DNA of 64,000 nucleotides from the NCBI RefSeq assembly GCF_033880585.1, contig NZ_CP137624.1, positions 3,693,501-3,757,500 on the forward strand, in the 5' to 3' direction. Positions 1-64,000 of this stretch are shown piece after piece. The position numbers and the translations under genes were made by a program. Every line of letters starts with the position of its first letter. Position 1 is the first letter of the stretch. Below the pieces are notes generated by a model, which worked only from the letters and a program-made list of their open reading frames with translations, searched no databases and was not told the origin of the DNA. The stretch is from Lysinibacillus louembei (GTDB lineage: Bacteria; Bacillota; Bacilli; Bacillales_A; Planococcaceae).

Positions 1-1146
1 TTCTTCACGCTCTTCCTCTGTCATCACATAAATATTGCGGTTAACTGCTGGTGGTGGCGTCATTTTTTTACGAATTCCTTCCAAGCCTGCCTCTAAAATA
101 ACAGCCATCGCTAAGTATGGATTTGCTGATGGATCTACAGAACGTACTTCAATACGTGTTGAAATACCACGTGATGATGGAATACGAATTAACGGTGAAC
201 GGTTTTGTGCTGACCATGCCACGTAGCATGGTGCTTCATAGCCTGGTACTAAACGCTTATATGAGTTTACTGTTGGATTTGTAATCGCTGTAAAGCCTTG
301 AACATGCTCTAATACGCCTGCCATAAATTGCATCGCTGTTTCAGATAAGCCAAGCTCTGTTTGCTCATCATAAAAGGCATTTTCTTTTCCTTTAAATAAA
401 GAAACATTAAAGTGCATTCCTGAGCCTGCTTCTCCAAATAACGGCTTTGGCATAAATGTTGCATGTAAGCCGTGCTTACGAGCAATTGTTTTTACTACTA
501 ATTTAAATGTTTGAATATTATCACAGGCTGTAATAGCATCTGCATATTTAAAGTCGATTTCATGCTGACCTGGCGCTACCTCATGGTGAGATGCTTCAAT
601 TTCAAAGCCCATTTCCTCTAGCTCAAGCACAATGTCACGGCGGCAGTTTTCACCTAAATCTGTTGGTGCTAAATCGAAATAGCCTCCATGGTCATTTACC
701 TCTAAAGTAGGCTCGCCTTTTTCGTCAAGTTTAAATAAGAAAAATTCTGGCTCTGGCCCTAGATTAAAATCAGTAAAGCCAAGCTTCTCCATTTCCTTCA
801 ATACGCGCTTTAAATTTGAGCGTGGGTCGCCAGCAAAAGGTGTACCATCTGGGTTTGCAATATCACAAATTAAGCGTGCTACTTTGCCTTTTTCAGCTGT
901 CCATGGGAAAACCATAAACGAATCGTAATCAGGCAATAAATACATATCTGATTCTTCGATACGCACGAAGCCTTCGATTGAAGAGCCATCGAACATCATT
1001 TTATTGTCTAACGCTTTATCTAATTGACTAACTGGAATTTCTACATTTTTAATTGTTCCTAAAATATCAGTGAACTGTAATCGAATAAATTTTACTTCAT
1101 GCTCTTGAACCAGTTTCTTAATGTCATCCTTTGTGTACTTACCCAA
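1..1146 (-). CDS. glnA: Glutamine synthetase type I, partial (C-terminus beyond window edge)
   Basis: Forms glutamine from glutamate, ammonia and ATP; cytosolic dodecamer and the main ammonium-assimilating enzyme of Bacillus. The reverse strand gives 382 codons in one frame up to position 1, lacking roughly the last 60 residues only because the window ends. Family signatures are present: FDGSSIEGF near residue 55, the ATP-binding [17 protein letters not shown] stretch, and SRGISTR. The start is a TTG at 1146 with AGGAGA nine bases upstream; an in-frame GTG three codons earlier overlaps that ribosome-binding site. It lies 33 bp after glnR, so the two form the classical glnRA operon, whose product in B. 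subtilis also acts as the nitrogen sensor for GlnR and TnrA (known for the family). Confidence 0.97.
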
Positions 1147-1179
1147 ATGTATCACTCTCCTAAGTTAATGTATGTCCGC

Positions 1180-1557
1180 TTATTTATAAAAGCGTGTAAA
1201 ATTTCCTTGACGAATGGATGTTTTTTGCATGCTTCGTGCTTGTAGCATTTCTTCCCGCATAATGCGGCGCAATTCTCGATCAGAAATTTCTTTCTTGCCT
1301 TCTGTATTCACATGCTTCTTCATCGCGAATACTTTTTTAATTCCTGCCATATTCGTGCCTCGCTCAAGCATTTCCTTTATTTCCAGCAATACATCAACAT
1401 CATTTAACGAAAACATTCGTCTATTTCCTTCTGTACGATGAGGTTGAACTAAATTGTGTTCTTCATAATATCGTATTTGACGCGCTGTTAAATCCGTTAG
1501 CTGCATCACAATACTTATTGGTAACACTGGCATAGATCGACGAATTTCACTACCCAT
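1180..1557 (-). CDS. glnR: MerR-family repressor GlnR
   Basis: Transcriptional repressor of glnRA and other nitrogen genes when glutamine is plentiful, activated by feedback-inhibited glutamine synthetase (known in B. subtilis). At 125 residues it is slightly shorter than the B. subtilis protein (about 135). The N-terminal MerR winged helix-turn-helix is clear, with LTARQIRYYEEHNLV and EGNRRMFS; the C-terminal tail ends in an Arg/Phe-rich segment (RQGNFTRFYK) like the autoinhibitory tail of GlnR. The start has GGAGGTG eight bases upstream. A matching GlnR operator lies just upstream (1613-1629), consistent with autoregulation. Confidence 0.96.
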   Translation of the reverse strand: MGSEIRRSMPVLPISIVMQLTDLTARQIRYYEEHNLVQPHRTEGNRRMFSLNDVDVLLEIKEMLERGTNMAGIKKVFAMKKHVNTEGKKEISDRELRRIMREEMLQARSMQKTSIRQGNFTRFYK

Positions 1558-1576
1558 TTAATTCACCTCCGCTATT

Positions 1577-1606
1577 ATCATACATCAGTGTTTTTTTATA
1601 CGTCAA
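1577..1606 (-). promoter_or_regulatory. SigA-type promoter of glnRA
   Basis: On the minus strand a -35 TTGACG (1601-1606) and a -10 TATGAT (1577-1582) are separated by 18 bp. The start codon of glnR is 20 bp beyond the -10. The -35 is embedded in a second, poorer half-match to the GlnR operator (1588-1604). Confidence 0.65.
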
Positions 1607-1612
1607 TTTTCA

Positions 1613-1629
1613 TGTAAGAAAACCTAACA
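1613..1629 (-). promoter_or_regulatory. GlnR/TnrA operator
   Basis: TGTAAGAAAACCTAACA fits the published GlnR/TnrA consensus TGTNAN7TNACA at every fixed position on both strands. It sits immediately upstream of the -35 box of glnRA, the position of an operator in B. subtilis. Confidence 0.85.
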
Positions 1630-1667
1630 TGAAATCTTCTCTTATCATAACCTTCGAAATAGCAATT

Positions 1668-1714
1668 AAAAACTACCTTAAAAATGGCTTTATACAGCAC
1701 TTTTAAGGTAGTTT
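1668..1714 (-). terminator. Terminator after ynbB
   Basis: Inverted repeat: the arms AACTACCTTAAAA and TTTTAAGGTAGTT enclose a loop of about 16 bases, with T-tracts at both outer ends. It lies about 155 bp downstream of ynbB and separates it from glnRA. Nothing else is visible between 1715 and 1869. Confidence 0.75.
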
Positions 1715-1869
1715 TATTGTTTGCATTTTTGCAAAATATAAGGTTATGAGCCACCTTTCATTGAGCGAAAATCAACGAATGAGCATACCATTTCTTTCAA
1801 AAAATTATTTTTTTATTCTGTCACTCCAAATTTTAATGCTGCAACAATTTAAAATCTTTTAACATGACC

Positions 1870-3123
1870 TCAGCCTTTATTACTTAGCTTTTGAACAGCA
1901 CTGCAAATTGCGTATTTTACATGCTCATAGGTTAAACCACCTTGTACAAAGGCGGTATACGGTGGGCGAATCGGGCCATCTGCTGTTAATTCAATGCTGG
2001 AGCCTTGCACAAACGTACCTGCTGCCATAATCACATCGTCCTCATAGCCTGGCATATAAGCTGGCTCTGGTGCGAAATGTGCATTGATGGGTGAGGCTGC
2101 TTGAATTTCACGGCAAAAAGCAATCATTTGCTCAGCTGTTTGGAACGATACGGATTGTATTAAGTCTGTGCGAGGTGCGCTGTAGTGCGGCGCTGTTGCC
2201 ATACCAATTTCCTCTAGCATCGCCGAAGTAAAAATTGCCCCTTTTAACGCTTGTGCAACCGTATGTGGTGCTAAGAAAAAGCCTTGGTAAAAGTCAGCTA
2301 ATGTATTTAATGTGGCACCTGCCTCCGCACCAATGCCTGGTGAGGTCATACGATAAGCACATTTTTCTACTAAATCTGCACGTCCTGCGATATAGCCGCC
2401 AATTTTTGCAAGACCTGCCCCTGGGTTTTTAATTAATGAGCCTGCCATTAAATCAACGCCAACCTCTGTTGGCTCAAGTAGCTCCACAAATTCACCATAG
2501 CAATTATCCACAAAAATCACAGCACTTGGGGCAATCAAGCGAATTTGCTGCACCATTTCACTAATTTCTGCAACTGTAAATGAAGGTCGTGTCGCATAGC
2601 CTTTTGAACGCTGAATAGCGATCATTTTCGTTTTTACATTTACTGCTTCACGCACGCCTTGCCAGTCGATTTGCTCATTATCAATTAAATCAACATGGCT
2701 ATATTTAATGCCGAAATCCTTTAATGACCCAGTATCTTTATCTCCACCATCAACAATTGATTGCAGCGTATCATATGGTTTGCCTGTAATATAAACGAGC
2801 TCGTCACCAGGACGTAAAACACCGAATAAGCTAAGCGTAATGGCATGCGTGCCTGAGATAATTTGCGGACGAACGATGGCTGCCTCTGTCCCAAATACTT
2901 GTGCATAGACACGCTCTAAATTATCGCGTCCTTCATCATCATAGCCATAGCCACTTGAAGGATGTAAATGATAATCAGAAACTTGATTTTCACGAAATGC
3001 TGTTAATACTTTTTGCTGATTAAAAAAGGCGTTTTCATCTACTTTTTTATGAAATGTAGCAATTTTATTTTCAATACGAGCAGCAAGCTCCATTGTTTGT
3101 TCTGTTAAGTTTGACGTGAACAT
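1870..3123 (-). CDS. ynbB: PLP-dependent enzyme of the methionine gamma-lyase / aluminium-resistance family (YnbB)
   Basis: A 417-residue fold-type I PLP enzyme resembling Cys/Met-metabolism lyases. B. subtilis YnbB occupies the same position before glnR. The likely PLP lysine is in SLIKNPGAGLAKIGGY (about residue 232), with a conserved FVDNCYGEF aspartate before it and the SGTHAI cofactor loop near residue 90. The true substrate is unknown; the 'aluminium resistance' name in databases is historical. It is monocistronic by spacing, with 147 bp to the divergent membrane gene upstream and a terminator downstream. Confidence 0.9.
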   Translation of the reverse strand: MFTSNLTEQTMELAARIENKIATFHKKVDENAFFNQQKVLTAFRENQVSDYHLHPSSGYGYDDEGRDNLERVYAQVFGTEAAIVRPQIISGTHAITLSLFGVLRPGDELVYITGKPYDTLQSIVDGGDKDTGSLKDFGIKYSHVDLIDNEQIDWQGVREAVNVKTKMIAIQRSKGYATRPSFTVAEISEMVQQIRLIAPSAVIFVDNCYGEFVELLEPTEVGVDLMAGSLIKNPGAGLAKIGGYIAGRADLVEKCAYRMTSPGIGAEAGATLNTLADFYQGFFLAPHTVAQALKGAIFTSAMLEEIGMATAPHYSAPRTDLIQSVSFQTAEQMIAFCREIQAASPINAHFAPEPAYMPGYEDDVIMAAGTFVQGSSIELTADGPIRPPYTAFVQGGLTYEHVKYAICSAVQKLSNKG

Positions 3124-3276
3124 AGATGTCTCCTTATTTTGCTTAATAGTTTTTAATCCTATCCCATCTTATCAACTATTTTCATCACGTCAACTATTTA
3201 CTCTTTACTAATTTTTATATAATTGTTATGCTCATGTTTGCTAACTTAGATATTTACGATAAGAAGGAGTTTGAAA

Positions 3277-3882
3277 ATGGCTTGGGAAGTTTTTAGTATT
3301 ATTGGAACAATCGCTTTTGCCTTGTCTGGCGCTATCGTTGCGATGGAGGAGGAATATGATTTATTCGGCGTTTATTTGCTTGGTGTTGTTACCGCATTCG
3401 GTGGTGGGGCCATTCGTAATTTATTAATTGGCTTACCAGTCACTACTTTATGGAGTCAAGAAATGATGTTCCAAATCGCGCTCGCTGCAGTTACGCTATT
3501 CTTTTTAGTACCACAGCGCTTTATTAAGCATTGGAATCGTTGGGGAAATTTATTTGATGCAATTGGGCTTGCAGCATTTGCTGTACAAGGGGCCATGTAT
3601 GCAGTGAAATTAGAGCTTCCTATTAGCGCTGTTGTTGTGGCAGCTGTTTTAACTGGCTCAGGTGGTGGTATTGTAAGAGATTTACTTGCACGCCGTAAAC
3701 CGACTGTGTTGCGTGATGAAATTTATGCAATGTGGGCAGCTGGTGCAGGTTTAATGATAGGACTTCAAGTTTTAACGGGCGACTTGTTTTTATATATGGT
3801 GTTTATTGCAGTGACAGCTTTACGTATTTTCTCTTATATGCGTGGCTGGCATTTACCACGAAAAAAACTGCTAGTGAAATAG
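3277..3882 (+). CDS. TRIC/UPF0126-family membrane protein (putative cation channel)
   Basis: A 201-residue integral membrane protein with about seven hydrophobic helices and two internally repeated halves, each carrying the glycine signature (FGGGAIRNLLIG near residue 47; GSGGGIVRDLLARRKP near residue 128). This is the bacterial UPF0126 family, homologous to trimeric intracellular cation channels; potassium conductance is known for some relatives and inferred here. The ATG at 3277 is preferred over a TTG at 3271 because AAGGAG ends seven bases before it. It is one of only two genes on the plus strand and shares a bidirectional terminator with the convergent rhodanese gene. Confidence 0.9.
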   Translation: MAWEVFSIIGTIAFALSGAIVAMEEEYDLFGVYLLGVVTAFGGGAIRNLLIGLPVTTLWSQEMMFQIALAAVTLFFLVPQRFIKHWNRWGNLFDAIGLAAFAVQGAMYAVKLELPISAVVVAAVLTGSGGGIVRDLLARRKPTVLRDEIYAMWAAGAGLMIGLQVLTGDLFLYMVFIAVTALRIFSYMRGWHLPRKKLLVK

Positions 3883-3896
3883 ATTGATAGAAAATG

Positions 3897-3947
3897 AAAG
3901 AGGTGTTAGAAAAGCGGGCTAATGCGTGACTTTTCTAACACCTCTTT
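3897..3947. terminator. Bidirectional terminator between UPF0126 gene and rhodanese gene
   Basis: A perfect 18-bp inverted repeat (arms AAAGAGGTGTTAGAAAAG at 3897-3914 and its complement at 3930-3947) with a 15-base loop. A T-rich tract follows on the plus strand and an A/T-rich tract on the other. It serves the two converging genes. Confidence 0.92.
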
Positions 3948-3955
3948 TCATTTTT

Positions 3956-4258
3956 TTACTTAAATTCTAGCTCACCATCATATGCAAGCATACCGCCTTC
4001 AAGATTGGTTACATCATAGCCTTGCTCTGCTAAGTATTCGCAAGCATTTGCGCTGCGTACGCCGCCTTTACATACAATGATATAAGGAAGCGATTTATCT
4101 AATTGCTCTAAGCTGTTCGGAATTTCACCTAATGGAATATGCACTGCACCAGGAATTACACCGTCTGCTACTTCAAAGTCTTCACGCACATCAATTACGT
4201 GTAAATCCTCGTTTGCATCAAGCAAATTAATTAGTTCATCTGTTGTCATTGTTTTCAT
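3956..4258 (-). CDS. Single-domain rhodanese (sulfurtransferase)
   Basis: A 100-residue stand-alone rhodanese. The active-site loop is CKGGVRS with the catalytic cysteine near residue 63, and the CH2A motif HVIDVRED lies near the N-terminus. Such proteins carry persulfide sulfur to acceptors; the physiological acceptor is unknown. I chose the ATG at 4258 because GGAGG lies nine bases upstream; an earlier in-frame ATG at 4288 falls inside the end of hfq and has no ribosome-binding site. It starts 22 bp after hfq, so co-transcription with hfq is likely. Confidence 0.9.
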   Translation of the reverse strand: MKTMTTDELINLLDANEDLHVIDVREDFEVADGVIPGAVHIPLGEIPNSLEQLDKSLPYIIVCKGGVRSANACEYLAEQGYDVTNLEGGMLAYDGELEFK

Positions 4259-4280
4259 TTCGATAAGCCTCCGATTCGAA

Positions 4281-4508
4281 TTATGCATCTTCTTTATTAA
4301 TATCTATCGTACTTGCTGGCACAAATGTCGAAATCGCATGTTTATAAATCAAGTGCTGCTTTCCTTCTACCTCTAACAGTACAGTAAAATTATCGTAAGA
4401 TTTTATTAAGCCTTTTAGTTGAAAGCCGTTTAATAAAAAGACTGTTACAAATGTATTGTTTTTACGTAATTGGTTTAAAAATGCATCTTGCAAATTAACT
4501 GGTTTCAC
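4281..4508 (-). CDS. hfq: RNA chaperone Hfq
   Basis: A 75-residue Sm-like protein, normal size for Gram-positive Hfq, forming a hexameric ring that binds small RNAs and A-rich mRNA. Sm1 is visible as [13 protein letters not shown] with the conserved Asp in YDNFTVLL, and Sm2 as [10 protein letters not shown], close to the usual YKHAIST signature. It follows miaA by 143 bp, as in many bacteria, and precedes a rhodanese gene. The 4509-4651 gap is AT-rich and probably contains its own promoter; I could not fix one convincingly. Confidence 0.96.
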
Positions 4509-4651
4509 GTAAGCACCCGCCTTTGTTATTGATTATGATATTTACTTTTGACTAAACATGGACTAACTTTGCCACAGCAAATACCAAGCTATTTTATGAC
4601 CATTAATATATATTCGTTATATAATATAAATTTCCTTCTATTTTTATAAAT

Positions 4652-5560
4652 TCATTCGGCGAAAAGCGACTTTACTTGTTCCCAATTTGTACCTATCCAT
4701 TGTACATCCATTTTATTGCGGAAATATGTGAGTTGACGCTTAGCATAACGGCGTGAATTTTGCTTAATTTGGTCAACCGCATCCTCATAGGAAACTAGCC
4801 CAGCAAAATAAGCGCATAGCTCCTTATAGCCGATTGCTTTCATTGCTTGTACATCTCGAATACCCGCATCATATAACTCGCGCACTTCCTGTATAAGCCC
4901 TTGTTCTAGCATAATATCAACACGTAAATTAATGCGCTCATACAATTTTTCACGTTCCATATCTAAGCCAATAATTAAATGGTTGTAGAGTGGGATATCA
5001 CCCCTATTATGCTCATCTGCCACCTTTGATGTGCCACTTAATTCAACCATTTCTAATGCACGAATGATTCGTCTAGTATTGTTTGGGTGAATATTGCTCG
5101 CCGTTTCTGGATCTAGTGCCGCTAGCTTTGCATGCATTGCCTCAGGTCCAATTTTTTCTAGCTCCTTATAGTAAAGAGAGCGTGCCTCTTCGTTCACTTG
5201 TTCTTTTGTAAATTGGAAATCGTAGAGCACAGATTGCACATATAAGCCTGTGCCGCCAACGATAATCGGTACTTTCCCACGTGCACTAATCTCATCAATT
5301 TTAGCACGTACAAGCTGCTGATATTCCGCTACTGAAAAACTTTCTGTCGGCTCCTTTATATCAAACAGATGATGCGGGATACCATCCATCTCAGCAGCTG
5401 TAATTTTCGCAGTTCCAATATCGAGCCCTTTATATACTTGCATGGAATCACCGTTAATGATTTCACCATCGATAAGCTTTGCAAGTTGGATGCTTAATGC
5501 TGTTTTGCCAGATGCTGTTGGGCCGATAATTGCAACAACATCATAGTTCGTTTTCGACAT
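4652..5560 (-). CDS. miaA: tRNA dimethylallyltransferase MiaA
   Basis: Adds the isopentenyl group to N6 of A37 in tRNAs reading UNN codons, the step before MiaB (also in this window) adds methylthio. The 302 residues are typical. The P-loop GPTASGKT is at residues 13-20, and the signature [16 protein letters not shown] follows. The C-terminal part has the conserved [13 protein letters not shown] tRNA-binding stretch. Its first 20 bases overlap the end of the upstream hydrolase gene, implying translational coupling. Confidence 0.97.
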
Positions 5561-6458
5561 GTTTTAACCACCGTAATACAGCATCATGCACATGCTGTTT
5601 ATTTGTTTCGTTTAAAATTTCATGGCGCATTTCTTCAAATAAATGCACTGTGACATTTTCCATTCCTACATCAGTCATTCTTTTGGCTACTTTGAATACC
5701 CCTTTACCAAAATCGCCAACAGGGTCATGGCTACCGCTAATAAATAGCACTGGTAAATCTGTTCGTGTGCGTGCCATCTCCTCTTTGCGATGGACAAGTA
5801 GTAAGCCCTCTGTCAAATCGGCGTAAAATTGATGCGATGGAATAAAGCCACACATTTCATCATCGATATATTTTTGCACTTCATCCGCGTCACGCGATAG
5901 CCAATCAAATTCTGTTGTTGTATCTGCAAATGCTTTATTAAAGCTACCAAAGCTTAAGCGATTCATGAAAGGACTCGCTGTTTGCTTGCCTTGTGCCTTC
6001 GCTAATGTATTCGCAAGCTGATTACCTGCTAAATGTGTTGCGGATGTAACGCCTGTACCACAAATAATACAGGCTGAAATTTGATCGCTATAAAGCTGAA
6101 TAAAACGGCGTGCGATAAATGAGCCCATGCTATGACCAAATAGCGTCAAGGGAACTGTCACTGTTTTACGAAGGTATAGAAGCACTTCAAGTACATCTAA
6201 TACGACATGATGGAAGCCGCGCTCATCCGCAAAATGCCCGTAATTGCCCCTAGCCGTATAGCCATGCCCTCTATGATCGTGTAGTGATACATAATAGCCC
6301 TGCGCACACAAAAGCTTGGCAAACTCCTCATAGCGTCCTGAATGCTCGCCCATTCCATGCAAAATATGCATATGTCCAATTGGTTGCTCTGGCTCAAATA
6401 TGCGCACAAAAACTTGTTGCCCGTCTCGCATCGTTAAAAATAGCTGTTGCTGTTTCAT
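5541..6458 (-). CDS. Alpha/beta hydrolase, monoacylglycerol lipase/lysophospholipase-like
   Basis: A 305-residue cytosolic hydrolase of the serine aminopeptidase S33 (Hydrolase_4) group. The oxyanion region [10 protein letters not shown] is near residue 35, the nucleophile elbow GHSMGS near residue 109, the acid in SGSHDPVG near residue 245, and the catalytic His in MRHEILNE near residue 276, so the triad is complete. Substrates for relatives are monoacylglycerols or lysophospholipids; the actual one is inferred only. It lies 18 bp after mutL and overlaps miaA by 20 bp, making it part of a mutS-mutL-hydrolase-miaA run. Confidence 0.9.
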
Positions 6459-6476
6459 TAAAAATCCCCCTTCACT

Positions 6477-8300
6477 TTACATGACACGCTTAAACATTTT
6501 TTCTAGCTCATATGTTGAAAAATGAATTAATACAGGACGTCCATGTGGACATGTAAACGGATTTTCTGCCTCTCTTAAATCATTTAGCAGTTGATCCATT
6601 TGCTCCTTTGTTAAATAGTAATTCGCTTTAATGGATTTTTTACAGCTCATCATAATCGCTGCTTCCTCGCGTAGCTTTTTCACATCAGCCTTGCGTGTTG
6701 TCAACACTTGCTCAATTAGCTCCTCAATTACTTCTTGTTCAAAGCCTTTTGGGAACCAAGTTGGGTGCTCACGTACAACGAAGGAGTTTTGACCAAATGG
6801 CTCTAAATAAATACCAACCTCCTGCAAGCTTTGCTGATGCTCCATTAAACGTAACGCTTCATCTGCTGAATAATGGAATGTCAGTGGCAGGAGCAGTGCC
6901 TGTCGTTCGTTGGCATTCACATCGCCTACTTTTTCGCGATAATATTCATATTTTATACGCTCCTGCGCAGCATGCTGGTCAATTAAATAAAAGCCATCCT
7001 CCATTTGAGCAACAATATAAGTTCCATGAATTTGCCCAATAACTTCAAGCTGTGGAAATGGTGCTTTTTTTTCCTCCACTACTGGTGGTTGCTCTATTAT
7101 AGGCTCTACGAAGCTTTCCACAGTTAATGGTGGCTGGCTTTCCTTTACTTGCACAGGCTCTCCTCTTAAAGGGGCTGGCTCTAGTCGACTTTCCTTTAAA
7201 TGTTGAACAATCGAAGCCATTTTCTCCTCATTAAAAGTTGGCGCTGGTTTCCATATATTGAGCTGCTCTGTTGGTAGCTTCTCAGACTTTTTCGGCTTTG
7301 CTGCTAGGGGAACGCGGACAACGTCACTTACAGCTTTGCGAATTGTTTGCTCTACTAATTGCAGTAGCTCAGGCTCTTTACTTAAACGAATTTGATGCTT
7401 GGCAGGGTGGACATTGACATCTGTTAACTGCGGGTCGCCTTCAATAAATAATGCGGTAATTGGATAGCGCTCAATCGGCAAATACGTATGAAATGCATCA
7501 ACGACCGCCTTTTGCACTAAATAATGCTTTACCCAACGCCCATTCACAAATGTCGAAATGTAATTTTTTGAAGCGCGTGTGAGCTCAGGCAATGTTGCAA
7601 AGCCATGTATTTTATAATCATTTGTTTCACCGTTAAATGCAAACATTTTTTTCGCATTATGTGCGCCATAAATCGCTGCGAGTACTTGCTGCACATGTCC
7701 TCGTCCATTTGTTTGCAACTGAACCTGTCCATTGTGCACAAGCTTGAAGGCAATATGTGGATTGCCTAATGCTAAACGATTCATTAAATCAATTGAATGA
7801 CCTAACTCTGTCTGTACTGTTTTTAAATATTTTAAACGCGCAGGTGTGTTATAAAATAATTGCGCTACTGTAATATCTGTTCCTTGTCGCAGTGCAGCTG
7901 GCTTCTGACTTTTAATATGTCCACCTTCAATATAAAGCTCTGCACCGTCTTGACCATCAGATGTTTTCATCGTCATTTTGCAAACGGATGAAATGGAGGC
8001 TAATGCCTCACCACGGAAGCCGAGCGTGCGAATGCGGAATAAATCCTGCTCTTTTTCAATTTTGGAAGTGGCATGCCTTGCAAAGGATTTCAATGCATCC
8101 TCCTCACTCATACCACTCCCATTATCAACAACTTGGATAAACGCTAATCCCGCTTCCTCTAAAAACACTTCAATCGTTGTCGCACCAGCATCAATGGCAT
8201 TTTCCACAAGCTCTTTGACAACAGATGCAGGACGTTCTACTACCTCACCCGCTGCAATTTTATTGGATAGCCATTCATCCATAATGTGGATTTTCCCCAT
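6477..8300 (-). CDS. mutL: DNA mismatch repair endonuclease MutL
   Basis: GHKL ATPase that couples MutS mismatch recognition to strand incision. The N-terminal motifs are intact: NAIDAGAT (Mg/ATP), DNGSGM and GFRGEALASI. A low-complexity linker spans roughly residues 330-415. The C-terminal domain carries the endonuclease motif DQHAAQERIKYE, plus SCKKSIKA and CPHGRP. These make it the nicking type found in organisms without MutH. The 607 residues are close to the B. subtilis length. GAGGTG precedes the ATG, and the gap to mutS is 12 bp. Confidence 0.97.
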   Translation of the reverse strand: MGKIHIMDEWLSNKIAAGEVVERPASVVKELVENAIDAGATTIEVFLEEAGLAFIQVVDNGSGMSEEDALKSFARHATSKIEKEQDLFRIRTLGFRGEALASISSVCKMTMKTSDGQDGAELYIEGGHIKSQKPAALRQGTDITVAQLFYNTPARLKYLKTVQTELGHSIDLMNRLALGNPHIAFKLVHNGQVQLQTNGRGHVQQVLAAIYGAHNAKKMFAFNGETNDYKIHGFATLPELTRASKNYISTFVNGRWVKHYLVQKAVVDAFHTYLPIERYPITALFIEGDPQLTDVNVHPAKHQIRLSKEPELLQLVEQTIRKAVSDVVRVPLAAKPKKSEKLPTEQLNIWKPAPTFNEEKMASIVQHLKESRLEPAPLRGEPVQVKESQPPLTVESFVEPIIEQPPVVEEKKAPFPQLEVIGQIHGTYIVAQMEDGFYLIDQHAAQERIKYEYYREKVGDVNANERQALLLPLTFHYSADEALRLMEHQQSLQEVGIYLEPFGQNSFVVREHPTWFPKGFEQEVIEELIEQVLTTRKADVKKLREEAAIMMSCKKSIKANYYLTKEQMDQLLNDLREAENPFTCPHGRPVLIHFSTYELEKMFKRVM

Positions 8301-8312
8301 TCGCGCTCACCT

Positions 8313-10871
8313 CTATTTGCTTAATAATTTTTGCTGTAATTCATGCAATAGCGTCATCGCCTGTAGCGGCGTTGTTCCCATAATATTTGCCTTCTGTAAC
8401 ACCTCTAACACTTCCTGCTCCTCCTTTGATAAGGAAGGCTGGTCTGTGAATAAAGATAGTTGCTCTGCTACAATGCTTGACTTCTCTTGCACAGGCTTTA
8501 CTGCTTCCTGTGCCTCAAATTGTGTGAGCAGCACTCTTGCACGCTCAATAATTGGCTCTGGCATTTCTGCCAGCTCAGCTACATGCACACCATAGCTTTT
8601 ATCGGCTGCACCTGTTTTCACTTTGTGTAAAAAGACAACTTTGCCATCACGCTCCGTTGCGCTAACATGGACATTTTGTAAACGTGCCAAGTCATGCTCA
8701 AGCTCTGTTAACTCATGGTAATGCGTCGAAAACAGTGTATTTGCACCGATTTCCTGATGAATATATTCCATCATTGCCTGCGCTAAGCTCATACCATCAT
8801 ATGTAGATGTACCACGCCCAATTTCATCAAATAGTAACAAGCTATTTTTCGTCGCATGTGTAATCGCATATTGCGATTCAAGCATTTCCACCATAAATGT
8901 GGATTGTCCTGCCGCTAAATCATCGGCTGCTCCAATACGTGTGAAAATTTGATCGGTAATTGGTAAGCTTGCCTCTTTAGCAGGTACATAGCAGCCCATT
9001 TGTGCCAAAATTACCGTAATGGCTACTTGACGCATATATGTACTTTTACCAGACATATTCGGTCCTGTAATAAGCATCATATTGCGGTCGCTCGGCAAAA
9101 TGCAATCATTTGGCACATATAGTTGTTTATTTAGCATTTTTTCAACGACTGGATGACGCCCTTCTTTAATCGTTAAATCGCGTCCATCATGGAATATTGG
9201 ACGTGTAAAATGATATTTCTCTGAAATGCTTGCAAAGCTAATAAATACATCAAGCTCGCTTATTTCAGATGCAAGTGCTTGTACACGTGGAATATAAGCT
9301 TTTAGCTCCTCGCGTAATGCAACGAATAAATCATATTCAAGCGCTAGGCTTTGCTCTTCTGCATTTAAAATTAATGCTTCTTTTTCCTTGAGCTCCTGCG
9401 TAATATAGCGCTCTGCATTTGCCAATGTTTGCTTACGTTCATAACGCGTTAAATCTACATTGCCAAAATTAGATTTTGTAATTTCGATATAATAGCCAAA
9501 TATGCGATTATAGCCAATTTTTAAATTTTTAATGCCTGTTAGCTCGCGCTCCTTTTGCTCAAGTTGGGCAATCCAATCTTTGCCGTTACGTGCCGCATAA
9601 CGGAGCTCATCAAGCTTGTCATGATAACCATCACGAATAACGTCACCCTCTTTAATGGTAATCGGTGGGTGATCTGTAATCGCTACAGCAAGCAGCTGCT
9701 CCACTTCCTCACATATATCGAACGCCTCGCCCAATTGACGCAGCGGCTCGCTTTTACTTGCCAGTAGCTGCTCGCGAATTGCAGGCACTTGTCGCAATGA
9801 TTCACGCAGCTGTGCTAAATCTCGACCACCGACATTACCAAATGCGACACGACCAGCTAAACGCTCTAGATCATACACTTGCTTTAAACGCTCACGCAGC
9901 TCTTCACGCACGAAAAAGTCTTCTAATAAATGCTCCACAATTGTTAAACGTTGCTCAATTTTAGTCCGTTGCACAAGCGGCTGATGTAGCCACTGCTTTA
10001 ATTTACGTCCACCCATTGCTGTCACTGTTTCATCAAGCAGCCATAAAAGTGTCCCCTTTTGGTCGCCACCACGAATCGACTGCATCAGCTCTAAATTGCG
10101 CTTTGAATTTGCATCTATCGATAAATAGTGATTCATTTCAGTAAAGCGGAATGGCTGAATATGTGAAAGTGAACGCATTTGCGTACGTTCAATATAACGT
10201 AAAAGCCTGCTTGCTATCGGCTGAACATTTGGAGGCAAGTCACTCGTAAATTGCTGTGTTTGCTGCATTTCATCATGTTCGATAGAGAGTACAATATTTA
10301 ATGCCTGTGCCATTTCTGCTGCCTCTAGATGCATTGCCTCACCAACGATCAGCTCACGAATGGCATAGGATTGTAGCTGCTGGAATAATGTTTTAATATC
10401 CCCTTCAATAATCGTTGCTGTTGCCTCGCCTGTGGAAATATCAAGTATGACAAAAGCAATTTGCTGCTCTGCAACATATTCTGCCGCACCGATAAAATGA
10501 TTCGTCTTGCCATCAATTGTTTTACCCTCTGTAATCGTCCCAGGTGTAATCAGCTGCACAACTTCGCGTCTTACAACACCTTTGGCTACCTTTGGGTCTT
10601 CCGTTTGTTCACAAATTGCTACTTTATAGCCTTTGGAAACGAGTGTTTCAATATAGTTTTTTGCGGAATGATGTGGCACACCACACATTGGAATGCGCCC
10701 TTTACTTCCCCCATCGCGGCTTGTTAACGTAATTTCTAAAAGCTGTGAAGCTCTCTCCGCATCTTCAAAAAACAGCTCATAAAAATCCCCTAAACGGAAA
10801 AATAAAAAAGCATCCTTATAATCTTCTTTTATCATTAAATATTGTTGCATCATCGGCGTGTATGTCGTCAT
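8313..10871 (-). CDS. mutS: DNA mismatch repair protein MutS
   Basis: Mismatch sensor of the MutSL system. The Phe-X-Glu mismatch-stacking motif is at residues 30-32 (GDFYELFF). The C-terminal ATPase has Walker A GPNMSGKST near residue 600, Walker B LLFDEIGRGTST and the STHYHELTEL switch. The 852 residues match B. subtilis MutS, including the short C-terminal tail. It starts the mutSL-hydrolase-miaA unit; the 202-bp gap to cotE holds the cotE terminator and otherwise only AT-rich sequence. AAGAGG precedes the ATG. Confidence 0.98.
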   Translation of the reverse strand: MTTYTPMMQQYLMIKEDYKDAFLFFRLGDFYELFFEDAERASQLLEITLTSRDGGSKGRIPMCGVPHHSAKNYIETLVSKGYKVAICEQTEDPKVAKGVVRREVVQLITPGTITEGKTIDGKTNHFIGAAEYVAEQQIAFVILDISTGEATATIIEGDIKTLFQQLQSYAIRELIVGEAMHLEAAEMAQALNIVLSIEHDEMQQTQQFTSDLPPNVQPIASRLLRYIERTQMRSLSHIQPFRFTEMNHYLSIDANSKRNLELMQSIRGGDQKGTLLWLLDETVTAMGGRKLKQWLHQPLVQRTKIEQRLTIVEHLLEDFFVREELRERLKQVYDLERLAGRVAFGNVGGRDLAQLRESLRQVPAIREQLLASKSEPLRQLGEAFDICEEVEQLLAVAITDHPPITIKEGDVIRDGYHDKLDELRYAARNGKDWIAQLEQKERELTGIKNLKIGYNRIFGYYIEITKSNFGNVDLTRYERKQTLANAERYITQELKEKEALILNAEEQSLALEYDLFVALREELKAYIPRVQALASEISELDVFISFASISEKYHFTRPIFHDGRDLTIKEGRHPVVEKMLNKQLYVPNDCILPSDRNMMLITGPNMSGKSTYMRQVAITVILAQMGCYVPAKEASLPITDQIFTRIGAADDLAAGQSTFMVEMLESQYAITHATKNSLLLFDEIGRGTSTYDGMSLAQAMMEYIHQEIGANTLFSTHYHELTELEHDLARLQNVHVSATERDGKVVFLHKVKTGAADKSYGVHVAELAEMPEPIIERARVLLTQFEAQEAVKPVQEKSSIVAEQLSLFTDQPSLSKEEQEVLEVLQKANIMGTTPLQAMTLLHELQQKLLSK

Positions 10872-11033
10872 GTAAAAACCTCTTTTAATTAAATTCTATA
10901 CTTCTATTATATAAAAAAACTAAACATTATGCATGTCAGCCTCTTAAGAGAATAAAAATTGTCTAGGCTATGTATAAAATATCTGCGTTTTTTAATGACT
11001 TATCTGCGAATTTCTTCAAGATATTTGCGAATG

Positions 11034-11065
11034 CAAAAAAGAGCTGCCAGATTTCTCTGGCAGCT
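11034..11065 (-). terminator. Terminator of cotE
   Basis: A hairpin of AGCTGCCAG (11042-11050) and CTGGCAGCT (11057-11065) with a six-base loop, followed on the minus strand by a run of T at 11034-11040. It begins nine bases after the cotE stop codon. Confidence 0.9.
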
Positions 11066-11073
11066 TGCTTCAC

Positions 11074-11655
11074 TTATTGAAACGATGAAGATTCTTTTAT
11101 ATGCCGGATAGTTGATGAACTGGAGCCGCCTAACGATGCTGAAGAGCTTGAAGACGATGACGAGCTCGATGATGAGGATGATTCTGCAAACTCCCATTCA
11201 TCTTCATAATCCAATGGATGCACATGAATGCAAACTGTCGTTTCTCCAATGAGTTCGACTAAAAATTCTCTCTCAATTGTTACCTGGAACTTATCACCAT
11301 TGATAATTATTGCCTCAACACAGTTTGGCTGTTGTTCAACATGTGTATGAACCTCGTTTGTGTCCTTCACTTTTTCATCGCGGTAATGCAATTTAATGCG
11401 ATCGCGATATGTGATCGTTTCTGTGTAAACCGCCGTCTTCGAATGCTGGTTGTAAGCATACCATACATTAATATCAAATTTCCCTGACACTTCAACAAAA
11501 TTCCCAATTTTTTTCGCTTGGTAATGGTGATTAATCACCCAGCATCCTAAAATACTCGTTGGAACATTTGGCGGACATAGCGTTTCGACACTCTCAACAC
11601 GTTTTTTCCCTTTCGCTACAACTGCCTTTGTCACGATTTGACGTAATCGTTTCAA
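11074..11655 (-). CDS. cotE: Spore coat morphogenetic protein CotE with a polyserine tail
   Basis: CotE directs outer-coat assembly in the mother cell. The core matches B. subtilis CotE: ITKAVVAKGKK at the start, a GCWVINHHY segment, VEVSGKFDINVWYAY, LHYRDEKV, QQPNCVEA and EREFLVELIGET. Instead of the acidic C-terminal tail of the B. subtilis protein, residues from about 158 on are 14 consecutive serines, a short GG linker, four more serines, then a basic segment ending ESSSFQ. Start codon is TTG at 11655, with GGGGG eight bases upstream. A SigK-like promoter lies 32 bp upstream and a strong terminator follows. The location next to mutS is conserved. Confidence 0.93.
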   Translation of the reverse strand: MKRLRQIVTKAVVAKGKKRVESVETLCPPNVPTSILGCWVINHHYQAKKIGNFVEVSGKFDINVWYAYNQHSKTAVYTETITYRDRIKLHYRDEKVKDTNEVHTHVEQQPNCVEAIIINGDKFQVTIEREFLVELIGETTVCIHVHPLDYEDEWEFAESSSSSSSSSSSSSSASLGGSSSSTIRHIKESSSFQ

Positions 11656-11686
11656 CGAAAAATCCCCCTTCCTATGTGGCTCGCCA

Positions 11687-11714
11687 TAGTTTATGCGGCA
11701 CGCGCCTAAATGGT
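11687..11714 (-). promoter_or_regulatory. Candidate SigK (or SigE) promoter of cotE
   Basis: The minus strand reads CATAAACTA (11687-11695), an exact match to the SigK -10 consensus CATANNNTA, with AC exactly 17 bp upstream (11713-11714). The same arrangement is found before ymxH. B. subtilis cotE uses SigE and SigK promoters, so mother-cell control is expected. Confidence 0.55.
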
Positions 11715-11737
11715 GCTAGGAAGAGGGAATGTTCATT

Positions 11738-13159
11738 TTATAAATGCTTTAACATGCTTGAACCAGCAATACCTGGATGTGTCATTTCATATGGATCTAA
11801 AATAAGGTCCAGCTGTTCAGCTGTCAATACACCAGCTTCAATACATAGCTCACGAATTGATTGCCCTGTGCGAATTGCTTCACTTGCTAAACGAGCTGCT
11901 GTTTCATAGCCGATATGCGGGTTCACCGCAGTTAAAATACCAACGCTTTTTTCTACATATTCCTTCATACGCTCCTCATTTGCTTGGATGTCTTTTAAGC
12001 AATGCTCTGTGAATGCTTCGAATACATTGTTCATAATGCTTAGCGATTGAATTAGATTAAATACGAGTACTGGCTCCATTACATTTAACTCTAGCTGTCC
12101 TGCCTCTGAGGCCATCGAAATTGTATGGTCATTTCCGATAACTTGGAACGCTACTTGATTTAATACTTCTGGCATAACTGGGTTTACTTTACCTGGCATA
12201 ATAGAAGAGCCTGGCTGACGTGCTGGCAAGAAAATTTCGTTAAATCCTGCACGTGGCCCTGAAGCCATTAAACGCAAATCATTGGAAATTTTCGACATAT
12301 TGACCATACAAATTTTTAATGCGCTTGATACTTCTGTATAGGCATCGGTATTTTGTGTTGCATCCACTAAATGTGTTGCACCTGTCAATGGGAAACCAGA
12401 AAGCTCTGCTAAATGACGATCTACCGCTAAAATATAGTTTGGTACAGCATTTAAGCCTGTTCCTACAGCTGTAGCTCCCATATTAACTTCATATAGATGT
12501 TCGCGTGTTCTAGCAATACGCTTAATATCACGACCGATTACGCGGCTATATGCTTCAAATTCTTGTCCAAGTCGAATTGGTACAGCATCCTGTAAATGTG
12601 TACGCCCCATTTTAATAACATGGGCAAATTGTGCCGCCTTTTTATCAAATGTATCTTGCATATGCTGCATCGTTGCAAGTAGCTCTTCAATCAATGTTAA
12701 AATCGCAATATGCATCGCTGTTGGGAATGCATCATTTGTAGATTGTGACATGTTGACATGACTATTTGGACTAATTGTGGCATAATCGCCTTTTTCTTTC
12801 CCTAAAATCTCCAATGCGCGGTTTGCAATGACTTCATTGGCATTCATATTAATGGAAGTTCCAGCTCCGCCTTGAATAGGGTCAACGATAAATTGCTGAT
12901 CCCATTTTCCTGCGATTATTTCATCTGCCGCAACAATAATCGCTACACCGATTTCCTTTGGCAATAATTCTACTTCCATATTTCCTAGAGCTGCCGCTTT
13001 TTTGACAATCCCCATTGCTCGAATTAATGATGTATGTAGTGATAAACCAGTAATTGGAAAGTTTTCAGTTGCACGTAATGTTTGAATACCATAATACGCC
13101 TCTAGCGGTAATTGACGCTCTCCTAAAAAATCTTTCTCTATACGCATTTGCTGTTCCAT
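11738..13159 (-). CDS. aspA: Aspartate ammonia-lyase (aspartase)
   Basis: Reversibly deaminates L-aspartate to fumarate and ammonia. A 473-residue member of the fumarase/aspartase superfamily: the signature loop GSSIMPGKVNPVMPE is near residue 318, with TSINMNANEVIANRA near residue 100 and SQSTNDAFPT near residue 140. The TRRES-like YYGIQTLRATENFPI segment near residue 25 favours aspartase over fumarase. AAAGGGGA precedes the ATG. Unlike B. subtilis ansAB there is no asparaginase neighbour. The upstream region carries paired repeats that could be an operator. There is no terminator before cotE, so readthrough is possible. Confidence 0.92.
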   Translation of the reverse strand: MEQQMRIEKDFLGERQLPLEAYYGIQTLRATENFPITGLSLHTSLIRAMGIVKKAAALGNMEVELLPKEIGVAIIVAADEIIAGKWDQQFIVDPIQGGAGTSINMNANEVIANRALEILGKEKGDYATISPNSHVNMSQSTNDAFPTAMHIAILTLIEELLATMQHMQDTFDKKAAQFAHVIKMGRTHLQDAVPIRLGQEFEAYSRVIGRDIKRIARTREHLYEVNMGATAVGTGLNAVPNYILAVDRHLAELSGFPLTGATHLVDATQNTDAYTEVSSALKICMVNMSKISNDLRLMASGPRAGFNEIFLPARQPGSSIMPGKVNPVMPEVLNQVAFQVIGNDHTISMASEAGQLELNVMEPVLVFNLIQSLSIMNNVFEAFTEHCLKDIQANEERMKEYVEKSVGILTAVNPHIGYETAARLASEAIRTGQSIRELCIEAGVLTAEQLDLILDPYEMTHPGIAGSSMLKHL

Positions 13160-13181
13160 AAAGTATCCCCTTTATCTAATT

Positions 13182-13215
13182 TCGATATCTATTTAATCGA
13201 ATATTGATATCTATT
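13182..13215 (-). promoter_or_regulatory. Paired repeat upstream of aspA, possible operator
   Basis: GATATCTATT occurs twice, at 13184-13193 and 13206-13215, offset by 22 bp, about two DNA turns. Each is part of a larger dyad: TTCGAT with ATCGAA around the first, and TTGA with TCAA around the second. It lies 25-55 bp before the aspA start, where a promoter would be. The regulator is unknown; aspartase operons of Bacillus are controlled by AnsR, but I cannot tie this motif to it. Confidence 0.4.
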
Positions 13216-13300
13216 CAACATGATAGTAGCCAATTTTCATGAGCTTGTAAACAGTATTTCATTTTTATTTATAATTTTTTTGTAAGCGGTGACATTCTTC

Positions 13301-13343
13301 ATAAAAAATAGCTGTCGAAAGGAACGCTTTTCGACAGCTATTT
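13301..13343 (-). terminator. Terminator after the EAL-domain gene
   Basis: The arms AAATAGCTGTCGAAA (13306-13320) and TTTCGACAGCTATTT (13329-13343) are perfectly complementary, with an eight-base loop and a T-rich tract on the minus strand. The stem resembles the dispersed AGCTGTCTGAAAAG hairpin family described in the findings. Confidence 0.9.
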
Positions 13344-13344
13344 A

Positions 13345-15507
13345 TTAATAATCTAATAGTTGTTCAACCTCTGTTAAAGTCATTGGCTTATAATAATAGT
13401 AGCCTTGTCCTACTTGGCAGCCAATTTTTTGCAGCTCTAAATGCTGCGCCTCTGTTTCTATACCTTCTGCAACAGATTTCATATTTAAATCTGCTGATAA
13501 TTGAATCAATGTACGAACAACTGCATTCATCCGCTCATCTGATAAATAATCAATAAAGCTTTTATCAATTTTTATTTCATCAAAGGGCAATTCCTTCAAA
13601 TAACCGAGAGAGGAGTAACCAACACCAAAATCGTCAATCGACATCGCAATGCCAAATTCCTTCAATTCATTAATAATCCCCTTTGCTCGTATCATATTTT
13701 CCAGCTCAACGCTTTCTGTAATTTCAAATTTAATATAGCGTGGTTCAACACCATATTCAGTAATAAGCAGCTTCATACTTTCTACAAAACTGGGGTCATA
13801 AAAATGAGTAGGTGATATGTTAACAGCAATTTGGTACATTTTTTTCCCCGCATCTTGGCGCATCTTTTGCCACGCTAAAATTTTTCTAAAAATAACACGG
13901 TCTACTTTATGAATATTCCCTGTATTTTCTGCAACAGGAATAAAAATAGCAGGCGATACAAAGCCTAAGCTTTCTGAAAACCAACGTGCCAATGCTTCAA
14001 AACCTTCAATTTCACCTGTTTGAATATTTACTTTTGGTTGCAGGACAGGTGTAAATTCCATATTTTTCAATGCATATGAAAACGATGATAAAACTTCCAT
14101 TTCAAGCTGTAGCGTTTGCACTTGTGATTCATCGTACACTTTCAACGTCGTGCCAGTGCTTTTTAAAGAAACAGACAATGCTGTATCGGCACGCTTGACC
14201 GCCTCTGTAATTAAAATAGATTGGTCATAGTTTGAAGTGCCAATTTTTAACGTAATATATACGCTTTTTCCTTCAATTGAAAAAGGCTCAACGATAATTT
14301 CATGCAATAGCCCCTCTAGCTCCTCATCAATCGTATACTTGCTGGCTAAAATAACGGAGGAATTTGTGTAGCGCGCAATCAAGGCATTTTCAAATGCAGG
14401 AATCAACATCGCTCGCTGTGCCAATTGTAGCAATAATGCATCGCCCCCTTGCCGTCCATATAAATCGACCACTTTTTGATATTCACCAGGCTCAATAATA
14501 CAAATAACGCCACTACAATCCTCTTGATAAAGCTGGTTTAATTCATTTTGAAACAATGCAAAATTAGGCAATCCCGTTTTTTCATCATAATAAGCTAACT
14601 GTAAAATTTCCTTTTTTTGATTAAAATATTTTAAGGCTAGTGTAATAATTGGCGCAACTCGATCTAAAAATTTGATTTCATTTTGACGTGGAAATTTAAT
14701 AGACTCCTCAAAAAATAAAGAAAAAATACCAACAAGCTCTCCTTCAGGTGTTTTAATCGCTTGATGCCAAACCGCTTCTATATCCTTTTGCTGTAATATA
14801 CTTGCCCACTCTTCTTGCTGCTGCTCTAAATGGTGAATAATATAGCGGTCTTTTATAATATGTTGGAAAAAGTTGTTATAATCTAAATGCAAATTATCAA
14901 CAGATGCAAATATACTTCTTATTTTTTTCGGCAAAGTGTTAGAAGCAACTAATTTCAAACGATTTTCTTCAATTAAAAATATACAAGTATAGCTTTTTTT
15001 CTGAAACGTTGTAGCGATATGTCGGCAAAGATGTGCTAAAACATCGGCAATATCTGCTCCTTGCTCTAGTTCCGAATAGGCCTCACGCTCTACCGCAATC
15101 AGCGCTTCAACATTAATCGAATCGGTAATATCTCGCGCAGCAACAATATAAAACTGCACGATGCTTTCATGATCTCTTATTGGTAGAATCGATAGTTCAT
15201 TCCAAAAGGCAGTTTGATCTTTTCGATAATGAAATATTGATAATTTCAATGATAGTCCTTGTTGGAGGCTTTCTAAAATAAGCGCTTCACTATTTACGTC
15301 AGTTAAAGGCCCTGTTAATAACGATAATGTAGAGCCGATTAGTTCATCATGATGATATTCAACCATGCGTGTGAAAATATTATTTGCATATATAATACTG
15401 TGTTGATTTTGTGCATCTAAAATAACTAATCCTGATTCAAATTGTTTTGCTACTTGGCACAAGCTAAAATACAATTGTCCCCTATCAACAATATTATGGT
15501 TATACAT
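13345..15507 (-). CDS. PAS-GAF-(degenerate GGDEF)-EAL protein, predicted c-di-GMP phosphodiesterase
   Basis: A 720-residue soluble sensor. An N-terminal PAS domain (about 15-130) is followed by a GAF-like domain (about 140-295). A GGDEF domain (about 300-460) has its signature degraded to YTNSS, so it should not make c-di-GMP. The C-terminal EAL domain (about 465-715) keeps the FEALARW glutamate, NIS asparagine, EITES glutamate, DDFGVGYSS aspartates, KIDKSF lysine, AEGIET glutamate and late QGYYYYKP glutamine, so hydrolysis of c-di-GMP is predicted. Start at 15507 has GGAGTG upstream; the earlier in-frame ATG at 15543 has none. It stands alone between two terminators. Confidence 0.9.
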   Translation of the reverse strand: MYNHNIVDRGQLYFSLCQVAKQFESGLVILDAQNQHSIIYANNIFTRMVEYHHDELIGSTLSLLTGPLTDVNSEALILESLQQGLSLKLSIFHYRKDQTAFWNELSILPIRDHESIVQFYIVAARDITDSINVEALIAVEREAYSELEQGADIADVLAHLCRHIATTFQKKSYTCIFLIEENRLKLVASNTLPKKIRSIFASVDNLHLDYNNFFQHIIKDRYIIHHLEQQQEEWASILQQKDIEAVWHQAIKTPEGELVGIFSLFFEESIKFPRQNEIKFLDRVAPIITLALKYFNQKKEILQLAYYDEKTGLPNFALFQNELNQLYQEDCSGVICIIEPGEYQKVVDLYGRQGGDALLLQLAQRAMLIPAFENALIARYTNSSVILASKYTIDEELEGLLHEIIVEPFSIEGKSVYITLKIGTSNYDQSILITEAVKRADTALSVSLKSTGTTLKVYDESQVQTLQLEMEVLSSFSYALKNMEFTPVLQPKVNIQTGEIEGFEALARWFSESLGFVSPAIFIPVAENTGNIHKVDRVIFRKILAWQKMRQDAGKKMYQIAVNISPTHFYDPSFVESMKLLITEYGVEPRYIKFEITESVELENMIRAKGIINELKEFGIAMSIDDFGVGYSSLGYLKELPFDEIKIDKSFIDYLSDERMNAVVRTLIQLSADLNMKSVAEGIETEAQHLELQKIGCQVGQGYYYYKPMTLTEVEQLLDY

Positions 15508-15987
15508 TGGCTCACTCCTATCATTTAGCCGATTCCATTTCAATATATTTTTACAGGCGTGTTAATTAGCCTTTATTTTACAGAGACTACTAAAAAATTT
15601 GTTCATTTCCGTTGCGGGAGGCGCTTTCCACGGGCACAGGCTCCAACTAATTTTCCACCTGCGCTGTTCCTGTAGGAGTCGCTCCCCTCACTCCAATGAA
15701 CAAATAAAGGCTATAGAAGAAAGTATTTTCTCTTGCAAAACACACCTCTTTGTAGCCAATTTTTACATAATCAACACGCCTGCTATTTTTATTAAGTAAG
15801 TGCTCTATCAATCAAATGTATAAGAATGCTATATATTCCATTAGTTCATTTTACTTATTTATACCATTTTCCATACTATTCGACAAATTATTTTGAATGG
15901 ATTTATGTATTTTCAGGTAGTTAATTATTCTTTATTTTATAGAGTGAGCTTCGTTTTCAGTATGTAAAAGAGTTGCTGAATCATAAT
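15508..15987. other. 480-bp intergenic region without a gene, containing a nested inverted-repeat element
   Basis: No convincing coding sequence is present. Positions 15570-15710 hold a nested inverted repeat (listed separately). A segment at 15552-15584 (CAGGCGTGTTAATTAGCC and onward) is repeated in diverged form at 15914-15946 (CAGGTAGTTAATTATTC and onward), placing near-direct repeats on both sides of the element. The remainder is AT-rich. Confidence 0.6.
15570..15710. repeat. Nested inverted-repeat intergenic element
   Basis: CCTTTATTT (15570-15578) is complementary to AAATAAAGG (15702-15710), and TTTGTTCATT (15598-15607) to AATGAACAAA (15695-15704). Between them is a GC-rich core, GTTGCGGGAGGCGCTTTCC through TGTAGGAGTCGCTCCCC, unlike the surrounding AT-rich DNA. 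Such GCGGGAGGCGCTTTCC-type cores occur as multicopy intergenic repeats in Bacillaceae, as I recall; copy number in this genome cannot be seen here. Confidence 0.6.
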
Positions 15988-15992
15988 AAAGA

Positions 15993-16039
15993 AAGAAGTA
16001 CGGAAAAGCAATAAAACCGTGTGCTTTTCCGTACTTCTT
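15993..16039 (-). terminator. Terminator of ricA
   Basis: A perfect 18-bp stem, AAGAAGTACGGAAAAGCA (15993-16010) with its complement at 16022-16039, seven bases after the ricA stop and followed by a T-rich tract on the minus strand. Confidence 0.92.
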
Positions 16040-16045
16040 CAGTCT

Positions 16046-16480
16046 TTATGAACAGCTACCAGGTGTGCTGTTTTCTACTTTTGAACCTGTTTCACCGCGC
16101 AATAAGTCGCCGCCAGTTGATTCAATAATTTCATTTGTTACCTCATTTGCAATTGCATTTGATACTAATTGCAATAAATCATTTACATCCATTTGTGATT
16201 GTTTAAATTGTTGGACAACAGGAATTTCATCAATTTCCTGTTCGATGCCATCAATTTTACCTTCAATCATGTTTAATGCTTTTTCTTTCCCCAAGTGTTG
16301 GAAGTTTACTGCTTGCTTTTGCAACGTTTTTAGCGAAGCAATTTTTTCACGCACAAATTGGTTTTCATTAATTTGTGCTTCTGCTTTTTTGAAAAACTCT
16401 ACTTCCTCTGTATTTGCAATCATATGCGCAATTTCTTTTGCCTTTGCAACGATTTCATCTTTTGTATAATATGTTGTCAT
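16046..16480 (-). CDS. ricA: RicA (YmcA), Y-complex subunit acting with RNase Y
   Basis: A 144-residue largely alpha-helical protein of the YlbF/YmcA family. In B. subtilis RicA, RicF and RicT form an Fe-S/FAD complex needed for RNase Y-dependent mRNA maturation, competence, biofilm formation and sporulation. Evidence is the match across the length (TKDEIVAKAKEIAHMI at the start, the VREKIASLKTLQKQAVN region) plus location after miaB. The penultimate residue is a lone Cys (GSCS), which fits the C-terminal cysteine involved in cluster binding in RicA. The ATG shares one base with the miaB stop (TAATG), so the two are translationally coupled. Confidence 0.92.
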   Translation of the reverse strand: MTTYYTKDEIVAKAKEIAHMIANTEEVEFFKKAEAQINENQFVREKIASLKTLQKQAVNFQHLGKEKALNMIEGKIDGIEQEIDEIPVVQQFKQSQMDVNDLLQLVSNAIANEVTNEIIESTGGDLLRGETGSKVENSTPGSCS

Positions 16481-18018
16481 TAACTATGCACCTCATGTCG
16501 TTTTACAATCTCCACAAACTCACCGCGTAACGAGTAATTTTTCGCCTCTAAAATTTTTACATTTACTCGCTGTCCAACTAACTCCATCGGACCTTCAAAG
16601 TTTACTAATTTATTTTTGCGTGTATAGCCAGCTAACACATCATCACGCTTTTTACTGCTACCTTCTACAAGCACTTCTACCATTTCACCTTCAAGCTTTT
16701 GTAACGCTGCCTTCGATAGCTCCTCTACAACTGCATTTAAGCGTTGCAGACGCTCCTTTTTCACTTCCATCGGTACATTATCGACCATTTTCGCAGCAGG
16801 TGTGCCTTCACGTGGTGAATAAATGTATGTGTAAGCCATTTCGAAACCTACTTCACGATATAAATCCAAAGTTTCTTGGAACTGCTTCTCTGTTTCGTTT
16901 GGATAGCCAACGATAATATCTGTTGATAATGCAACATCAGGCATTGCTTCTTTTATTTTGCGCACTAAATCAAGGAAATGCTCTCTTGTATATTTACGTG
17001 CCATAATTTTCAAAATCTCATTTGAGCCTGACTGTACAGGTAAATGAATATGCTCGACTAAGTTGCCGCCTTTCGCTAAAATCTCGATTAAATGATCATC
17101 GAAATCCCGTGGATGGCTCGTTGTAAAGCGAATACGTGGAATATCGATTTTGCGCAGCTCGTCCATTAAATCACCTAAACGATAGGTAATATCATCAAAA
17201 TCCTTGCCATATGCATTAACATTTTGCCCTAACAGCATAATTTCCTGATAGCCTTGTGCTGCTAGCTCACGCACTTCTGCGATAATTTCCTCTGGTCGAC
17301 GTGAACGCTCCTTACCGCGCGTATATGGCACGATACAATACGTACAGAATTTATCACAGCCATACATAATGTTTACCCATGCTTTAATCGAACCAAGTCG
17401 TTGCTTTGGAAGATTTTCAATAACATCGCCTTCCTTTGACCACACTTCAATGACCATTTCCTTCGACATATAGGCTTCTTTTAAAATATGTGGTAAACGG
17501 TGGATATTGTGCGTACCAAATACCATATCTACATGCTGGTACGTTTTTAAAATTTTATTGACAACCGACTCTTCCTGCGACATACAACCACAGACGCCGA
17601 TTAACATTTCTGGATTTTTGCGCTTATATTTCATAAGGAAGCCAAGCTCACCAAACACTTTATTTTCCGCATTTTCACGAATCGCACAAGTATTAAGCAG
17701 CACGACATCCGCCTGCTCGATTTCCTCTGTTGGCTCATAGCCAAGTTGCATGAAAATACCTGCCATTACTTCAGTGTCATGCTCGTTCATTTGACAGCCG
17801 TATGTGCGGATGTAAAATTTACGCCCGTTCCCCATATTTAAAAACTGCTCGTCAATCATGAAATCCTTATGATATTTAATCTCCTCTTTCCCGCGCTTTT
17901 TTGCGTCTTTTAAAGAAGGAGCTGTGAATACTTTTTCAAAATATTTACTGTAATCCTTTTCAGCAGCAGGCTTTGGCTGATTCACTTGCTTGCTTGCTAA
18001 ACGTTGTTCCTCATTCAT
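16480..18018 (-). CDS. miaB: tRNA-2-methylthio-N6-dimethylallyladenosine synthase MiaB
   Basis: Radical-SAM methylthiotransferase acting on the i6A37 product of MiaA. About 512 residues: an N-terminal UPF0004 domain with three cluster cysteines ([26 protein letters not shown]), the radical SAM triad CDKFCTYC near residue 215, and a C-terminal TRAM domain. I prefer the ATG at 18018 (MNEEQR) because B. subtilis MiaB begins this way; the ATG at 18027 is only three bases from AAAGGAG, so the choice is uncertain. The gene heads the miaB-ricA unit. Confidence 0.95.
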
Positions 18019-18232
18019 TGAGCTCATAAACTCCTTTCAATTGATTTCGTGCATACGAATATCCATTAAACTATTATAACGAATTTCCTAAGAAAGAACA
18101 CTATTCACGCTTGAATTGTTGAGGAGTTTGTGTGAATTTTTTAGTTAAATTGATGAAATTGTATGCATTTTATTAAAATAAAGTAAGAACAAAGGTGAAT
18201 GATTATCTATCTTGAAAACAGTAAAAACGATG

Positions 18233-19189
18233 CTAATTTCCTAATCGTAGACGCTGAATTTCCTCTAAAGGTAGCTCCGTTAGATCTTGAATTTCTTCAT
18301 CGCTTTTTCCTTTTGCTATCATTTTTTGCGCAATTTGCTTATTTTGTTGGACTAAGCCTTCCTGTATTCCTTTTTGGATTCCTTCCTCAATTCCTTGATG
18401 TCGCGCATAATCTAGTTTGGCTTCCTCATCAATGATTGTTTTTAAACGAGAGTGGTAGGCGATGATTGTATCTGGGTTTTGACTAAGCTCTTGCCATGTA
18501 TCAAAGGCTTGTTGTAAACGTTCATCTTTCAAAGCTAATACCTCCAATTCATTATAAATATCATCATATACTTTCTGTTTACGTGCATCGACCATTCCTA
18601 ATAAGAGTAGCCAGCGAGCTAAAATATCATCTAATGAATTTAATTGCTCCTTACGCCATGTTTGAAGGAATTTAGTCATTTCAATAAAGTGGATTTCTAA
18701 TACATCATCTTGGGGCGCTAAACGTTGTAGCGATTGATTTTCAAATAAGTGATAGGTGCTATGGTAGTGGATTGTTTTAAAAAATGTGAAATTACATATA
18801 TTAATGGTGATTGTTGGTAGCAATGTATGATAACTTTTCCCTCGTGACAATTGGTCAACGAAGAGACGAGACCAATAATAGAGTGTCCGCTTCATCATAT
18901 CATTTTCATTTGATAACTGCATTTCAATATTAATTAGCTCGCCATCTTGCGTGCGCACAATAATATCTAAACGTGACTCTTTATCTTCTAAATGCTCACC
19001 ACTAAGCTCCTTATTGATGAACAGCACCTCTTTAATCGTATTACGCCCTGTTTTTTGTAAAATGGCATTTAAAAAGACAATCGTAATCTCTTTATTTTTA
19101 TCATTACCAAATAGTTGCTTGAATGCCAAATCTATTTTCAAATCTATTAATTTATTCAATGGAATACGTTTTAAAGCTTTTCGATTCAT
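18233..19189 (-). CDS. Rpn-family recombination-promoting nuclease / PD-(D/E)XK transposase-like protein
   Basis: A 318-residue protein of the Rpn group. The N-terminal nuclease core shows DLAFKQLFGN, then SRLDIIVRTQDGELINIEMQ, which contains the D...ExQ catalytic pattern of PD-(D/E)XK enzymes, then YYWSRLFVDQL. The C-terminal third is a helical region with near-repeats of GIQ(K/E)G and a QKMIAKGKSDEEI tail typical of the family. E. coli RpnA-type proteins cut DNA and raise recombination; function here is inferred. AAGGAG is well placed before the ATG. The family is multicopy and mobile-like; no inverted repeats mark it as a transposon here. Confidence 0.85.
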   Translation of the reverse strand: MNRKALKRIPLNKLIDLKIDLAFKQLFGNDKNKEITIVFLNAILQKTGRNTIKEVLFINKELSGEHLEDKESRLDIIVRTQDGELINIEMQLSNENDMMKRTLYYWSRLFVDQLSRGKSYHTLLPTITINICNFTFFKTIHYHSTYHLFENQSLQRLAPQDDVLEIHFIEMTKFLQTWRKEQLNSLDDILARWLLLLGMVDARKQKVYDDIYNELEVLALKDERLQQAFDTWQELSQNPDTIIAYHSRLKTIIDEEAKLDYARHQGIEEGIQKGIQEGLVQQNKQIAQKMIAKGKSDEEIQDLTELPLEEIQRLRLGN

Positions 19190-19351
19190 ATCTCATACTC
19201 CTTTTAATATAGCATAAGTTTCTCGTCTTATAAATGAAATTGCTTTTAAGCAATACATGCTCCATTTAGCATTTTCAACTATTAATTTGGGAGGTTCTTG
19301 TCGTTGTTTATTCATGGGAAATTAAATTATGGGGAAAATAATATTGTTGAT

Positions 19352-19377
19352 AGATGAGGTATGGGGAAACCTCATCT
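19352..19377. other. Hairpin between the Rpn gene and the 19442-19804 gene
   Basis: AGATGAGGT and ACCTCATCT flank an eight-base spacer. There is no T-tract on either strand, so it is not an obvious terminator. Confidence 0.4.
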
Positions 19378-19421
19378 ACATTTAATTTACTATAATTTCC
19401 TACTTGAGTGAAGTATTTTAT

Positions 19422-19457
19422 GAAAAGCCTGACACTAAAAATTAGTTCAGGCTTTTC
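19422..19457 (-). terminator. Terminator overlapping the end of the 120-residue orphan gene
   Basis: GAAAAGCCTGA (19422-19432) pairs with TCAGGCTTTTC (19447-19457). The promoter-proximal arm lies inside the last codons of the gene. A T-rich tract follows on the minus strand. Confidence 0.7.
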
Positions 19458-19804
19458 ATTTTATTAAAAAACCGCTCATATTCCGCTGGTTCATTGTCTT
19501 TTAAAATGGCTAAAAAAGTAAAGCCTAGCTGTGCAACAGACCACCATTTCATATTGTATAGGTGTTCAAATTTATATCGCGGTATCGAGAAAACATCTTT
19601 AAAAATCGTTAATGCATCAATATGATGCTCTTGTAAATAAAGTAAAAAAGCTAAAAATAGCGTATGGTCTTTAATTTGTAGCTGCTGTGCCTCGACGAAT
19701 CGCTTCAACTCGTCTACCTGATCATAACTGCATTCCACTGTGCGCTGTAATTTCGTTAATTCCTTTTGCTCATGCCTTGCAATAAAATCTATGATGTTCG
19801 TCAA
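19442..19804 (-). CDS. Uncharacterised 120-residue protein
   Basis: I do not recognise this family. The product is soluble and predicted helical, with a charged N-terminal half (IARHEQKELTKLQRTVECSYDQVDELKRF shape, likely a coiled coil or helical bundle). A more hydrophobic middle follows (FLAFLLYLQEHH, then aromatic residues in LYNMKWW). There is one cysteine and no known metal or nucleotide motif. It lies 36 bp downstream of a chemoreceptor gene on the same strand, so co-transcription is possible. Its stop is embedded in a hairpin terminator, which supports it being real. Confidence 0.65.
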   Translation of the reverse strand: MTNIIDFIARHEQKELTKLQRTVECSYDQVDELKRFVEAQQLQIKDHTLFLAFLLYLQEHHIDALTIFKDVFSIPRYKFEHLYNMKWWSVAQLGFTFLAILKDNEPAEYERFFNKMKSLN

Positions 19805-19840
19805 TTAAATTGCACCTCAATTCATTGCTCTCTCTAGTAA

Positions 19841-21361
19841 TTATACAACGAATTTCTTGAGTGCATGTGTTAAAGCACGCGTATTTTTTGAAATGTACTG
19901 AATTTGCTCGTGCATATTTGTCGTAATATCAAGTTGCTTTGCTGTTTGTTGCACAATTTGTTCAACTTGGCTACCATTTTCCTCTGATAGCTCGCTTAAC
20001 TTCCTTGATTGATCCGCCACATTTTGTGCATATTGCGACATTTTTTCGACTGTACTTGATATGTCCGCAATATGCGGTTCAATATGCTCAATGCGAGTAG
20101 CAATCGCTCGGAAATGCGTCGCAGTGTTTGTCGTTACTTCAATGCCAGAATGAACTGCCTCGCTTGCGACTTCCATCATATTAACAGCCGTTTTTGTATC
20201 TTGCTGTATCGTTTTCACGATTGTCGTAATTGTTTTCGTTGAATCTAATGATTGTTGTGCTAGCTTTTTCACTTCATTTGCTACAACAGCAAAGCCTTTG
20301 CCCTCTTCTCCAGCATGCGCTGCCTCAATCGCTGCATTTAGTGCAAGCAGACTCGTATTATTGGCAATTTCCTGAATAATATCAACAGCCTTTGAAATCT
20401 CCTGTGATTGTAGCTCTAGTTTACGCATTTTCGCATCTGCCTCTAGCATTGCTTGCTCAATTAGGTGCATTTGTGACATATTCGATGCAATTTCTTGCTC
20501 GCCATCTTTAGCTTGCTGCACTGTTTCAGCAATATTTTCCTTCATCATTTGCACGCGATTTGTCACAACTGTAATATTGCTTGCGACCTCTTGAATCATC
20601 GCTGTATTCGATGTTAAATGGGCTGTCGATTCCATAATACTTTGAGCAATTTCATCCGTATTTTTAGATGTTTGCTGTGCAGACAGAGTCATCGTTTCAG
20701 AGCTCGTGCGAATGTTTCCATTGGCTTCCCCTACAACGCTTGCACTACGATTCACAACTTCTAATAAGCCTTTTACTTCCTCCACCATGTGATTGTAGCA
20801 AAGCAGCAGCTCCCCAAGCTCATCTCGCGATGTATAAATTGCTTTTTGTGTAAAATCACCTTGCTCGGCACGCTTTAATAAGCTTTTCAATTGCTTAGTT
20901 GGCTTACGCACAGAGCTTGAGGCAGTAAAACTTAAAATGACTACCAGCACCACCATCATCAACGAAATAAATATAATGATGAAATAGCCTCTATGTATAT
21001 CCTTTTCATAATTTATAATTTGTTGCTCTGTGCGAGTAAGTACATAATCAACTACCTCTCGTACGTTAGCTTCATTTATTTCTGTTTTTAGCTGCTTCAA
21101 ATAAAAATCCATTTTCGAATCGAATGCTAAATAAGGTGCTTCATTTATTAATCCTTGCGCTTCCTCTGTTTTTCCTGCTAGCGTTAGCGCTTCTGCTGAT
21201 TTTAACACGTACATGCTTTGTACCTTTTGCTCATATATTTGCTGTGCATGCCATTCCATTTTTCTTAAATAGTCCATACAAAAAATAGAAATGACGATAT
21301 TGGAAATAACACAAACAAGCATTAATAACATGAGCTTGTCCTTTACTTTAACATATTTCAT
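19841..21361 (-). CDS. Methyl-accepting chemotaxis protein
   Basis: A 506-residue transmembrane chemoreceptor. TM1 is at about residues 7-28 and TM2 at about 133-155, enclosing a short (about 105-residue) four-helix-type extracytoplasmic ligand domain. A HAMP domain follows (about 157-210), then the signalling domain with the hairpin tip [30 protein letters not shown] (abbreviated; near residue 345), the CheA/CheW contact. ATG at 21361 has AGGAG nine bases upstream; the in-frame codon at 21397 lacks one. No che genes are nearby; the ligand is unknown. Confidence 0.93.
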
Positions 21362-21468
21362 TATATATGCTCCTTTTTTACTATATGGAACAAGCATATA
21401 TGAACTGTATAAATATGATGTAAAGGGAATGTTAAAGTTTTGTTATAGTACTATTGTCTCTTAAAACA

Positions 21469-21503
21469 AAAACCTGTAGGAAAATTAAATTCCCACAGGT
21501 TTT
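21469..21503 (-). terminator. Terminator of korAB
   Basis: AAAACCTGTAGGAA pairs with TTCCCACAGGTTTT (one mismatch), four bases after the korB stop, with flanking T-tracts on both strands. It may also work for plus-strand transcripts. Confidence 0.88.
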
Positions 21504-21507
21504 TGTT

Positions 21508-22374
21508 TTACATAAATTCTTTTAACAGTTGATCAAACTGATCCTCTGATAAGCTAATATCAATATCCGTTAATGGTAGCTCTGAATAGCCTGTAATTTT
21601 TTCTTGGTAAGAAGTTGTTTCTTGATCATGGTAAATAACACCTGTTACAAGTCCTTCTTTTTCCATTACTGTTTGCATCGCTAATGAACGGTCTGTATGG
21701 TCATAGCCCTCGATTTCAGATAACTTGGTTAAATTTTCTTTAAACCAATCATATGTGTTCACTTTATTATATGTTACACATGGTGAGAAGACGTTAATAA
21801 ATGAAAAGCCTTTATGGTTTAAGCCTGCTTCGATTAATGCTGTCAGCTCTTTAATATCCGTTGAGAAGCCTTGTGCAACGAATGTTGCACCACTTGTTAA
21901 CGCTACTTCTAACGGTTTTAAAGATGGCTCAATTGCTCCACCTGGTGTCGATTTTGTAATAAAGCCTGCTGCTGAACGCGGCGATGTTTGCCCTTTTGTT
22001 AAGCCATAAATTTGGTTATCCATGACGATATACGTAATATCGATATTACGGCGAATTGCATGGATTGTATGGCCCATTCCAATCGCAAAACCGTCACCGT
22101 CACCACCTGATGCGATGACCTTTAAATCTTTATTAGCCATTTTCAAGCCTTGTGCAATTGGTAACGCACGACCATGAATACCATGGAAGCCATATGAATT
22201 AATATAGCCTGAAATACGCCCAGAACAGCCGATACCTGAAATAACTGCTAATTCATGTGGCTCATAACCTACGTTTGCCGCAGCGCGTTGAATCGCCGCT
22301 TGTACCGAGAAGTCACCACAGCCTGGACACCAGTTTGGCTTCACTGCATTGCGGAAATCTTTAAATGTTGCCAT
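21508..22374 (-). CDS. korB: 2-oxoacid:ferredoxin oxidoreductase, beta subunit
   Basis: The thiamine-diphosphate subunit of the enzyme that oxidatively decarboxylates 2-oxoacids, probably 2-oxoglutarate, with ferredoxin as acceptor. The TPP motif GGDGDGFAIGMGH leads to MDNQIYGLTKGQ near residues 95-130, and the [4Fe-4S] cysteines begin at WCPGCGDF. It is 288 residues, normal for the group. It begins two bases after the korA stop with AAGGAG inside the end of korA. The pair lies between ymdB/spoVS and miaB as in Staphylococcus. 2-Oxoglutarate specificity is inferred from context. Confidence 0.92.
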   Translation of the reverse strand: MATFKDFRNAVKPNWCPGCGDFSVQAAIQRAAANVGYEPHELAVISGIGCSGRISGYINSYGFHGIHGRALPIAQGLKMANKDLKVIASGGDGDGFAIGMGHTIHAIRRNIDITYIVMDNQIYGLTKGQTSPRSAAGFITKSTPGGAIEPSLKPLEVALTSGATFVAQGFSTDIKELTALIEAGLNHKGFSFINVFSPCVTYNKVNTYDWFKENLTKLSEIEGYDHTDRSLAMQTVMEKEGLVTGVIYHDQETTSYQEKITGYSELPLTDIDISLSEDQFDQLLKEFM

Positions 22375-22376
22375 GA

Positions 22377-24110
22377 TTAAATCTTCTCCTTCACTAAGTT
22401 TGTTAGCTCACGTGGTAAAAATGGTGTACCATCATATTTTAAAATTGTTGATGTTTTGGCATGTGCACCAATATTCATTTTTAAAATATTTGCTAATTGG
22501 CCTGTTGCATTGTTTTCAACAACGATAATTTTCTTCGCCTTGTCTGCTAGCTGTGCCATTTCTTCTGCTGGGAATGGGAATAGTAAGCGAACATGTGCAT
22601 GGTTTGTTTTAATGCCTTCTGCGTTTAATGTTTCCTGTACTTCCTCAATTGCACCACGCGTTGAGTTAAAGCCAACAAGTAAAATATCTGCTTCCTCATG
22701 TGGTGCATTAGCATAAATTGGTGTATCAAACTGCAAATAGTTTAGCTTACGCATACGTTTATCCATTTGTGTGCGACGGTTGCCTGTCGCTTCAGATGGC
22801 TTTCCTGTTTCATCATGCTCTACACCTGTTACGTGGTGAATACCGCCCTTTGTCCCTGGTAAAATACGTGGCGACACGCCGTCCTCTGTATTTTCATAGC
22901 GCTTGAAGTAATCTTTTGTTTCCTCGTCCTCTACTGCCTCGACGATTTTACCACGTTTAATTTCAATTTTGCTATAGTCAAATGGAGCAACAGTTTGCTT
23001 CCCTAACGATAGCTGTAAATCTGTCATGATAATAACAGGTAATTGTAATTGCTCCGCGATATTGAATGCTTGAATTGTATCAAAAAATGCTTCTTCCATT
23101 GTAGAAGGGGCAATGACCACTTTCGGAATTTCACCGTGCGTGCCGTATAGCATCGCCATTAAATCTGATTGCTCTTGCTTCGTTGGTAAGCCTGTTGATG
23201 GGCCACCACGCTGCGTATCAATAATAACAAGCGGCTGCTCTGTCATACCAGATAAGCCAATTGCCTCAACCATTAAAGAAAGTCCTGGGCCTGCAGATGC
23301 TGTAAATGAACGTACACCGCCATAGTTTGCGCCAATTGCCATCGTTGCTGCCGCAATTTCATCCTCAGTTTGAATGACTGCACCACCAACTAATGGTAGT
23401 TTTTTAATCATGTATTCCATAATTTCAGATGCTGGTGTAATTGGATATGCTGCCATAAAGCGAGAGCCAGCTGCCATTGCGCCAAGTGCAATCGCATCGT
23501 TGCCAATCATAAATAGACGACGCTGCCCATCAGCTGGTGCTAAAGCCCATTCCCCAACACGGTCACCAATTTGTTCAGCGATGGCTTCACGCCCTTTTTG
23601 AATCGCCTCAATGTTTTTCGCGACAACTTCCTCACCTTTGCGTCCGAAAATTTCTTCTACAACGCTTTGGAATACCGTTTCATCTAAATTTAACAAGGCA
23701 GTTGTTGCACCGATTGCCACCATGTTTTTCATTAATGATGTACCTAATTCTGATGCAATTTCAGTAAAAGGCACTGCAAATAATGGTGCTACACAGTCTT
23801 CAGGTGCTACTGGCTCAAAGCGTGCATCTGCCAAAACAATGCTTGTTGATGTTAATTCTTTATAATTAACATCAATTGTCTCTTGGTCAAATGCCACTAA
23901 AATATCTAAATCGTCCGCAATCGAACGAACCTCTGTCGGACGTACTGTAATTTTATTATTCGTATGGCCACCTTTAATACGAGAAGAGAAATGACGGTAA
24001 CCGTATAAGTGATAGCCTAAACGGTTCATCGCAGTTGCGAAAATTTCGCCTGTACTTTCAATACCTTCCCCTTGTTGCCCACCGACTTTCCATGAAAGCT
24101 GATGTAACAT
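22377..24110 (-). CDS. korA: 2-oxoacid:ferredoxin oxidoreductase, fused gamma-alpha subunit
   Basis: A 577-residue fusion. The N-terminal gamma domain (about 1-180) carries GGQQGEGIESTGEI and HFSSRIKGGHTNNKI. The alpha domain (about 195-575) carries AAYPITPASEIMEYM, TEDEIAAATMAIGANYGG and TASAGPGLSLMVEAIGLS. This gamma-alpha fusion is the usual Bacillales/Staphylococcus form and needs only KorB as partner. The upstream 126-bp gap is AT-rich with no operator I could identify. Ribosome-binding site AAGGAGA precedes the ATG. Confidence 0.92.
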   Translation of the reverse strand: MLHQLSWKVGGQQGEGIESTGEIFATAMNRLGYHLYGYRHFSSRIKGGHTNNKITVRPTEVRSIADDLDILVAFDQETIDVNYKELTSTSIVLADARFEPVAPEDCVAPLFAVPFTEIASELGTSLMKNMVAIGATTALLNLDETVFQSVVEEIFGRKGEEVVAKNIEAIQKGREAIAEQIGDRVGEWALAPADGQRRLFMIGNDAIALGAMAAGSRFMAAYPITPASEIMEYMIKKLPLVGGAVIQTEDEIAAATMAIGANYGGVRSFTASAGPGLSLMVEAIGLSGMTEQPLVIIDTQRGGPSTGLPTKQEQSDLMAMLYGTHGEIPKVVIAPSTMEEAFFDTIQAFNIAEQLQLPVIIMTDLQLSLGKQTVAPFDYSKIEIKRGKIVEAVEDEETKDYFKRYENTEDGVSPRILPGTKGGIHHVTGVEHDETGKPSEATGNRRTQMDKRMRKLNYLQFDTPIYANAPHEEADILLVGFNSTRGAIEEVQETLNAEGIKTNHAHVRLLFPFPAEEMAQLADKAKKIIVVENNATGQLANILKMNIGAHAKTSTILKYDGTPFLPRELTNLVKEKI

Positions 24111-24210
24111 ATAAACATCTCCTTAAATTCCGTTTTTATATATGAATTTCCTACATTAGTTTAACACGAAGATGGTGTCTGTACTATTGTAAATATGTAA
24201 TTCTGCAAAA

Positions 24211-24230
24211 TTTCAGTCCTTTGGCTGAAA
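24211..24230 (-). terminator. Weak terminator after the 132-residue membrane protein gene
   Basis: TTTCAG and CTGAAA enclose a short spacer, with T-rich sequence downstream on the minus strand. The stem is short, so this is tentative. Confidence 0.4.
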
Positions 24231-24236
24231 AAAAGT

Positions 24237-24635
24237 CTAGTTTTTAAATAGGATTTGTCTACTTATTATTTTAATATAACTTATAAATACCCCATATAAA
24301 CTAATGAAGCCAATAAATACAAAGCTAATCATTAAATGCTTGACCACATCTAGTGGCAAATGCATACTTAAAAAATGCTTGCTCAACAAATAATAAACGA
24401 TGCTGCAGCATATAAAAATATGAAGAAAAAAGGAATAGACAGCCCATCTATTTTTTTGAAAATGCCAGCATGCTATCGTTACTACATAACAAGGCATAAC
24501 AATAACAAAAAATAATAAAAGCCCAATATGTACAGTTGCGGCTCCTTGTACAGTGCTACTGGGCATAGTATAAAAGAGCAGGCTCATGAAAATCGCAATG
24601 ATTGGGTTCACAATAAAGAAAAAGGATGTTTTCAT
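24237..24635 (-). CDS. Uncharacterised four-helix membrane protein
   Basis: A 132-residue very hydrophobic protein with four predicted transmembrane helices, around residues 5-22, 36-57, 66-86 and 100-125. Loops are short and the C-terminus is basic (SRQILFKN). I do not recognise the family. AAAGGAG lies seven bases before the ATG, supporting expression. It sits between korA and spoVS on the same strand but is separated from spoVS by a terminator. Base composition is somewhat more AT-rich than the neighbours, which is common for membrane genes. Confidence 0.65.
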   Translation of the reverse strand: MKTSFFFIVNPIIAIFMSLLFYTMPSSTVQGAATVHIGLLLFFVIVMPCYVVTIACWHFQKNRWAVYSFFLHIFICCSIVYYLLSKHFLSMHLPLDVVKHLMISFVFIGFISLYGVFISYIKIISRQILFKN

Positions 24636-24693
24636 TTTACTTCTCCTTTGGTCTTATTTTTATCTCGTACTGTTCCATCTAGGTCACACAAAT

Positions 24694-24736
24694 AAAAAAG
24701 CCGCCAACTTAGCTCTCACTAAATTGACGACTTTGT
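24694..24736 (-). terminator. Terminator of spoVS
   Basis: On the minus strand AAGTCGTCAATTTAG pairs with CTAAGTTGGCGGCTT (three G-U pairs or mismatches), ending in a run of T at 24694-24699, only a few bases after the spoVS stop. Confidence 0.8.
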
Positions 24737-24739
24737 ACG

Positions 24740-25006
24740 TTATCGGTTTCTTTTTTCTACAACCAACTTAAGTGCTGTTCGATCTTCCCCTGCAATCGTA
24801 ATATCTGCAAATGCTGGTGCGCAAATTAAATCAGTGCCGCTTGGTGCTACAAAGCCTCTTGCAATCGCGACTGCTTTCACGGCCTGGTTGAGTGCTCCCG
24901 CTCCCACTGCTTGCATTTCCACGAAGCCTTGCTCTCGAATGACGGCAACCAATGCACCTGCAACAGAATTTGGATTTGAGCGAGATGATACTTTTAATGA
25001 ATCCAC
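24740..25006 (-). CDS. spoVS: Stage V sporulation protein S
   Basis: An 88-residue Alba-superfamily protein acting in sporulation and septation control. It is nearly identical in its centre to B. subtilis SpoVS: NPNSVAGAL near residue 12, AVGAGALNQAVKAVAIARGF near residue 34 (20-residue signature), and PSGTDLICAPAF near residue 56. The start is GTG at 25006 with GGGAGG seven bases upstream. Its neighbours ymdB and korAB are the expected ones. In B. subtilis the gene is under SigH; I could not find a clear SigH promoter. Confidence 0.96.
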   Translation of the reverse strand: MDSLKVSSRSNPNSVAGALVAVIREQGFVEMQAVGAGALNQAVKAVAIARGFVAPSGTDLICAPAFADITIAGEDRTALKLVVEKRNR

Positions 25007-25141
25007 AACTATTCCTCCCCATTTTGCATGATCGAGACAACTTTTTATTTATTGTCTGTAGGTCATTGTATGCTTGAAGGGAATGGAACATGACAAATAG
25101 ATTAGAATTACTGTATATTTTTATAAAGAGGGGGAATTGGC

Positions 25142-25426
25142 ATGAGAGAAAAAACATTACGCATTTGTGAAAAAGGGCATCGCTATTATAAAAGCACTGA
25201 TTGTAATACATGTCCAAAATGCGAGCAAGAAAACAAACCTGTGGAAGGTTTTTTAGCGAGACTTTCCTCACCAGCTCGTAATGCATTAATTCATGAGGGG
25301 ATTACAACATTGGAGCAGCTTGCACAGCATACAGAAAAGGAAATTTTAAAGCTGCATGGCATCGGTCCAGCATCAATGCCGACAATGCGTGCTGCATTAG
25401 AAGAAAAAGGACTAAGCTTTAAGTAA
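25142..25426 (+). CDS. Small zinc-ribbon protein with an RNA polymerase alpha-CTD-like domain
   Basis: A 94-residue protein on the minority strand. The N-terminal third has CEKGHRYYKSTDCNTCPKCE, a treble-clef/zinc-ribbon type pattern of three Cys plus His/Cys. Residues 35-94 resemble the C-terminal domain of RNA polymerase alpha: LSSPARNALIHEGITTLEQL, then a helix-hairpin-helix KLHGIGPASMPTMRAALEEKGL. Alpha-CTD folds bind UP elements and activators, so a DNA- or transcription-related role is inferred; database proteins of this type are described only by that domain. GAGGGGG precedes the ATG. Its 3' end forms a terminator shared with convergent ymdB. Confidence 0.85.
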   Translation: MREKTLRICEKGHRYYKSTDCNTCPKCEQENKPVEGFLARLSSPARNALIHEGITTLEQLAQHTEKEILKLHGIGPASMPTMRAALEEKGLSFK

Positions 25427-25439
25427 AAAGCTTAGTCCC
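25408..25439. terminator. Bidirectional terminator between the alpha-CTD-like gene and ymdB
   Basis: GGACTAAGCTTT (25409-25420) pairs with AAAGCTTAGTCC (25427-25438). The left arm is the last codons of the plus-strand gene; T- and A-rich tracts lie on the two sides. Confidence 0.8.
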
Positions 25440-25443
25440 TTTG

Positions 25444-26241
25444 TTATGGAGTGAATGGATAATCCTCATTAATATAAATACGCTCTTGGCGCAATGCTTT
25501 ACCTGTTTTATCATCAACCTCAACGAAAAAGGCACTTAGCACTTCACGTCCTTTTTTCGGCACTTCAAAGCGTGCAGGCATATTTGTTTGGAATTTATAA
25601 ATAACGCTATCCTTCATCATTCCTAAAATTTCATCGTATGGTCCTGTCATGCCGACATCTGTAATGTAAGCTGTTCCATTTGGATAAATGCGTGCATCTG
25701 CTGTTTGCACATGTGTATGTGTGCCAACGACTACCGATGCCTTTCCGTCTAAATGCCAGCCTAAGGCAATTTTTTCACTTGTTGCTTCTGCGTGGAAATC
25801 GACAAAAACAAGTGGTGATATTTTGCGTGCCTCTGCTACTAATTCATCTGCCATTGCAAACGGATCTTCATGAGGTGGCAAAAATACACGTCCATGCAAA
25901 TTAATAACCGATAATGTCACATCATTTTTCGTAATTTGTGCTACACCTCTACCAGGAGCATCCTTCGAAAAATTAGCTGGACGAATTAAATAGTCTACAT
26001 CATCAATAAAATCAAAAATATCTTTATTGTCCCACGTATGATTTCCCATCGTAATCACATCAATGCCCATTTGCAATAAGTCATTGTAGATATTACGCGT
26101 AATGCCACGACCTGCTGCCGCATTTTCTCCATTAGCAATCACAACATCTACTTTATATTTACTTTTCAAGCGTGGTAAATATTTAGCTACCGCATCGCGA
26201 CCGATTGAGCCAACAATATCCCCAATAAATAAAATTTTCAT
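25444..26241 (-). CDS. ymdB: Metallophosphoesterase YmdB (2',3'-cyclic nucleotide phosphodiesterase)
   Basis: A 265-residue calcineurin-like phosphoesterase. In B. subtilis YmdB influences biofilm/motility choice and RNA levels. Metal-binding motifs are visible: GDIVGSIGR (D of motif I), NGENAAAGRG, TMGNHTWDNKDI, VDFHAEATSEK and GTHTHVQTAD. The ATG at 26241 (MKILFIGD) is chosen over a GTG four codons earlier, because GGGTGG is eight bases upstream and the B. subtilis protein starts here. It is 86 bp downstream of rny, with a large hairpin between them. Confidence 0.94.
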   Translation of the reverse strand: MKILFIGDIVGSIGRDAVAKYLPRLKSKYKVDVVIANGENAAAGRGITRNIYNDLLQMGIDVITMGNHTWDNKDIFDFIDDVDYLIRPANFSKDAPGRGVAQITKNDVTLSVINLHGRVFLPPHEDPFAMADELVAEARKISPLVFVDFHAEATSEKIALGWHLDGKASVVVGTHTHVQTADARIYPNGTAYITDVGMTGPYDEILGMMKDSVIYKFQTNMPARFEVPKKGREVLSAFFVEVDDKTGKALRQERIYINEDYPFTP

Positions 26242-26270
26242 TTGTTCATCCACCCATTTCTAAAATATAT

Positions 26271-26321
26271 AGAGGGCTGTTGGTGAGCAGATAAATATCT
26301 GCTTTCCCTACAGCCCCCTCT
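26271..26321 (-). other. Two-part hairpin between rny and ymdB
   Basis: AGAGGGCTGT (26271-26280) pairs with ACAGCCCCCTCT (26310-26321) and an inner AGCAGATA pairs with TATCTGCT, giving a long stem with an internal loop. No proper T-tract follows on the minus strand before the ymdB ribosome-binding site. It could be a weak attenuator or an RNA processing/stabilising structure. Confidence 0.6.
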
Positions 26322-26327
26322 CTATTG

Positions 26328-27893
26328 CTATTTTGCGTACTCTACTGCACGTGTTTCACGAATTACTGTTACTTTAATATGCCCTGGATAATCAAGTTCT
26401 TCCTCAATACGCTTACGAATATCTCGCGCTAAGCGATGTGAGGTAATATCATCGATTTTATCAGGCTGAACAATAATGCGCACTTCACGGCCAGCTTGAA
26501 TCGCATAAGATTTTTCAACGCCATCATAGCTTTCTGAAATTTCTTCTAGCTTCTCTAAGCGACGAATATAATTTTCAAGCGTTTCGCTACGTGCACCCGG
26601 ACGTGCTGCTGATAAAGCATCGGCTGCTGCAACAAGTACTGCAATAACAGAAGTTGCCTCTGTATCCCCATGATGCGAAGCAATACTGTTAATAACAACT
26701 GGATGCTCTTTATATTTTGTTGCAAGCTCTACACCAATTTCAACATGGCTTCCTTCCACCTCATGATCAATCGCCTTACCGATATCATGTAAAAGACCTG
26801 CGCGTTTTGCTAAAGTTACATCTTCTCCAAGCTCTGCTGCCAGTAAACCAGCAAGATGGGCAACTTCTATAGAATGCTTTAAAACATTTTGTCCGTAGCT
26901 TGTACGGTACTTCATACGACCTAAAATTTTCATTAAGTCTGGATGTAGGTTGTGAACACCAACTTCAAATGTTGTTTGCTCACCTGTTTCGCGAATTTGC
27001 TCATCCACTTCACGACGAGATTTTTCAACCATCTCTTCAATTCTTGCTGGGTGAATACGTCCGTCTTGCACAAGTTTTTCAAGTGCCATACGAGCTGTCT
27101 CGCGGCGAATTGGATCAAATCCAGATAAAATAACTGCTTCTGGTGTATCATCAATAATTAAATCGATACCTGTTAACGTTTCAAGCGTACGAATATTACG
27201 CCCTTCTCGCCCAATAATACGTCCCTTCATTTCATCATTTGGCAAGTTTACAACAGATACTGTTGTTTCTGCCACATGATCAGCTGCAAAGCGTTGTAGT
27301 GCTAACGATAAAATTTCGCGCGCTTTTTTATCAGATTCTTCTTTCGCACGTGTTTCTGATTCCTTCGTCATTACAGCAATATCTGTCGCTAATTCATTTT
27401 CTACTTCGCTCAAAATAATCGCTTTCGCTTCTTCTCGCGTTAATGCAGAAATACGTTCTAGCTCTAGTTTTTGGGCTGTAACGAGTTCTCCCACTTTGCC
27501 TTCCATCTGTTCAATATGCTGTTGTCTGTCCGTTAGAGCTTCTTCCTTACGCTCTAAACTGGCTTCTCTTTTATTGAGAGTTTCATCCTTGCGGTCAAGA
27601 TTTTCTTCTCTTTGCAATAAACGGTTCTCTTGTTTTTGAAGTTCTAAACGACGTTCACGAATGTCATTCTCTGCTTCATTTCGAAATTTGTGAGTTTCAT
27701 CTTTCGCTTCAAGTAGTGCTTCTTTTTTCAATGCATCTGCTTCACGTTTCGCTTCTTCAACGATAGACTTTGCAGTATGCGTAGCACCCGTGATTTTTGA
27801 GTCATTCACTTTTTTCATGTAGAAATAGCTAACAGCGGCACCAACGATGAGTCCAACAAGCAAAGCGGAGATGCTTATAATTACTTCCATCAT
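26328..27893 (-). CDS. rny: Ribonuclease Y
   Basis: Membrane-anchored endoribonuclease that starts mRNA decay in Bacillales. About 521 residues: an N-terminal transmembrane anchor (about 4-24), a long charged coiled coil (about 30-200), a KH domain with [15 protein letters not shown] near residue 225, and an HD domain with [12 protein letters not shown] near residue 365. The ATG at 27893 has GGAGGTG six bases upstream; a TTG five codons earlier overlaps that site. Partner RicA is encoded at 16046-16480. It has its own strong promoter and a structured leader. Confidence 0.97.
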
Positions 27894-27933
27894 ACTAAAC
27901 ACCTCCAAGTGCCAATTTCATGTTGTTTTTATT

Positions 27934-27958
27934 GATTAACTGTTGTAAACAATTAATC
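27934..27958 (-). other. Hairpin in the rny leader
   Basis: GATTAA-TGTT pairs with AACA-TTAATC around a three-base loop (one bulge each side), about 41 bp before the rny start and inside the predicted 5' UTR. There is no T-tract. Confidence 0.5.
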
Positions 27959-27983
27959 ATTTTTCATTTCAATTTTTAGAAAT

Positions 27984-28024
27984 TATACAATTTTAATTGT
28001 ATAGTTCTGTCATTGCGCTGTCAA
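27984..28024 (-). promoter_or_regulatory. SigA promoter of rny with a dyad over the -10
   Basis: Minus strand -35 TTGACA (28019-28024), 17-bp spacer, -10 TACAAT (27996-28001). The dyad TATACAATT/AATTGTATA (27984-28003, nine-bp perfect arms, two-bp centre) covers the -10 and start site, an operator-like placement. It predicts an approximately 100-base leader. Confidence 0.75.
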
Positions 28025-28183
28025 GGATTGCCGCCATATGTATGACATATTCTTTACAATCATTGCTAAAAAAAGTTGATGGAAAAATGATACGTTACAC
28101 TACTTTTTTCATAAAATTTTGCACCTAGTATTGTGCTTGATGGACAGAGGTACCTGTTACTTTTTTGAATTGTTCATCATTCA

Positions 28184-28222
28184 AAAAAGCTATTTGAAGG
28201 GTTGTCCCCTTCAAATAGCTTT
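28184..28222 (-). terminator. Terminator of recA
   Basis: A perfect stem of 16-17 bp: AAAGCTATTTGAAGGG with CCCTTCAAATAGCTTT, four-base loop, followed by TTTTTT on the minus strand. A second inverted repeat (TTTTTTGAAT at 28161-28170 and ATTCAAAAAA at 28179-28188) overlaps its distal side, so the two hairpins exclude each other in part. The region 28025-28160 holds only the rny upstream sequence. Confidence 0.92.
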
Positions 28223-28230
28223 AGTTACTT

Positions 28231-29298
28231 TTATTTTTCTTCATCTAATAATAATGCTAATTCTTCATCCATTTCTTCATCTTCCTCATGACCACCAATT
28301 GTGTAGTTTGAAGCTGCAATACCATAAGACTGACGGATTCTATCGGCAATTTCTTCACGTACAGAAGGATTTTCCTTTAAAAATTGCTTCGCATTTTCAC
28401 GACCTTGCCCTAAACGCTCATCACCATATGCATACCAAGAACCGCTTTTTTGTACGATATCTAGCTCTACGCCTAAGTCGACAATTTCGCCTTCCTTCGA
28501 GATACCTTCCCCATACATAATATCTACTTCTGCTGTACGGAATGGTGGTGCTACTTTATTTTTTACGATTTTAATTTTCGTTTTGTTACCAACCATATCA
28601 TTGCCTTGCTTAATTGTTTCTGCACGACGTACCTCTAAACGAACAGAAGAGTAGAATTTTAATGCACGGCCACCTGGTGTAGTTTCAGGATTACCAAACA
28701 TAACACCAATTTTTTCACGAATTTGATTGATGAAAATTGCTAATGTTTTTGATTTGTTAATCGCACCAGATAGCTTACGTAATGCCTGTGACATTAAACG
28801 CGCTTGTAAACCTACGTGAGAGTCACCCATCTCACCTTCAATTTCCGCTTTCGGCACAAGTGCTGCTACGGAGTCAATAACTAAAATATCGATTGCACCA
28901 CTTCGTACTAATGCTTCCGCAATTTCTAAAGCTTGCTCCCCTGTATCAGGCTGTGATAGTAATAGCTCATCGATATTTACACCTAATTTTTGTGCATAAA
29001 TTGGATCAAGCGCATGCTCCGCATCGATAAATGCGGCTTGTCCACCTGCTGCTTGTACTTCTGCAATCGCATGTAGGGCAACAGTTGTTTTACCAGAAGA
29101 CTCAGGTCCATAAATTTCAATGATACGTCCACGTGGATAGCCACCTACTCCTAATGCTGCATCCAATGCTAACGAGCCGCTTGAAGATGTTGCAATTTCA
29201 CGATCTGTCGTTTCGCCAAGCTTCATAATAGAACCTTTACCGAATTGTTTTTCAATTTGTTTTAACGCCTGTTCTAAGGCTGCTTTACGATCACTCAC
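28231..29298 (-). CDS. recA: Recombinase RecA
   Basis: Strand-exchange ATPase of homologous recombination and co-protease for LexA. 355 residues with Walker [10 protein letters not shown] near residue 65, Walker [13 protein letters not shown] near residue 140, the loop-2 [19 protein letters not shown], and an acidic C-terminus ([17 protein letters not shown]). It stands between its own promoter with a LexA box and a strong terminator. The pbpX gene that follows recA in B. subtilis is absent; rny comes next. Confidence 0.98.
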
Positions 29299-29344
29299 TA
29301 TAGTTGTTCCTCCTCTAAAAAAGGTTAGATTTGTTTATAACACT

Positions 29345-29395
29345 ACTATACTTGTTCTTTGAGAAAATAGCAACAAAAAAGCGAACGTATTTTCG
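29345..29395 (-). promoter_or_regulatory. recA promoter with LexA (DinR) box
   Basis: The minus strand has CGAAAATACGTTCG at 29382-29395, one change from the CGAAC-N4-GTTCG consensus and close to the recA box of B. subtilis. Downstream lie -35 TTGCTA and -10 TATAGT, spaced by 17 bp, about 50 bases before the recA start. SOS induction of recA is therefore expected. Confidence 0.8.
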
Positions 29396-29411
29396 TTTTT
29401 GTTTGAAAATA

Positions 29412-29443
29412 AAAATTTGGACATAAAAATATGCCCAAATTTT
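29412..29443 (-). terminator. Terminator of pgsA-cinA
   Basis: AAAATTTGGACATA pairs with TATGCCCAAATTTT (one mismatch) around a four-base loop. The hairpin starts within the cinA stop codon, with T-rich sequence downstream on the minus strand. Confidence 0.8.
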
Positions 29444-30683
29444 ATTTTTCATTAAGCAATCGCAATAAATAACTACATGTAAATTTCACAGCTCGTAAAC
29501 GATTTGTATTGCGCATACCTGAAAGCTGTAATTTATATGTTTGTACCTCTTGTCCCTCAATGCTAATGCCGATCCATACAGTGCCCGCAGGCTGCCCACC
29601 ATGCATATCTGGTCCCGCAGCACCCGTTAAGCCAATCCCAACATTTGTGCCAAATTTTGCACGTACGCTTTGTGCCATTGCAGCTGCACATTCACTGCTT
29701 ACAACGCCGTATTGAGCAAATAATTCAGGGGCAATGCTAAGCTGCTCTATTTTTGCTTGCTCATTATATGTGATAACACCACCAACTAAAGTGCCACTTA
29801 CCCCAGGTACCTCCGCTAATTCAGATTGGAATAAACCAGCTGTTAAGCTTTCAGCTGCTGCAATCGTTAAATTTTTGGCTAATAATATTTCCACAGTTTT
29901 CGAGGCAAGTGAATCATCATTAATGCCATATTGAAATTGTCCAACAATCGCTTGAATTTCTGCTACTTTAGCATCAATTAAAGCAAGCGCCTCCTGCTCA
30001 TTGGCAGCCTTCGCTGTAACGCGCAATGTGACCTCTCCATCCGATGCTAGTGGCGCAACCGTTGGATTTGTTTGGCTGTCTAAAATATGCTGCACAGCAA
30101 CTTCTAGTTCCGCCTCTCCAATACCGTAAAAGCGCATAACATGGGATACAATCACCGCGCCATCTGTCAAGCGAGCTGCTAGCTTCGGCTTTGCTTCAAA
30201 TTGAAACATCGGCTCTAGCTCCTTCGGTGGTCCAGGTAATAAAATATAGGTTTTGCCATTTTGCTCAAAAAGCATCCCTGGTGCCATACCATGATGGTTT
30301 GCTAACACATCACACCCCGCTAATACTAATGCCTGCTTGCGATTATTTTCTGTCATTGGTCGACCTAGACGTTCGAAAAACGCTTCAATATACGTCAATG
30401 CTATTTCATCAAATGCCAGCTCTACACCTAAATGACGTGCAATCGTTTCCTTTGTCAAATCATCCTTTGTTGGTCCTAAGCCGCCTGAAAAAATAATGAT
30501 ATCCGCACGCTTCTCAGCAGCTGCTATTACTTCCTCAAGTCGCGCCGCATTGTCACCAACTACTGTATGGTAATAAACATTGATGCCTAACTCTGATAGC
30601 TGACTCGAAATAAATTTGGCATTTGTATTGGCAATTTGTCCAAGCAAAAGCTCTGAGCCAACTGCGATAATTTCTGCATTCAT
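29442..30683 (-). CDS. cinA: CinA (competence/damage-inducible protein; NMN deamidase-type C-terminus)
   Basis: 413 residues with two domains. The N-terminal MoCF/COG1058 domain (about 1-170) has AEIIAVGSELLLGQ and FSGGLGPTKDD and belongs to the ADP-ribose/CoA pyrophosphatase group. The C-terminal CinA domain (about 255-410) has TIAAAESLTAGL and GLTGAAGPDMHGG, the pyridine-nucleotide (NMN) amidase region. It lies 16 bp after pgsA and directly before recA, the order linked to competence in Gram-positives. It does not share the LexA-controlled promoter. Confidence 0.95.
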   Translation of the reverse strand: MNAEIIAVGSELLLGQIANTNAKFISSQLSELGINVYYHTVVGDNAARLEEVIAAAEKRADIIIFSGGLGPTKDDLTKETIARHLGVELAFDEIALTYIEAFFERLGRPMTENNRKQALVLAGCDVLANHHGMAPGMLFEQNGKTYILLPGPPKELEPMFQFEAKPKLAARLTDGAVIVSHVMRFYGIGEAELEVAVQHILDSQTNPTVAPLASDGEVTLRVTAKAANEQEALALIDAKVAEIQAIVGQFQYGINDDSLASKTVEILLAKNLTIAAAESLTAGLFQSELAEVPGVSGTLVGGVITYNEQAKIEQLSIAPELFAQYGVVSSECAAAMAQSVRAKFGTNVGIGLTGAAGPDMHGGQPAGTVWIGISIEGQEVQTYKLQLSGMRNTNRLRAVKFTCSYLLRLLNEK

Positions 30684-30699
30684 AAAGGATAACCTCTCT

Positions 30700-31278
30700 T
30701 TATTTAGAATCTAGCAGCACACGACGGTTTAAGTAGAAATAATCCCAGCCAGACCATATTGTGAAAAATAGTGCTACATAAAGTGCAATTTTATCAAATG
30801 GAATGCCCATCATCGTAAAAATCGTATTATGTAGTAGCAACGCTGAGATTGCAACAATTTGTGCCCATGTTTTAATTTTCCCTAATTGATTTGCGGCAAC
30901 AACTTCACCCTCACCAGCTAAAATTAAACGCAAGCCTGTCACAGCAAACTCCCTGCTAATAATAATGATGACAATCCATGCTGGAGCTAGTTGAAGCTCT
31001 ACAAGCAAAATAAGGGCAGCAGATACTAATAGTTTATCTGCTAACGGATCTAAAAACTTCCCAAAATTTGTGACTAAGTTATACTTTCTCGCATAATAGC
31101 CATCTACCCAGTCTGTAACAGAAGCAACGATAAAAATCATTGCGCCAACAAAATGGTGAACGGGCATTTCAGCGCCAAAAAAGGTCATATTTCCCCATCC
31201 AAAATCAAACATTATAACAATCATAAAAAGGGGGATTAAACAAATGCGCGAAACTGTAATTTTATTTGGAATATTCAT
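30700..31278 (-). CDS. pgsA: CDP-diacylglycerol-glycerol-3-phosphate 3-phosphatidyltransferase
   Basis: Makes phosphatidylglycerol phosphate, the committed step to phosphatidylglycerol and cardiolipin. 192 residues with several membrane helices. The CDP-alcohol phosphotransferase motif D-x2-DG-x2-AR-x8-G-x3-D-x3-D is intact: DWVDGYYAR, then GKFLDPLADKLL near residue 75. AAAGGTG is seven bases before the ATG. It is grouped with cinA downstream and follows the ymfM terminator. Confidence 0.96.
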   Translation of the reverse strand: MNIPNKITVSRICLIPLFMIVIMFDFGWGNMTFFGAEMPVHHFVGAMIFIVASVTDWVDGYYARKYNLVTNFGKFLDPLADKLLVSAALILLVELQLAPAWIVIIIISREFAVTGLRLILAGEGEVVAANQLGKIKTWAQIVAISALLLHNTIFTMMGIPFDKIALYVALFFTIWSGWDYFYLNRRVLLDSK

Positions 31279-31300
31279 GACTAAACACCTTTCATTTTAA

Positions 31301-31338
31301 AACAAAGAAGCCATATACATCGACATGGCTACTTTGTT
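31301..31338 (-). terminator. Terminator of ymfK-ymfM
   Basis: AACAAAGAAGCCAT pairs with ATGGCTACTTTGTT (one mismatch), just after the ymfM stop, with TTTTAAAA downstream on the minus strand. Confidence 0.78.
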
Positions 31339-31340
31339 GA

Positions 31341-32213
31341 TTATTGTTGAGCTAATTGAATAATATAGTTTTGTATTACTGAGTCAGATGTCGAAGTCAC
31401 CAGCTCATCATTCACATACACTTTCACAAAGGCATTGCGTCCTAAACGAATTCTTACATAGCCATCCGCTGTTGCATCGTACTCAGCTATTTCACCTTGG
31501 AAATATTCTTTTCCTAAATTGTCCGTTCCCTGTGCATTACGGAAGGCAATCCAGCTGCTGTTTTCAGCAACTTCTGTACGAATTTTTAATTCTGTCGTAC
31601 CCGTTACTTCGAACATAACATCCTCGCCATTAATAGCCGTTTGTGTAACTACCTGTGTTGTTACTTCTTCAACAGGCTCTTCTTCCTTTTCTTGCTCCTC
31701 TGGCTTCTCCGCTTCCTCTTCGCTGTCTTTGTCTTTATTGTCAGCTATCCCTTTATTATTGTCCATTTGCACCGGTGTTTGCGTTTCACCTTCTTCTGGT
31801 GGCAATTTATTTGCCGCCTTTTGCTGGTATAAGTACCATGAAAAAACAATAATCACAACAATAAATAATGCAGCGATAATCATCGGCATCATTTCTAATA
31901 TTTTATTGGAGGACCTTGGTGTAATTCGACGTCGTCTCGTATTTTGCGTATAGGCCTGTGCAACCTCTTCCTGCTGAGCACCAGGCACATCCTTTTGATA
32001 GTTCGCTAATACCTCTTCCGGGTCTAGTCCAACCGCCTCTGCATATTGTTTAATAAATGCTCGTACATAAAATGAGCCAGGCATAATCGAATAGTTACCT
32101 TCTTCAATTCCTACTAAATAGCGCTTTTGAATTTTTGTTACTTCCTGTAAATCATCTAAGCTAAGCCCTTTAGCTAATCTCGCTTCTTTCAAGCGAGCTC
32201 CTAAATCTGTCAA
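31341..32213 (-). CDS. ymfM: RodZ-like helix-turn-helix membrane protein (YmfM)
   Basis: About 290 residues: an N-terminal Cro/C1-type HTH_25 domain (LGARLKEARLAKGLSLDDL, then IQKRYLVGIEEGNY), one transmembrane helix (about 115-135, IIAALFIVVIIVFSWYL), an acidic Pro/Glu-rich linker, and a C-terminal extracellular DUF4115 domain. This is the RodZ layout; RodZ links MreB to the envelope in cell-shape control. The TTG at 32213 is chosen because AGGTG is six bases upstream and homologues begin MTELGARLKEAR. An in-frame GTG nine bases earlier overlaps the ribosome-binding site. Confidence 0.93.
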   Translation of the reverse strand: MTDLGARLKEARLAKGLSLDDLQEVTKIQKRYLVGIEEGNYSIMPGSFYVRAFIKQYAEAVGLDPEEVLANYQKDVPGAQQEEVAQAYTQNTRRRRITPRSSNKILEMMPMIIAALFIVVIIVFSWYLYQQKAANKLPPEEGETQTPVQMDNNKGIADNKDKDSEEEAEKPEEQEKEEEPVEEVTTQVVTQTAINGEDVMFEVTGTTELKIRTEVAENSSWIAFRNAQGTDNLGKEYFQGEIAEYDATADGYVRIRLGRNAFVKVYVNDELVTSTSDSVIQNYIIQLAQQ

Positions 32214-32230
32214 CAATAACACCTACTTTG

Positions 32231-33016
32231 CTAAAAATTAAATCCTCCAAAATCAGAGCTTGACATCATATCGTTTTTTTCGATAATTTCGTATGTGATT
32301 TCTTCATCAGGGTGTGTCCGAATTTCAATGATATAATCGAAATCTTCAATCGTATATTGCGAATGCTGCACAAAAATATCTGGATGCTCAATCACTTTTA
32401 TTGTCGGCATGCTCATCATCTCACGCACAAGCTGCTGATGCCTTTCATCCGTCGATTTTCGTGTGACAACACCATCTAAAATAAATATATTATTGCTACT
32501 AAATTCATCCCCCATAAGCGAGTTACGAATTGTTTGCTTAATCATTGTCGATGAAATAAAAATCCATTTTTTATTGGCACAAACGCTTGCAGCAACAACA
32601 GACTCTGTTTTTCCAACTCGCGGCATCCCACGAATACCGATTAATTTATGACCATCTTGCTTAAACAGCTCTGCCATAAAATCAACTAAAATCCCCAATT
32701 CATCCCGCACAAATCGGAAAGTATTTTTTTCATCAGCATCTCTTGGAATATATTGACCATGTCGCATTGCTAAACGATCGCGCAATTTTGGCACGCGAAA
32801 TCTTGTGACATTGATATTATCCATCGTCGTCACAATCGATTGAAAGCGCTGAATCGCCTCATCATTCTCCGACTCCAGCAACATACCTCGCCTTTGCTGT
32901 GCAACACCATTAATCGACACAATATTTACACGCAGCATACCTAGTAAAGATGAAATATCACCTAATAAACCAGGGCGATTCACTTGAATTTCGTATTCAA
33001 AATACCATTCGCTCAT
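32231..33016 (-). CDS. ymfK: YmfK: ACT-like domain fused to a DUF3388 P-loop domain
   Basis: 261 residues. The first 80 residues look like an ACT ligand-binding domain (EYEIQVNRPGLLGDISSLLG, then VNIVSINGV). The rest is DUF3388, with an apparent Walker A GMPRVGKTE near residue 141 and a Walker B-like NIFILDGV near residue 182. Function is unknown in every member I know. Start ATG 33016 has AAAGGGA nine bases upstream. It leads the ymfK-ymfM unit. Its upstream 640 bp is gene-free and holds the structured element at 33187-33425. Confidence 0.9.
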   Translation of the reverse strand: MSEWYFEYEIQVNRPGLLGDISSLLGMLRVNIVSINGVAQQRRGMLLESENDEAIQRFQSIVTTMDNINVTRFRVPKLRDRLAMRHGQYIPRDADEKNTFRFVRDELGILVDFMAELFKQDGHKLIGIRGMPRVGKTESVVAASVCANKKWIFISSTMIKQTIRNSLMGDEFSSNNIFILDGVVTRKSTDERHQQLVREMMSMPTIKVIEHPDIFVQHSQYTIEDFDYIIEIRTHPDEEITYEIIEKNDMMSSSDFGGFNF

Positions 33017-33593
33017 CAAAATCCGTCCCTTTCATTATAGAAACGTAAAATCACTTTATAAGTTCCATCATAGCTGATTTTACAACGTATGAAAAGTTAG
33101 AAACAACGCTTTTCCCACTATATTTTAAATTTTTTATTCTATATGCTCTAATGAAAAGGAGCCAATTTTATCATGATGCAGTAGAAACGCCCATCTCTAT
33201 AAGTGATGCGATGAATACTTAGACTACCCTTCATTCAGTGGGTGTCCAAACACTCACTGCATCCTAATAAAGCCTCCGGCGGATGTCAGGGATTTTGAAA
33301 GGAGGCCTGCACGACGCAGGTCAGTTAACCGTTGTCACAGGATGTGACGCTTTTAGGTTAACTTCTACTTAAGTGCAAGCACAATGCAAAATCCCGACGC
33401 AATTACGCCAAGGCATAATTGATTTAAAATTAATACTTTCACGAATAAAATATGTAAAATTTAACACAATCCAAATACCTTTATTAAAAGAAAATAAAAT
33501 TTATAGCCATTAGCAGGATGTTTTATCCTTATATGAGCATTATAAGAGCCTCTATAAAACATACAAAACTTATGTTTACAGCGTTCACAAAAT
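33017..33593. other. Intergenic region upstream of ymfK without a gene
   Basis: No supported coding sequence occurs. Positions 33187-33425 hold a structured repeat-like element (listed separately). The flanks are AT-rich and must contain the ymfK promoter, which I could not place with confidence. Confidence 0.6.
33187..33425. repeat. Composite structured intergenic element
   Basis: GC-richer than its surroundings and built of nested inverted repeats. An outer pair GGGATTTTG (33289-33297) and CAAAATCCC (33387-33395) encloses a CCTGC/GCAGG hairpin (33306-33320). It also encloses a GTTAACC/GGTTAAC stem (33324-33362) with GTCACA/TGTGAC inside. To one side is CAGTGGGTGT/ACACTCACTG (33236-33259), to the other CAATTACGCC/GGCATAATTG (about 33400-33421). 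I recall similar sequences as multicopy intergenic elements in Lysinibacillus, but copy number cannot be checked here. A fragment resembling its ends is at 37421-37450. Confidence 0.65.
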
Positions 33594-33654
33594 AGCAAAC
33601 GGTTGTCTGAAAAGCAGCGCTAACCTGCTTTCAGACAACCTATTGCGGTTTGCT
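33594..33654 (-). terminator. Terminator of ymfF-ymfH-ymfI-ymfJ
   Basis: GGTTGTCTGAAAAGCAG (33601-33617) pairs with CTGCTTTCAGACAACC (33625-33640), one bulge. An outer pair GCAAAC/GTTTGC (33595-33600 and 33648-33653) surrounds it. It begins at the ymfJ stop. The stem is a member of the dispersed hairpin family. Confidence 0.8.
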
Positions 33655-33912
33655 TTATTGTACTCGATTATTTTGCACAAGCTTGATGAGACAGCTTGCC
33701 AAGGCCTTTTTCTCATCAGATTCTGCCACTGACCATAAATCTGATAGCACACGCTCCTGCTCGTTTTTCGGGTCAACATGTTCCGCTAAGTAGTTACCAA
33801 TTTGCACAGCGGCTTTTTCAATGACTTTGTTTGGCATACCGCTGTCTTTAGCATCCTCTACTTGAGCGCCTAAAAATGTTGTCCATTGTTGCCAGTTTTC
33901 TAAAATGCTCAT
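33655..33912 (-). CDS. ymfJ: DUF3243 protein YmfJ
   Basis: An 85-residue soluble helical protein of unknown function, conserved beside ymfI and ymfK in Bacillales. Recognisable stretches are MSILENWQQWTTFLG at the start, KDSGMPNKVIEKAAVQIGNYLAEHVDP (middle; quoted here in part) and the DEKKALASCLIKLV tail. I start at the ATG at 33912 because AAAGGAGG lies upstream at a nine-base distance. A longer frame to 34035 would run into ymfI and has no ribosome-binding site. Confidence 0.88.
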   Translation of the reverse strand: MSILENWQQWTTFLGAQVEDAKDSGMPNKVIEKAAVQIGNYLAEHVDPKNEQERVLSDLWSVAESDEKKALASCLIKLVQNNRVQ

Positions 33913-33956
33913 CCATTTTCGCCTCCTTTGCACAATTAGTATTGGCAAAGGGGACT

Positions 33957-34679
33957 CTATATATACCAACCGCCATTTAAATGAATGATTTGACCTGTCA
34001 CATAGTCCGCCTGACCACTTATATAAAAGGCACATAAACGCGCTACGTCATCCACTGTGCCTAGCTGTTGCAGTGGAATTTCACTTACAAGCTGCTCACG
34101 CTCTACGGCATCAATATGACCATTCATTTTAGTATCGATAAAGCCTGGTGCAATGGCATTTACTCGAATACCATTATAGGCTACTTCCTGTGCATATGCC
34201 TTGACAAAGCTATGCTGTGCTCCTTTGACAGCAGAGTAAACAACTTCTCCTGCTGCCCCTGCCGCTCCCCAAATGGAGCCGATAAATAGCACATAGCTTA
34301 CGCTATTTACACGTAACTTAGCGGCAAGCTGCTGTAAAATAAGCATCGGCGTTTGCACATGTACTTGCCATAATGCTTGCATCTTCACAGCAGAAATATC
34401 TTCAAGCAAGCCATATAATGCATGACCATTGGCAAAAACAATTGCTTGTAGCGTAAAAATTTGTTGTGCTAAATGTGTTGCAGCATCCTCATCTGTAAAA
34501 TCTGCCTGCACGCTGAAAAACTCTTGCTGCGGAAATTCAGTTGTTAGTTTCTCTACTAATTCCGTCGTTGGCTGTGTCGCATAATGCACATAAAGCGACC
34601 ACCCTTGCTGTGCTAAATGCTGGCAAATAGCTGTGCCAATTTCACCTGAAGCACCGCAAACTAATGCATATTTTTTCAT
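33957..34679 (-). CDS. ymfI: Short-chain dehydrogenase/reductase YmfI (FabG-like)
   Basis: 240 residues, Rossmann-fold SDR. The cofactor motif CGASGEIGTAI is near residue 8, the catalytic Ser in LFIGSIWGAAG near residue 137, and YSAVKGAQ near residue 150 gives Tyr-x3-Lys. The C-terminus ends with DYVTGQIIHLNGGWYI, typical of 3-oxoacyl-ACP reductases, but substrate is not established. Its ATG shares one base with the ymfH stop (TAATG). Confidence 0.92.
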   Translation of the reverse strand: MKKYALVCGASGEIGTAICQHLAQQGWSLYVHYATQPTTELVEKLTTEFPQQEFFSVQADFTDEDAATHLAQQIFTLQAIVFANGHALYGLLEDISAVKMQALWQVHVQTPMLILQQLAAKLRVNSVSYVLFIGSIWGAAGAAGEVVYSAVKGAQHSFVKAYAQEVAYNGIRVNAIAPGFIDTKMNGHIDAVEREQLVSEIPLQQLGTVDDVARLCAFYISGQADYVTGQIIHLNGGWYI

Positions 34680-35977
34680 TATTTGCGCTCGCTTACGGGT
34701 AAAACTTTAAAGACAGTTTGCTGTGCCTCACCTTGAATTGTTTTGAAAGCCTCTGCAACGTCTTCCACAGTAATCTTTTCAAGCACTGGCACAACATCAA
34801 ATAAATTCATGTCATTAAATTTATAGCGTGTGAATTGGTTTGCAATAAATTCAACAGAGTTTAATGCACGTAGGAAAAATCCTATTTTTTTGCGTTTAAT
34901 ACGCTCCACATCAATCGCTGTAAATAATGCTTTTTGCTGTGCTTCAGCAAGCTGTGCTTTAATGGCTTCGACAAGCTTTTCATGCTTCGGTGTATCGGAG
35001 CCGATTAATGCAAAGCCGTAGCCTTGCTCTAACATGAAATCATAGGAATACGTTTCATCAATTAAACCATCCTCATAAATTTCCGTATAAAAATCAGAGG
35101 CACGACCAAATAAGCATTCCAAACCAATCTGTACAGCAAGCTCATGCTTTAACATCTCTTCTCCTGACAAATCCGTTTGCTTCGCTTTTAAGCCAACATA
35201 AACTTTCGGTTTTTGTACATCCATATGCAGGACACGTTCTGCTACAGCAACATCTGTCGGCTCTTCCTCAAAAATACGTGTTAACGGTGTTGGCTGTGGG
35301 AATGTTTTGCGCTTTTGATTTTCTTCAATAACCGCCATTATTTCCTCAGGATTGACAGCACCGATAACAAATAACAGCATATTAGATGGATGATAAAAAG
35401 TATTATAGCAAGTGTATAAATAATCTGCTGTAATATGGTCAATTGACTCAATTGTACCTGCGATATCAATTTTCACTGGATGCTGATGATACATGTTTTC
35501 AATCGTGCCAAAATATAAGCGCCAATCTGGTAAATCATCATACATCGTAATTTCTTGACCGATAATACCCTTTTCCTTATTCACCGTTTCCTCTGTGAAA
35601 TAAGGCTCTTGTACAAAATCGAGCAATGTTTCTGTGCTTTTATAAATATGGTCTGTTGCCGAAAATAAATAGGATGTGCGCGTAAATGAAGTGAAAGCAT
35701 TTGCCTGAGCACCTACCTCGCTAAATTTTTGAAATACATCGCCATCTTCCTTTTCGAACATTTTGTGCTCTAAAAAATGAGCAATGCCATCTGGCACGGT
35801 AATCGGCTCTGTTTCACCAATTGGCACGAACGAGCGATCAATCGAGCCATATTTTGTTGTAAATGTTACAAACGCCTTGGAAAAGCCTTTTTTCGGCAAA
35901 ATATAAACATCTAAGCCATTCTCTAGCTTTTTGTAATAAAGCGTTTCATCTAGCTGTTGAAATTCAATTGCTTGCAT
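34679..35977 (-). CDS. ymfH: M16-family zinc peptidase YmfH
   Basis: About 432 residues, with the inverted zinc motif HFLEH near residue 72 (GIAHFLEHKMF) and the downstream glutamate region, so it is predicted to be catalytically active. It pairs with YmfF, which lacks the motif, much as other M16B peptidases work as active/inactive heterodimers (inference). Start ATG 35977 has GGAGGAG at about nine bases, located within the last codons of ymfF. A GTG seven codons earlier overlaps that site. In other Firmicutes this pair is linked to antimicrobial-peptide-like processing; the role here is unknown. Confidence 0.92.
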   Translation of the reverse strand: MQAIEFQQLDETLYYKKLENGLDVYILPKKGFSKAFVTFTTKYGSIDRSFVPIGETEPITVPDGIAHFLEHKMFEKEDGDVFQKFSEVGAQANAFTSFTRTSYLFSATDHIYKSTETLLDFVQEPYFTEETVNKEKGIIGQEITMYDDLPDWRLYFGTIENMYHQHPVKIDIAGTIESIDHITADYLYTCYNTFYHPSNMLLFVIGAVNPEEIMAVIEENQKRKTFPQPTPLTRIFEEEPTDVAVAERVLHMDVQKPKVYVGLKAKQTDLSGEEMLKHELAVQIGLECLFGRASDFYTEIYEDGLIDETYSYDFMLEQGYGFALIGSDTPKHEKLVEAIKAQLAEAQQKALFTAIDVERIKRKKIGFFLRALNSVEFIANQFTRYKFNDMNLFDVVPVLEKITVEDVAEAFKTIQGEAQQTVFKVLPVSERK

Positions 35978-37244
35978 TTTCCAGCTCCTCCTTGCCACAT
36001 AGGAAATAAATTGCTTCGCGTTTTACTTTTAACGACATTTGCTGTACATCTTCCTTCGTTACATCGCGCCAATTTTTTGCCCATTCGTCTACAGAAAATG
36101 CTGTAGCTAAGTTTTTATATTGGTCATAAATTTCAATTTGCCCGCGTGCAGAATCTAATGCTTCTTTTAATTGATTAATCAGCATTGCCTTCGTCTGTGT
36201 TAATTCTAAATCTGTAATTTCTCCATTTTGTATCGCAACAAGCTGCTCGTCAATAACTTCAATCGCCTTTTTCTCATTGTTTGGCTCAATGCCTGAAACA
36301 ACAAAGATAAGACCATAATGCGATGCATAGGAGCTCGATGCATAATAAGCTAAGCTTTCGCGTTCACGCACATTCATAAAAAGCTTTGAATGCGCATAGC
36401 CCCCGAAAATCCCATTAAAAATTTGCATTTTCGGGAAATCTGCATCACCAAATAAAACAGGTGTACTATAGCCAATGTGTAACTTACCTTGCTTCATATC
36501 CTGCTGCTCCTTCGTATAGCTATCACCTGGCTGGTTAAGCGCAACAAGCATTTCTTTTTCGTGCAGTTCACGATCAGCAAATGGCAGTACTTGACGTAGC
36601 TTTTCAATCATCGCCTCTTCATCAATATCGCCAACTACATAAATATCGATGATATCATGTGCCAGCATATGTTCATATGCCTCCTTCAAGGATTCAGGTG
36701 TAATTGCAGCAACTGTTTCAATCGTACCGTTCGCCGAAATGGATGCAGCATGATTTGGACGCATAATTTGTGTTAATCGCTGCTGTGCATAACGTGCCTT
36801 GTCATCAAAAACTGAATGGATACGTTGCATCACCATATCTTTTTCACGCTCTACAATGGATGCGACAAAAGCACCATCTTGTAGATTTGGTTTGAAAATA
36901 GATGTGTGCAATAATTCTAGCACTTCGTTTAATACATTACTTTGTGCTAAATATTGGTCATTTACAGCTTCTACATTCATCAGTACAGTATGCTCATTTC
37001 CTCGCTTTGACGTATCGAAATAAAGCATTGTACCAAATAAATCATCTAAATAGCTGCGGTACGCAGCAGATGTTGTAAATTTTTCATTGCTGTGCTGTAG
37101 CACATTTGTTAATACAGTGCGATGTGCTGCATCCTTTTCGGATAATGCAGCACGCCATTTAATAGAAAAATTCACTGTTTTGAATTGCGTTGTTTGTCGA
37201 ATATGTAGCGAAACACCTTTCGCCAATTGTGTCGTTGAAAACAA
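35964..37244 (-). CDS. ymfF: M16-family peptidase-like protein YmfF (zinc motif missing)
   Basis: 426 residues with the M16 fold, but where HxxEH is expected the protein reads VLQHSNEKF, so zinc catalysis is unlikely; this is the usual state for YmfF and not decay. The C-terminal half has the M16 segment NVRERESLAYYASSSY. Start is TTG at 37244 with GGGAGG seven bases before it. Its last 14 bases overlap ymfH and supply the ymfH ribosome-binding site, indicating coupled, balanced translation. Confidence 0.9.
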   Translation of the reverse strand: MFSTTQLAKGVSLHIRQTTQFKTVNFSIKWRAALSEKDAAHRTVLTNVLQHSNEKFTTSAAYRSYLDDLFGTMLYFDTSKRGNEHTVLMNVEAVNDQYLAQSNVLNEVLELLHTSIFKPNLQDGAFVASIVEREKDMVMQRIHSVFDDKARYAQQRLTQIMRPNHAASISANGTIETVAAITPESLKEAYEHMLAHDIIDIYVVGDIDEEAMIEKLRQVLPFADRELHEKEMLVALNQPGDSYTKEQQDMKQGKLHIGYSTPVLFGDADFPKMQIFNGIFGGYAHSKLFMNVRERESLAYYASSSYASHYGLIFVVSGIEPNNEKKAIEVIDEQLVAIQNGEITDLELTQTKAMLINQLKEALDSARGQIEIYDQYKNLATAFSVDEWAKNWRDVTKEDVQQMSLKVKREAIYFLCGKEELENASN

Positions 37245-37488
37245 AAAAATACCTCCCTAGACTAAAGTCACAAGCTTAATTACATGTTGTCGTTATCGTA
37301 TGCAAGCCTTATAAAAACCATGTTTATTTCTACTATAACACGCTTATACTACCCAAGCGCAAAATTATTATTTAGTATGGCGTAATTAGGAAACAAATAT
37401 GCTACAATTTTTATTTATTAGTTAGACTACCCCAATATTCAATTATGCCTCAGCTACCTAGTGAAAAACTTTCATTAAACAAAAACAA
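37245..37488. other. Upstream region of ymfF
   Basis: Gene-free. Mostly AT-rich. At 37421-37450 a short stretch (TTAGACTACCC, then TCAATTATGCCT) resembles both ends of the 33187-33425 element and may be a remnant of it. The ymfF promoter is presumably here but was not resolved. Confidence 0.45.
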
Positions 37489-37527
37489 GGGCTGTCGGAA
37501 AAGTCCAAAATCACTTCCAAACAGCCC
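37489..37527 (-). terminator. Second hairpin downstream of the transporter operon
   Basis: GGGCTGTCGGAA pairs with TTCCAAACAGCCC (imperfect). It lies 83 bp beyond the first terminator of the yufOPQ unit and has the same stem family. It may be a back-up terminator. Confidence 0.55.
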
Positions 37528-37609
37528 GAAACCAAGTTTTACTTATTTGTTTTAAATCTTAGCGAGAAGGCGCTAAGTCCAATGTTTTTAACCTTGCAAA
37601 AACAGCAAT

Positions 37610-37652
37610 GGCTGTCTGAAAAGTGGCGCGTTAGCCTACTTTCCAGACAGCC
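37610..37652 (-). terminator. Terminator of yufO-yufP-yufQ
   Basis: GGCTGTCTGAAAAGT (37610-37624) pairs with ACTTTCCAGACAGCC (37638-37652), seven bases after the yufQ stop. It is the clearest member of the dispersed AGGCTGTCTGAAAAG hairpin family. Confidence 0.85.
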
Positions 37653-37659
37653 CTCTCTT

Positions 37660-38622
37660 TTATCGCTTACCTTTAATATATGGCTGACCACTTGCTTTTG
37701 GTGCATTGGCTTTACCGATAAATCCTGCTAACGCTAAAATCGTTAACACATAAGGTAAAATCGTTAAAAATACTGGTGGAATATCTTTTACATATGGAAT
37801 TGTGCTTCCAGCAATTGATAATGCTTGCGCTAAACCGAAGAACAGCGCTGCACCCATTGCACCGATTGGATGCCATTTTCCGAAAATCATTGCAGCAATC
37901 GCCATGAACCCTTGTCCATTAATTGTTGCGTGGCTAAAGTCATTCGTAATTGTTTGTGAATAAACCGCACCACCAATTCCGGCAAGAGCCCCTGAAATCA
38001 TCACGGCAATATAGCGCATTTTCGTTACATTAACTCCCATTGTGTCAGCTGCCATTGGGTGCTCCCCAACCGCACGTAAGCGCAAACCAAATGGTGTTTT
38101 AAAAATAACGAACCATGCCAAAATTGCGACAGCAAATGCCAATATCGATGTACCGTAAATATTATGGAATAACAAAGGCCCGAAGAACGGAATATCTGCT
38201 AATAATGGTACATCAAAGCGTGGGAAACGTTCAGAAATGAAGTCTGTTTGTCCACGACCTTCGAAAATCATTTTTACTAAAAACAACGCTATTGCAATAC
38301 CTAATAAGTTTAATGCTACCCCTGTTACCGTTTGGTCAGCACGGAAAGCAATTGCGGCTACTGCTAATAGTAATGAGAACAAGGCACCGATTACCATTGC
38401 CACTAAAAGTGCTACCCACGGTGTAAAGCCTCCAAGTGTTTCATACGTAAATAAGTTAAAAATAATCCCTACAAAGGCACCGATTACCATAATACCTTCG
38501 ATACCGATATTCACAACGCCTGAGCGCTCAGAGAACACGCCACCGATTGCGGCAAAAATAAGAGGTGCTGCGTAAAATATAGCAGAAGGGACGATAAAAT
38601 ATAAGATATCTAAAAAGCTCAT
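37660..38622 (-). CDS. yufQ: Nucleoside ABC transporter permease (YufQ/NupQ)
   Basis: About 320 residues with eight or more membrane helices, of the branched-chain amino acid/nucleoside permease family. Signature regions are GGVFSERSGVVNIGIEGIM near residue 28 and the EAA-like loop GLRLRAVGEHPMAADTMGV near residue 190. With YufP it forms the membrane channel; in B. subtilis NupNOPQ imports guanosine and other nucleosides. The ATG at 38622 comes one base after the yufP stop, with AGGAGG inside the end of yufP. Confidence 0.92.
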   Translation of the reverse strand: MSFLDILYFIVPSAIFYAAPLIFAAIGGVFSERSGVVNIGIEGIMVIGAFVGIIFNLFTYETLGGFTPWVALLVAMVIGALFSLLLAVAAIAFRADQTVTGVALNLLGIAIALFLVKMIFEGRGQTDFISERFPRFDVPLLADIPFFGPLLFHNIYGTSILAFAVAILAWFVIFKTPFGLRLRAVGEHPMAADTMGVNVTKMRYIAVMISGALAGIGGAVYSQTITNDFSHATINGQGFMAIAAMIFGKWHPIGAMGAALFFGLAQALSIAGSTIPYVKDIPPVFLTILPYVLTILALAGFIGKANAPKASGQPYIKGKR

Positions 38623-38623
38623 A

Positions 38624-39670
38624 TTATTTGCCCTCCTTTTTCTTTCCAAACTTTTCTAAAGCAAGACGAATTACATAGCCTGATGCTACGAAGAAAATAA
38701 TTAATGCGATAATAATCGATACGATTTCTAATGGGATGTTTGCAGCATTCGGCATGTTTGTTGCACCGAATTTCAATGCACCAAATAGCGTGGCACCAAA
38801 TACAACTCCAAGCGGCGTATTTGCCCCTAGTAATGCAACGGCGATACCATCAAATCCAATGCCCGTAAAGCCGCTTCGAATCGCCATATAGCCAAATGTA
38901 CCTAATGCTTCCATTGCACCAGCTAAACCAGCGAATACCCCTGAAATTGTCATCGCTAAAATAATATTTTTCTTTACGCTCATACCAGCATATTCAGCTG
39001 CGTTTTTATTAAAACCTACCGATTTTAATTCAAAGCCTAGCGTCGTACGCTCTAAAATGAACCACATAATAAATACCATAACAATGGCAATGACAATACC
39101 CCAGTGCAAGCGAGAATATTGCGTAAGCTCCTCAAGCCATGGTGAGCTTAATGAAGCAGTTTGAGCAATATTATCTGTACGCTCTCTACCTGACCAAGAT
39201 TTAATCAACGCATTGGCGATATGGAGCGCCGTATAGTTCAGCATAATTGTAACGATTACTTCATGAATGCTAAAACGCGCTTTTAAGTAACCAGCAATAA
39301 ATGCCCAAAAAGCCCCTGCTGCTGCTGCTGCAATTAATGCTAGCGGCAAATGAATCAATTTGGGTAAGCCTTCGATAGCAAAACCAACATAAGTTGCTGC
39401 TGCCCAGCCCATAATAAGCTGCCCTTCCACCCCGATGTTGAATAAACCTGTTCGGAATGCGAAAGCAACGGCTAAACCAGCTAAAATATATGGTGTGATT
39501 TGGCGAATTGTTTCACCAATCGTATAAATATCTCCAAATATACCATTCCATAATGCAGTATATCCTTTAATTGGGTCGTAGCCAGTCACAACCATTACAA
39601 TTGCACCAACAATTAGACCTAAAATAACTGAAATTATAGGAACGAGAATATTAATTGTGCGATTGCTCAC
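38624..39670 (-). CDS. yufP: Nucleoside ABC transporter permease (YufP/NupP)
   Basis: 348 residues, about eight to ten helices, second permease of the system. Recognisable segments: FRTGLFNIGVEGQLIMG near residue 74 and the cytoplasmic EAA-like loop FELKSVGFNKNAAEYAGMS near residue 215 (ATPase contact). It begins two bases after the yufO stop, so the ATPase and both permeases are translated as a coupled block. Confidence 0.92.
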   Translation of the reverse strand: MSNRTINILVPIISVILGLIVGAIVMVVTGYDPIKGYTALWNGIFGDIYTIGETIRQITPYILAGLAVAFAFRTGLFNIGVEGQLIMGWAAATYVGFAIEGLPKLIHLPLALIAAAAAGAFWAFIAGYLKARFSIHEVIVTIMLNYTALHIANALIKSWSGRERTDNIAQTASLSSPWLEELTQYSRLHWGIVIAIVMVFIMWFILERTTLGFELKSVGFNKNAAEYAGMSVKKNIILAMTISGVFAGLAGAMEALGTFGYMAIRSGFTGIGFDGIAVALLGANTPLGVVFGATLFGALKFGATNMPNAANIPLEIVSIIIALIIFFVASGYVIRLALEKFGKKKEGK

Positions 39671-39671
39671 T

Positions 39672-41210
39672 TTATTCGTCCCCTTTCCTTGCTGCCTTCG
39701 TTTTTGTTTGACCAGCCATTAATAAACCTAGCTCCTGCTCTGTTGTTTCATTAGCATTTAATGTATCCACAATTTGCCCATCATAAATAACGGCAATGCG
39801 GTCAGAGACGTTCATTACTTCATCTAGCTCAAAGGAAATTAATAACACGGCCTTCCCTTTATCGCGTTGCTCAATTAAACGACGGTGAATAAATTCAATT
39901 GCACCAACATCTAAGCCTCGTGTTGGTAATGCTGCAATTAATAAATCTGGATCGCGGTCTACTTCGCGTCCAATAATTGCTTTTTGCTGGTTACCGCCCG
40001 ATAATGCACGCGCTGGTGTTGACTCACCATGCCCTGTTCGCACATCGAACTCTTCAATCACTTGCTTTGCTTTTTGTGATATTTTTTTATAGTCAATAAT
40101 GCCATATTTCGAAATAGGCTCTTTGTAATATGTTTGCAAAGCGATATTATGACCAATTGTAAAATCAAGCACTAAGCCATGCTTATGACGGTCTTGTGGA
40201 ATATGACCAATACCTGTTTCTGTAATTTGACGCGGCTTTTTATTCGTTACATCTTGTCCATTTAATACGACTTTACCGCTTTTAATTTTGCGCAAGCCTG
40301 TAATTGCCTCGATTAATTCAGATTGTCCGTTTCCATCAATCCCTGCAATCCCTACTATTTCACCTTTACGCACAGTTAAATTTAAGCTTTTTACTTTTTC
40401 AACTCCACGATAATCAAGCACAACTAAATCTTGAATGTTTAATGCTTCATCTTTTGGATTTGATGGCGATTTTTCTGTTTTAAACTCAACTTGACGACCA
40501 ACCATTAATTCTGCTAATTCGTCCGGATTCGTTTCAGCTGTTACAACAGTTCCAATTCCTTCACCTTTACGAATAATCGTTACGCGATCAGATACTTCCA
40601 TAATTTCATTTAGTTTATGCGTAATTAAAATAATGGACTTTCCTTCTGAGATTAAGCGCTTCATAATATCGATAAGCTCTTTAATTTCTTGTGGTGTTAA
40701 TGATGCTGTTGGCTCATCAAAAATTAAAATTTCAGCACCACGATACAATGTTTTTAAAATTTCTACACGCTGCTGCATACCAACAGAAATATCTTCAATT
40801 TTCGCATAAGGGTCAACATCTAAACCATACTTTTCAGAAAGTGCCGCGATGTTTTTAGCAGCCTCTTTAATATTGACTGTTCCACTTTTTGTCGGCTCAT
40901 TGCCTAAGACGATATTTTCTGTAACAGTAAAGTTTTCTACAAGCATAAAGTGCTGATGCACCATTCCAATCCCTAAATCATTCGCTACGTTCGGATCTGC
41001 AATTTTCACAGCTTCCCCGCGCACTTTAATTTCACCAGCTTCTGGCTGATAAAGTCCGAATAATACGTTCATTAAAGTCGATTTACCTGCACCATTTTCT
41101 CCTAATAATGCATGAATTTCGCCTTTTTGCAGTTGGAGGGTGATATTATTGTTCGCTACAAAGCCTCCGAATTCTTTACGGATGCCTAGCATTTCGATCA
41201 CGTATTCCAA
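39672..41210 (-). CDS. yufO: Nucleoside ABC transporter ATPase, two ATP-binding domains (YufO/NupO)
   Basis: About 512 residues with two tandem ABC cassettes. The first has Walker A GENGAGKST, signature DISVGMQQR and Walker B ILIFDEPTASL. The second has the modified Walker A GIDGNGQSE, the signature ALSGGNQQK and PTRGLDVG. The second Walker A lacks the usual Lys, so that site is probably non-hydrolytic, as in related sugar/nucleoside importers. Start TTG at 41210 (MEYVIEML) follows AAAGGAG by eight bases and matches B. subtilis; a GTG seven codons earlier has no site. It is 589 bp from the binding-protein gene. Confidence 0.92.
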   Translation of the reverse strand: MEYVIEMLGIRKEFGGFVANNNITLQLQKGEIHALLGENGAGKSTLMNVLFGLYQPEAGEIKVRGEAVKIADPNVANDLGIGMVHQHFMLVENFTVTENIVLGNEPTKSGTVNIKEAAKNIAALSEKYGLDVDPYAKIEDISVGMQQRVEILKTLYRGAEILIFDEPTASLTPQEIKELIDIMKRLISEGKSIILITHKLNEIMEVSDRVTIIRKGEGIGTVVTAETNPDELAELMVGRQVEFKTEKSPSNPKDEALNIQDLVVLDYRGVEKVKSLNLTVRKGEIVGIAGIDGNGQSELIEAITGLRKIKSGKVVLNGQDVTNKKPRQITETGIGHIPQDRHKHGLVLDFTIGHNIALQTYYKEPISKYGIIDYKKISQKAKQVIEEFDVRTGHGESTPARALSGGNQQKAIIGREVDRDPDLLIAALPTRGLDVGAIEFIHRRLIEQRDKGKAVLLISFELDEVMNVSDRIAVIYDGQIVDTLNANETTEQELGLLMAGQTKTKAARKGDE

Positions 41211-41520
41211 TCGTTTCACTCCTTTAGGCACAATTTAAATTAAATATATAAAGACAAATGCTCAGCTTAGACCGTGAGCTTGTTTGTGTTTCCAAAAATT
41301 AACACATGGGTTTGTCGGAAAAGCTAAAATAATAGATTTACCTCGATTAGCATATTATTTGGACGACCATAACACTTTTCTGTCATGTTAAATAATCGCC
41401 ACACTTTGTAACATCTTCGAGTAAAAATGGACTGGAGTTAGCCGTAAGCACAATTCATCCGGCATCCCCACCTATTAACTTTCAAACTTACTACAATATA
41501 ATTCAATAGCTTTCTACAAA

Positions 41521-41582
41521 TTCTAGCTGTTATTTACAGCTAGAAAATGGAGCTGTCTCAAAATGACTTTTTAGACAGCTCC
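41521..41582 (-). terminator. Tandem hairpins in the bmp-yufO gap
   Basis: TTCTAGCTGT pairs perfectly with ACAGCTAGAA (41521-41546). Next to it GGAGCTGTCTCAAAA pairs with TTTTTAGACAGCTCC (41549-41582), a member of the dispersed stem family. They are arranged as consecutive barriers in the minus direction. Confidence 0.6.
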
Positions 41583-41741
41583 ACGCGCCGAGGATAATAG
41601 CATGATTATGCGACTACCGCAGAAGCACGCACATTTTTAGAAAACCATTAGAATGAGTGGTTTGACACTCCTTAAATTGGACAAATATCGGTATTTATCC
41701 TCTCTCTATGTAAGATAAAGAGCCTTCCTTTGAACCAAGAT

Positions 41742-41782
41742 AAGGAATGCCGAGAAAGGTTTTGCCTTTCTTGACATCCCTT
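41742..41782 (-). terminator. Terminator after the BMP lipoprotein gene
   Basis: AAGGAATGCCGAGAAAGG pairs with CCTTTCTTGACATCCCTT (mismatches/G-U) around TTTTG, 18 bp after the stop. The T-tract on the minus strand is weak, so partial readthrough into yufOPQ is plausible. Confidence 0.6.
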
Positions 41783-41799
41783 CATTCATTATGAATTCA

Positions 41800-42894
41800 T
41801 TATTTTACATCATCTGGATGTGTCGGTACTTTGATTTCGCCAGCGATGATTTTTTCTTTGAATTCTTCAACTACTGCTAATACATCCTCAGTAATTGCAC
41901 CGCGAGAATCAGCAAGACCTACGCCGCCTTCTTTTAATCCATAAACAGTTGTTTGACCGCCAGGGAAGTCGCCTGCTTTTGTACGGTTTGCAATATCAAT
42001 AACTGCGTTACCTACGCCTTTAACCATTGAAGTTAATGTTACGTTTTGGTCACCAACTTGTCCTTCTTCGTATTGGTCTTTATCTACACCAATTACCCAT
42101 ACATCAGCGTTAGCATCTTTTTCTTTACGCTCTTTCGCTTCTGTGAATACGCCGTTACCAGCACCACCAGCAGCGTGGAAAATAATATCTACGCCTGAAG
42201 AGTACATACGGTTTGCAATCATTTTACCGATATCTGCTTTGTCGAAAGACTCTGCATAATCTTCTTCAATGATAATATCAGGGTTTGCAGCCTTTGCACC
42301 TGCGATAAATCCAGCGTGGAAGCGCTCAATTACAGGAATTTTTAATCCGCCCATAAAGCCGACCTTACCTGTTTTAGACATTTTAGCAGCTGCTACACCA
42401 GCAAGGAATGCACCTTCCTGCTCATTGAATAGTACAGATGCTACGTTTGGCGCATCTACAACACCGTCAATGATTGCTAATTGTGCGTCTTTTTGTTGGC
42501 TTGCGATTTTACCCATTGCATCTTCAAATAAGAAGCCTACACCGAATACTAAATCGAAGTCACGACGGATTAATGCATTTAAGTTTGTGTTATATTCTGA
42601 ATCTTGTTTTGATTCTAGGTAGTCAAAGCCGCCATCGCCTTTTTCTAAACCGTTATCTTTACCGAATTGTTGGATACCTTCCCAAGCAGATTGGTTAAAT
42701 GATTTATCATCAACACCGCCTGTATCTGTTACCATTGCGATTGAAAAATCGCCTGTTGAAGTTTCAGAACCTTTGTCAGTTGAACCATTTGTACCTTCAT
42801 TTTCTTTTTTCTCATCATCTGCACCACATGCACCTAAAATTGCACCTGTTGCAACAACAGAAGAGATTAATAAACCAAATTTACGCTTTTTCAT
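41800..42894 (-). CDS. yufN: BMP-family nucleoside-binding lipoprotein (YufN/NupN)
   Basis: About 364 residues, extracytoplasmic solute-binding lipoprotein of the Bmp/Med family. Signal peptide MKKRKFGLLISSVVATGAI with lipobox LGAC (Cys about residue 24), then a Ser/Thr/Glu-rich linker. The family signature VTDTGGVDDKSFNQSAWEGI and the ligand region FIAGAKAANPD follow. It delivers nucleosides to YufOPQ. Start ATG 42894 has GGGAGG; the in-frame codon at 42927 has none. It follows the GntR gene by 54 bp. Confidence 0.93.
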   Translation of the reverse strand: MKKRKFGLLISSVVATGAILGACGADDEKKENEGTNGSTDKGSETSTGDFSIAMVTDTGGVDDKSFNQSAWEGIQQFGKDNGLEKGDGGFDYLESKQDSEYNTNLNALIRRDFDLVFGVGFLFEDAMGKIASQQKDAQLAIIDGVVDAPNVASVLFNEQEGAFLAGVAAAKMSKTGKVGFMGGLKIPVIERFHAGFIAGAKAANPDIIIEEDYAESFDKADIGKMIANRMYSSGVDIIFHAAGGAGNGVFTEAKERKEKDANADVWVIGVDKDQYEEGQVGDQNVTLTSMVKGVGNAVIDIANRTKAGDFPGGQTTVYGLKEGGVGLADSRGAITEDVLAVVEEFKEKIIAGEIKVPTHPDDVK

Positions 42895-42948
42895 TAGTGA
42901 ATCCTCCCAGAAAGGTTTTTTAGTCATTAGCAGGAAATAAAATCTGTT

Positions 42949-43677
42949 CTACACCCTTTTTCTTACTACATGGAAGCTGAACTTATCAGCTCTAAAATAA
43001 TTTTTAGAATATAAAACTACTCGATCATTATCATCATAATGAAGCTGCTTCAGAACAAGTAACGCTGTTTCTGGACCGCAGTCCAATATTGGCGAAACCT
43101 CTTCATGAAAGCCTATTGGATCGATGTATGTGACCGCATAGTTGACATGGATAGCACCCGATTTTTCAAGTGCTGAAAAAAGAGATATATCCTGATTATT
43201 AACAAATTGCTGCGGTAAATAGGTAGCTGGCACTTTATCAATACAATAAACGACCGGCTCTCCATCCGCTGTTCTTACACGCTCAATCGTGATCACATTG
43301 TCATCACTGTTGGTTTGAAAACGCTTTACATCATCCTCAGTCGATTTTTCTTCTGTTGCTTTTATAAAAATCGTGCCTGGTGTCATTCCTGCTTGCTCAA
43401 TCATGGATGAAATACTCGACAATTGTTCAATTCCCGAAGTAAACACTGGCTTAGGATTGACAAATGTTCCTACACCATGCCGACGGATGATAACGTTTTC
43501 TTCCTCCAACAATCGTAGCGCCTCGCGTAGAGTGGCACGACTTACTCCAAGTGATTTAGATAGCTCAAATTCAGAAGGTAATTTTTCATTTTCTTGATAA
43601 ATTCCTTTTTCAATATCTGATTTTAAGCGATCAATCACTTGTAAGTATAAATGACGGTGATCTGTTTTAATTGTCAC
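42949..43677 (-). CDS. ymfC: GntR/HutC-family transcription regulator YmfC
   Basis: About 242 residues. The N-terminal winged helix ([26 protein letters not shown], given here as landmark near residue 30) and [11 protein letters not shown] are typical GntR. The C-terminal UTRA domain binds an effector, with [19 protein letters not shown] as its landmark. The position before the nucleoside transporter suggests it controls that operon (inference). I chose the GTG at 43677, whose [15 protein letters not shown] start matches relatives, with GGTGGTG six bases before it. The ATG at 43710 is an alternative with a distant ribosome-binding site. Confidence 0.9.
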
Positions 43678-43742
43678 TTTTTCACCACCACCAACAAAGA
43701 GATCAGACATCTGATGTACAACATTCCTACTAATTCGTTTTC

Positions 43743-43770
43743 AATATAACATTTTTGCTAGCGCTTGCAA
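43743..43770 (-). promoter_or_regulatory. Promoter of ymfC-yufN with a cre-like site
   Basis: Minus strand -35 TTGCAA (43765-43770), 16-bp spacer, -10 TATATT (43743-43748). TGCAAGCGCTAGCA (43756-43769) matches the fixed positions of the CcpA cre consensus (TG..A.CG.T..CA) and overlaps the -35, a repressing position. Confidence 0.5.
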
Positions 43771-43856
43771 ATACATTTTTTAAAAAGTGTGACGGAATCG
43801 TAAATTTTATATTAAATTTTGAACAAAAATAAAGTATTCAGAAAAATCCGCTATCT

Positions 43857-46088
43857 CTATTCCCCTGAAATGCTATGTTTTGCCATCAATACTTGGCGTG
43901 GTCTACTACCATCTGGCGGACCAACTACCCCACGCATTTCCATTTGATCCACAATGCGTGCAGCTCTAGCATAGCCGATACGAAAACGTCGTTGTAGCAT
44001 GGATACTGAGGCACTTTGCTGCTCCATAACGAGCATCACCGCCTCATCATATAAATCATCCGTCTCCTCCATCACATCTGTTTGAGGCACTTCGGTCGGA
44101 ATCATCGACTCCTCATATTGTGCTTTTTGCTGTTCTATGACAAAATCAACGACAGCCTCTACTTCCTTGTCCGATACAAAGGCACCTTGCACACGGACTG
44201 GCTTTGATGCTCCAGCCGGTAAAAACAGCATATCTCCTCGTCCAAGCAAACGCTCTGCACCGCCCATATCTAAAATAGTGCGTGAATCAACTGCCGAGGA
44301 TACAGCAAAGGCAATACGTGAAGGAATATTCGCTTTAATAATCCCTGTAATAACATCTACAGATGGACGCTGTGTGGCGATAATTAAATGAATACCTGCT
44401 GCACGTGCCATTTGCGCCAAACGTGTAATCGCATCCTCTACCTCATTTGATGCAACCATCATTAAATCCGCCAACTCATCTACAATCACAACGATATATG
44501 GTAGCTTTGCCTGTTGCTCTGTATTTATCACATTATGCTGTTCGATATGCTCATTATAGCCCTCGATATTGCGGGTGCCTGTATGCGAGAATAAGTCATA
44601 GCGGCGTTCCATTTCTGAAACGATTTTTTGCAATGCCTGTGCAGCCTTACGTGGATCTGTCACAACAGGTGCAAGCAAATGTGGAATACCATTATATACA
44701 GTTAGCTCCACCATTTTCGGGTCAATCATCATCATACGCACTTCATGTGGAGCCGCTCGCATCAATATCGAAATAATAATGCCGTTAATACATACACTTT
44801 TCCCACTTCCCGTTGAACCAGCAACGAGTAAATGCGGCATTTTGTTCAGCTCAGCAAGCATAGCCTGTCCCGTTACATCTCGACCGAAGCTAATTAATAG
44901 CTTGCTCGCCGCTCTATTATCAGGCACTTCAATTACTTCCCTTAATGTAACGATAGCCACCTCATTGTTTGGCACTTCAATACCGATAGCCGATTTCCCG
45001 GGAATCGGTGCTTCTAAACGAATATCCTTTGCGGCTAATGCTAATGCTAAATCATCCTGTAAGCTAACAATTTTGCTTACTTTGACACCGACATCTGGCA
45101 ATACTTCATATTTTGTGACAGCAGGACCTAAATGCACTTGTACAACTTTTGCTTTCACACCAAAGCTTAACAGTGTTTGCTCTAGCTTTTTTGCATTTGC
45201 TTGAATAATACTATATTCCCCACTTTGGTCATGCGCAGGAGGCAATTGTAATAGCTGTGTAGAGGGCAATGTATACGGACTTTCAGATTCCTTCATTTGC
45301 ACAGGCACATCAAGTACCTCCTCCATTACTTCCACTTCTTCCATGATAGGCTCTTCTTCGCGAATTTGCGGCTGTGTAAAGGCTGAAATAATCGGCTCTT
45401 CATGCACAATCGTTTCCTCTGTTGCAAGCACCTCGGTTTCAGAAGTTACCGCCTTGGATGAACGACGTTTTTTTTCTTTCTTTTGTGGTGTTAGCTTTTT
45501 CTTCATCGCAGGTGTTTTTTCAATAATGAAGGGAACGAGCGCTTTACCTGTCACTAATATAATACCTATAAACAGCAATACCCATGCAGTTACCTTTGCA
45601 CCAGTTGAATCAAATAAAACATGCAGTATGCTAAATAGCAATGCACCTATCATGCCGCCACCAAGCGCCTGTCCTCTATTGGCAACACCGTCCATTTCAA
45701 TTAAAAGACGCCATGTTTCGCGTAAAACCGAATTGGAGAGAAGTGCATTTGCTTTGTGCAATTCCTCAAAAAGGAGACTATGACTAAACACAGTAAGGCT
45801 GCATATAATGAGTGATACACCAATAACAACTCGATTTTTCATTGTGACACCACGGCGTCTTACCATAAGCATCGATGCAACTAATACGAGTAAAAACGGG
45901 ATAACGAAATGCAAATTGCCAAATAAAAATAAAGCGATTGATTGCGTAAAACGGCCAACAATACCATATTCAAAATAAATAATAATTGCATAAGCAATAC
46001 ATAAAATTCCTACGATTTCATAGGCAAGCGGGTGCCATTCTTTTTTAGCAGCCTTTAATTGTTTTTTCTTTCCTTTATTGTTTGCCAT
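43857..46088 (-). CDS. spoIIIE: DNA translocase SpoIIIE/FtsK
   Basis: About 743 residues. Four N-terminal transmembrane helices (about 20-165), a Pro/Glu-rich linker, the motor domain with Walker [11 protein letters not shown] near residue 440 and Walker [13 protein letters not shown], and a C-terminal gamma winged helix ([23 protein letters not shown]). It pumps chromosomal DNA across the sporulation or division septum. The position between rnjB and ymfC is that of B. subtilis spoIIIE. Start ATG 46088 has AAAGGA nine bases upstream; the in-frame ATG at 46139 is possible. Confidence 0.95.
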
Positions 46089-46226
46089 TTCACCTGTTCC
46101 TTTCTTGCTAGCTTGAAAAAGATGATTGATATCAGACATGCTGTGTCCTGTAAAGAACGTTTACTCTGCCAGGTACCTAGCACAGAGATATGCGCCTGTT
46201 AAATAGCTACGACCTTTATCTAGTTG

Positions 46227-46273
46227 AAAAAAGGATTCCCTTATGCCATAGTTGGCACAAGAAAATCCTTTCC
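46227..46273 (-). terminator. Terminator of rnjB
   Basis: On the minus strand AAAGGATT ... TTGTGCCA pairs with TGGCATAAGGG ... AATCCTTT, with an internal loop, ending in TTTTTT. It starts a few bases after the rnjB stop. Confidence 0.8.
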
Positions 46274-46277
46274 TCGC

Positions 46278-47945
46278 TTAATATTCCATAATAATTGGGA
46301 TAATCATTGGGCGGCGCTTCGTTTTTTGGAATAAATATTGATTAAGCGTATCACGAATTTCTTGTTTAATATTCGTCCATTCAAACGTTTCTTTATTTAC
46401 GTATTTCTCAATAACACCGCGTGCAATATCAGCAGCTTCAATCATTAGCCCCTCGGATTCACGCACATAAACGAAGCCACGCGACAATATTTCTGGTCCA
46501 GAGGCAATTTTCTTTTGCGCTCGATTCAATGTTACAACAACAATGAAAATACCATCTTGCGATAACAGTTTACGATCGCGCAATACTATATTTCCAACAT
46601 CGCCAACACCGATTCCATCAATTAAGACATTACCAGCTTGTACACGACCGCTCATGCGCATTTTGCCATTTCTATATTCTACGATATCGCCTTTATCTGC
46701 AATAAATATTTGCGATTTTTGCATGCCTAATGATTGTGCTAACTTGGAATGGGCAATTAACATGCGATATTCCCCTTGAATTGGCACAAAATATTTCGGC
46801 TTCATTAAATTTAACATAAGCTTCAAATCTTCTTGACTGCCATGTCCTGAAACATGAACCTTTTTATCCGCAGACAGTACGTGAGCACCTGCTTTCGCCA
46901 GCTGGTTCATCGTTTTATACATTTGTACTTCCATCCCTGGAGATGGTGTAAATGTAATTAATACTGTATCCGTTTGTTTAATTTTAATATCTCGATGATG
47001 CTTGCGCACAATTTTATCAAGCGCTTCAAGTGGTTCGCCTTGGTTACCTGTTGCAATTATAATAATTTCATCATCTTGATATTTATGAATATCACTTACT
47101 GGAATTAATGTATCCTCATCAACATCTAAATAGCCTAAAGATGTCCCTAGCTCAACGACCTTTTCTAGCGATTTACCTACAATCGCTACTTTACGGAACG
47201 ATTTTTGCGCTTGTGTAAACACCTGTTGCACACGAATAAAGTTTGAAGCGTATACCGCTACTAAAATTCTTCCTTGTGCGGAATGGAATGTTTTTGCTAG
47301 CTGCTCGCTAATCACCGCTTCACTTGTCGTATAGCCTGGACGTTCTGCCTCAGTTGACTCAGATAATAAAATAAATACGCCTTCTTCACCAAGCTTTGCC
47401 ATCGTTGCTAAATCTGGCTTGAATTTTCCTTGTGCTGCTTGATCGAATTTAAATTCTCCTGTATGAACAATGGCACCTTCAGATGTATGGAACACAATTC
47501 CTAGCGAATCGGGGATACTATGTGTTGTGTGGAAAAATGTTACATACGTTGAATTGAAATTCATTCGACTTTTATTCGTTACTTCGAAAAACTTCACTGG
47601 ATGCGGTGCAGGCATCTCTTTTAAATGTTCTTTAGCAAGTGCAACTGTCAGCTTTGAACCATAGACAGGCGCTTTAATTTTGTTTAATACATAAGCAATT
47701 GAACCAATTGCATCCTCATGTCCGTGCGTTAAGAAAATACCTTTCACACGTTCTTTGTTTTCTTCTAAATACGTAATATCTGGAATGACGATATCAATAC
47801 CAAGCATTTCATCTTCTGGGAACATCAGCCCACTGTCGACAACGAATAGCTCCTCATCAATTTCAATTACATACATTGATTTTCCGATTTCGCCTACCCC
47901 ACCTAGAGGGACGATACGGATTACTTCATTTTTTACTTTTGTCAC
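46278..47945 (-). CDS. rnjB: Ribonuclease J2
   Basis: Beta-CASP metallo-beta-lactamase ribonuclease, partner of RNase J1. 555 residues. The metal motif reads LTHGHEDAIGS, lacking the final His of HxHxDH; B. subtilis RNase J2 likewise deviates here, which together with the gene position (before spoIIIE) identifies J2 rather than J1. Other landmarks: PLGGVGEIGKSMYVIE near residue 12, HVSGHGSQEDLKLM near residue 365, the C-terminal KRRPMIIPIIMEY. Start is GTG at 47945 with AGGAGG seven bases upstream. It is a monocistronic unit between terminators. Confidence 0.93.
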   Translation of the reverse strand: MTKVKNEVIRIVPLGGVGEIGKSMYVIEIDEELFVVDSGLMFPEDEMLGIDIVIPDITYLEENKERVKGIFLTHGHEDAIGSIAYVLNKIKAPVYGSKLTVALAKEHLKEMPAPHPVKFFEVTNKSRMNFNSTYVTFFHTTHSIPDSLGIVFHTSEGAIVHTGEFKFDQAAQGKFKPDLATMAKLGEEGVFILLSESTEAERPGYTTSEAVISEQLAKTFHSAQGRILVAVYASNFIRVQQVFTQAQKSFRKVAIVGKSLEKVVELGTSLGYLDVDEDTLIPVSDIHKYQDDEIIIIATGNQGEPLEALDKIVRKHHRDIKIKQTDTVLITFTPSPGMEVQMYKTMNQLAKAGAHVLSADKKVHVSGHGSQEDLKLMLNLMKPKYFVPIQGEYRMLIAHSKLAQSLGMQKSQIFIADKGDIVEYRNGKMRMSGRVQAGNVLIDGIGVGDVGNIVLRDRKLLSQDGIFIVVVTLNRAQKKIASGPEILSRGFVYVRESEGLMIEAADIARGVIEKYVNKETFEWTNIKQEIRDTLNQYLFQKTKRRPMIIPIIMEY

Positions 47946-48035
47946 TTAATTTCCTCCTAAAAAATATCCCGAACAGCAACCACTTATCACTCATTATACG
48001 TGTTGTTGCCATTTAGCACAAATTAAAAATTCACC

Positions 48036-48090
48036 AAAAAAAGAGACTAGCTAGAAAGTAAGCGAATGCGCCACTTTCCAGATAGCCTCT
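48036..48090 (-). terminator. Terminator of asd-dapA
   Basis: AGAGACTAGCTAGAAAGT (48042-48059) pairs with ACTTTCCAGATAGCCTCT (48073-48090), a few mismatches, followed by a run of T on the minus strand. The stem shares the AAAGT/ACTTTCCAGA sequence of the dispersed hairpin family. Confidence 0.85.
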
Positions 48091-48139
48091 GCTATTTTTG
48101 AAACACTTTACCAATCCTATGAAACGTGATTGAACTAAG

Positions 48140-49057
48140 TTAAACTGTCTCTAACGTTTCTCGAATTGCTGTGATTTTAGCTTGATACGTATCCCAAATT
48201 TTATCGAAAGCTGCTTTTTCTTCATCTGTCATTTCCATCATTGGTAAACGTACTGCCAATGTATCAAATCCTAATTTCGTCATTGCATATTTCACTGGTG
48301 ATGGATTCGGCTGTGCGAATAATGCACGTACTAATGGCAATAGAGCACGATGAATTTTAGCTGCTAATTCGTGCTTGCCTTCTTCAAATGCACGCATCAT
48401 TAATTGCATATCATTACCAACAACATGCGCTGCAACTGAAATAACACCTGTTCCGCCAATTGCTAAAAGAGGCAATGTTAAGCCGTCATCACCACTATAT
48501 ACTAGGAAATTATCTGCTTTATCAACATTCTCAATAATGTCGCCCATTTGGTCTAAGTTACCGCTCGCTTCTTTAATCCATAAAATATTTGGAATTTTAC
48601 TTAAGGCAACAGATGTATCGTATGTCACATTGACTGCTGTGCGTCCTGGTACGTTATATAGCATAACTGGTAGCTTCGTTTCGCGTGCAATCGTTTCAAA
48701 ATGGGCATAAATACCGCGTTGATTTGGTTTATTATAGTACGGAGCAACAAGCATAATACCATCCGCACCATTTTCTTCAGCTTTATGTGTCATCATAATG
48801 GAATATGCCGTTTCATTGTCCCCTGTACCTGCAATTACAGGCACACGCCCAGCGACTTTTTCCACCGTAAAGCGCACAACTTCAATTTTCTCCTCTGTCG
48901 ACATTGTTGGGTTTTCAGACGTTGTACCACATGCGATAATGCTATCTGTCCCATTGTCGATTAAATAATTAATAATTCGCTCAAGCTCAGGATAATTAAT
49001 CGTTCCGTCCTCTTTGAACGGTGTAATCATCGCTGTGCCAATTCGGCCTAAATTCAT
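48140..49057 (-). CDS. dapA: 4-hydroxy-tetrahydrodipicolinate synthase
   Basis: Condenses pyruvate with aspartate semialdehyde, feeding lysine, peptidoglycan diaminopimelate and, through DpaA/DpaB nearby, spore dipicolinate. About 305 residues, TIM barrel. Landmarks: GTAMITPF at the start, ACGTTSENPTMS (Thr pair), YYNKPNQRG, the catalytic Tyr in LYNVPGRTAVN, and the Schiff-base Lys in WIKEASGN near residue 163. ATG 49057 is preferred (MNLGRI, nine bases after GAGGG), with an ATG two codons earlier as alternative. It is 14 bp after asd, where dapG is expected but absent. Confidence 0.95.
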   Translation of the reverse strand: MNLGRIGTAMITPFKEDGTINYPELERIINYLIDNGTDSIIACGTTSENPTMSTEEKIEVVRFTVEKVAGRVPVIAGTGDNETAYSIMMTHKAEENGADGIMLVAPYYNKPNQRGIYAHFETIARETKLPVMLYNVPGRTAVNVTYDTSVALSKIPNILWIKEASGNLDQMGDIIENVDKADNFLVYSGDDGLTLPLLAIGGTGVISVAAHVVGNDMQLMMRAFEEGKHELAAKIHRALLPLVRALFAQPNPSPVKYAMTKLGFDTLAVRLPMMEMTDEEKAAFDKIWDTYQAKITAIRETLETV

Positions 49058-49071
49058 CTTCATACACCCTC

Positions 49072-50112
49072 TTATAATAAGTTATCTTCCAACATTGCTT
49101 CGACAATTTGAATAGAGTTTAGCGCTGCTCCTTTTAATAGATTGTCTGATACAATCCATAAATGGAAACCTTTTTTATTATCTAAATCTTGGCGAATTCG
49201 ACCTACAAATACTGGGTCTTCTCCTTCTGCAAAAATCGGCATTGGATATTGTTGATTTGCAATATCATCCTGCAATACAATGCCTGGTGCATTTTTTAAT
49301 ACGTCAAAAAGCTCTTGCACTGACGCCTCTTGCTCAAGCTCAATATAGACAGATTCGGAATGCCCTGATACGACTGGTACACGCACACAAGTTGCGGCAA
49401 CATGTAGCTGAGGCATTTCCATAATTTTTTTTGTTTCGTTAATCATTTTCATTTCTTCATACGTATACCCATTGTCTGTAAATTTATCGATTTGTGGAAT
49501 GACATTACGTGCAATTGGATAATGCTTTTCATCCGCTTTTACAGGTAAAACATGTGCCTCGACATTTTTTCCGGCTTCCCACTGTGCACTTTGCGCTTTT
49601 AACTCATCAATCGCCGCAATACCCGAGCCTGATACAGCTTGATATGTAGATACGATTACTTTTGTTAAGCCGAACTTTTCACGGATTGGCTGTAGTGCTG
49701 CCACCATTTGAATAGTCGAACAGTTCGGATTGGCAATAATTCCTTTTGGAATATCTTTTAATGCATGACGATTTACTTCTGGTACAACTAGCGGCACTTC
49801 TGGATCCATGCGAAAATGACTTGTATTATCTACAACAATTGCGCCACGCTTTGCGGCTTCAGGTGCAAGTGCTGCTGATACTGAGCCACCTGCGGAAAAT
49901 AATGCAACATCCACTCCTGCAAAGCTTTCTGGTGTTGCCTCTTCAATTGTATATGATTGATTATTAAACTGAATTTCCTTCCCTGCTGAACGTGCAGATG
50001 CTAGAAATTTAATTTGTTTAATAGGAAAATTACGTTTCTTTAAATGCTCCATCATTGCTGTGCCTACTGCTCCTGTCGCACCTACGACAGCTACTGTCAA
50101 TTGCTTCGTCAT
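49072..50112 (-). CDS. asd: Aspartate-semialdehyde dehydrogenase
   Basis: Reduces aspartyl phosphate to the semialdehyde. About 346 residues. The NADP motif VVGATGAVGTAM is near residue 8, the catalytic Cys in ANPNCSTIQM near residue 130, and the active-site His region in RVPVVSGHSES near residue 245. ATG at 50112 has GAGGAGAG eight bases upstream; the earlier in-frame TTG overlaps it. It lies 81 bp after dpaB, as in the B. subtilis spoVFA-spoVFB-asd cluster. Confidence 0.96.
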   Translation of the reverse strand: MTKQLTVAVVGATGAVGTAMMEHLKKRNFPIKQIKFLASARSAGKEIQFNNQSYTIEEATPESFAGVDVALFSAGGSVSAALAPEAAKRGAIVVDNTSHFRMDPEVPLVVPEVNRHALKDIPKGIIANPNCSTIQMVAALQPIREKFGLTKVIVSTYQAVSGSGIAAIDELKAQSAQWEAGKNVEAHVLPVKADEKHYPIARNVIPQIDKFTDNGYTYEEMKMINETKKIMEMPQLHVAATCVRVPVVSGHSESVYIELEQEASVQELFDVLKNAPGIVLQDDIANQQYPMPIFAEGEDPVFVGRIRQDLDNKKGFHLWIVSDNLLKGAALNSIQIVEAMLEDNLL

Positions 50113-50193
50113 AATCTCATCTCTCCTCAAAACTAGTTACATAATGTTGGATATTGTAACATAAAACCTTGTCGTTGTGTAGGATTAATTTGA

Positions 50194-50781
50194 TTATTTA
50201 AAAAATTGTATAAGTATCGGCTGCAATTGTTTTTTATGAATTGCACCATGAACCGTTTCCACCATTTTTGAAAAATCAGCAACAAGCGATGTCGGCTTTT
50301 GTAGCGGATCATCTTGCCCAAATGGAATAAAGTATATATTTTTGGCATTTAATAACTTCATCACATTTTGCCCATTTAAACCAAGCCCATCATTTGTCGA
50401 AATGCCAATCACAACAGGGGAACCATTGCGTAAAGTTGCTTTAGCAGCCATTAATACCGCACTATCCGTTGCAGCATTAGCAAATTTACTAATAGAATTG
50501 CCTGTCATTGGTGCAATGAGCATACAATCTAGTGGATTTTTCGGCCCAAATGGCTCCGCCTCTACAATGGAAGAAACAACCTTTTCCCCTGTTGCTGCTT
50601 CTATTTTCGCAACCCATTCATCCCCCGTGCCAAAACGTGTTGCAGCATGTAAAACAGATGGTGTAATAATTGGCACAACTTGCGCTCCTGCCTGCTTCAA
50701 GCTTTCAATTTTCGGCACGACATCGGCGTATGTGCAATGCGATGCTGTAATGCCTAATCCAATGCGCTTTCCTTCAAGCAT
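50194..50781 (-). CDS. dpaB: Dipicolinate synthase subunit B
   Basis: About 195 residues, flavoprotein (Dfp-like) fold. Together with DpaA it oxidises the DapA product to dipicolinic acid in the mother cell. Landmarks: LEGKRIGLGITASHCTY at the start and the family's PMTGNSISKFANAATDSAVLMAAK-type region near residue 95 (abridged). ATG 50781 has GGAGGGCGG upstream. It overlaps the end of dpaA by 28 bp, so translation is coupled. Confidence 0.94.
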   Translation of the reverse strand: MLEGKRIGLGITASHCTYADVVPKIESLKQAGAQVVPIITPSVLHAATRFGTGDEWVAKIEAATGEKVVSSIVEAEPFGPKNPLDCMLIAPMTGNSISKFANAATDSAVLMAAKATLRNGSPVVIGISTNDGLGLNGQNVMKLLNAKNIYFIPFGQDDPLQKPTSLVADFSKMVETVHGAIHKKQLQPILIQFFK

Positions 50782-51542
50782 TGCTCCGCCCTCCAATCCA
50801 GTATTGCTATTTTCAATAAATGCGCAGCATCCGTACTAAAATATTTCCCAGGTAATCCTGCTAACAGCTCATACTGTGCAACACTTTCTGTTATACAGCC
50901 TGGCGCAGATGCTAAATCATAAATTGGCATTGCTAATTGCTCACGCATCGTTTGTGTTAACCACTTTGCTGGAATTGTATTAATTAAAGCCTCTGCCTCA
51001 ATAGATGGTAGCTCATCTAATAAATACGATTCGTAGCCAAGCGCTAATGCTTCACAATGCTGCGGCACAGAGCGCACAAAAATAATCACATCCGCCTGCA
51101 TATTTTTAAGCATATGTGCTGTCATTTTAGCTACCCGTCCAAAGCCTGTAATAATAAAGCGCTTATGACGCACTGCTCGCTTACGATCATAGTAATATGC
51201 TAAAAAGGCTTCCGCTGTTAATGCTGCATTTTGCCAAATAAACGCCTCTTGCTGCAAATAGCGATGTACTGTGTGTTTCTTTAAAATGACTTCCCATTCT
51301 GGTGATAGCTTTCCAGCATGCACTAATGCTTTTTGAATACCAAGTACCATTTGCACATCGATTTGTAATGGCTGAATAGGTAATACAACAACGTCTGGAT
51401 GAAACTCTAAAGCTGTTGCATTCAACTCTGCATCCCAGCTCGTTTTATTTTTGTAAAAAACAGTTCGTTCCTCACTAGCTAAATTTTTGGCTAGCACTTT
51501 CATTCGCTCATCTGTCCCAACAACTAACCAGCGCTCTGTCAT
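50754..51542 (-). CDS. dpaA: Dipicolinate synthase subunit A, divergent and short
   Basis: 262 residues, compared with about 297 in B. subtilis SpoVFA. Assignment rests mainly on its position before dpaB and on a Rossmann-like C-terminal half, where FIITGFGRVAKMTA corresponds to the GLGRTG nucleotide loop, LINTIPAKWL to the CINTIPS segment and YDLASAPG to LDLASRPGG. The N-terminal half is poorly conserved. The third glycine of the nucleotide loop is replaced (GRVAK). It overlaps ymxH by four bases (ATGA). Weak similarity lowers confidence in detail but not in identity. Confidence 0.85.
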   Translation of the reverse strand: MTERWLVVGTDERMKVLAKNLASEERTVFYKNKTSWDAELNATALEFHPDVVVLPIQPLQIDVQMVLGIQKALVHAGKLSPEWEVILKKHTVHRYLQQEAFIWQNAALTAEAFLAYYYDRKRAVRHKRFIITGFGRVAKMTAHMLKNMQADVIIFVRSVPQHCEALALGYESYLLDELPSIEAEALINTIPAKWLTQTMREQLAMPIYDLASAPGCITESVAQYELLAGLPGKYFSTDAAHLLKIAILDWRAEQCLKESALD

Positions 51543-51802
51543 TGCTCATAGCTTCTAAATGTTGTTGTCGTTTTATTAAACAAAATTCGATCCTCACCAA
51601 TCAAGGCGATCTCCTCCCAAGGTATAAACGCTGCCCCTGCTTTTCTTTTTTGAAACATAAGCTTTGTTTGTGGCATTAGCTCAAAGCCGATAATCTTTCC
51701 TGTCGTCGGCTCAAACAAGCATTCTGTATCCGCTAAAAAGCCATAGCGAACACCATTTTGCATTTCAATTAACTCTTTGTCAGCAAGCTCTGATAAAAGC
51801 AT
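51539..51802 (-). CDS. ymxH: YlmC/YmxH-family PRC-barrel protein
   Basis: 87 residues with a single PRC-barrel domain: LLSELADKELIEMQNG at the start, DTECLFEPTTGKIIGF in the middle. This is a sporulation-associated family; B. subtilis ymxH sits at the same place between mlpA and spoVFA. GGAGGG is about five bases before the ATG. A SigK-like promoter is 28 bp upstream, so it heads the ymxH-dpaA-dpaB unit. Biochemical role unknown. Confidence 0.9.
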   Translation of the reverse strand: MLLSELADKELIEMQNGVRYGFLADTECLFEPTTGKIIGFELMPQTKLMFQKRKAGAAFIPWEEIALIGEDRILFNKTTTTFRSYEQ

Positions 51803-51830
51803 ATTCTCCCTCCTTTTCAGTGCTTCACCA

Positions 51831-51858
51831 TACTATATGCATCGCACAATTTGAACGT
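51831..51858 (-). promoter_or_regulatory. Candidate SigK promoter of ymxH-dpaA-dpaB
   Basis: Minus strand CATATAGTA (51831-51839) fits CATANNNTA exactly, with AC 17 bp upstream (51857-51858). Dipicolinate synthase is SigK-controlled in B. subtilis, and the same spacing occurs before cotE in this window. Confidence 0.6.
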
Positions 51859-51910
51859 TCGCCTAAAAGAGAATTTTATCGTTAGTAAAAAATTCTTTTA
51901 TCAATCATTA

Positions 51911-51957
51911 AAAAAACGTCTGAAATCAAGAAAGAAAACTTGATTTCAGACGTTTTT
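51911..51957 (-). terminator. Terminator of mlpA
   Basis: A perfect stem of 19 bp: AAAAACGTCTGAAATCAAG (51912-51930) with CTTGATTTCAGACGTTTTT (51939-51957), eight-base loop, T-tract on the minus strand. It overlaps the mlpA stop codon. Confidence 0.93.
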
Positions 51958-53182
51958 ATTTTTCTGGTCCAATAATTGCAATTGCTGGCTCCTGCAATAA
52001 AATATCAGTAATTAATTCATTAATTGTGTCCATCGAAATCGCATCGATAGACGCAAGCACTTCATCGACAGAGCGATGACGCTGATGAATTAATTCATTC
52101 AATCCATTGCGATTCATATGATCCTCTGAGCTTTCAAGACCTAACACAAAGCTACCTTTTAATTGCTCTTTAGCATTTTCCAGCTCTAGCTCTGTAATGC
52201 CTCCTGCAACGATATCAAGCAATGTTGCATCAATTGTATGCTGCATTTGGCTTAACTGCTGCTTGCTCGTGCTGCCGTAAACTGTTAATGAGCCAACATC
52301 CTCATACGATGTTTGGTAAGAATAAATAGAGTAAGCTAAGCCACGCTCCTCACGTACTTCTTGAAATAGCCTTGAGCTCATATTGCCGCCGATAATATTA
52401 TTCAGTGCAATTAAGCTATAAATATCAGGATTTTTCACGCCAATTGCTGGGAAGGAAATGGCTACATGTGCCTGCTCAATATCTCGTTCTTTGATGATTT
52501 CACCAGCTGTGAAGATGGGATAAGATAAAGTTGGCTCCACTGCTTCAGCGCTCGCTTGAAACTGTCCAAATAGCTGCTCAATCGTTGCTAATAGCCCTTC
52601 TGTTATATTGCCTGCTACAGAAATAACAACATTTTGTGGACTATAATGCTTTGCCATATAATGACGAATCATTGCTTCATCAAAAGTTGCTAATGTTTCA
52701 GCTGTCCCTAAAATTGGACGCCCTAATGCATCATTTGGGTACATGACAGCCCATAGCTTTTCATGTACATCATCATCTGGTGCATCCTCACTCATATAAA
52801 TTTCCTCTAATACAACTTGACGCTCACGCTCAATATCCTCTGCTGTAAGTGTTGAATTAAAGAACATATCGGCTAATACCGTTACAGCTAGCTCAGCGTG
52901 ATGGTCTAACACCTTGGCATAATAACATGTATTTTCCTTTGAGGTGAAGGCGTTAATTTCGCCACCAATTCGGTCAAATAGCTCCGCAATTTGCCTTGCT
53001 GATCTCGTCGTCGTTCCTTTGAATAGCATATGCTCAATAAAATGAGTAATACCGTTTTCTTTGGGTAGCTCATAGCGAGAGCCTGCATTGACCCATATAC
53101 CAACTGAAAGTGAGCGTACATGCGAAAGTTGCTCTGATACGATGCGCACACCATTTTTACACGTTGTTACTTGCACTGTCAT
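51956..53182 (-). CDS. mlpA: M16-family zinc peptidase MlpA (YmxG)
   Basis: 408 residues, processing-peptidase type. The zinc motif HFIEHML is near residue 48 (GITHFIEHMLFKGT) with the downstream NAFTSKENTCYYAKVL region; the C-terminal half has EVREERGLAYSIYSY. It is catalytically complete. In B. subtilis it follows pnp, as here. Substrate not established, although YmxG has been linked to exoprotease regulation. Confidence 0.94.
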   Translation of the reverse strand: MTVQVTTCKNGVRIVSEQLSHVRSLSVGIWVNAGSRYELPKENGITHFIEHMLFKGTTTRSARQIAELFDRIGGEINAFTSKENTCYYAKVLDHHAELAVTVLADMFFNSTLTAEDIERERQVVLEEIYMSEDAPDDDVHEKLWAVMYPNDALGRPILGTAETLATFDEAMIRHYMAKHYSPQNVVISVAGNITEGLLATIEQLFGQFQASAEAVEPTLSYPIFTAGEIIKERDIEQAHVAISFPAIGVKNPDIYSLIALNNIIGGNMSSRLFQEVREERGLAYSIYSYQTSYEDVGSLTVYGSTSKQQLSQMQHTIDATLLDIVAGGITELELENAKEQLKGSFVLGLESSEDHMNRNGLNELIHQRHRSVDEVLASIDAISMDTINELITDILLQEPAIAIIGPEK

Positions 53183-53213
53183 TTTCTTTTCTCCTTCTTA
53201 TCTAAATCAAGCT

Positions 53214-53247
53214 AAAAAAGACTGTACAAAAAAGTGTACAGTCCTTT
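53214..53247 (-). terminator. Terminator of pnp
   Basis: AAAGACTGTACA pairs with TGTACAGTCCTTT around a short A-rich loop, ending in TTTTTT on the minus strand, about 20 bp after the pnp stop. Confidence 0.88.
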
Positions 53248-53268
53248 ATATTATTAGTTCATTAATAA

Positions 53269-55380
53269 TTATGCTTGCTCAGCGCGCTCTTTTTCCTCTT
53301 TAATCACGACTTTACGTGATAGGTTGACACGCCCTTGGTTGTCAATTTCGATACATTTTACTAGCAATTGATCGCCAAGCTTTAATACGTCCTCTACAGC
53401 TTTCGTACGTTCCTCTTGAATTTCAGAAATGTGTAGTAAGCCATCTTTACCTGGGAAGATTTCACAAAATGCGCCGAATTTTTCAATACGCTTAACAGTT
53501 GATAAGTAGTATTCGCCTACCTTCGCTTCGCGTACGATCGATTCGATAATTTCTTTTGCTCGATTGTTCATTTCTTCATTTGCAGAAGAAATGTAAATTG
53601 TACCGTCTTGCTCTGTATCGATTTTTACGCCAGTTTCATCGATAATTTTGTTAATTTGCTTACCACCTGGTCCGATAACATCACGGATTTTATCAGGGTT
53701 GATTTTAATTGTAATAATTTTCGGTGCATATTTTGAAAGCGATGCACGCGGTTGATTTAATGTTGTCATCATATGCTCTAAAATATGCATACGACCGATT
53801 TTTGCCTGAGTCAACGCTTCTTCTAGAATGTTACGTGATAGGCCATCAATCTTAATATCCATTTGCAATGCTGTTACGCCTTTAGCTGTACCTGCTACTT
53901 TAAAGTCCATATCACCAAGGTGGTCTTCCATCCCTTGAATGTCTGTTAAAATAGAGTAGTGCTCGTCCTTTTTAATAAGACCCATTGCAATACCAGCTAC
54001 AGGAGCTTTTAAAGGTACACCTGCGTCCATCATTGCAAGCGTCGATGCACAAATTGAAGCTTGAGAGGTTGAACCATTTGATTCTAATACTTCAGATACA
54101 CAACGAATTGTGTATGGGAAAGATACTTCATCAGGAATCACTGCTAGCAATGCACGCTCACCTAACGCACCGTGACCAATTTCACGACGACCAGGGCCAC
54201 GTATTGGGCCTGTTTCCCCTACAGAGAATTGTGGGAAATTGTAATGATGCATAAAACGTTTTGATTCCTCAATACCTAAGCCATCAATAATTTGTACATC
54301 GCCTAAGGCACCTAATGTACAAATTGACAATGCTTGCGTTTGACCACGTGTGAATAACGCAGAGCCATGTGTGCGGTCAAGTAAGCCTGCTTCAGAAGAA
54401 AGTGGACGAATTTCGTCAAGCTTACGACCATCTGGACGCACTTTATCTTCTGTAATTAAGCGACGCACTTCATCCTTCACCATTTTATCTAAAATGCCTT
54501 TTACTTGCTTAATTGTCTCGTCATCAGCTTCCTGCTCTTCGTAAGATGCTAATACGCGTTCTTTTACCGCTGTAATCGCTTCTTCACGTGCGTGCTTTTC
54601 AACTGTTTGAATTGCCGCATTCATGTCTGCTTCACAGGCTGCTTTAACTGCTGCTGTTAATTCCGCATCTAGCTCATATAACGTAACAGCAATTTTTTCT
54701 TTGCCGATTTCAGCGACAATTTGCTCTTGGAAAGCGATTAATTTTTTAATTTCCTCATGCCCAAACATAATTGCCTCTAACATCACTTCTTCAGGTACTT
54801 CTAGAGCGCCTGCTTCTACCATGTTAATAGCATCTTTATTACCAGCTACAGATAAATGGATTGTGCTTTGTTCCATTTGCTCTGTTGTTGGATTTAATAC
54901 AAACTCATTATTAATATAGCCAACATGTACACCAGCGATTGGTCCGTCAAATGGAATGTCCGAAACAGCTAATGCTAATGAAGAACCGAACATTGCCGCT
55001 ACATCTGATGGGCAATCTGAATCATTTGACATCACCATTGAAATAACTTGTACTTCGTTACGGAAGCCATCTGGGAACATTGGACGGATTGGACGGTCGA
55101 TTAAACGCGACGCTAAAATCGCATTTTCTGAAGGTCGTCCCTCACGCTTAATAAAGCCACCTGGAATTTTACCTGCTGCATATAGACGCTCTTCATAATT
55201 CACCGTTAAAGGGAAGAAATCTAATGGCTTTGGTGATTTTGACATTGTAGCTGTTGATAATACTGCTGTTTCGCCGTAGCGAATTAATGCAGCACCATTT
55301 GCTTGTTTTGCTAACTGTCCTACTTCAACAACAAGTGGACGGCCAGCCCATTCATACGAATAGACTTTTTTGTCGTTCAT
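53269..55380 (-). CDS. pnp: Polyribonucleotide nucleotidyltransferase (PNPase)
   Basis: Phosphorolytic 3'-5' exoribonuclease. 703 residues, the standard layout: RNase PH domain 1 (about 5-230), helical domain, RNase PH domain 2 with [20 protein letters not shown] (20-residue landmark near 388) and [15 protein letters not shown] domain with [13 protein letters not shown] near residue 565, and C-terminal S1 domain (about 620-690). In the usual place after rpsO. There are about 160 bp between rpsO and pnp with a terminator at the far end. Confidence 0.98.
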
Positions 55381-55506
55381 CTAATGAACCCCTTTCTACT
55401 TTTACACCCTACTTCAGCTTTTTTGTATGTACTATAGTTAGTGTATCAAAAATGTAGTTTCTATGCTAAATTTTTTTATTTTCTCTGAAAGTTTTTATAC
55501 ATAAAT

Positions 55507-55532
55507 AAAAAGCGGGAAGTTTCCCGCTTTTT
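55507..55532 (-). terminator. Terminator of rpsO
   Basis: AAAAGCGGGAA pairs with TTCCCGCTTTT, three-base loop, eight bases after the rpsO stop, with A/T-rich sequence on both sides. Confidence 0.92.
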
Positions 55533-55540
55533 ATATGAGA

Positions 55541-55810
55541 TTAGCGACGTAAGCCTAAACGCGTGATTAATTCACGGTAACGTTGTACGTCTGTTTCACG
55601 AAGATATTTTAATAAGTGACGACGACGACCTACCATTTTGTAAAGACCACGCTCTGAGTGGAAATCTTTTTTGTGTGTACGTAAGTGTGTATTTAATGCA
55701 TTGATTTCTGCAGTTAATACAGCGATTTGTACTTCTGGAGAACCAGTGTCGCCTTCGTGAGTACGGTACTCAGCGATAATTTCGTTTTTACGTTCTTTTG
55801 TAATTGCCAT
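55541..55810 (-). CDS. rpsO: Ribosomal protein S15
   Basis: 89 residues, exactly the usual S15 length, binding 16S rRNA in the 30S platform. Landmarks: [20 protein letters not shown] at the start, [17 protein letters not shown], and [21 protein letters not shown] near residue 48. The ATG at 55810 has AGGAGG upstream; the longer frame reaching 55855 lacks such a site. S15 genes are often autoregulated through leader structure; the 100-base leader here was not analysed in detail. Confidence 0.98.
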
Positions 55811-55910
55811 TTGAAATGACCTCCTATAATTTGAATATCCCCTGTAGCACAGCAATCGTCAGGAGTAACATAAAGCCGAGCTAAGGTTCTGTGTATTGAA
55901 CACTTTAGGA

Positions 55911-55939
55911 ATTGTACCATAGCCAGTGATGACAAGCAA
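55911..55939 (-). promoter_or_regulatory. Promoter of rpsO
   Basis: Minus strand -35 TTGCTT (55934-55939) and -10 TACAAT (55911-55916) with a 17-bp spacer, immediately after the ribF stop codon. This gives rpsO its own start and a leader of about 95 bases. Confidence 0.65.
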
Positions 55940-56890
55940 CTATTTTACCTCTTCACCTAAGAAATAGCCGATTGCCTCTTGCTTATCAAGCTCAATTTGT
56001 GCCACAAGCTCATCAATGCCCGAAAACTTTCGTTCGCTACGGATTCGTTTATACCAGCCAACAACGACTTCCTCACCGTAAATATTTTTATCAAAGTCAA
56101 AAATATGTACTTCTATAGACAATTGCTTTTCCTCTGGATTATTAAATGTAGGCTTATAGCCAACGTTACAAACACCATTATGCCACTTATTTTGCACTAA
56201 AATTTTGACCGCATAGACACCTGTTGCTGGAATAAAGCAGCCTGCCATTGATTGTACGTTAGCCGTTGGGAAGCCCAGCGTGCGTCCACGTTTATCACCG
56301 TGAACAACGATACCTGGTACTTCAAACGCTCGCCCAAGCAATGTGCATACTTCCTCCATTGCGCCTTCCTTTAACAGTTTGCGGATGCGTGTAGAGCTTA
56401 TTTTTTCATCGCAATCGCTTTGCTTATCAATCGTTGTCACACCAAAATCACCTTGTGCTAATTGCTCCAATAGCTGCATATTGCCTTTGCCAAATTCGCC
56501 GAATGAATAATCAAATCCTGCTGTTACATGCTGTACATGTAAATCTCGAATGAAATATTGGACGAACTCCTCTGGCGATAGCTTTGCAAAATCAGATGTA
56601 AAATTAACAACAAACACAGTATCTACACCTAATGCTTTCAATGTATCTAGCTTTTGCTGCAAGGGTGTTATATAAAATACTTGCTCATTTCGAGCACCTA
56701 ATACAATTGTTGGATGTGGATCAAATGTCATGACAGCACTTTTAATACCTAATTGTTGCGCCTTTTCAATTGCATGTTCAATTACAGCTTGATGCCCTTT
56801 ATGAACACCGTCGAAAAAGCCGACTGCTAATGAATAAGCCGCCTCTGGTCGCTCTAATTGATGAGGATATTTTAAATAAATGACTTCCAT
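55940..56890 (-). CDS. ribF: Bifunctional riboflavin kinase / FAD synthetase
   Basis: 316 residues (called RibC in B. subtilis). The N-terminal FMN adenylyltransferase has GFFDGVHKGHQ near residue 27 and the SSTRIRKLL segment near residue 165; the C-terminal riboflavin kinase (about 185-310) has GRTLGFPTANV and the GVYAVKI strand. It converts riboflavin to FMN and FAD. It is seven bases after truB. Confidence 0.97.
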   Translation of the reverse strand: MEVIYLKYPHQLERPEAAYSLAVGFFDGVHKGHQAVIEHAIEKAQQLGIKSAVMTFDPHPTIVLGARNEQVFYITPLQQKLDTLKALGVDTVFVVNFTSDFAKLSPEEFVQYFIRDLHVQHVTAGFDYSFGEFGKGNMQLLEQLAQGDFGVTTIDKQSDCDEKISSTRIRKLLKEGAMEEVCTLLGRAFEVPGIVVHGDKRGRTLGFPTANVQSMAGCFIPATGVYAVKILVQNKWHNGVCNVGYKPTFNNPEEKQLSIEVHIFDFDKNIYGEEVVVGWYKRIRSERKFSGIDELVAQIELDKQEAIGYFLGEEVK

Positions 56891-56897
56891 TTTAGGT

Positions 56898-57818
56898 TTA
56901 TACCTCCTGCTCTAGTTCAGGGAACATTTTTTCGGGCTTCATCATATTTTCCTTTGTAGAATGTGCGATATAAACAGCTCTTGCCTGCCCATTTTTCGCA
57001 TAAACAATTTTATCATACTGCTTTAATAATGCATGCATTTCAAGCACTTGTCCATTAGAAATCTGCTTGTCATTCGTTTCATCGATTTCAATAAAAGGAT
57101 AGTCCTTAAGCGCATGTTCAACAGGCAATATTTTATTCGCAATTTGCCCGTTATCCATTAACTCCTGTACCTCTGCTAATGTCAAGCAGTTTTCCTTTGT
57201 AAAGGAGCCTGAGGTTGTTCTCACAAGTGATTGCATATGTGCAGGGTAGCCAAGCACTTCTCCAATTTGCACAGCAAGTGTGCGAATATAGGTGCCTTTG
57301 CTACATGCTATACGTATAGCAAATTGCACTTGCTCCCCTTCGAATACATCAGCATCGTCTAATAATGTTAAGTCATAAATTGTGATTTGTCGTGTTGGAC
57401 GCTCTACCGCTTGTCCTGCGCGTGCATACTCATACAGCTTTTTGCCATTTACCTTGACAGCAGAATACATAGGGGGCGTTTGTGTAATCGTGCCTGTTAG
57501 CTGTTTTAATGCTGCTAAAATCTCTGTACGGTTAAACGATTTATATGTTGTATTTTGCTCAACCGTTTCCCCCTCTGCATCTTCTGTTGTCGTAGCACGC
57601 CCAATGCTAATAATTGCTTCATAGGTTTTGCCTGCATCGGTAATATATTCTGCAATTCTAGTTGCCTGTCCAATGCAAATTGGCAAGACACCTTCTACAT
57701 TAGGATCTAATGTACCTGTATGACCTACTTTTTTTGTTTTTAAAATTTTGCGTAGCTTAAATACACAGTCATGGCTCGTCATACCACGTTCTTTCCATAA
57801 TGGCAAAATCCCGTTCAT
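56898..57818 (-). CDS. truB: tRNA pseudouridine-55 synthase
   Basis: About 306 residues. The catalytic Asp is in GHTGTLDPNVEGVLPI near residue 40, followed by TKTYEAIISIGRATTTED and a C-terminal PUA-like region. It makes the T-loop pseudouridine in tRNAs. The ATG at 57818 has GGGAGG nine bases upstream; the earlier in-frame start at 57863 does not. The 82-bp gap from rbfA contains a hairpin of the dispersed family. Confidence 0.96.
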   Translation of the reverse strand: MNGILPLWKERGMTSHDCVFKLRKILKTKKVGHTGTLDPNVEGVLPICIGQATRIAEYITDAGKTYEAIISIGRATTTEDAEGETVEQNTTYKSFNRTEILAALKQLTGTITQTPPMYSAVKVNGKKLYEYARAGQAVERPTRQITIYDLTLLDDADVFEGEQVQFAIRIACSKGTYIRTLAVQIGEVLGYPAHMQSLVRTTSGSFTKENCLTLAEVQELMDNGQIANKILPVEHALKDYPFIEIDETNDKQISNGQVLEMHALLKQYDKIVYAKNGQARAVYIAHSTKENMMKPEKMFPELEQEV

Positions 57819-57845
57819 CGCCAATTCCTCCCTAAAAGTACAAAT

Positions 57846-57888
57846 AGCTGCCTGAAAAGTCATGCCTTCGCATGGTTTTCAGACAGCT
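57846..57888 (-). other. Hairpin between rbfA and truB
   Basis: AGCTGCCTGAAAA ... CATG pairs with CATGGTTTTCAGACAGCT (two mismatches) around CCTTCG. The minus-strand tract after it, TATTTGTACTTTT, is a poor T-tract, so it would only attenuate. It sits inside an operon of essential genes. Confidence 0.65.
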
Positions 57889-57900
57889 TTTCCCACAATT

Positions 57901-58245
57901 TTATTTATCTTCATGTAATGAGCGCAGTAATGCGTCGATTTTATTACCATATTCGACAGAAGAGTCAAATTCAAATAAAATTTCTGGTGTACGGCGCAGG
58001 CGGATGCGTGAGCCGATTTCAGAACGAATAAAGCCTGATGCTTTTTCTAATGCTTTTAACGTTTCTTCTCTTTCACGTTCATTGCCTAATGATGAAATAT
58101 ATACAGTTGCCTGTTGTAAATCCCCTGTTACAGCAACATCCGTTACTGTAACAAAGCCTACACGTGGGTCTTTAATTTTACGTCCTAAAATTTCGCCAAG
58201 CTCCTTTTTCATTTGCTCAGCAATTCGGTTTGATCGTAGAGACAT
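57901..58245 (-). CDS. rbfA: 30S ribosome-binding factor RbfA
   Basis: 114 residues, KH-like fold, assisting 16S rRNA 5'-end maturation and cold adaptation. Landmarks: [19 protein letters not shown] at the start, [19 protein letters not shown] (partial) near residue 37, and [15 protein letters not shown] near residue 90. Start ATG 58245 has AAGGTGG eight bases upstream; the in-frame GTGs before it fall in that site. It is 31 bp after ylxP. Confidence 0.95.
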
Positions 58246-58276
58246 AACAGTCACCACCTTAACAAATTTCCTTTAT

Positions 58277-58555
58277 CTATAAATACTCACGGAACATTTC
58301 AAGTCGTTCCCATTCAGGGTTTGATTCTAAATAATGTAACGCGTGTGTAATTTCACGCTCAGCCGCCTCTTTAGAGGAAGCGACTGCGACGAGGGCAAGG
58401 CGCGTACGCTGCCAGACGTTTTGATGATCGATTTCTGCAACAGATACATTAAACTTTTGCTTCGTTCGTGTCACCATTCGTTGCAGTACCGCACGCTTTT
58501 CCTTTAATGAATGAGCAGTATGAATCATGAATTCAACCTCTGCATAAACAATCAT
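58277..58555 (-). CDS. ylxP: DUF503 protein YlxP
   Basis: 92 residues, a small alpha/beta protein conserved between infB and rbfA; function uncertain. Landmarks: the AHSLKEKRAVLQRMVTRTKQ region near residue 15 and AEIDHQNVWQRTRLALVAVAS near residue 40 (abridged). Its ATG shares one base with the infB stop (TAATG), so it is translated in step with IF2. Confidence 0.93.
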   Translation of the reverse strand: MIVYAEVEFMIHTAHSLKEKRAVLQRMVTRTKQKFNVSVAEIDHQNVWQRTRLALVAVASSKEAAEREITHALHYLESNPEWERLEMFREYL

Positions 58556-60822
58556 TATGCGCGTTTAACCTCTTCCATTACGAAGGCTTCGATAATATCG
58601 CCCTCTTTAATGTCATTGAAGTTTTTAATTGTGATACCGCACTCATAGCCTTTTGCTACTTCTTTCGCATCATCTTTGAAGCGCTTTAACGAGTCTAACT
58701 CACCTTCAAAAATAACGATGCCTTCACGAATCACACGTACGCCTGCGTCACGCACCATTTTACCTTCAATTACGTATGAACCTGCAATTGTACCAACCTT
58801 CGATACGCGAATTGTTTGACGAACTTCCGCTTGCCCCACAACTTTTTCTTCAAATTCTGGGTCAAGCATCCCTTTCATCGCTTGCTCAATTTCTTCGATT
58901 ACTTTATAAATAATACGGTGTAGACGGATATCTACGCCTTCTTCTTCTGCTGCACGCTTCGCATTGACATCAGGGCGAACGTTGAAGCCAATCACGATTG
59001 CATTTGAAGCTGCTGCCAACGTAATATCTGACTCTGTAATAGCGCCAGCACCCGTATGGATAATTTTTACGTTAACGCCTTCTACATCAATTTTCATTAA
59101 TGAAGCAGCCATCGCTTCAACTGTACCTTGTACGTCAGCTTTGACGATTAAGTTCAATTCTTTCATTTCGCCTTGGCTCATTTGCTCAAACAAGTTGTCT
59201 AACGTTACACGCTGTTTTTCAGAGCGTTGTGCTTGAATTGCTGTCATTGCACGAGATTCACCAACAGAACGTGCTGTTTTTTCATCTTCGAATACAACGA
59301 AGCGGTCACCTGCTTGTGGTACATCATTTAAACCTGTAATTTCAACAGGTGTCGATGGGCCTGCATCTTTTACACGACGCCCTAAATCATTAACCATTGC
59401 ACGCACACGACCATATGCGTGACCTACTACGATTGGGTCACCTACACGCAATGTACCATCTTGTACTAATAATGTCGCAACAGAGCCACGACCTTTATCC
59501 AATTGTGCTTCAATCACTGTACCGATAGCTGAACGTGCTGGACTTGCTTTTAACTCGCCAACTTCTGAAACAAGCAGAATCATTTCTAATAGTTGGTCAA
59601 TTCCCTCACCTTTAAGTGCAGAGATTGGTACGAAAATTGTATCGCCACCCCAATCTTCAGGTACTAAGCCATGCTCTGTTAATTCTTGCATAACACGGTC
59701 AGGGTTTGCAGATAGTTTATCCATTTTATTAATTGCTACGATAATTGGTACTTCTGCCGCTTTCGCATGGTTAATTGCTTCCACTGTTTGAGGCATTACA
59801 CCATCATCTGCTGCAACAACGATAATCGCTAGGTCCGTTACTTTCGCACCACGTGCACGCATTGTTGTAAACGCAGCATGTCCCGGTGTATCAAGGAACG
59901 TAATTTTCTTGCCATCTACTTCTACTTGGTATGCCCCAATATGCTGTGTAATACCACCAGCTTCTCCATCCGTTACTTTCGTATTACGAATCGAGTCTAG
60001 CAATGATGTTTTACCATGGTCAACGTGACCCATAATTGTCACAACTGGTGGACGCTCGCGTAATTCTTCTTCGCTCACTTCTTGTTCGAAATGTGTTTCA
60101 AGGTCTGTAATATCTATGCGAATTTCTTCTTCTACTTCTACACCGTAGTCAGCACAAATCAGCTCAATCGCATCTTTGTCTAACTCTTGGTTAATTGTTG
60201 CCATAACGCCTAGCATAAATAATTTTTTAATCAATTCAGATGGCTCACGATGCAATTTTTTTGCTAGCTCTGCCACTGATAATGATTCATAAAATGTAAT
60301 TTTTTCTGGCAATTCCTTTTGTACTGTTTGTACAGGTGGTTGGTACCCTCTATTTGGACGACGTTTACCACCGTGAATACCTGGCTTTTTACGCTGTTGG
60401 TTAAAGCCACCTTGGTTATTTTTATTACCGCCGCTTTTACCGCGACTATTTTGATTGTTATTTTGTGTCATATTTCTATTTTGGCTACCTTTTGCATTAG
60501 ATTTGTCACTCTGTGACGTTTTATTTTGTTCTACATTCGGAGCTTTATCCGCTTTTTTCATTGGCTGCTGCTTGGATTGTGAACGTGCATCTCTTTGCAC
60601 TTGTTGCGATGCGCCTGCATTTTTAGCAACTGGCTTTGCAGGTGTTGCTTTTTTCGGTTCTGCTACTTGCTGAAAGACAGAATCAAGCTTCGTAATCGTC
60701 CCAGCATTAAGCATTGACATATGATTTTTCACTTCTACATCAAGCTTTGTGAGCTGCTCCATTACTTCTTTACTCGTTTTATTTACCTTTTTCGCATATT
60801 CATGAACTCTAATTTTGCTCAT
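58555..60822 (-). CDS. infB: Translation initiation factor IF-2
   Basis: 755 residues. An N-terminal IF2N domain ([15 protein letters not shown]) is followed by a low-complexity Lys/Gln/Asn-rich linker (about 55-165). A second IF2N motif (about 170-220), the GTPase with GHVDHGKT (G1), DTPGHAAF (G3) and NKMDK (G4), and domains II-IV follow. It brings initiator tRNA to the 30S subunit. The linker is richer in Asn/Gln than that of B. subtilis. Confidence 0.98.
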
Positions 60823-60836
60823 CTGCTCACCCCCGA

Positions 60837-61145
60837 TTAATTTTCGTTGAGTAGACTAGACATTTTTTTCGCAAACCCACGATCGGTTATAGCTAATACT
60901 ACACGTGCTTCCTTTCCTGTAGCATGTCCTAGATCATAGCGATCTCCTAAAACATAAAACTCAACGTTGTAATACGTACATTTATCTTTAATTTTTTTCG
61001 CTGTGTTAGCAGAAGCATCGCCTGCAAGAAGAACTAATTTTGCTCCCCCCGTACGCACTTCCTTCACAACTAGCTCTTCTCCAGAAACAACTTTTCTTGC
61101 CCTTGCAGCAAGTCCTAATAATTGCAGTATTGCACTGTTCGTCAT
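60837..61145 (-). CDS. ylxQ: L7Ae-family protein YlxQ
   Basis: 102 residues, L7Ae/L30e/Gadd45 fold, a probable K-turn RNA-binding protein of unknown specific target. Landmarks: [18 protein letters not shown] and [17 protein letters not shown]. Its ATG overlaps the ylxR stop by four bases, and infB starts 14 bp downstream. Confidence 0.95.
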
Positions 61146-61420
61146 AAAATAGACTCCCTGCGAATAAGCTTCAATAGCTCCTCGTATATTTCTTCTGGAA
61201 TCGCTACTTCAAGTTGTCTTCCTAAGCTGTTTTTTTTACGTGCCTCTTCAACAGCCTTTTCCGATTTTGAAACATAAGCTCCACGTCCCGACTTTTTCCC
61301 TGTAATATCAACAGATACTTCGCCCTCTTTCGAACGTACAACACGAATCATTTCTTTTTTCGGATACATTTCACCTGTTGCTACACATTTGCGTAAGGGC
61401 ACTTTTTTTTGTACAGCCAT
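61142..61420 (-). CDS. ylxR: YlxR/RnpM, RNase P modulator family
   Basis: 92 residues. The signature LRKCVATGEMYPKKEMIRVVR (landmark, near residue 9) with GRGAYVSKSEKAVEEA is typical of DUF448. B. subtilis YlxR (RnpM) binds RNase P RNA and lowers its activity, and also influences many genes. It lies 82 bp after nusA and is coupled to ylxQ. Confidence 0.95.
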   Translation of the reverse strand: MAVQKKVPLRKCVATGEMYPKKEMIRVVRSKEGEVSVDITGKKSGRGAYVSKSEKAVEEARKKNSLGRQLEVAIPEEIYEELLKLIRRESIL

Positions 61421-61502
61421 CCCGTGTTCACCTTCCTTACAAAATGCTGCTGACTCACAGCACCTTGCAGGAAAGGCTATGAGTAGCTAGCTGATTTGCT
61501 GA

Positions 61503-62642
61503 CTATTCTTCATCATCTTGATATAAATCATATTCGATATCATCATATGCAGCAGTATTATTATTTTGTGGAATAAATGTGCTCGTTTCAGAAGGATAAA
61601 TTCCTAATTCACGTGCATCTGTTTCACTTTTAATATCGATTTTCCAGCCTGTTAATTTCGCTGCAAGACGCGCATTTTGACCACGCTTACCAATCGCTAA
61701 TGACAGCTGATAATCTGGTACAACAACCGTTGTCGATTTTTCTTCCTCATTCACTTGTACATCTAATACCTTTGATGGGCTTAACGCATTTGCAACAAAT
61801 ACGATTGGATCTTCAGACCATTCCACGATATCGATTTTTTCACCATTCAATTCATTGACGATTGTTTGGACACGTGCACCCTTCGCTCCTACGCATGAAC
61901 CCACTGGATCTACCTCAGGATTATGTGCATGAACAGAAATTTTCGAACGGTCACCTGCTTCACGTGCAATCGATTTAATTTCAACAGTACCATCAAAAAT
62001 TTCCGGTACTTCCATTTCAAATAAACGGCGCAATAGACCTGGGTGTGTACGTGATACGATTACCTGTGGACCACGTGTTGTACGCTCTACTTTCGTAATA
62101 TAAACGCGAATACGTGATTGCGGTTTATATACCTCACCTTGAATTTGCTCATTTACTGGTAATGCAGCTTCCACTTTACCTAATGATACGTAAATATTAC
62201 GTGCATCTTGACGTTCAATCGTCCCAACAACGATGTCATCTTCACGATCAACATACTCTTCGTAAATTAAACCGCGTTCTGCTTCGCGCACACGCTGTGT
62301 TACAACTTGCTTTGCTGTTTGTGCTGCGATACGCCCAAAGTTGCGTGGTGTTACTTCTTGCTCTAATACATCGCCGATTTCATATGCAGGATTAATCATT
62401 TTTGCATCTTCTACTGCGATTTCTAAACGATCATCTTCTACTTCCTCTACTACATCTTTACGAGAGTATACAAGCATCGTGCCTTTTTCTAAATTTAAAT
62501 CTACTCGTACATTTTGCGCTTGGTTAAAATTACGTTTATACGCTGTTACTAATGCTGCCTCAATGGCTTCGATTAACACTTCTCTTGAAATACCCTTTTG
62601 CTCTTCAAGGGCTGTTAAAGCATCTAGTAAATCACTACTCAT
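61503..62642 (-). CDS. nusA: Transcription termination/antitermination factor NusA
   Basis: About 379 residues: an N-terminal RNA polymerase-binding domain, S1 domain (about 130-200), then KH1 and KH2 (about 225-345, with SCVGAKGARVQ and AIGKRGQNARLAAKLTGWK). The short form without the C-terminal acidic repeats of enterobacteria is usual in Firmicutes. It ends with an acidic tail. Start ATG 62642 has AGGAGTG upstream; the longer frame to 62687 lacks a site and overlaps rimP. Confidence 0.97.
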   Translation of the reverse strand: MSSDLLDALTALEEQKGISREVLIEAIEAALVTAYKRNFNQAQNVRVDLNLEKGTMLVYSRKDVVEEVEDDRLEIAVEDAKMINPAYEIGDVLEQEVTPRNFGRIAAQTAKQVVTQRVREAERGLIYEEYVDREDDIVVGTIERQDARNIYVSLGKVEAALPVNEQIQGEVYKPQSRIRVYITKVERTTRGPQVIVSRTHPGLLRRLFEMEVPEIFDGTVEIKSIAREAGDRSKISVHAHNPEVDPVGSCVGAKGARVQTIVNELNGEKIDIVEWSEDPIVFVANALSPSKVLDVQVNEEEKSTTVVVPDYQLSLAIGKRGQNARLAAKLTGWKIDIKSETDARELGIYPSETSTFIPQNNNTAAYDDIEYDLYQDDEE

Positions 62643-62655
62643 TTTCTGTTCACTC

Positions 62656-63141
62656 CTAAATTTGCTTATCTGAAAAGTCAATCGCAAGTCGTGCCTGCGC
62701 TACTTTTTCTTTATCGATTTGTACATTGATTTTGCGTGTCTTAATGCGAACTTCCATTTCTAAACCTTGTTCAGTATATGCTGTTAAATAACCATGAAAT
62801 TCTTTCATATCCTTCACTGGCTCATATGTTTTTACATAAATATATTTGCCAATTGATTTTACAAAATCTTCTTCTTTTTTTAATGGGCGTTCTGCACCTG
62901 GTGAAGATACTTCTAAATAATAATTTTGCTCGATTGGATCCTTTTCATCCAAAATGATGCTTAAACGTTCACTTACTTGGGCACATTGATCGATATCAAT
63001 TCCACCTTGTGGCGTATCTACATAAACACGTAGAAAATAGTTGCGACCTTCTTTCACAAATTCAACATCTACTAATTCAAGGTTTAATTCAGCAACAACA
63101 GGCATTGCGAGCGCTTCAATCGTTGAAGTAACTTTGCTCAT
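62656..63141 (-). CDS. rimP: Ribosome maturation factor RimP
   Basis: About 161 residues, required for 30S assembly. Landmarks: LNLELVDVEFVKEGRNYFLRV near residue 22 (landmark) and VSSPGAERPLKKEEDF near residue 83, followed by the SH3-like C-terminal domain. The second of two adjacent ATGs is taken because of the spacing from GAGGGGG; the first is equally possible. It opens the nusA-infB operon. Confidence 0.95.
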   Translation of the reverse strand: MSKVTSTIEALAMPVVAELNLELVDVEFVKEGRNYFLRVYVDTPQGGIDIDQCAQVSERLSIILDEKDPIEQNYYLEVSSPGAERPLKKEEDFVKSIGKYIYVKTYEPVKDMKEFHGYLTAYTEQGLEMEVRIKTRKINVQIDKEKVAQARLAIDFSDKQI

Positions 63142-63347
63142 CATATCCCCCTCATATCATATTCTTACTTTATTATTTGTTTTGCCGTTAAATGTATAAA
63201 ACAAACTTGAAATGCTCTTTTCATGGAACGTCCCCAAAACCTTCATTGCCTCCAAACAGCTTTTTACTTACTTCGGCTGCACTGTTCATATACTTCAACA
63301 GTTAAGAGCAATTTTCTAACAGGGCAATATTTTCAAAAAAAGCGGAT

Positions 63348-63379
63348 AGCTGTCTAAAAACAAGCTTTTTAGACGGTCT
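63348..63379 (-). terminator. Second hairpin after polC
   Basis: AGCTGTCTAAAAA pairs with TTTTTAGACGGTCT (two mismatches) around CAAGC. Related in stem sequence to the other AGCTGTCT hairpins. No long T-tract, so termination is uncertain. Confidence 0.5.
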
Positions 63380-63409
63380 TGTCATTTCCGATTTGTTGTA
63401 AAACAACAG

Positions 63410-63436
63410 AAAAGAGCGGGAGAAACCCACTCTTTT
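63410..63436 (-). terminator. Terminator of polC
   Basis: AAAAGAGCGGG pairs with CCCACTCTTTT (one G-T), five-base loop, 75 bp after the polC stop. Confidence 0.75.
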
Positions 63437-63511
63437 GCTGCAAACCTTCAACAAATTGTTACACTAACAATAGCATACCTAGGCTACAATTGCAAATGTA
63501 GCAACTTGCCA

Positions 63512-64000
63512 TTAAAACAATGATAGCTGATTAGCATCAGGAAGTCCTTCTAAACAACCTAGCTGATCCATGTATTCAATCAATGTTTTAGAAACCCGAC
63601 CACGTCGCTGTAAATCCTCCTTCGATAAAAATTCGCCATCTGCACGCGCTGCAACGATTTGCTTTGCTACGTTCGTTCCTAGACCTGGAATTGCATCAAA
63701 TGGTGGAATCAATGCATTGCCATCAATGATAAACTCACTTGCCGTTGAACGATAAAGGTCAACCGATTTAAAATGCATGCCACGCTCACACATTTCAAGC
63801 GCAATTTCTAGCACTGTCATCAAGTTCTTTTCTTTCGGGCTGGCATCTAAGCCTTTCATATTAATTTCATCAATTTTTGTACGAATAACAGCAGGACCTT
63901 GCTTCATCGCAATTAAATCGAAATCATCTGCACGTACCGTAAAGTATGCCGCATAATATAAAATGGGATGATGTACTTTAAACCACGCGATACGCACAGC
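63512..64000 (-). CDS. polC: DNA polymerase III PolC-type alpha subunit, partial (N-terminus beyond window edge)
   Basis: Only the last about 162 codons are in the window; the frame is open to the right edge. The segment has a helix-hairpin-helix region ([19 protein letters not shown]), [16 protein letters not shown] and the terminal [11 protein letters not shown], which matches the beta-clamp-binding end of Gram-positive PolC. The position before rimP is conserved. Confidence 0.96.

Follow-up and report, generated by a model that had tools for sequence, protein, structure and literature searches.

What kind of sequence occupies the gap upstream of ymfK, and does it act on that gene? The window, by which we mean the whole 64,000-nucleotide stretch of DNA analysed, was deposited as Lysinibacillus louembei, and the first-pass annotation had marked positions 33187-33425 within it as a highly structured element. 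This interval folds at -76.5 kcal/mol, compared with -57.3 ± 4.5 kcal/mol for shuffled sequences (z = -4.3; 0 of 200 shuffles as stable). Every inverted repeat named in that annotation, together with the nested plan drawn from them, was found in the window sequence, and the interval does lack an open reading frame (none of 60 or more amino acids). Its limits, however, had to be moved: the outermost stem (33167-33181 with 33257-33271) begins 5' of position 33187, and the element ends at 33423 rather than 33425, so that its extent is 33172-33423. The features are as follows.

33167-33171, plus strand: target pentamer TTTAT, the 5' flank of the element, also present in the empty site of a genome of the same species (L083).
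33167-33181, plus strand: 5' arm of the left stem, TTTATCATGATGCAG, target pentamer included; arms pair better with their own partners than with shuffled ones.
33172-33423, plus strand: whole mobile element, 252 bp, C(A)TGATGCAG...GGCATAATTGAT; the empty site in L083 is exact, and other copies share these ends.
33257-33271, plus strand: 3' arm of the left stem, CTGCATCCTAATAAA, pairing with 33167-33181.
33267-33271, plus strand: putative target guide ATAAA, the last five bases of the left stem 3' arm, from target/guide coupling.
33272-33288, plus strand: conserved core GCCTCCGGCGGATGTCA, near-invariant columns in 34 copies.
33285-33398, plus strand: middle hairpin, GTC-A-GGGATTTTG (33285-33297) with CAAAATCCC-GAC (33387-33398), compensatory changes at 8 of 12 pairs; the arms GGGATTTTG (33289-33297) and CAAAATCCC (33387-33395) pair at 9 of 9 positions.
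33306-33320: CCTGC..GCAGG hairpin, from the inverted-repeat search.
33306-33372, minus strand: nested module, Rfam RF01690 Bacillaceae-1 (B1), matched over the full model at 66.9 bits (gathering score 35).
33323-33330 with 33356-33363: AGTTAACC/GGTTAACT stem enclosing GTCACA..TGTGAC.
33400-33421, plus strand: right hairpin, CAATTACGCC AA GGCATAATTG, an inverted repeat with compensatory changes.
33419-33423, plus strand: right end TTGAT, present in 32 of the 34 copies of alignment A1 (TTCAT in L205 and TTGAC in L049).

The site itself is variable within the species. In Metasolibacillus sp. BHI2-bin.1 (L083), whose YmfK is identical, an empty site, GTATTAATTTTAA/ATAAAATTGG, lies exactly where the window gains 252 bases, and the element is likewise absent from the ymfK site of M. 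meyeri (L084) and Bacillus ndiopicus (L085). The window copy may have been inserted recently, or it may be older and have been lost from the sister genome by precise excision. Elsewhere in the window's genome (G000), one copy (L005, G000:C1:3000952-3001149) interrupts a glyoxalase-like gene whose counterparts in G001 and G002 are unbroken (GTGCGCTTTTAT joined to TGTGAAGGG; ..TTTTAT followed by TGTGAAGGG..), and another (L041, G000:C1:1281297-1281438) interrupts a NUDIX hydrolase gene, likewise unbroken in G001-G003; comparison with the reading frames of these intact relatives reveals no net target duplication at either site. Both insertions are common to two genomes of the window's species. 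Since the bases AT are common to TTTAT and TTGAT, most copies, that of the window included, leave the exact cut register ambiguous; the NUDIX codon context of L041 favours cuts immediately after TTTAW and after TTGAT.

The 5' flank appears to be read by base pairing. It is TTTAT or TTTAA in 28 of 43 distinct copies scored, whose left ends were picked by sequence alone except for L012, which was set by hand. In these 43 copies the arms of the left stem, one of which includes the target, pair at 13.3 of 15 positions with their own partner and at 10.9 with shuffled partners (0 of 2000 shuffles). A fifth target base T goes with an ATAAA guide and A with a TTAA guide in 30 of 30 classifiable copies (20:0:0:10; Fisher p = 3e-8), and target and guide have changed jointly to TTCAT/ATGAA in L205 and to TATAT/ATATA in L010; since final sequences are compared and related copies are not independent events, this shows coupling rather than mechanism.

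The proposal of a dispersed, multicopy, MITE-like repeat was borne out: there are many copies, and their stems covary. A BLAST search with 33187-33425 against the window's genome (one 3.96 Mb contig) gave 59 pieces at about 40 sites; many copies have diverged, and the longest other match there is only about 80% identical to the window copy. The covariance model of the element core (R2) has 52 matches in this genome; the counts are higher in G034 (at least 150), G150 (at least 130), and G149 (at least 104). The copies share a modular plan, consisting of a left hairpin (TTTATCTTGATTCAG...CTGAATCAAGATAAA) with variable inserts, the core GCCTCCGGCGGATGTCA, a middle hairpin (CAGATTTTG...CAAAATCTG) whose loop carries either a short hairpin or a Bacillaceae-1 module, and a right hairpin leading to TTGAT; some copies lack the entire middle part. 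The core GCCTCC could, across the 34 copies of A1, pair with the conserved GGAG(GC) 3' of the middle stem's 5' arm, a possible pseudoknot. In G236 (C6:245513-245767; L299/L308), diverged core units stand in tandem about 150 bp apart.

Repeat matches were found in 15 of 61 relatives, all Planococcaceae. Across the class, R2 detects the core in 9 of the 201 genomes: seven belong to Planococcaceae and two to one other family. Judged by its YmfK neighbours, moreover, the host of the window is itself a Metasolibacillus (Planococcaceae) and not a Lysinibacillus. Given this host and the family-wide spread, the repeat cannot be the Lysinibacillus-specific one that had been suggested. In a genome of another Bacilli family (G332:C14:42565-43354; L295/L312), two copies are located at stop codons in the gaps of a tctC-tctB-tctA-like operon; the open reading frames between them resemble tctC/tctB transporter genes, and an autonomous element spanning the pair was rejected. 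Carriage by plasmids or phages was also dropped, as searches of a plasmid and a phage collection returned no copies of the element.

Alignment of the copies, the check that had been proposed, revealed compensatory changes in the left, middle, right, and Bacillaceae-1 stems. The outcome that the annotation had named as refuting, an absence of other copies or of covariation and conserved stems, thus did not materialise. For the middle and right stems, counted in 34 copies whose middle loop is free of the module, there are 36 double-changed cells compared with 10.6 in shuffles (0 of 500), and 95.3% of cells are paired compared with 29-47% when the arms are slid. The Bacillaceae-1 stems (34 copies) have 112 double-changed cells compared with 28, with 96.8% paired and a single G-U cell.

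The nested module deserves separate consideration, because the role of the repeat had been called undescribed, whereas this part of it is already catalogued as RF01690. Bacillaceae-1 is present in 146 of the order's 200 genomes surveyed, and the four that were searched closely yielded 51-100 matches apiece. It occupies two places within the window-type element, in both orientations, and is also found in other, unrelated repeats. Between two genomes of one species (G000 and G061), two orthologous copies carry the short hairpin in one genome and the module in the other; in the first of them, the flanks and the remainder of the element are nearly identical. The simplest explanation is probably that the middle hairpin was swapped by gene conversion between copies with common outer sequence.

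A functional RNA should prefer G-U over A-C mismatches. Although the counts are small, 48 intact Bacillaceae-1 copies have 4 G-U and 10 A-C cells, compared with 31 and 12 for SAM riboswitches of the same order counted in the same way, so that the constraint looks strand-symmetric and exerted on DNA. Bacillaceae-1 thus looks like a DNA-level mobile module. Rfam describes RF01690 as a small RNA gene, whereas here it is a high-copy module of several unrelated repeats without sign of G-U tolerance. A CsrA sponge was considered, since the plus-strand CACAGGATGTG loops resemble CsrA sites; this idea was dropped because of the high copy number, the occurrence in either orientation within the element, and the variation without strand-specific wobble.

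The module has further surroundings of its own. At L233-L262 (for instance, L243, L248, L252, and L260) its carrier is a different widespread repeat, which has ends of the type TTGATTGGAGTGGAG...CGGAAATCAA and appears to be a second structured mobile element of this family. At L249, L254, and L259 it alternates with GAAAAGCGGAGGCGGCC...CCGACAGGCATAAGAC units, for several rounds at some loci, and at L235 and L262 it lies directly behind terminator-like hairpins (ATCAGTGGGGG...CCCCCACTGA) and is followed by CCCGAACCAATCGG. The ymfJ-ymfK gap of M. meyeri (L084), where the window has its element, seems to hold a similar arrangement of terminator hairpin and Bacillaceae-1.

The orientation of the element is linked to replication. 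For 134 of 175 copies in four genomes (Fisher 7e-13), the lagging-strand template is the strand that reads TTTAT[element]TTGAT; replichores, with origin and terminus, were assigned only from the GC skew of sampled stretches of 15-20 kb. The bias is significant in each genome (33/41 in G000, 36/51 in G034, 41/56 in G150, and 24/27 in G149), and the window copy belongs to the minority. Gene direction is not its cause, because 18 of 20 elements beside genes facing replication in G000 still follow replication. The Bacillaceae-1 module is co-oriented with replication in 109 of 149 cases, and in 97 of 131 when copies near elements among those listed are removed.

Precise insertion, target/guide coupling, and replication-linked orientation are hallmarks of the IS200/IS605 group, and the element has the corresponding features: insertion 3' of a fixed tetra- or pentamer without duplication, hairpins at both ends, an internal guide, and the orientation bias. 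On these grounds we hold, with fair confidence, that the element is a mobile but non-autonomous DNA repeat and that it travels in single-stranded form, along a "peel and paste" route like that of IS200/IS605. In such a scheme, the hairpins would fold while the lagging-strand template is single-stranded; an HUH-type nuclease would cut after the target pentamer and after TTGAT; and the excised single-stranded element would be pasted 3' of another TTTAW exposed on the lagging-strand template. The middle hairpin is exchangeable, either a short hairpin or a Bacillaceae-1 module, the latter being itself a high-copy sequence that lodges in window-type and unrelated repeats alike. The copy upstream of ymfK need not act on ymfK at all.

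The enzyme is the missing piece. A Y1 transposase (PF01797) was not detectable in G034 (at least 150 copies) or G150 (at least 130 copies), both single-contig genomes. Of the family's genomes, 9 of the 15 with the element have such a gene, as do 16 of the 22 without it, so that Y1 genes do not track the element. The two Y1 loci of G000 are not flanked by element ends; for this reason, and because Y1 presence is uncorrelated with copies, a RAYT/IS200 enzyme was rejected as the resident mobiliser in that genome. None of the copies examined was autonomous in the sense of carrying a transposase between these ends. Because Y1 genes do not correlate with the element and are undetectable in G034 and G150, we infer the mechanism from its marks; and as no Y1 gene with matching ends was found, we describe the element as working like IS200/IS605 and do not claim formal membership. 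In G003, a degenerate copy lies directly 3' of a RAYT-like Y1 transposase gene (L188) and is absent from that place in G000 and G002. It is a tentative thought, and a rather doubtful one, that guide-targeted single-stranded DNA elements of Planococcaceae move without Y1, by means of an unrecognised enzyme acting in trans or of host replication and repair proteins, with Bacillaceae-1 as a second DNA-level hairpin element of this kind.

Among other explanations, the copies could be relics whose mobilisation lies far in the past and which nothing but homologous recombination still shuffles. Element-rich genomes lacking Y1 and the divergence of many copies, including the approximately 80% identity of the longest other match in G000, are consistent with this account. 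The ymfK site, occupied in one and empty in the other of two genomes of a single species, and the exchange of modules at two orthologous copies nevertheless show change within the species, and we regard the relic account as unlikely.

The stable fold, the strong covariation, and the small RNA annotation of the Rfam family would all suit a functional structured RNA of ymfK, be it a riboswitch-like leader or a small RNA, with Bacillaceae-1 as its active part. The leader in particular had been proposed for this locus, and the empty site in the same species, as well as the absence in L084 and L085, speaks against it. Copies adjoin unrelated genes in all gene arrangements and without preferred orientation, and two genes are split; Bacillaceae-1 reaches up to 100 copies per genome, with 1 G-U cell against 112 double changes and a G-U:A-C ratio of 4:10 compared with 31:12 for SAM riboswitches. 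This makes an RNA acting on ymfK highly improbable. The arrangements of genes around 33 copies (12 >>, 9 <>, 7 <<, and 5 ><) followed no consistent pattern, and a terminator or leader role was discarded.

We give just as little credence to a MITE of the classical type, whose terminal inverted repeats would be recognised in trans by a DDE transposase of the cut-and-paste kind. The element is short, gene-free, and dispersed, and its target is AT-rich, as such a MITE would be; however, its ends are unrelated rather than mutual inverted repeats (TTTATCTTGATTCAG versus GGCGTAATTGAT), the intragenic sites show no net target duplication, and simple cut-and-paste would not be expected to yield a replication-linked orientation. 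Least probable of all is RNA-mediated spread of a group I/II intron-like or retron-like kind, in which the target would act like an exon-binding site: the fold is elaborate, and a 5' target pairs with an internal guide as in introns, but there is no intron core (Rfam matches at E up to 10 are confined to Bacillaceae-1 and a sub-threshold miRNA model), and the Bacillaceae-1 stems do not tolerate G-U as would be expected for RNA.

Movement as single-stranded DNA, the reading that we prefer, would give a testable and data-rich case of miniature elements of Gram-positive bacteria, present in 50-150 copies per genome and combining base-paired target reading with replication-coupled orientation. The interest of the case lies in the missing enzyme and in the new reading of RF01690. 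The sequence comparisons suggest that a catalogued "small RNA" family is largely mobile DNA, which, if true, would change the annotation of many genomes; they also warn that covariation alone, without a G-U test, is no proof of RNA.

Several known systems resemble the element in part. The pneumococcal BOX is a modular repeat with an optional internal module, and the element is similar in this plan. BOX and RUP are named in PMC3049150. CGTC-tagged REPs, which lack a dedicated transposase (PMC3733652), are matched by the right hairpin, which reads on the minus strand as a palindrome followed by CGTC; REPs, however, are single hairpins of 20-40 bp, whereas here the hairpin forms one end of a modular element of 140-260 bp in Bacilli. 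IStrons of the IS200/IS605 type use a pentamer, for example TTGAT or TTTAT, as the site after which they insert (PMC4227781). Target recognition by transposases of this group involves a guide close to the foot of the hairpin (PMC6006769), and the orientation of the elements follows replication, although other IS families can show replication-linked orientation as well (PMC5371812). With these systems and their non-autonomous derivatives of the PATE/REP type the element shares hairpin ends, insertion without duplication, a T-rich 5' pentamer, a pairing guide, and replication-linked orientation. Unlike them, it has no transposase gene, and Y1 is missing from two of the richest genomes; in addition, its guide is found at the foot of the left hairpin on the 3' side, whereas that of IS608 lies just 5' of the hairpin (unless the mini-hairpin GCC-TCC-GGC is meant). 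The bcr repeats of the B. cereus group are MITE-like (PMC3446304), and bcr1 is TTTAT-associated with a mobility resembling site-specific recombination (PMC6542083). They belong to a different host group, and bcr1 has been reported on B. cereus plasmids, whereas the element has no blastn match in the plasmid collection. Compared by description, bcr1-bcr3 (BCR group A) are, like the element, short, gene-free, high-copy, intergenic, and mobile, with a TTTAT motif, and bcr1 would be its closest analogue.
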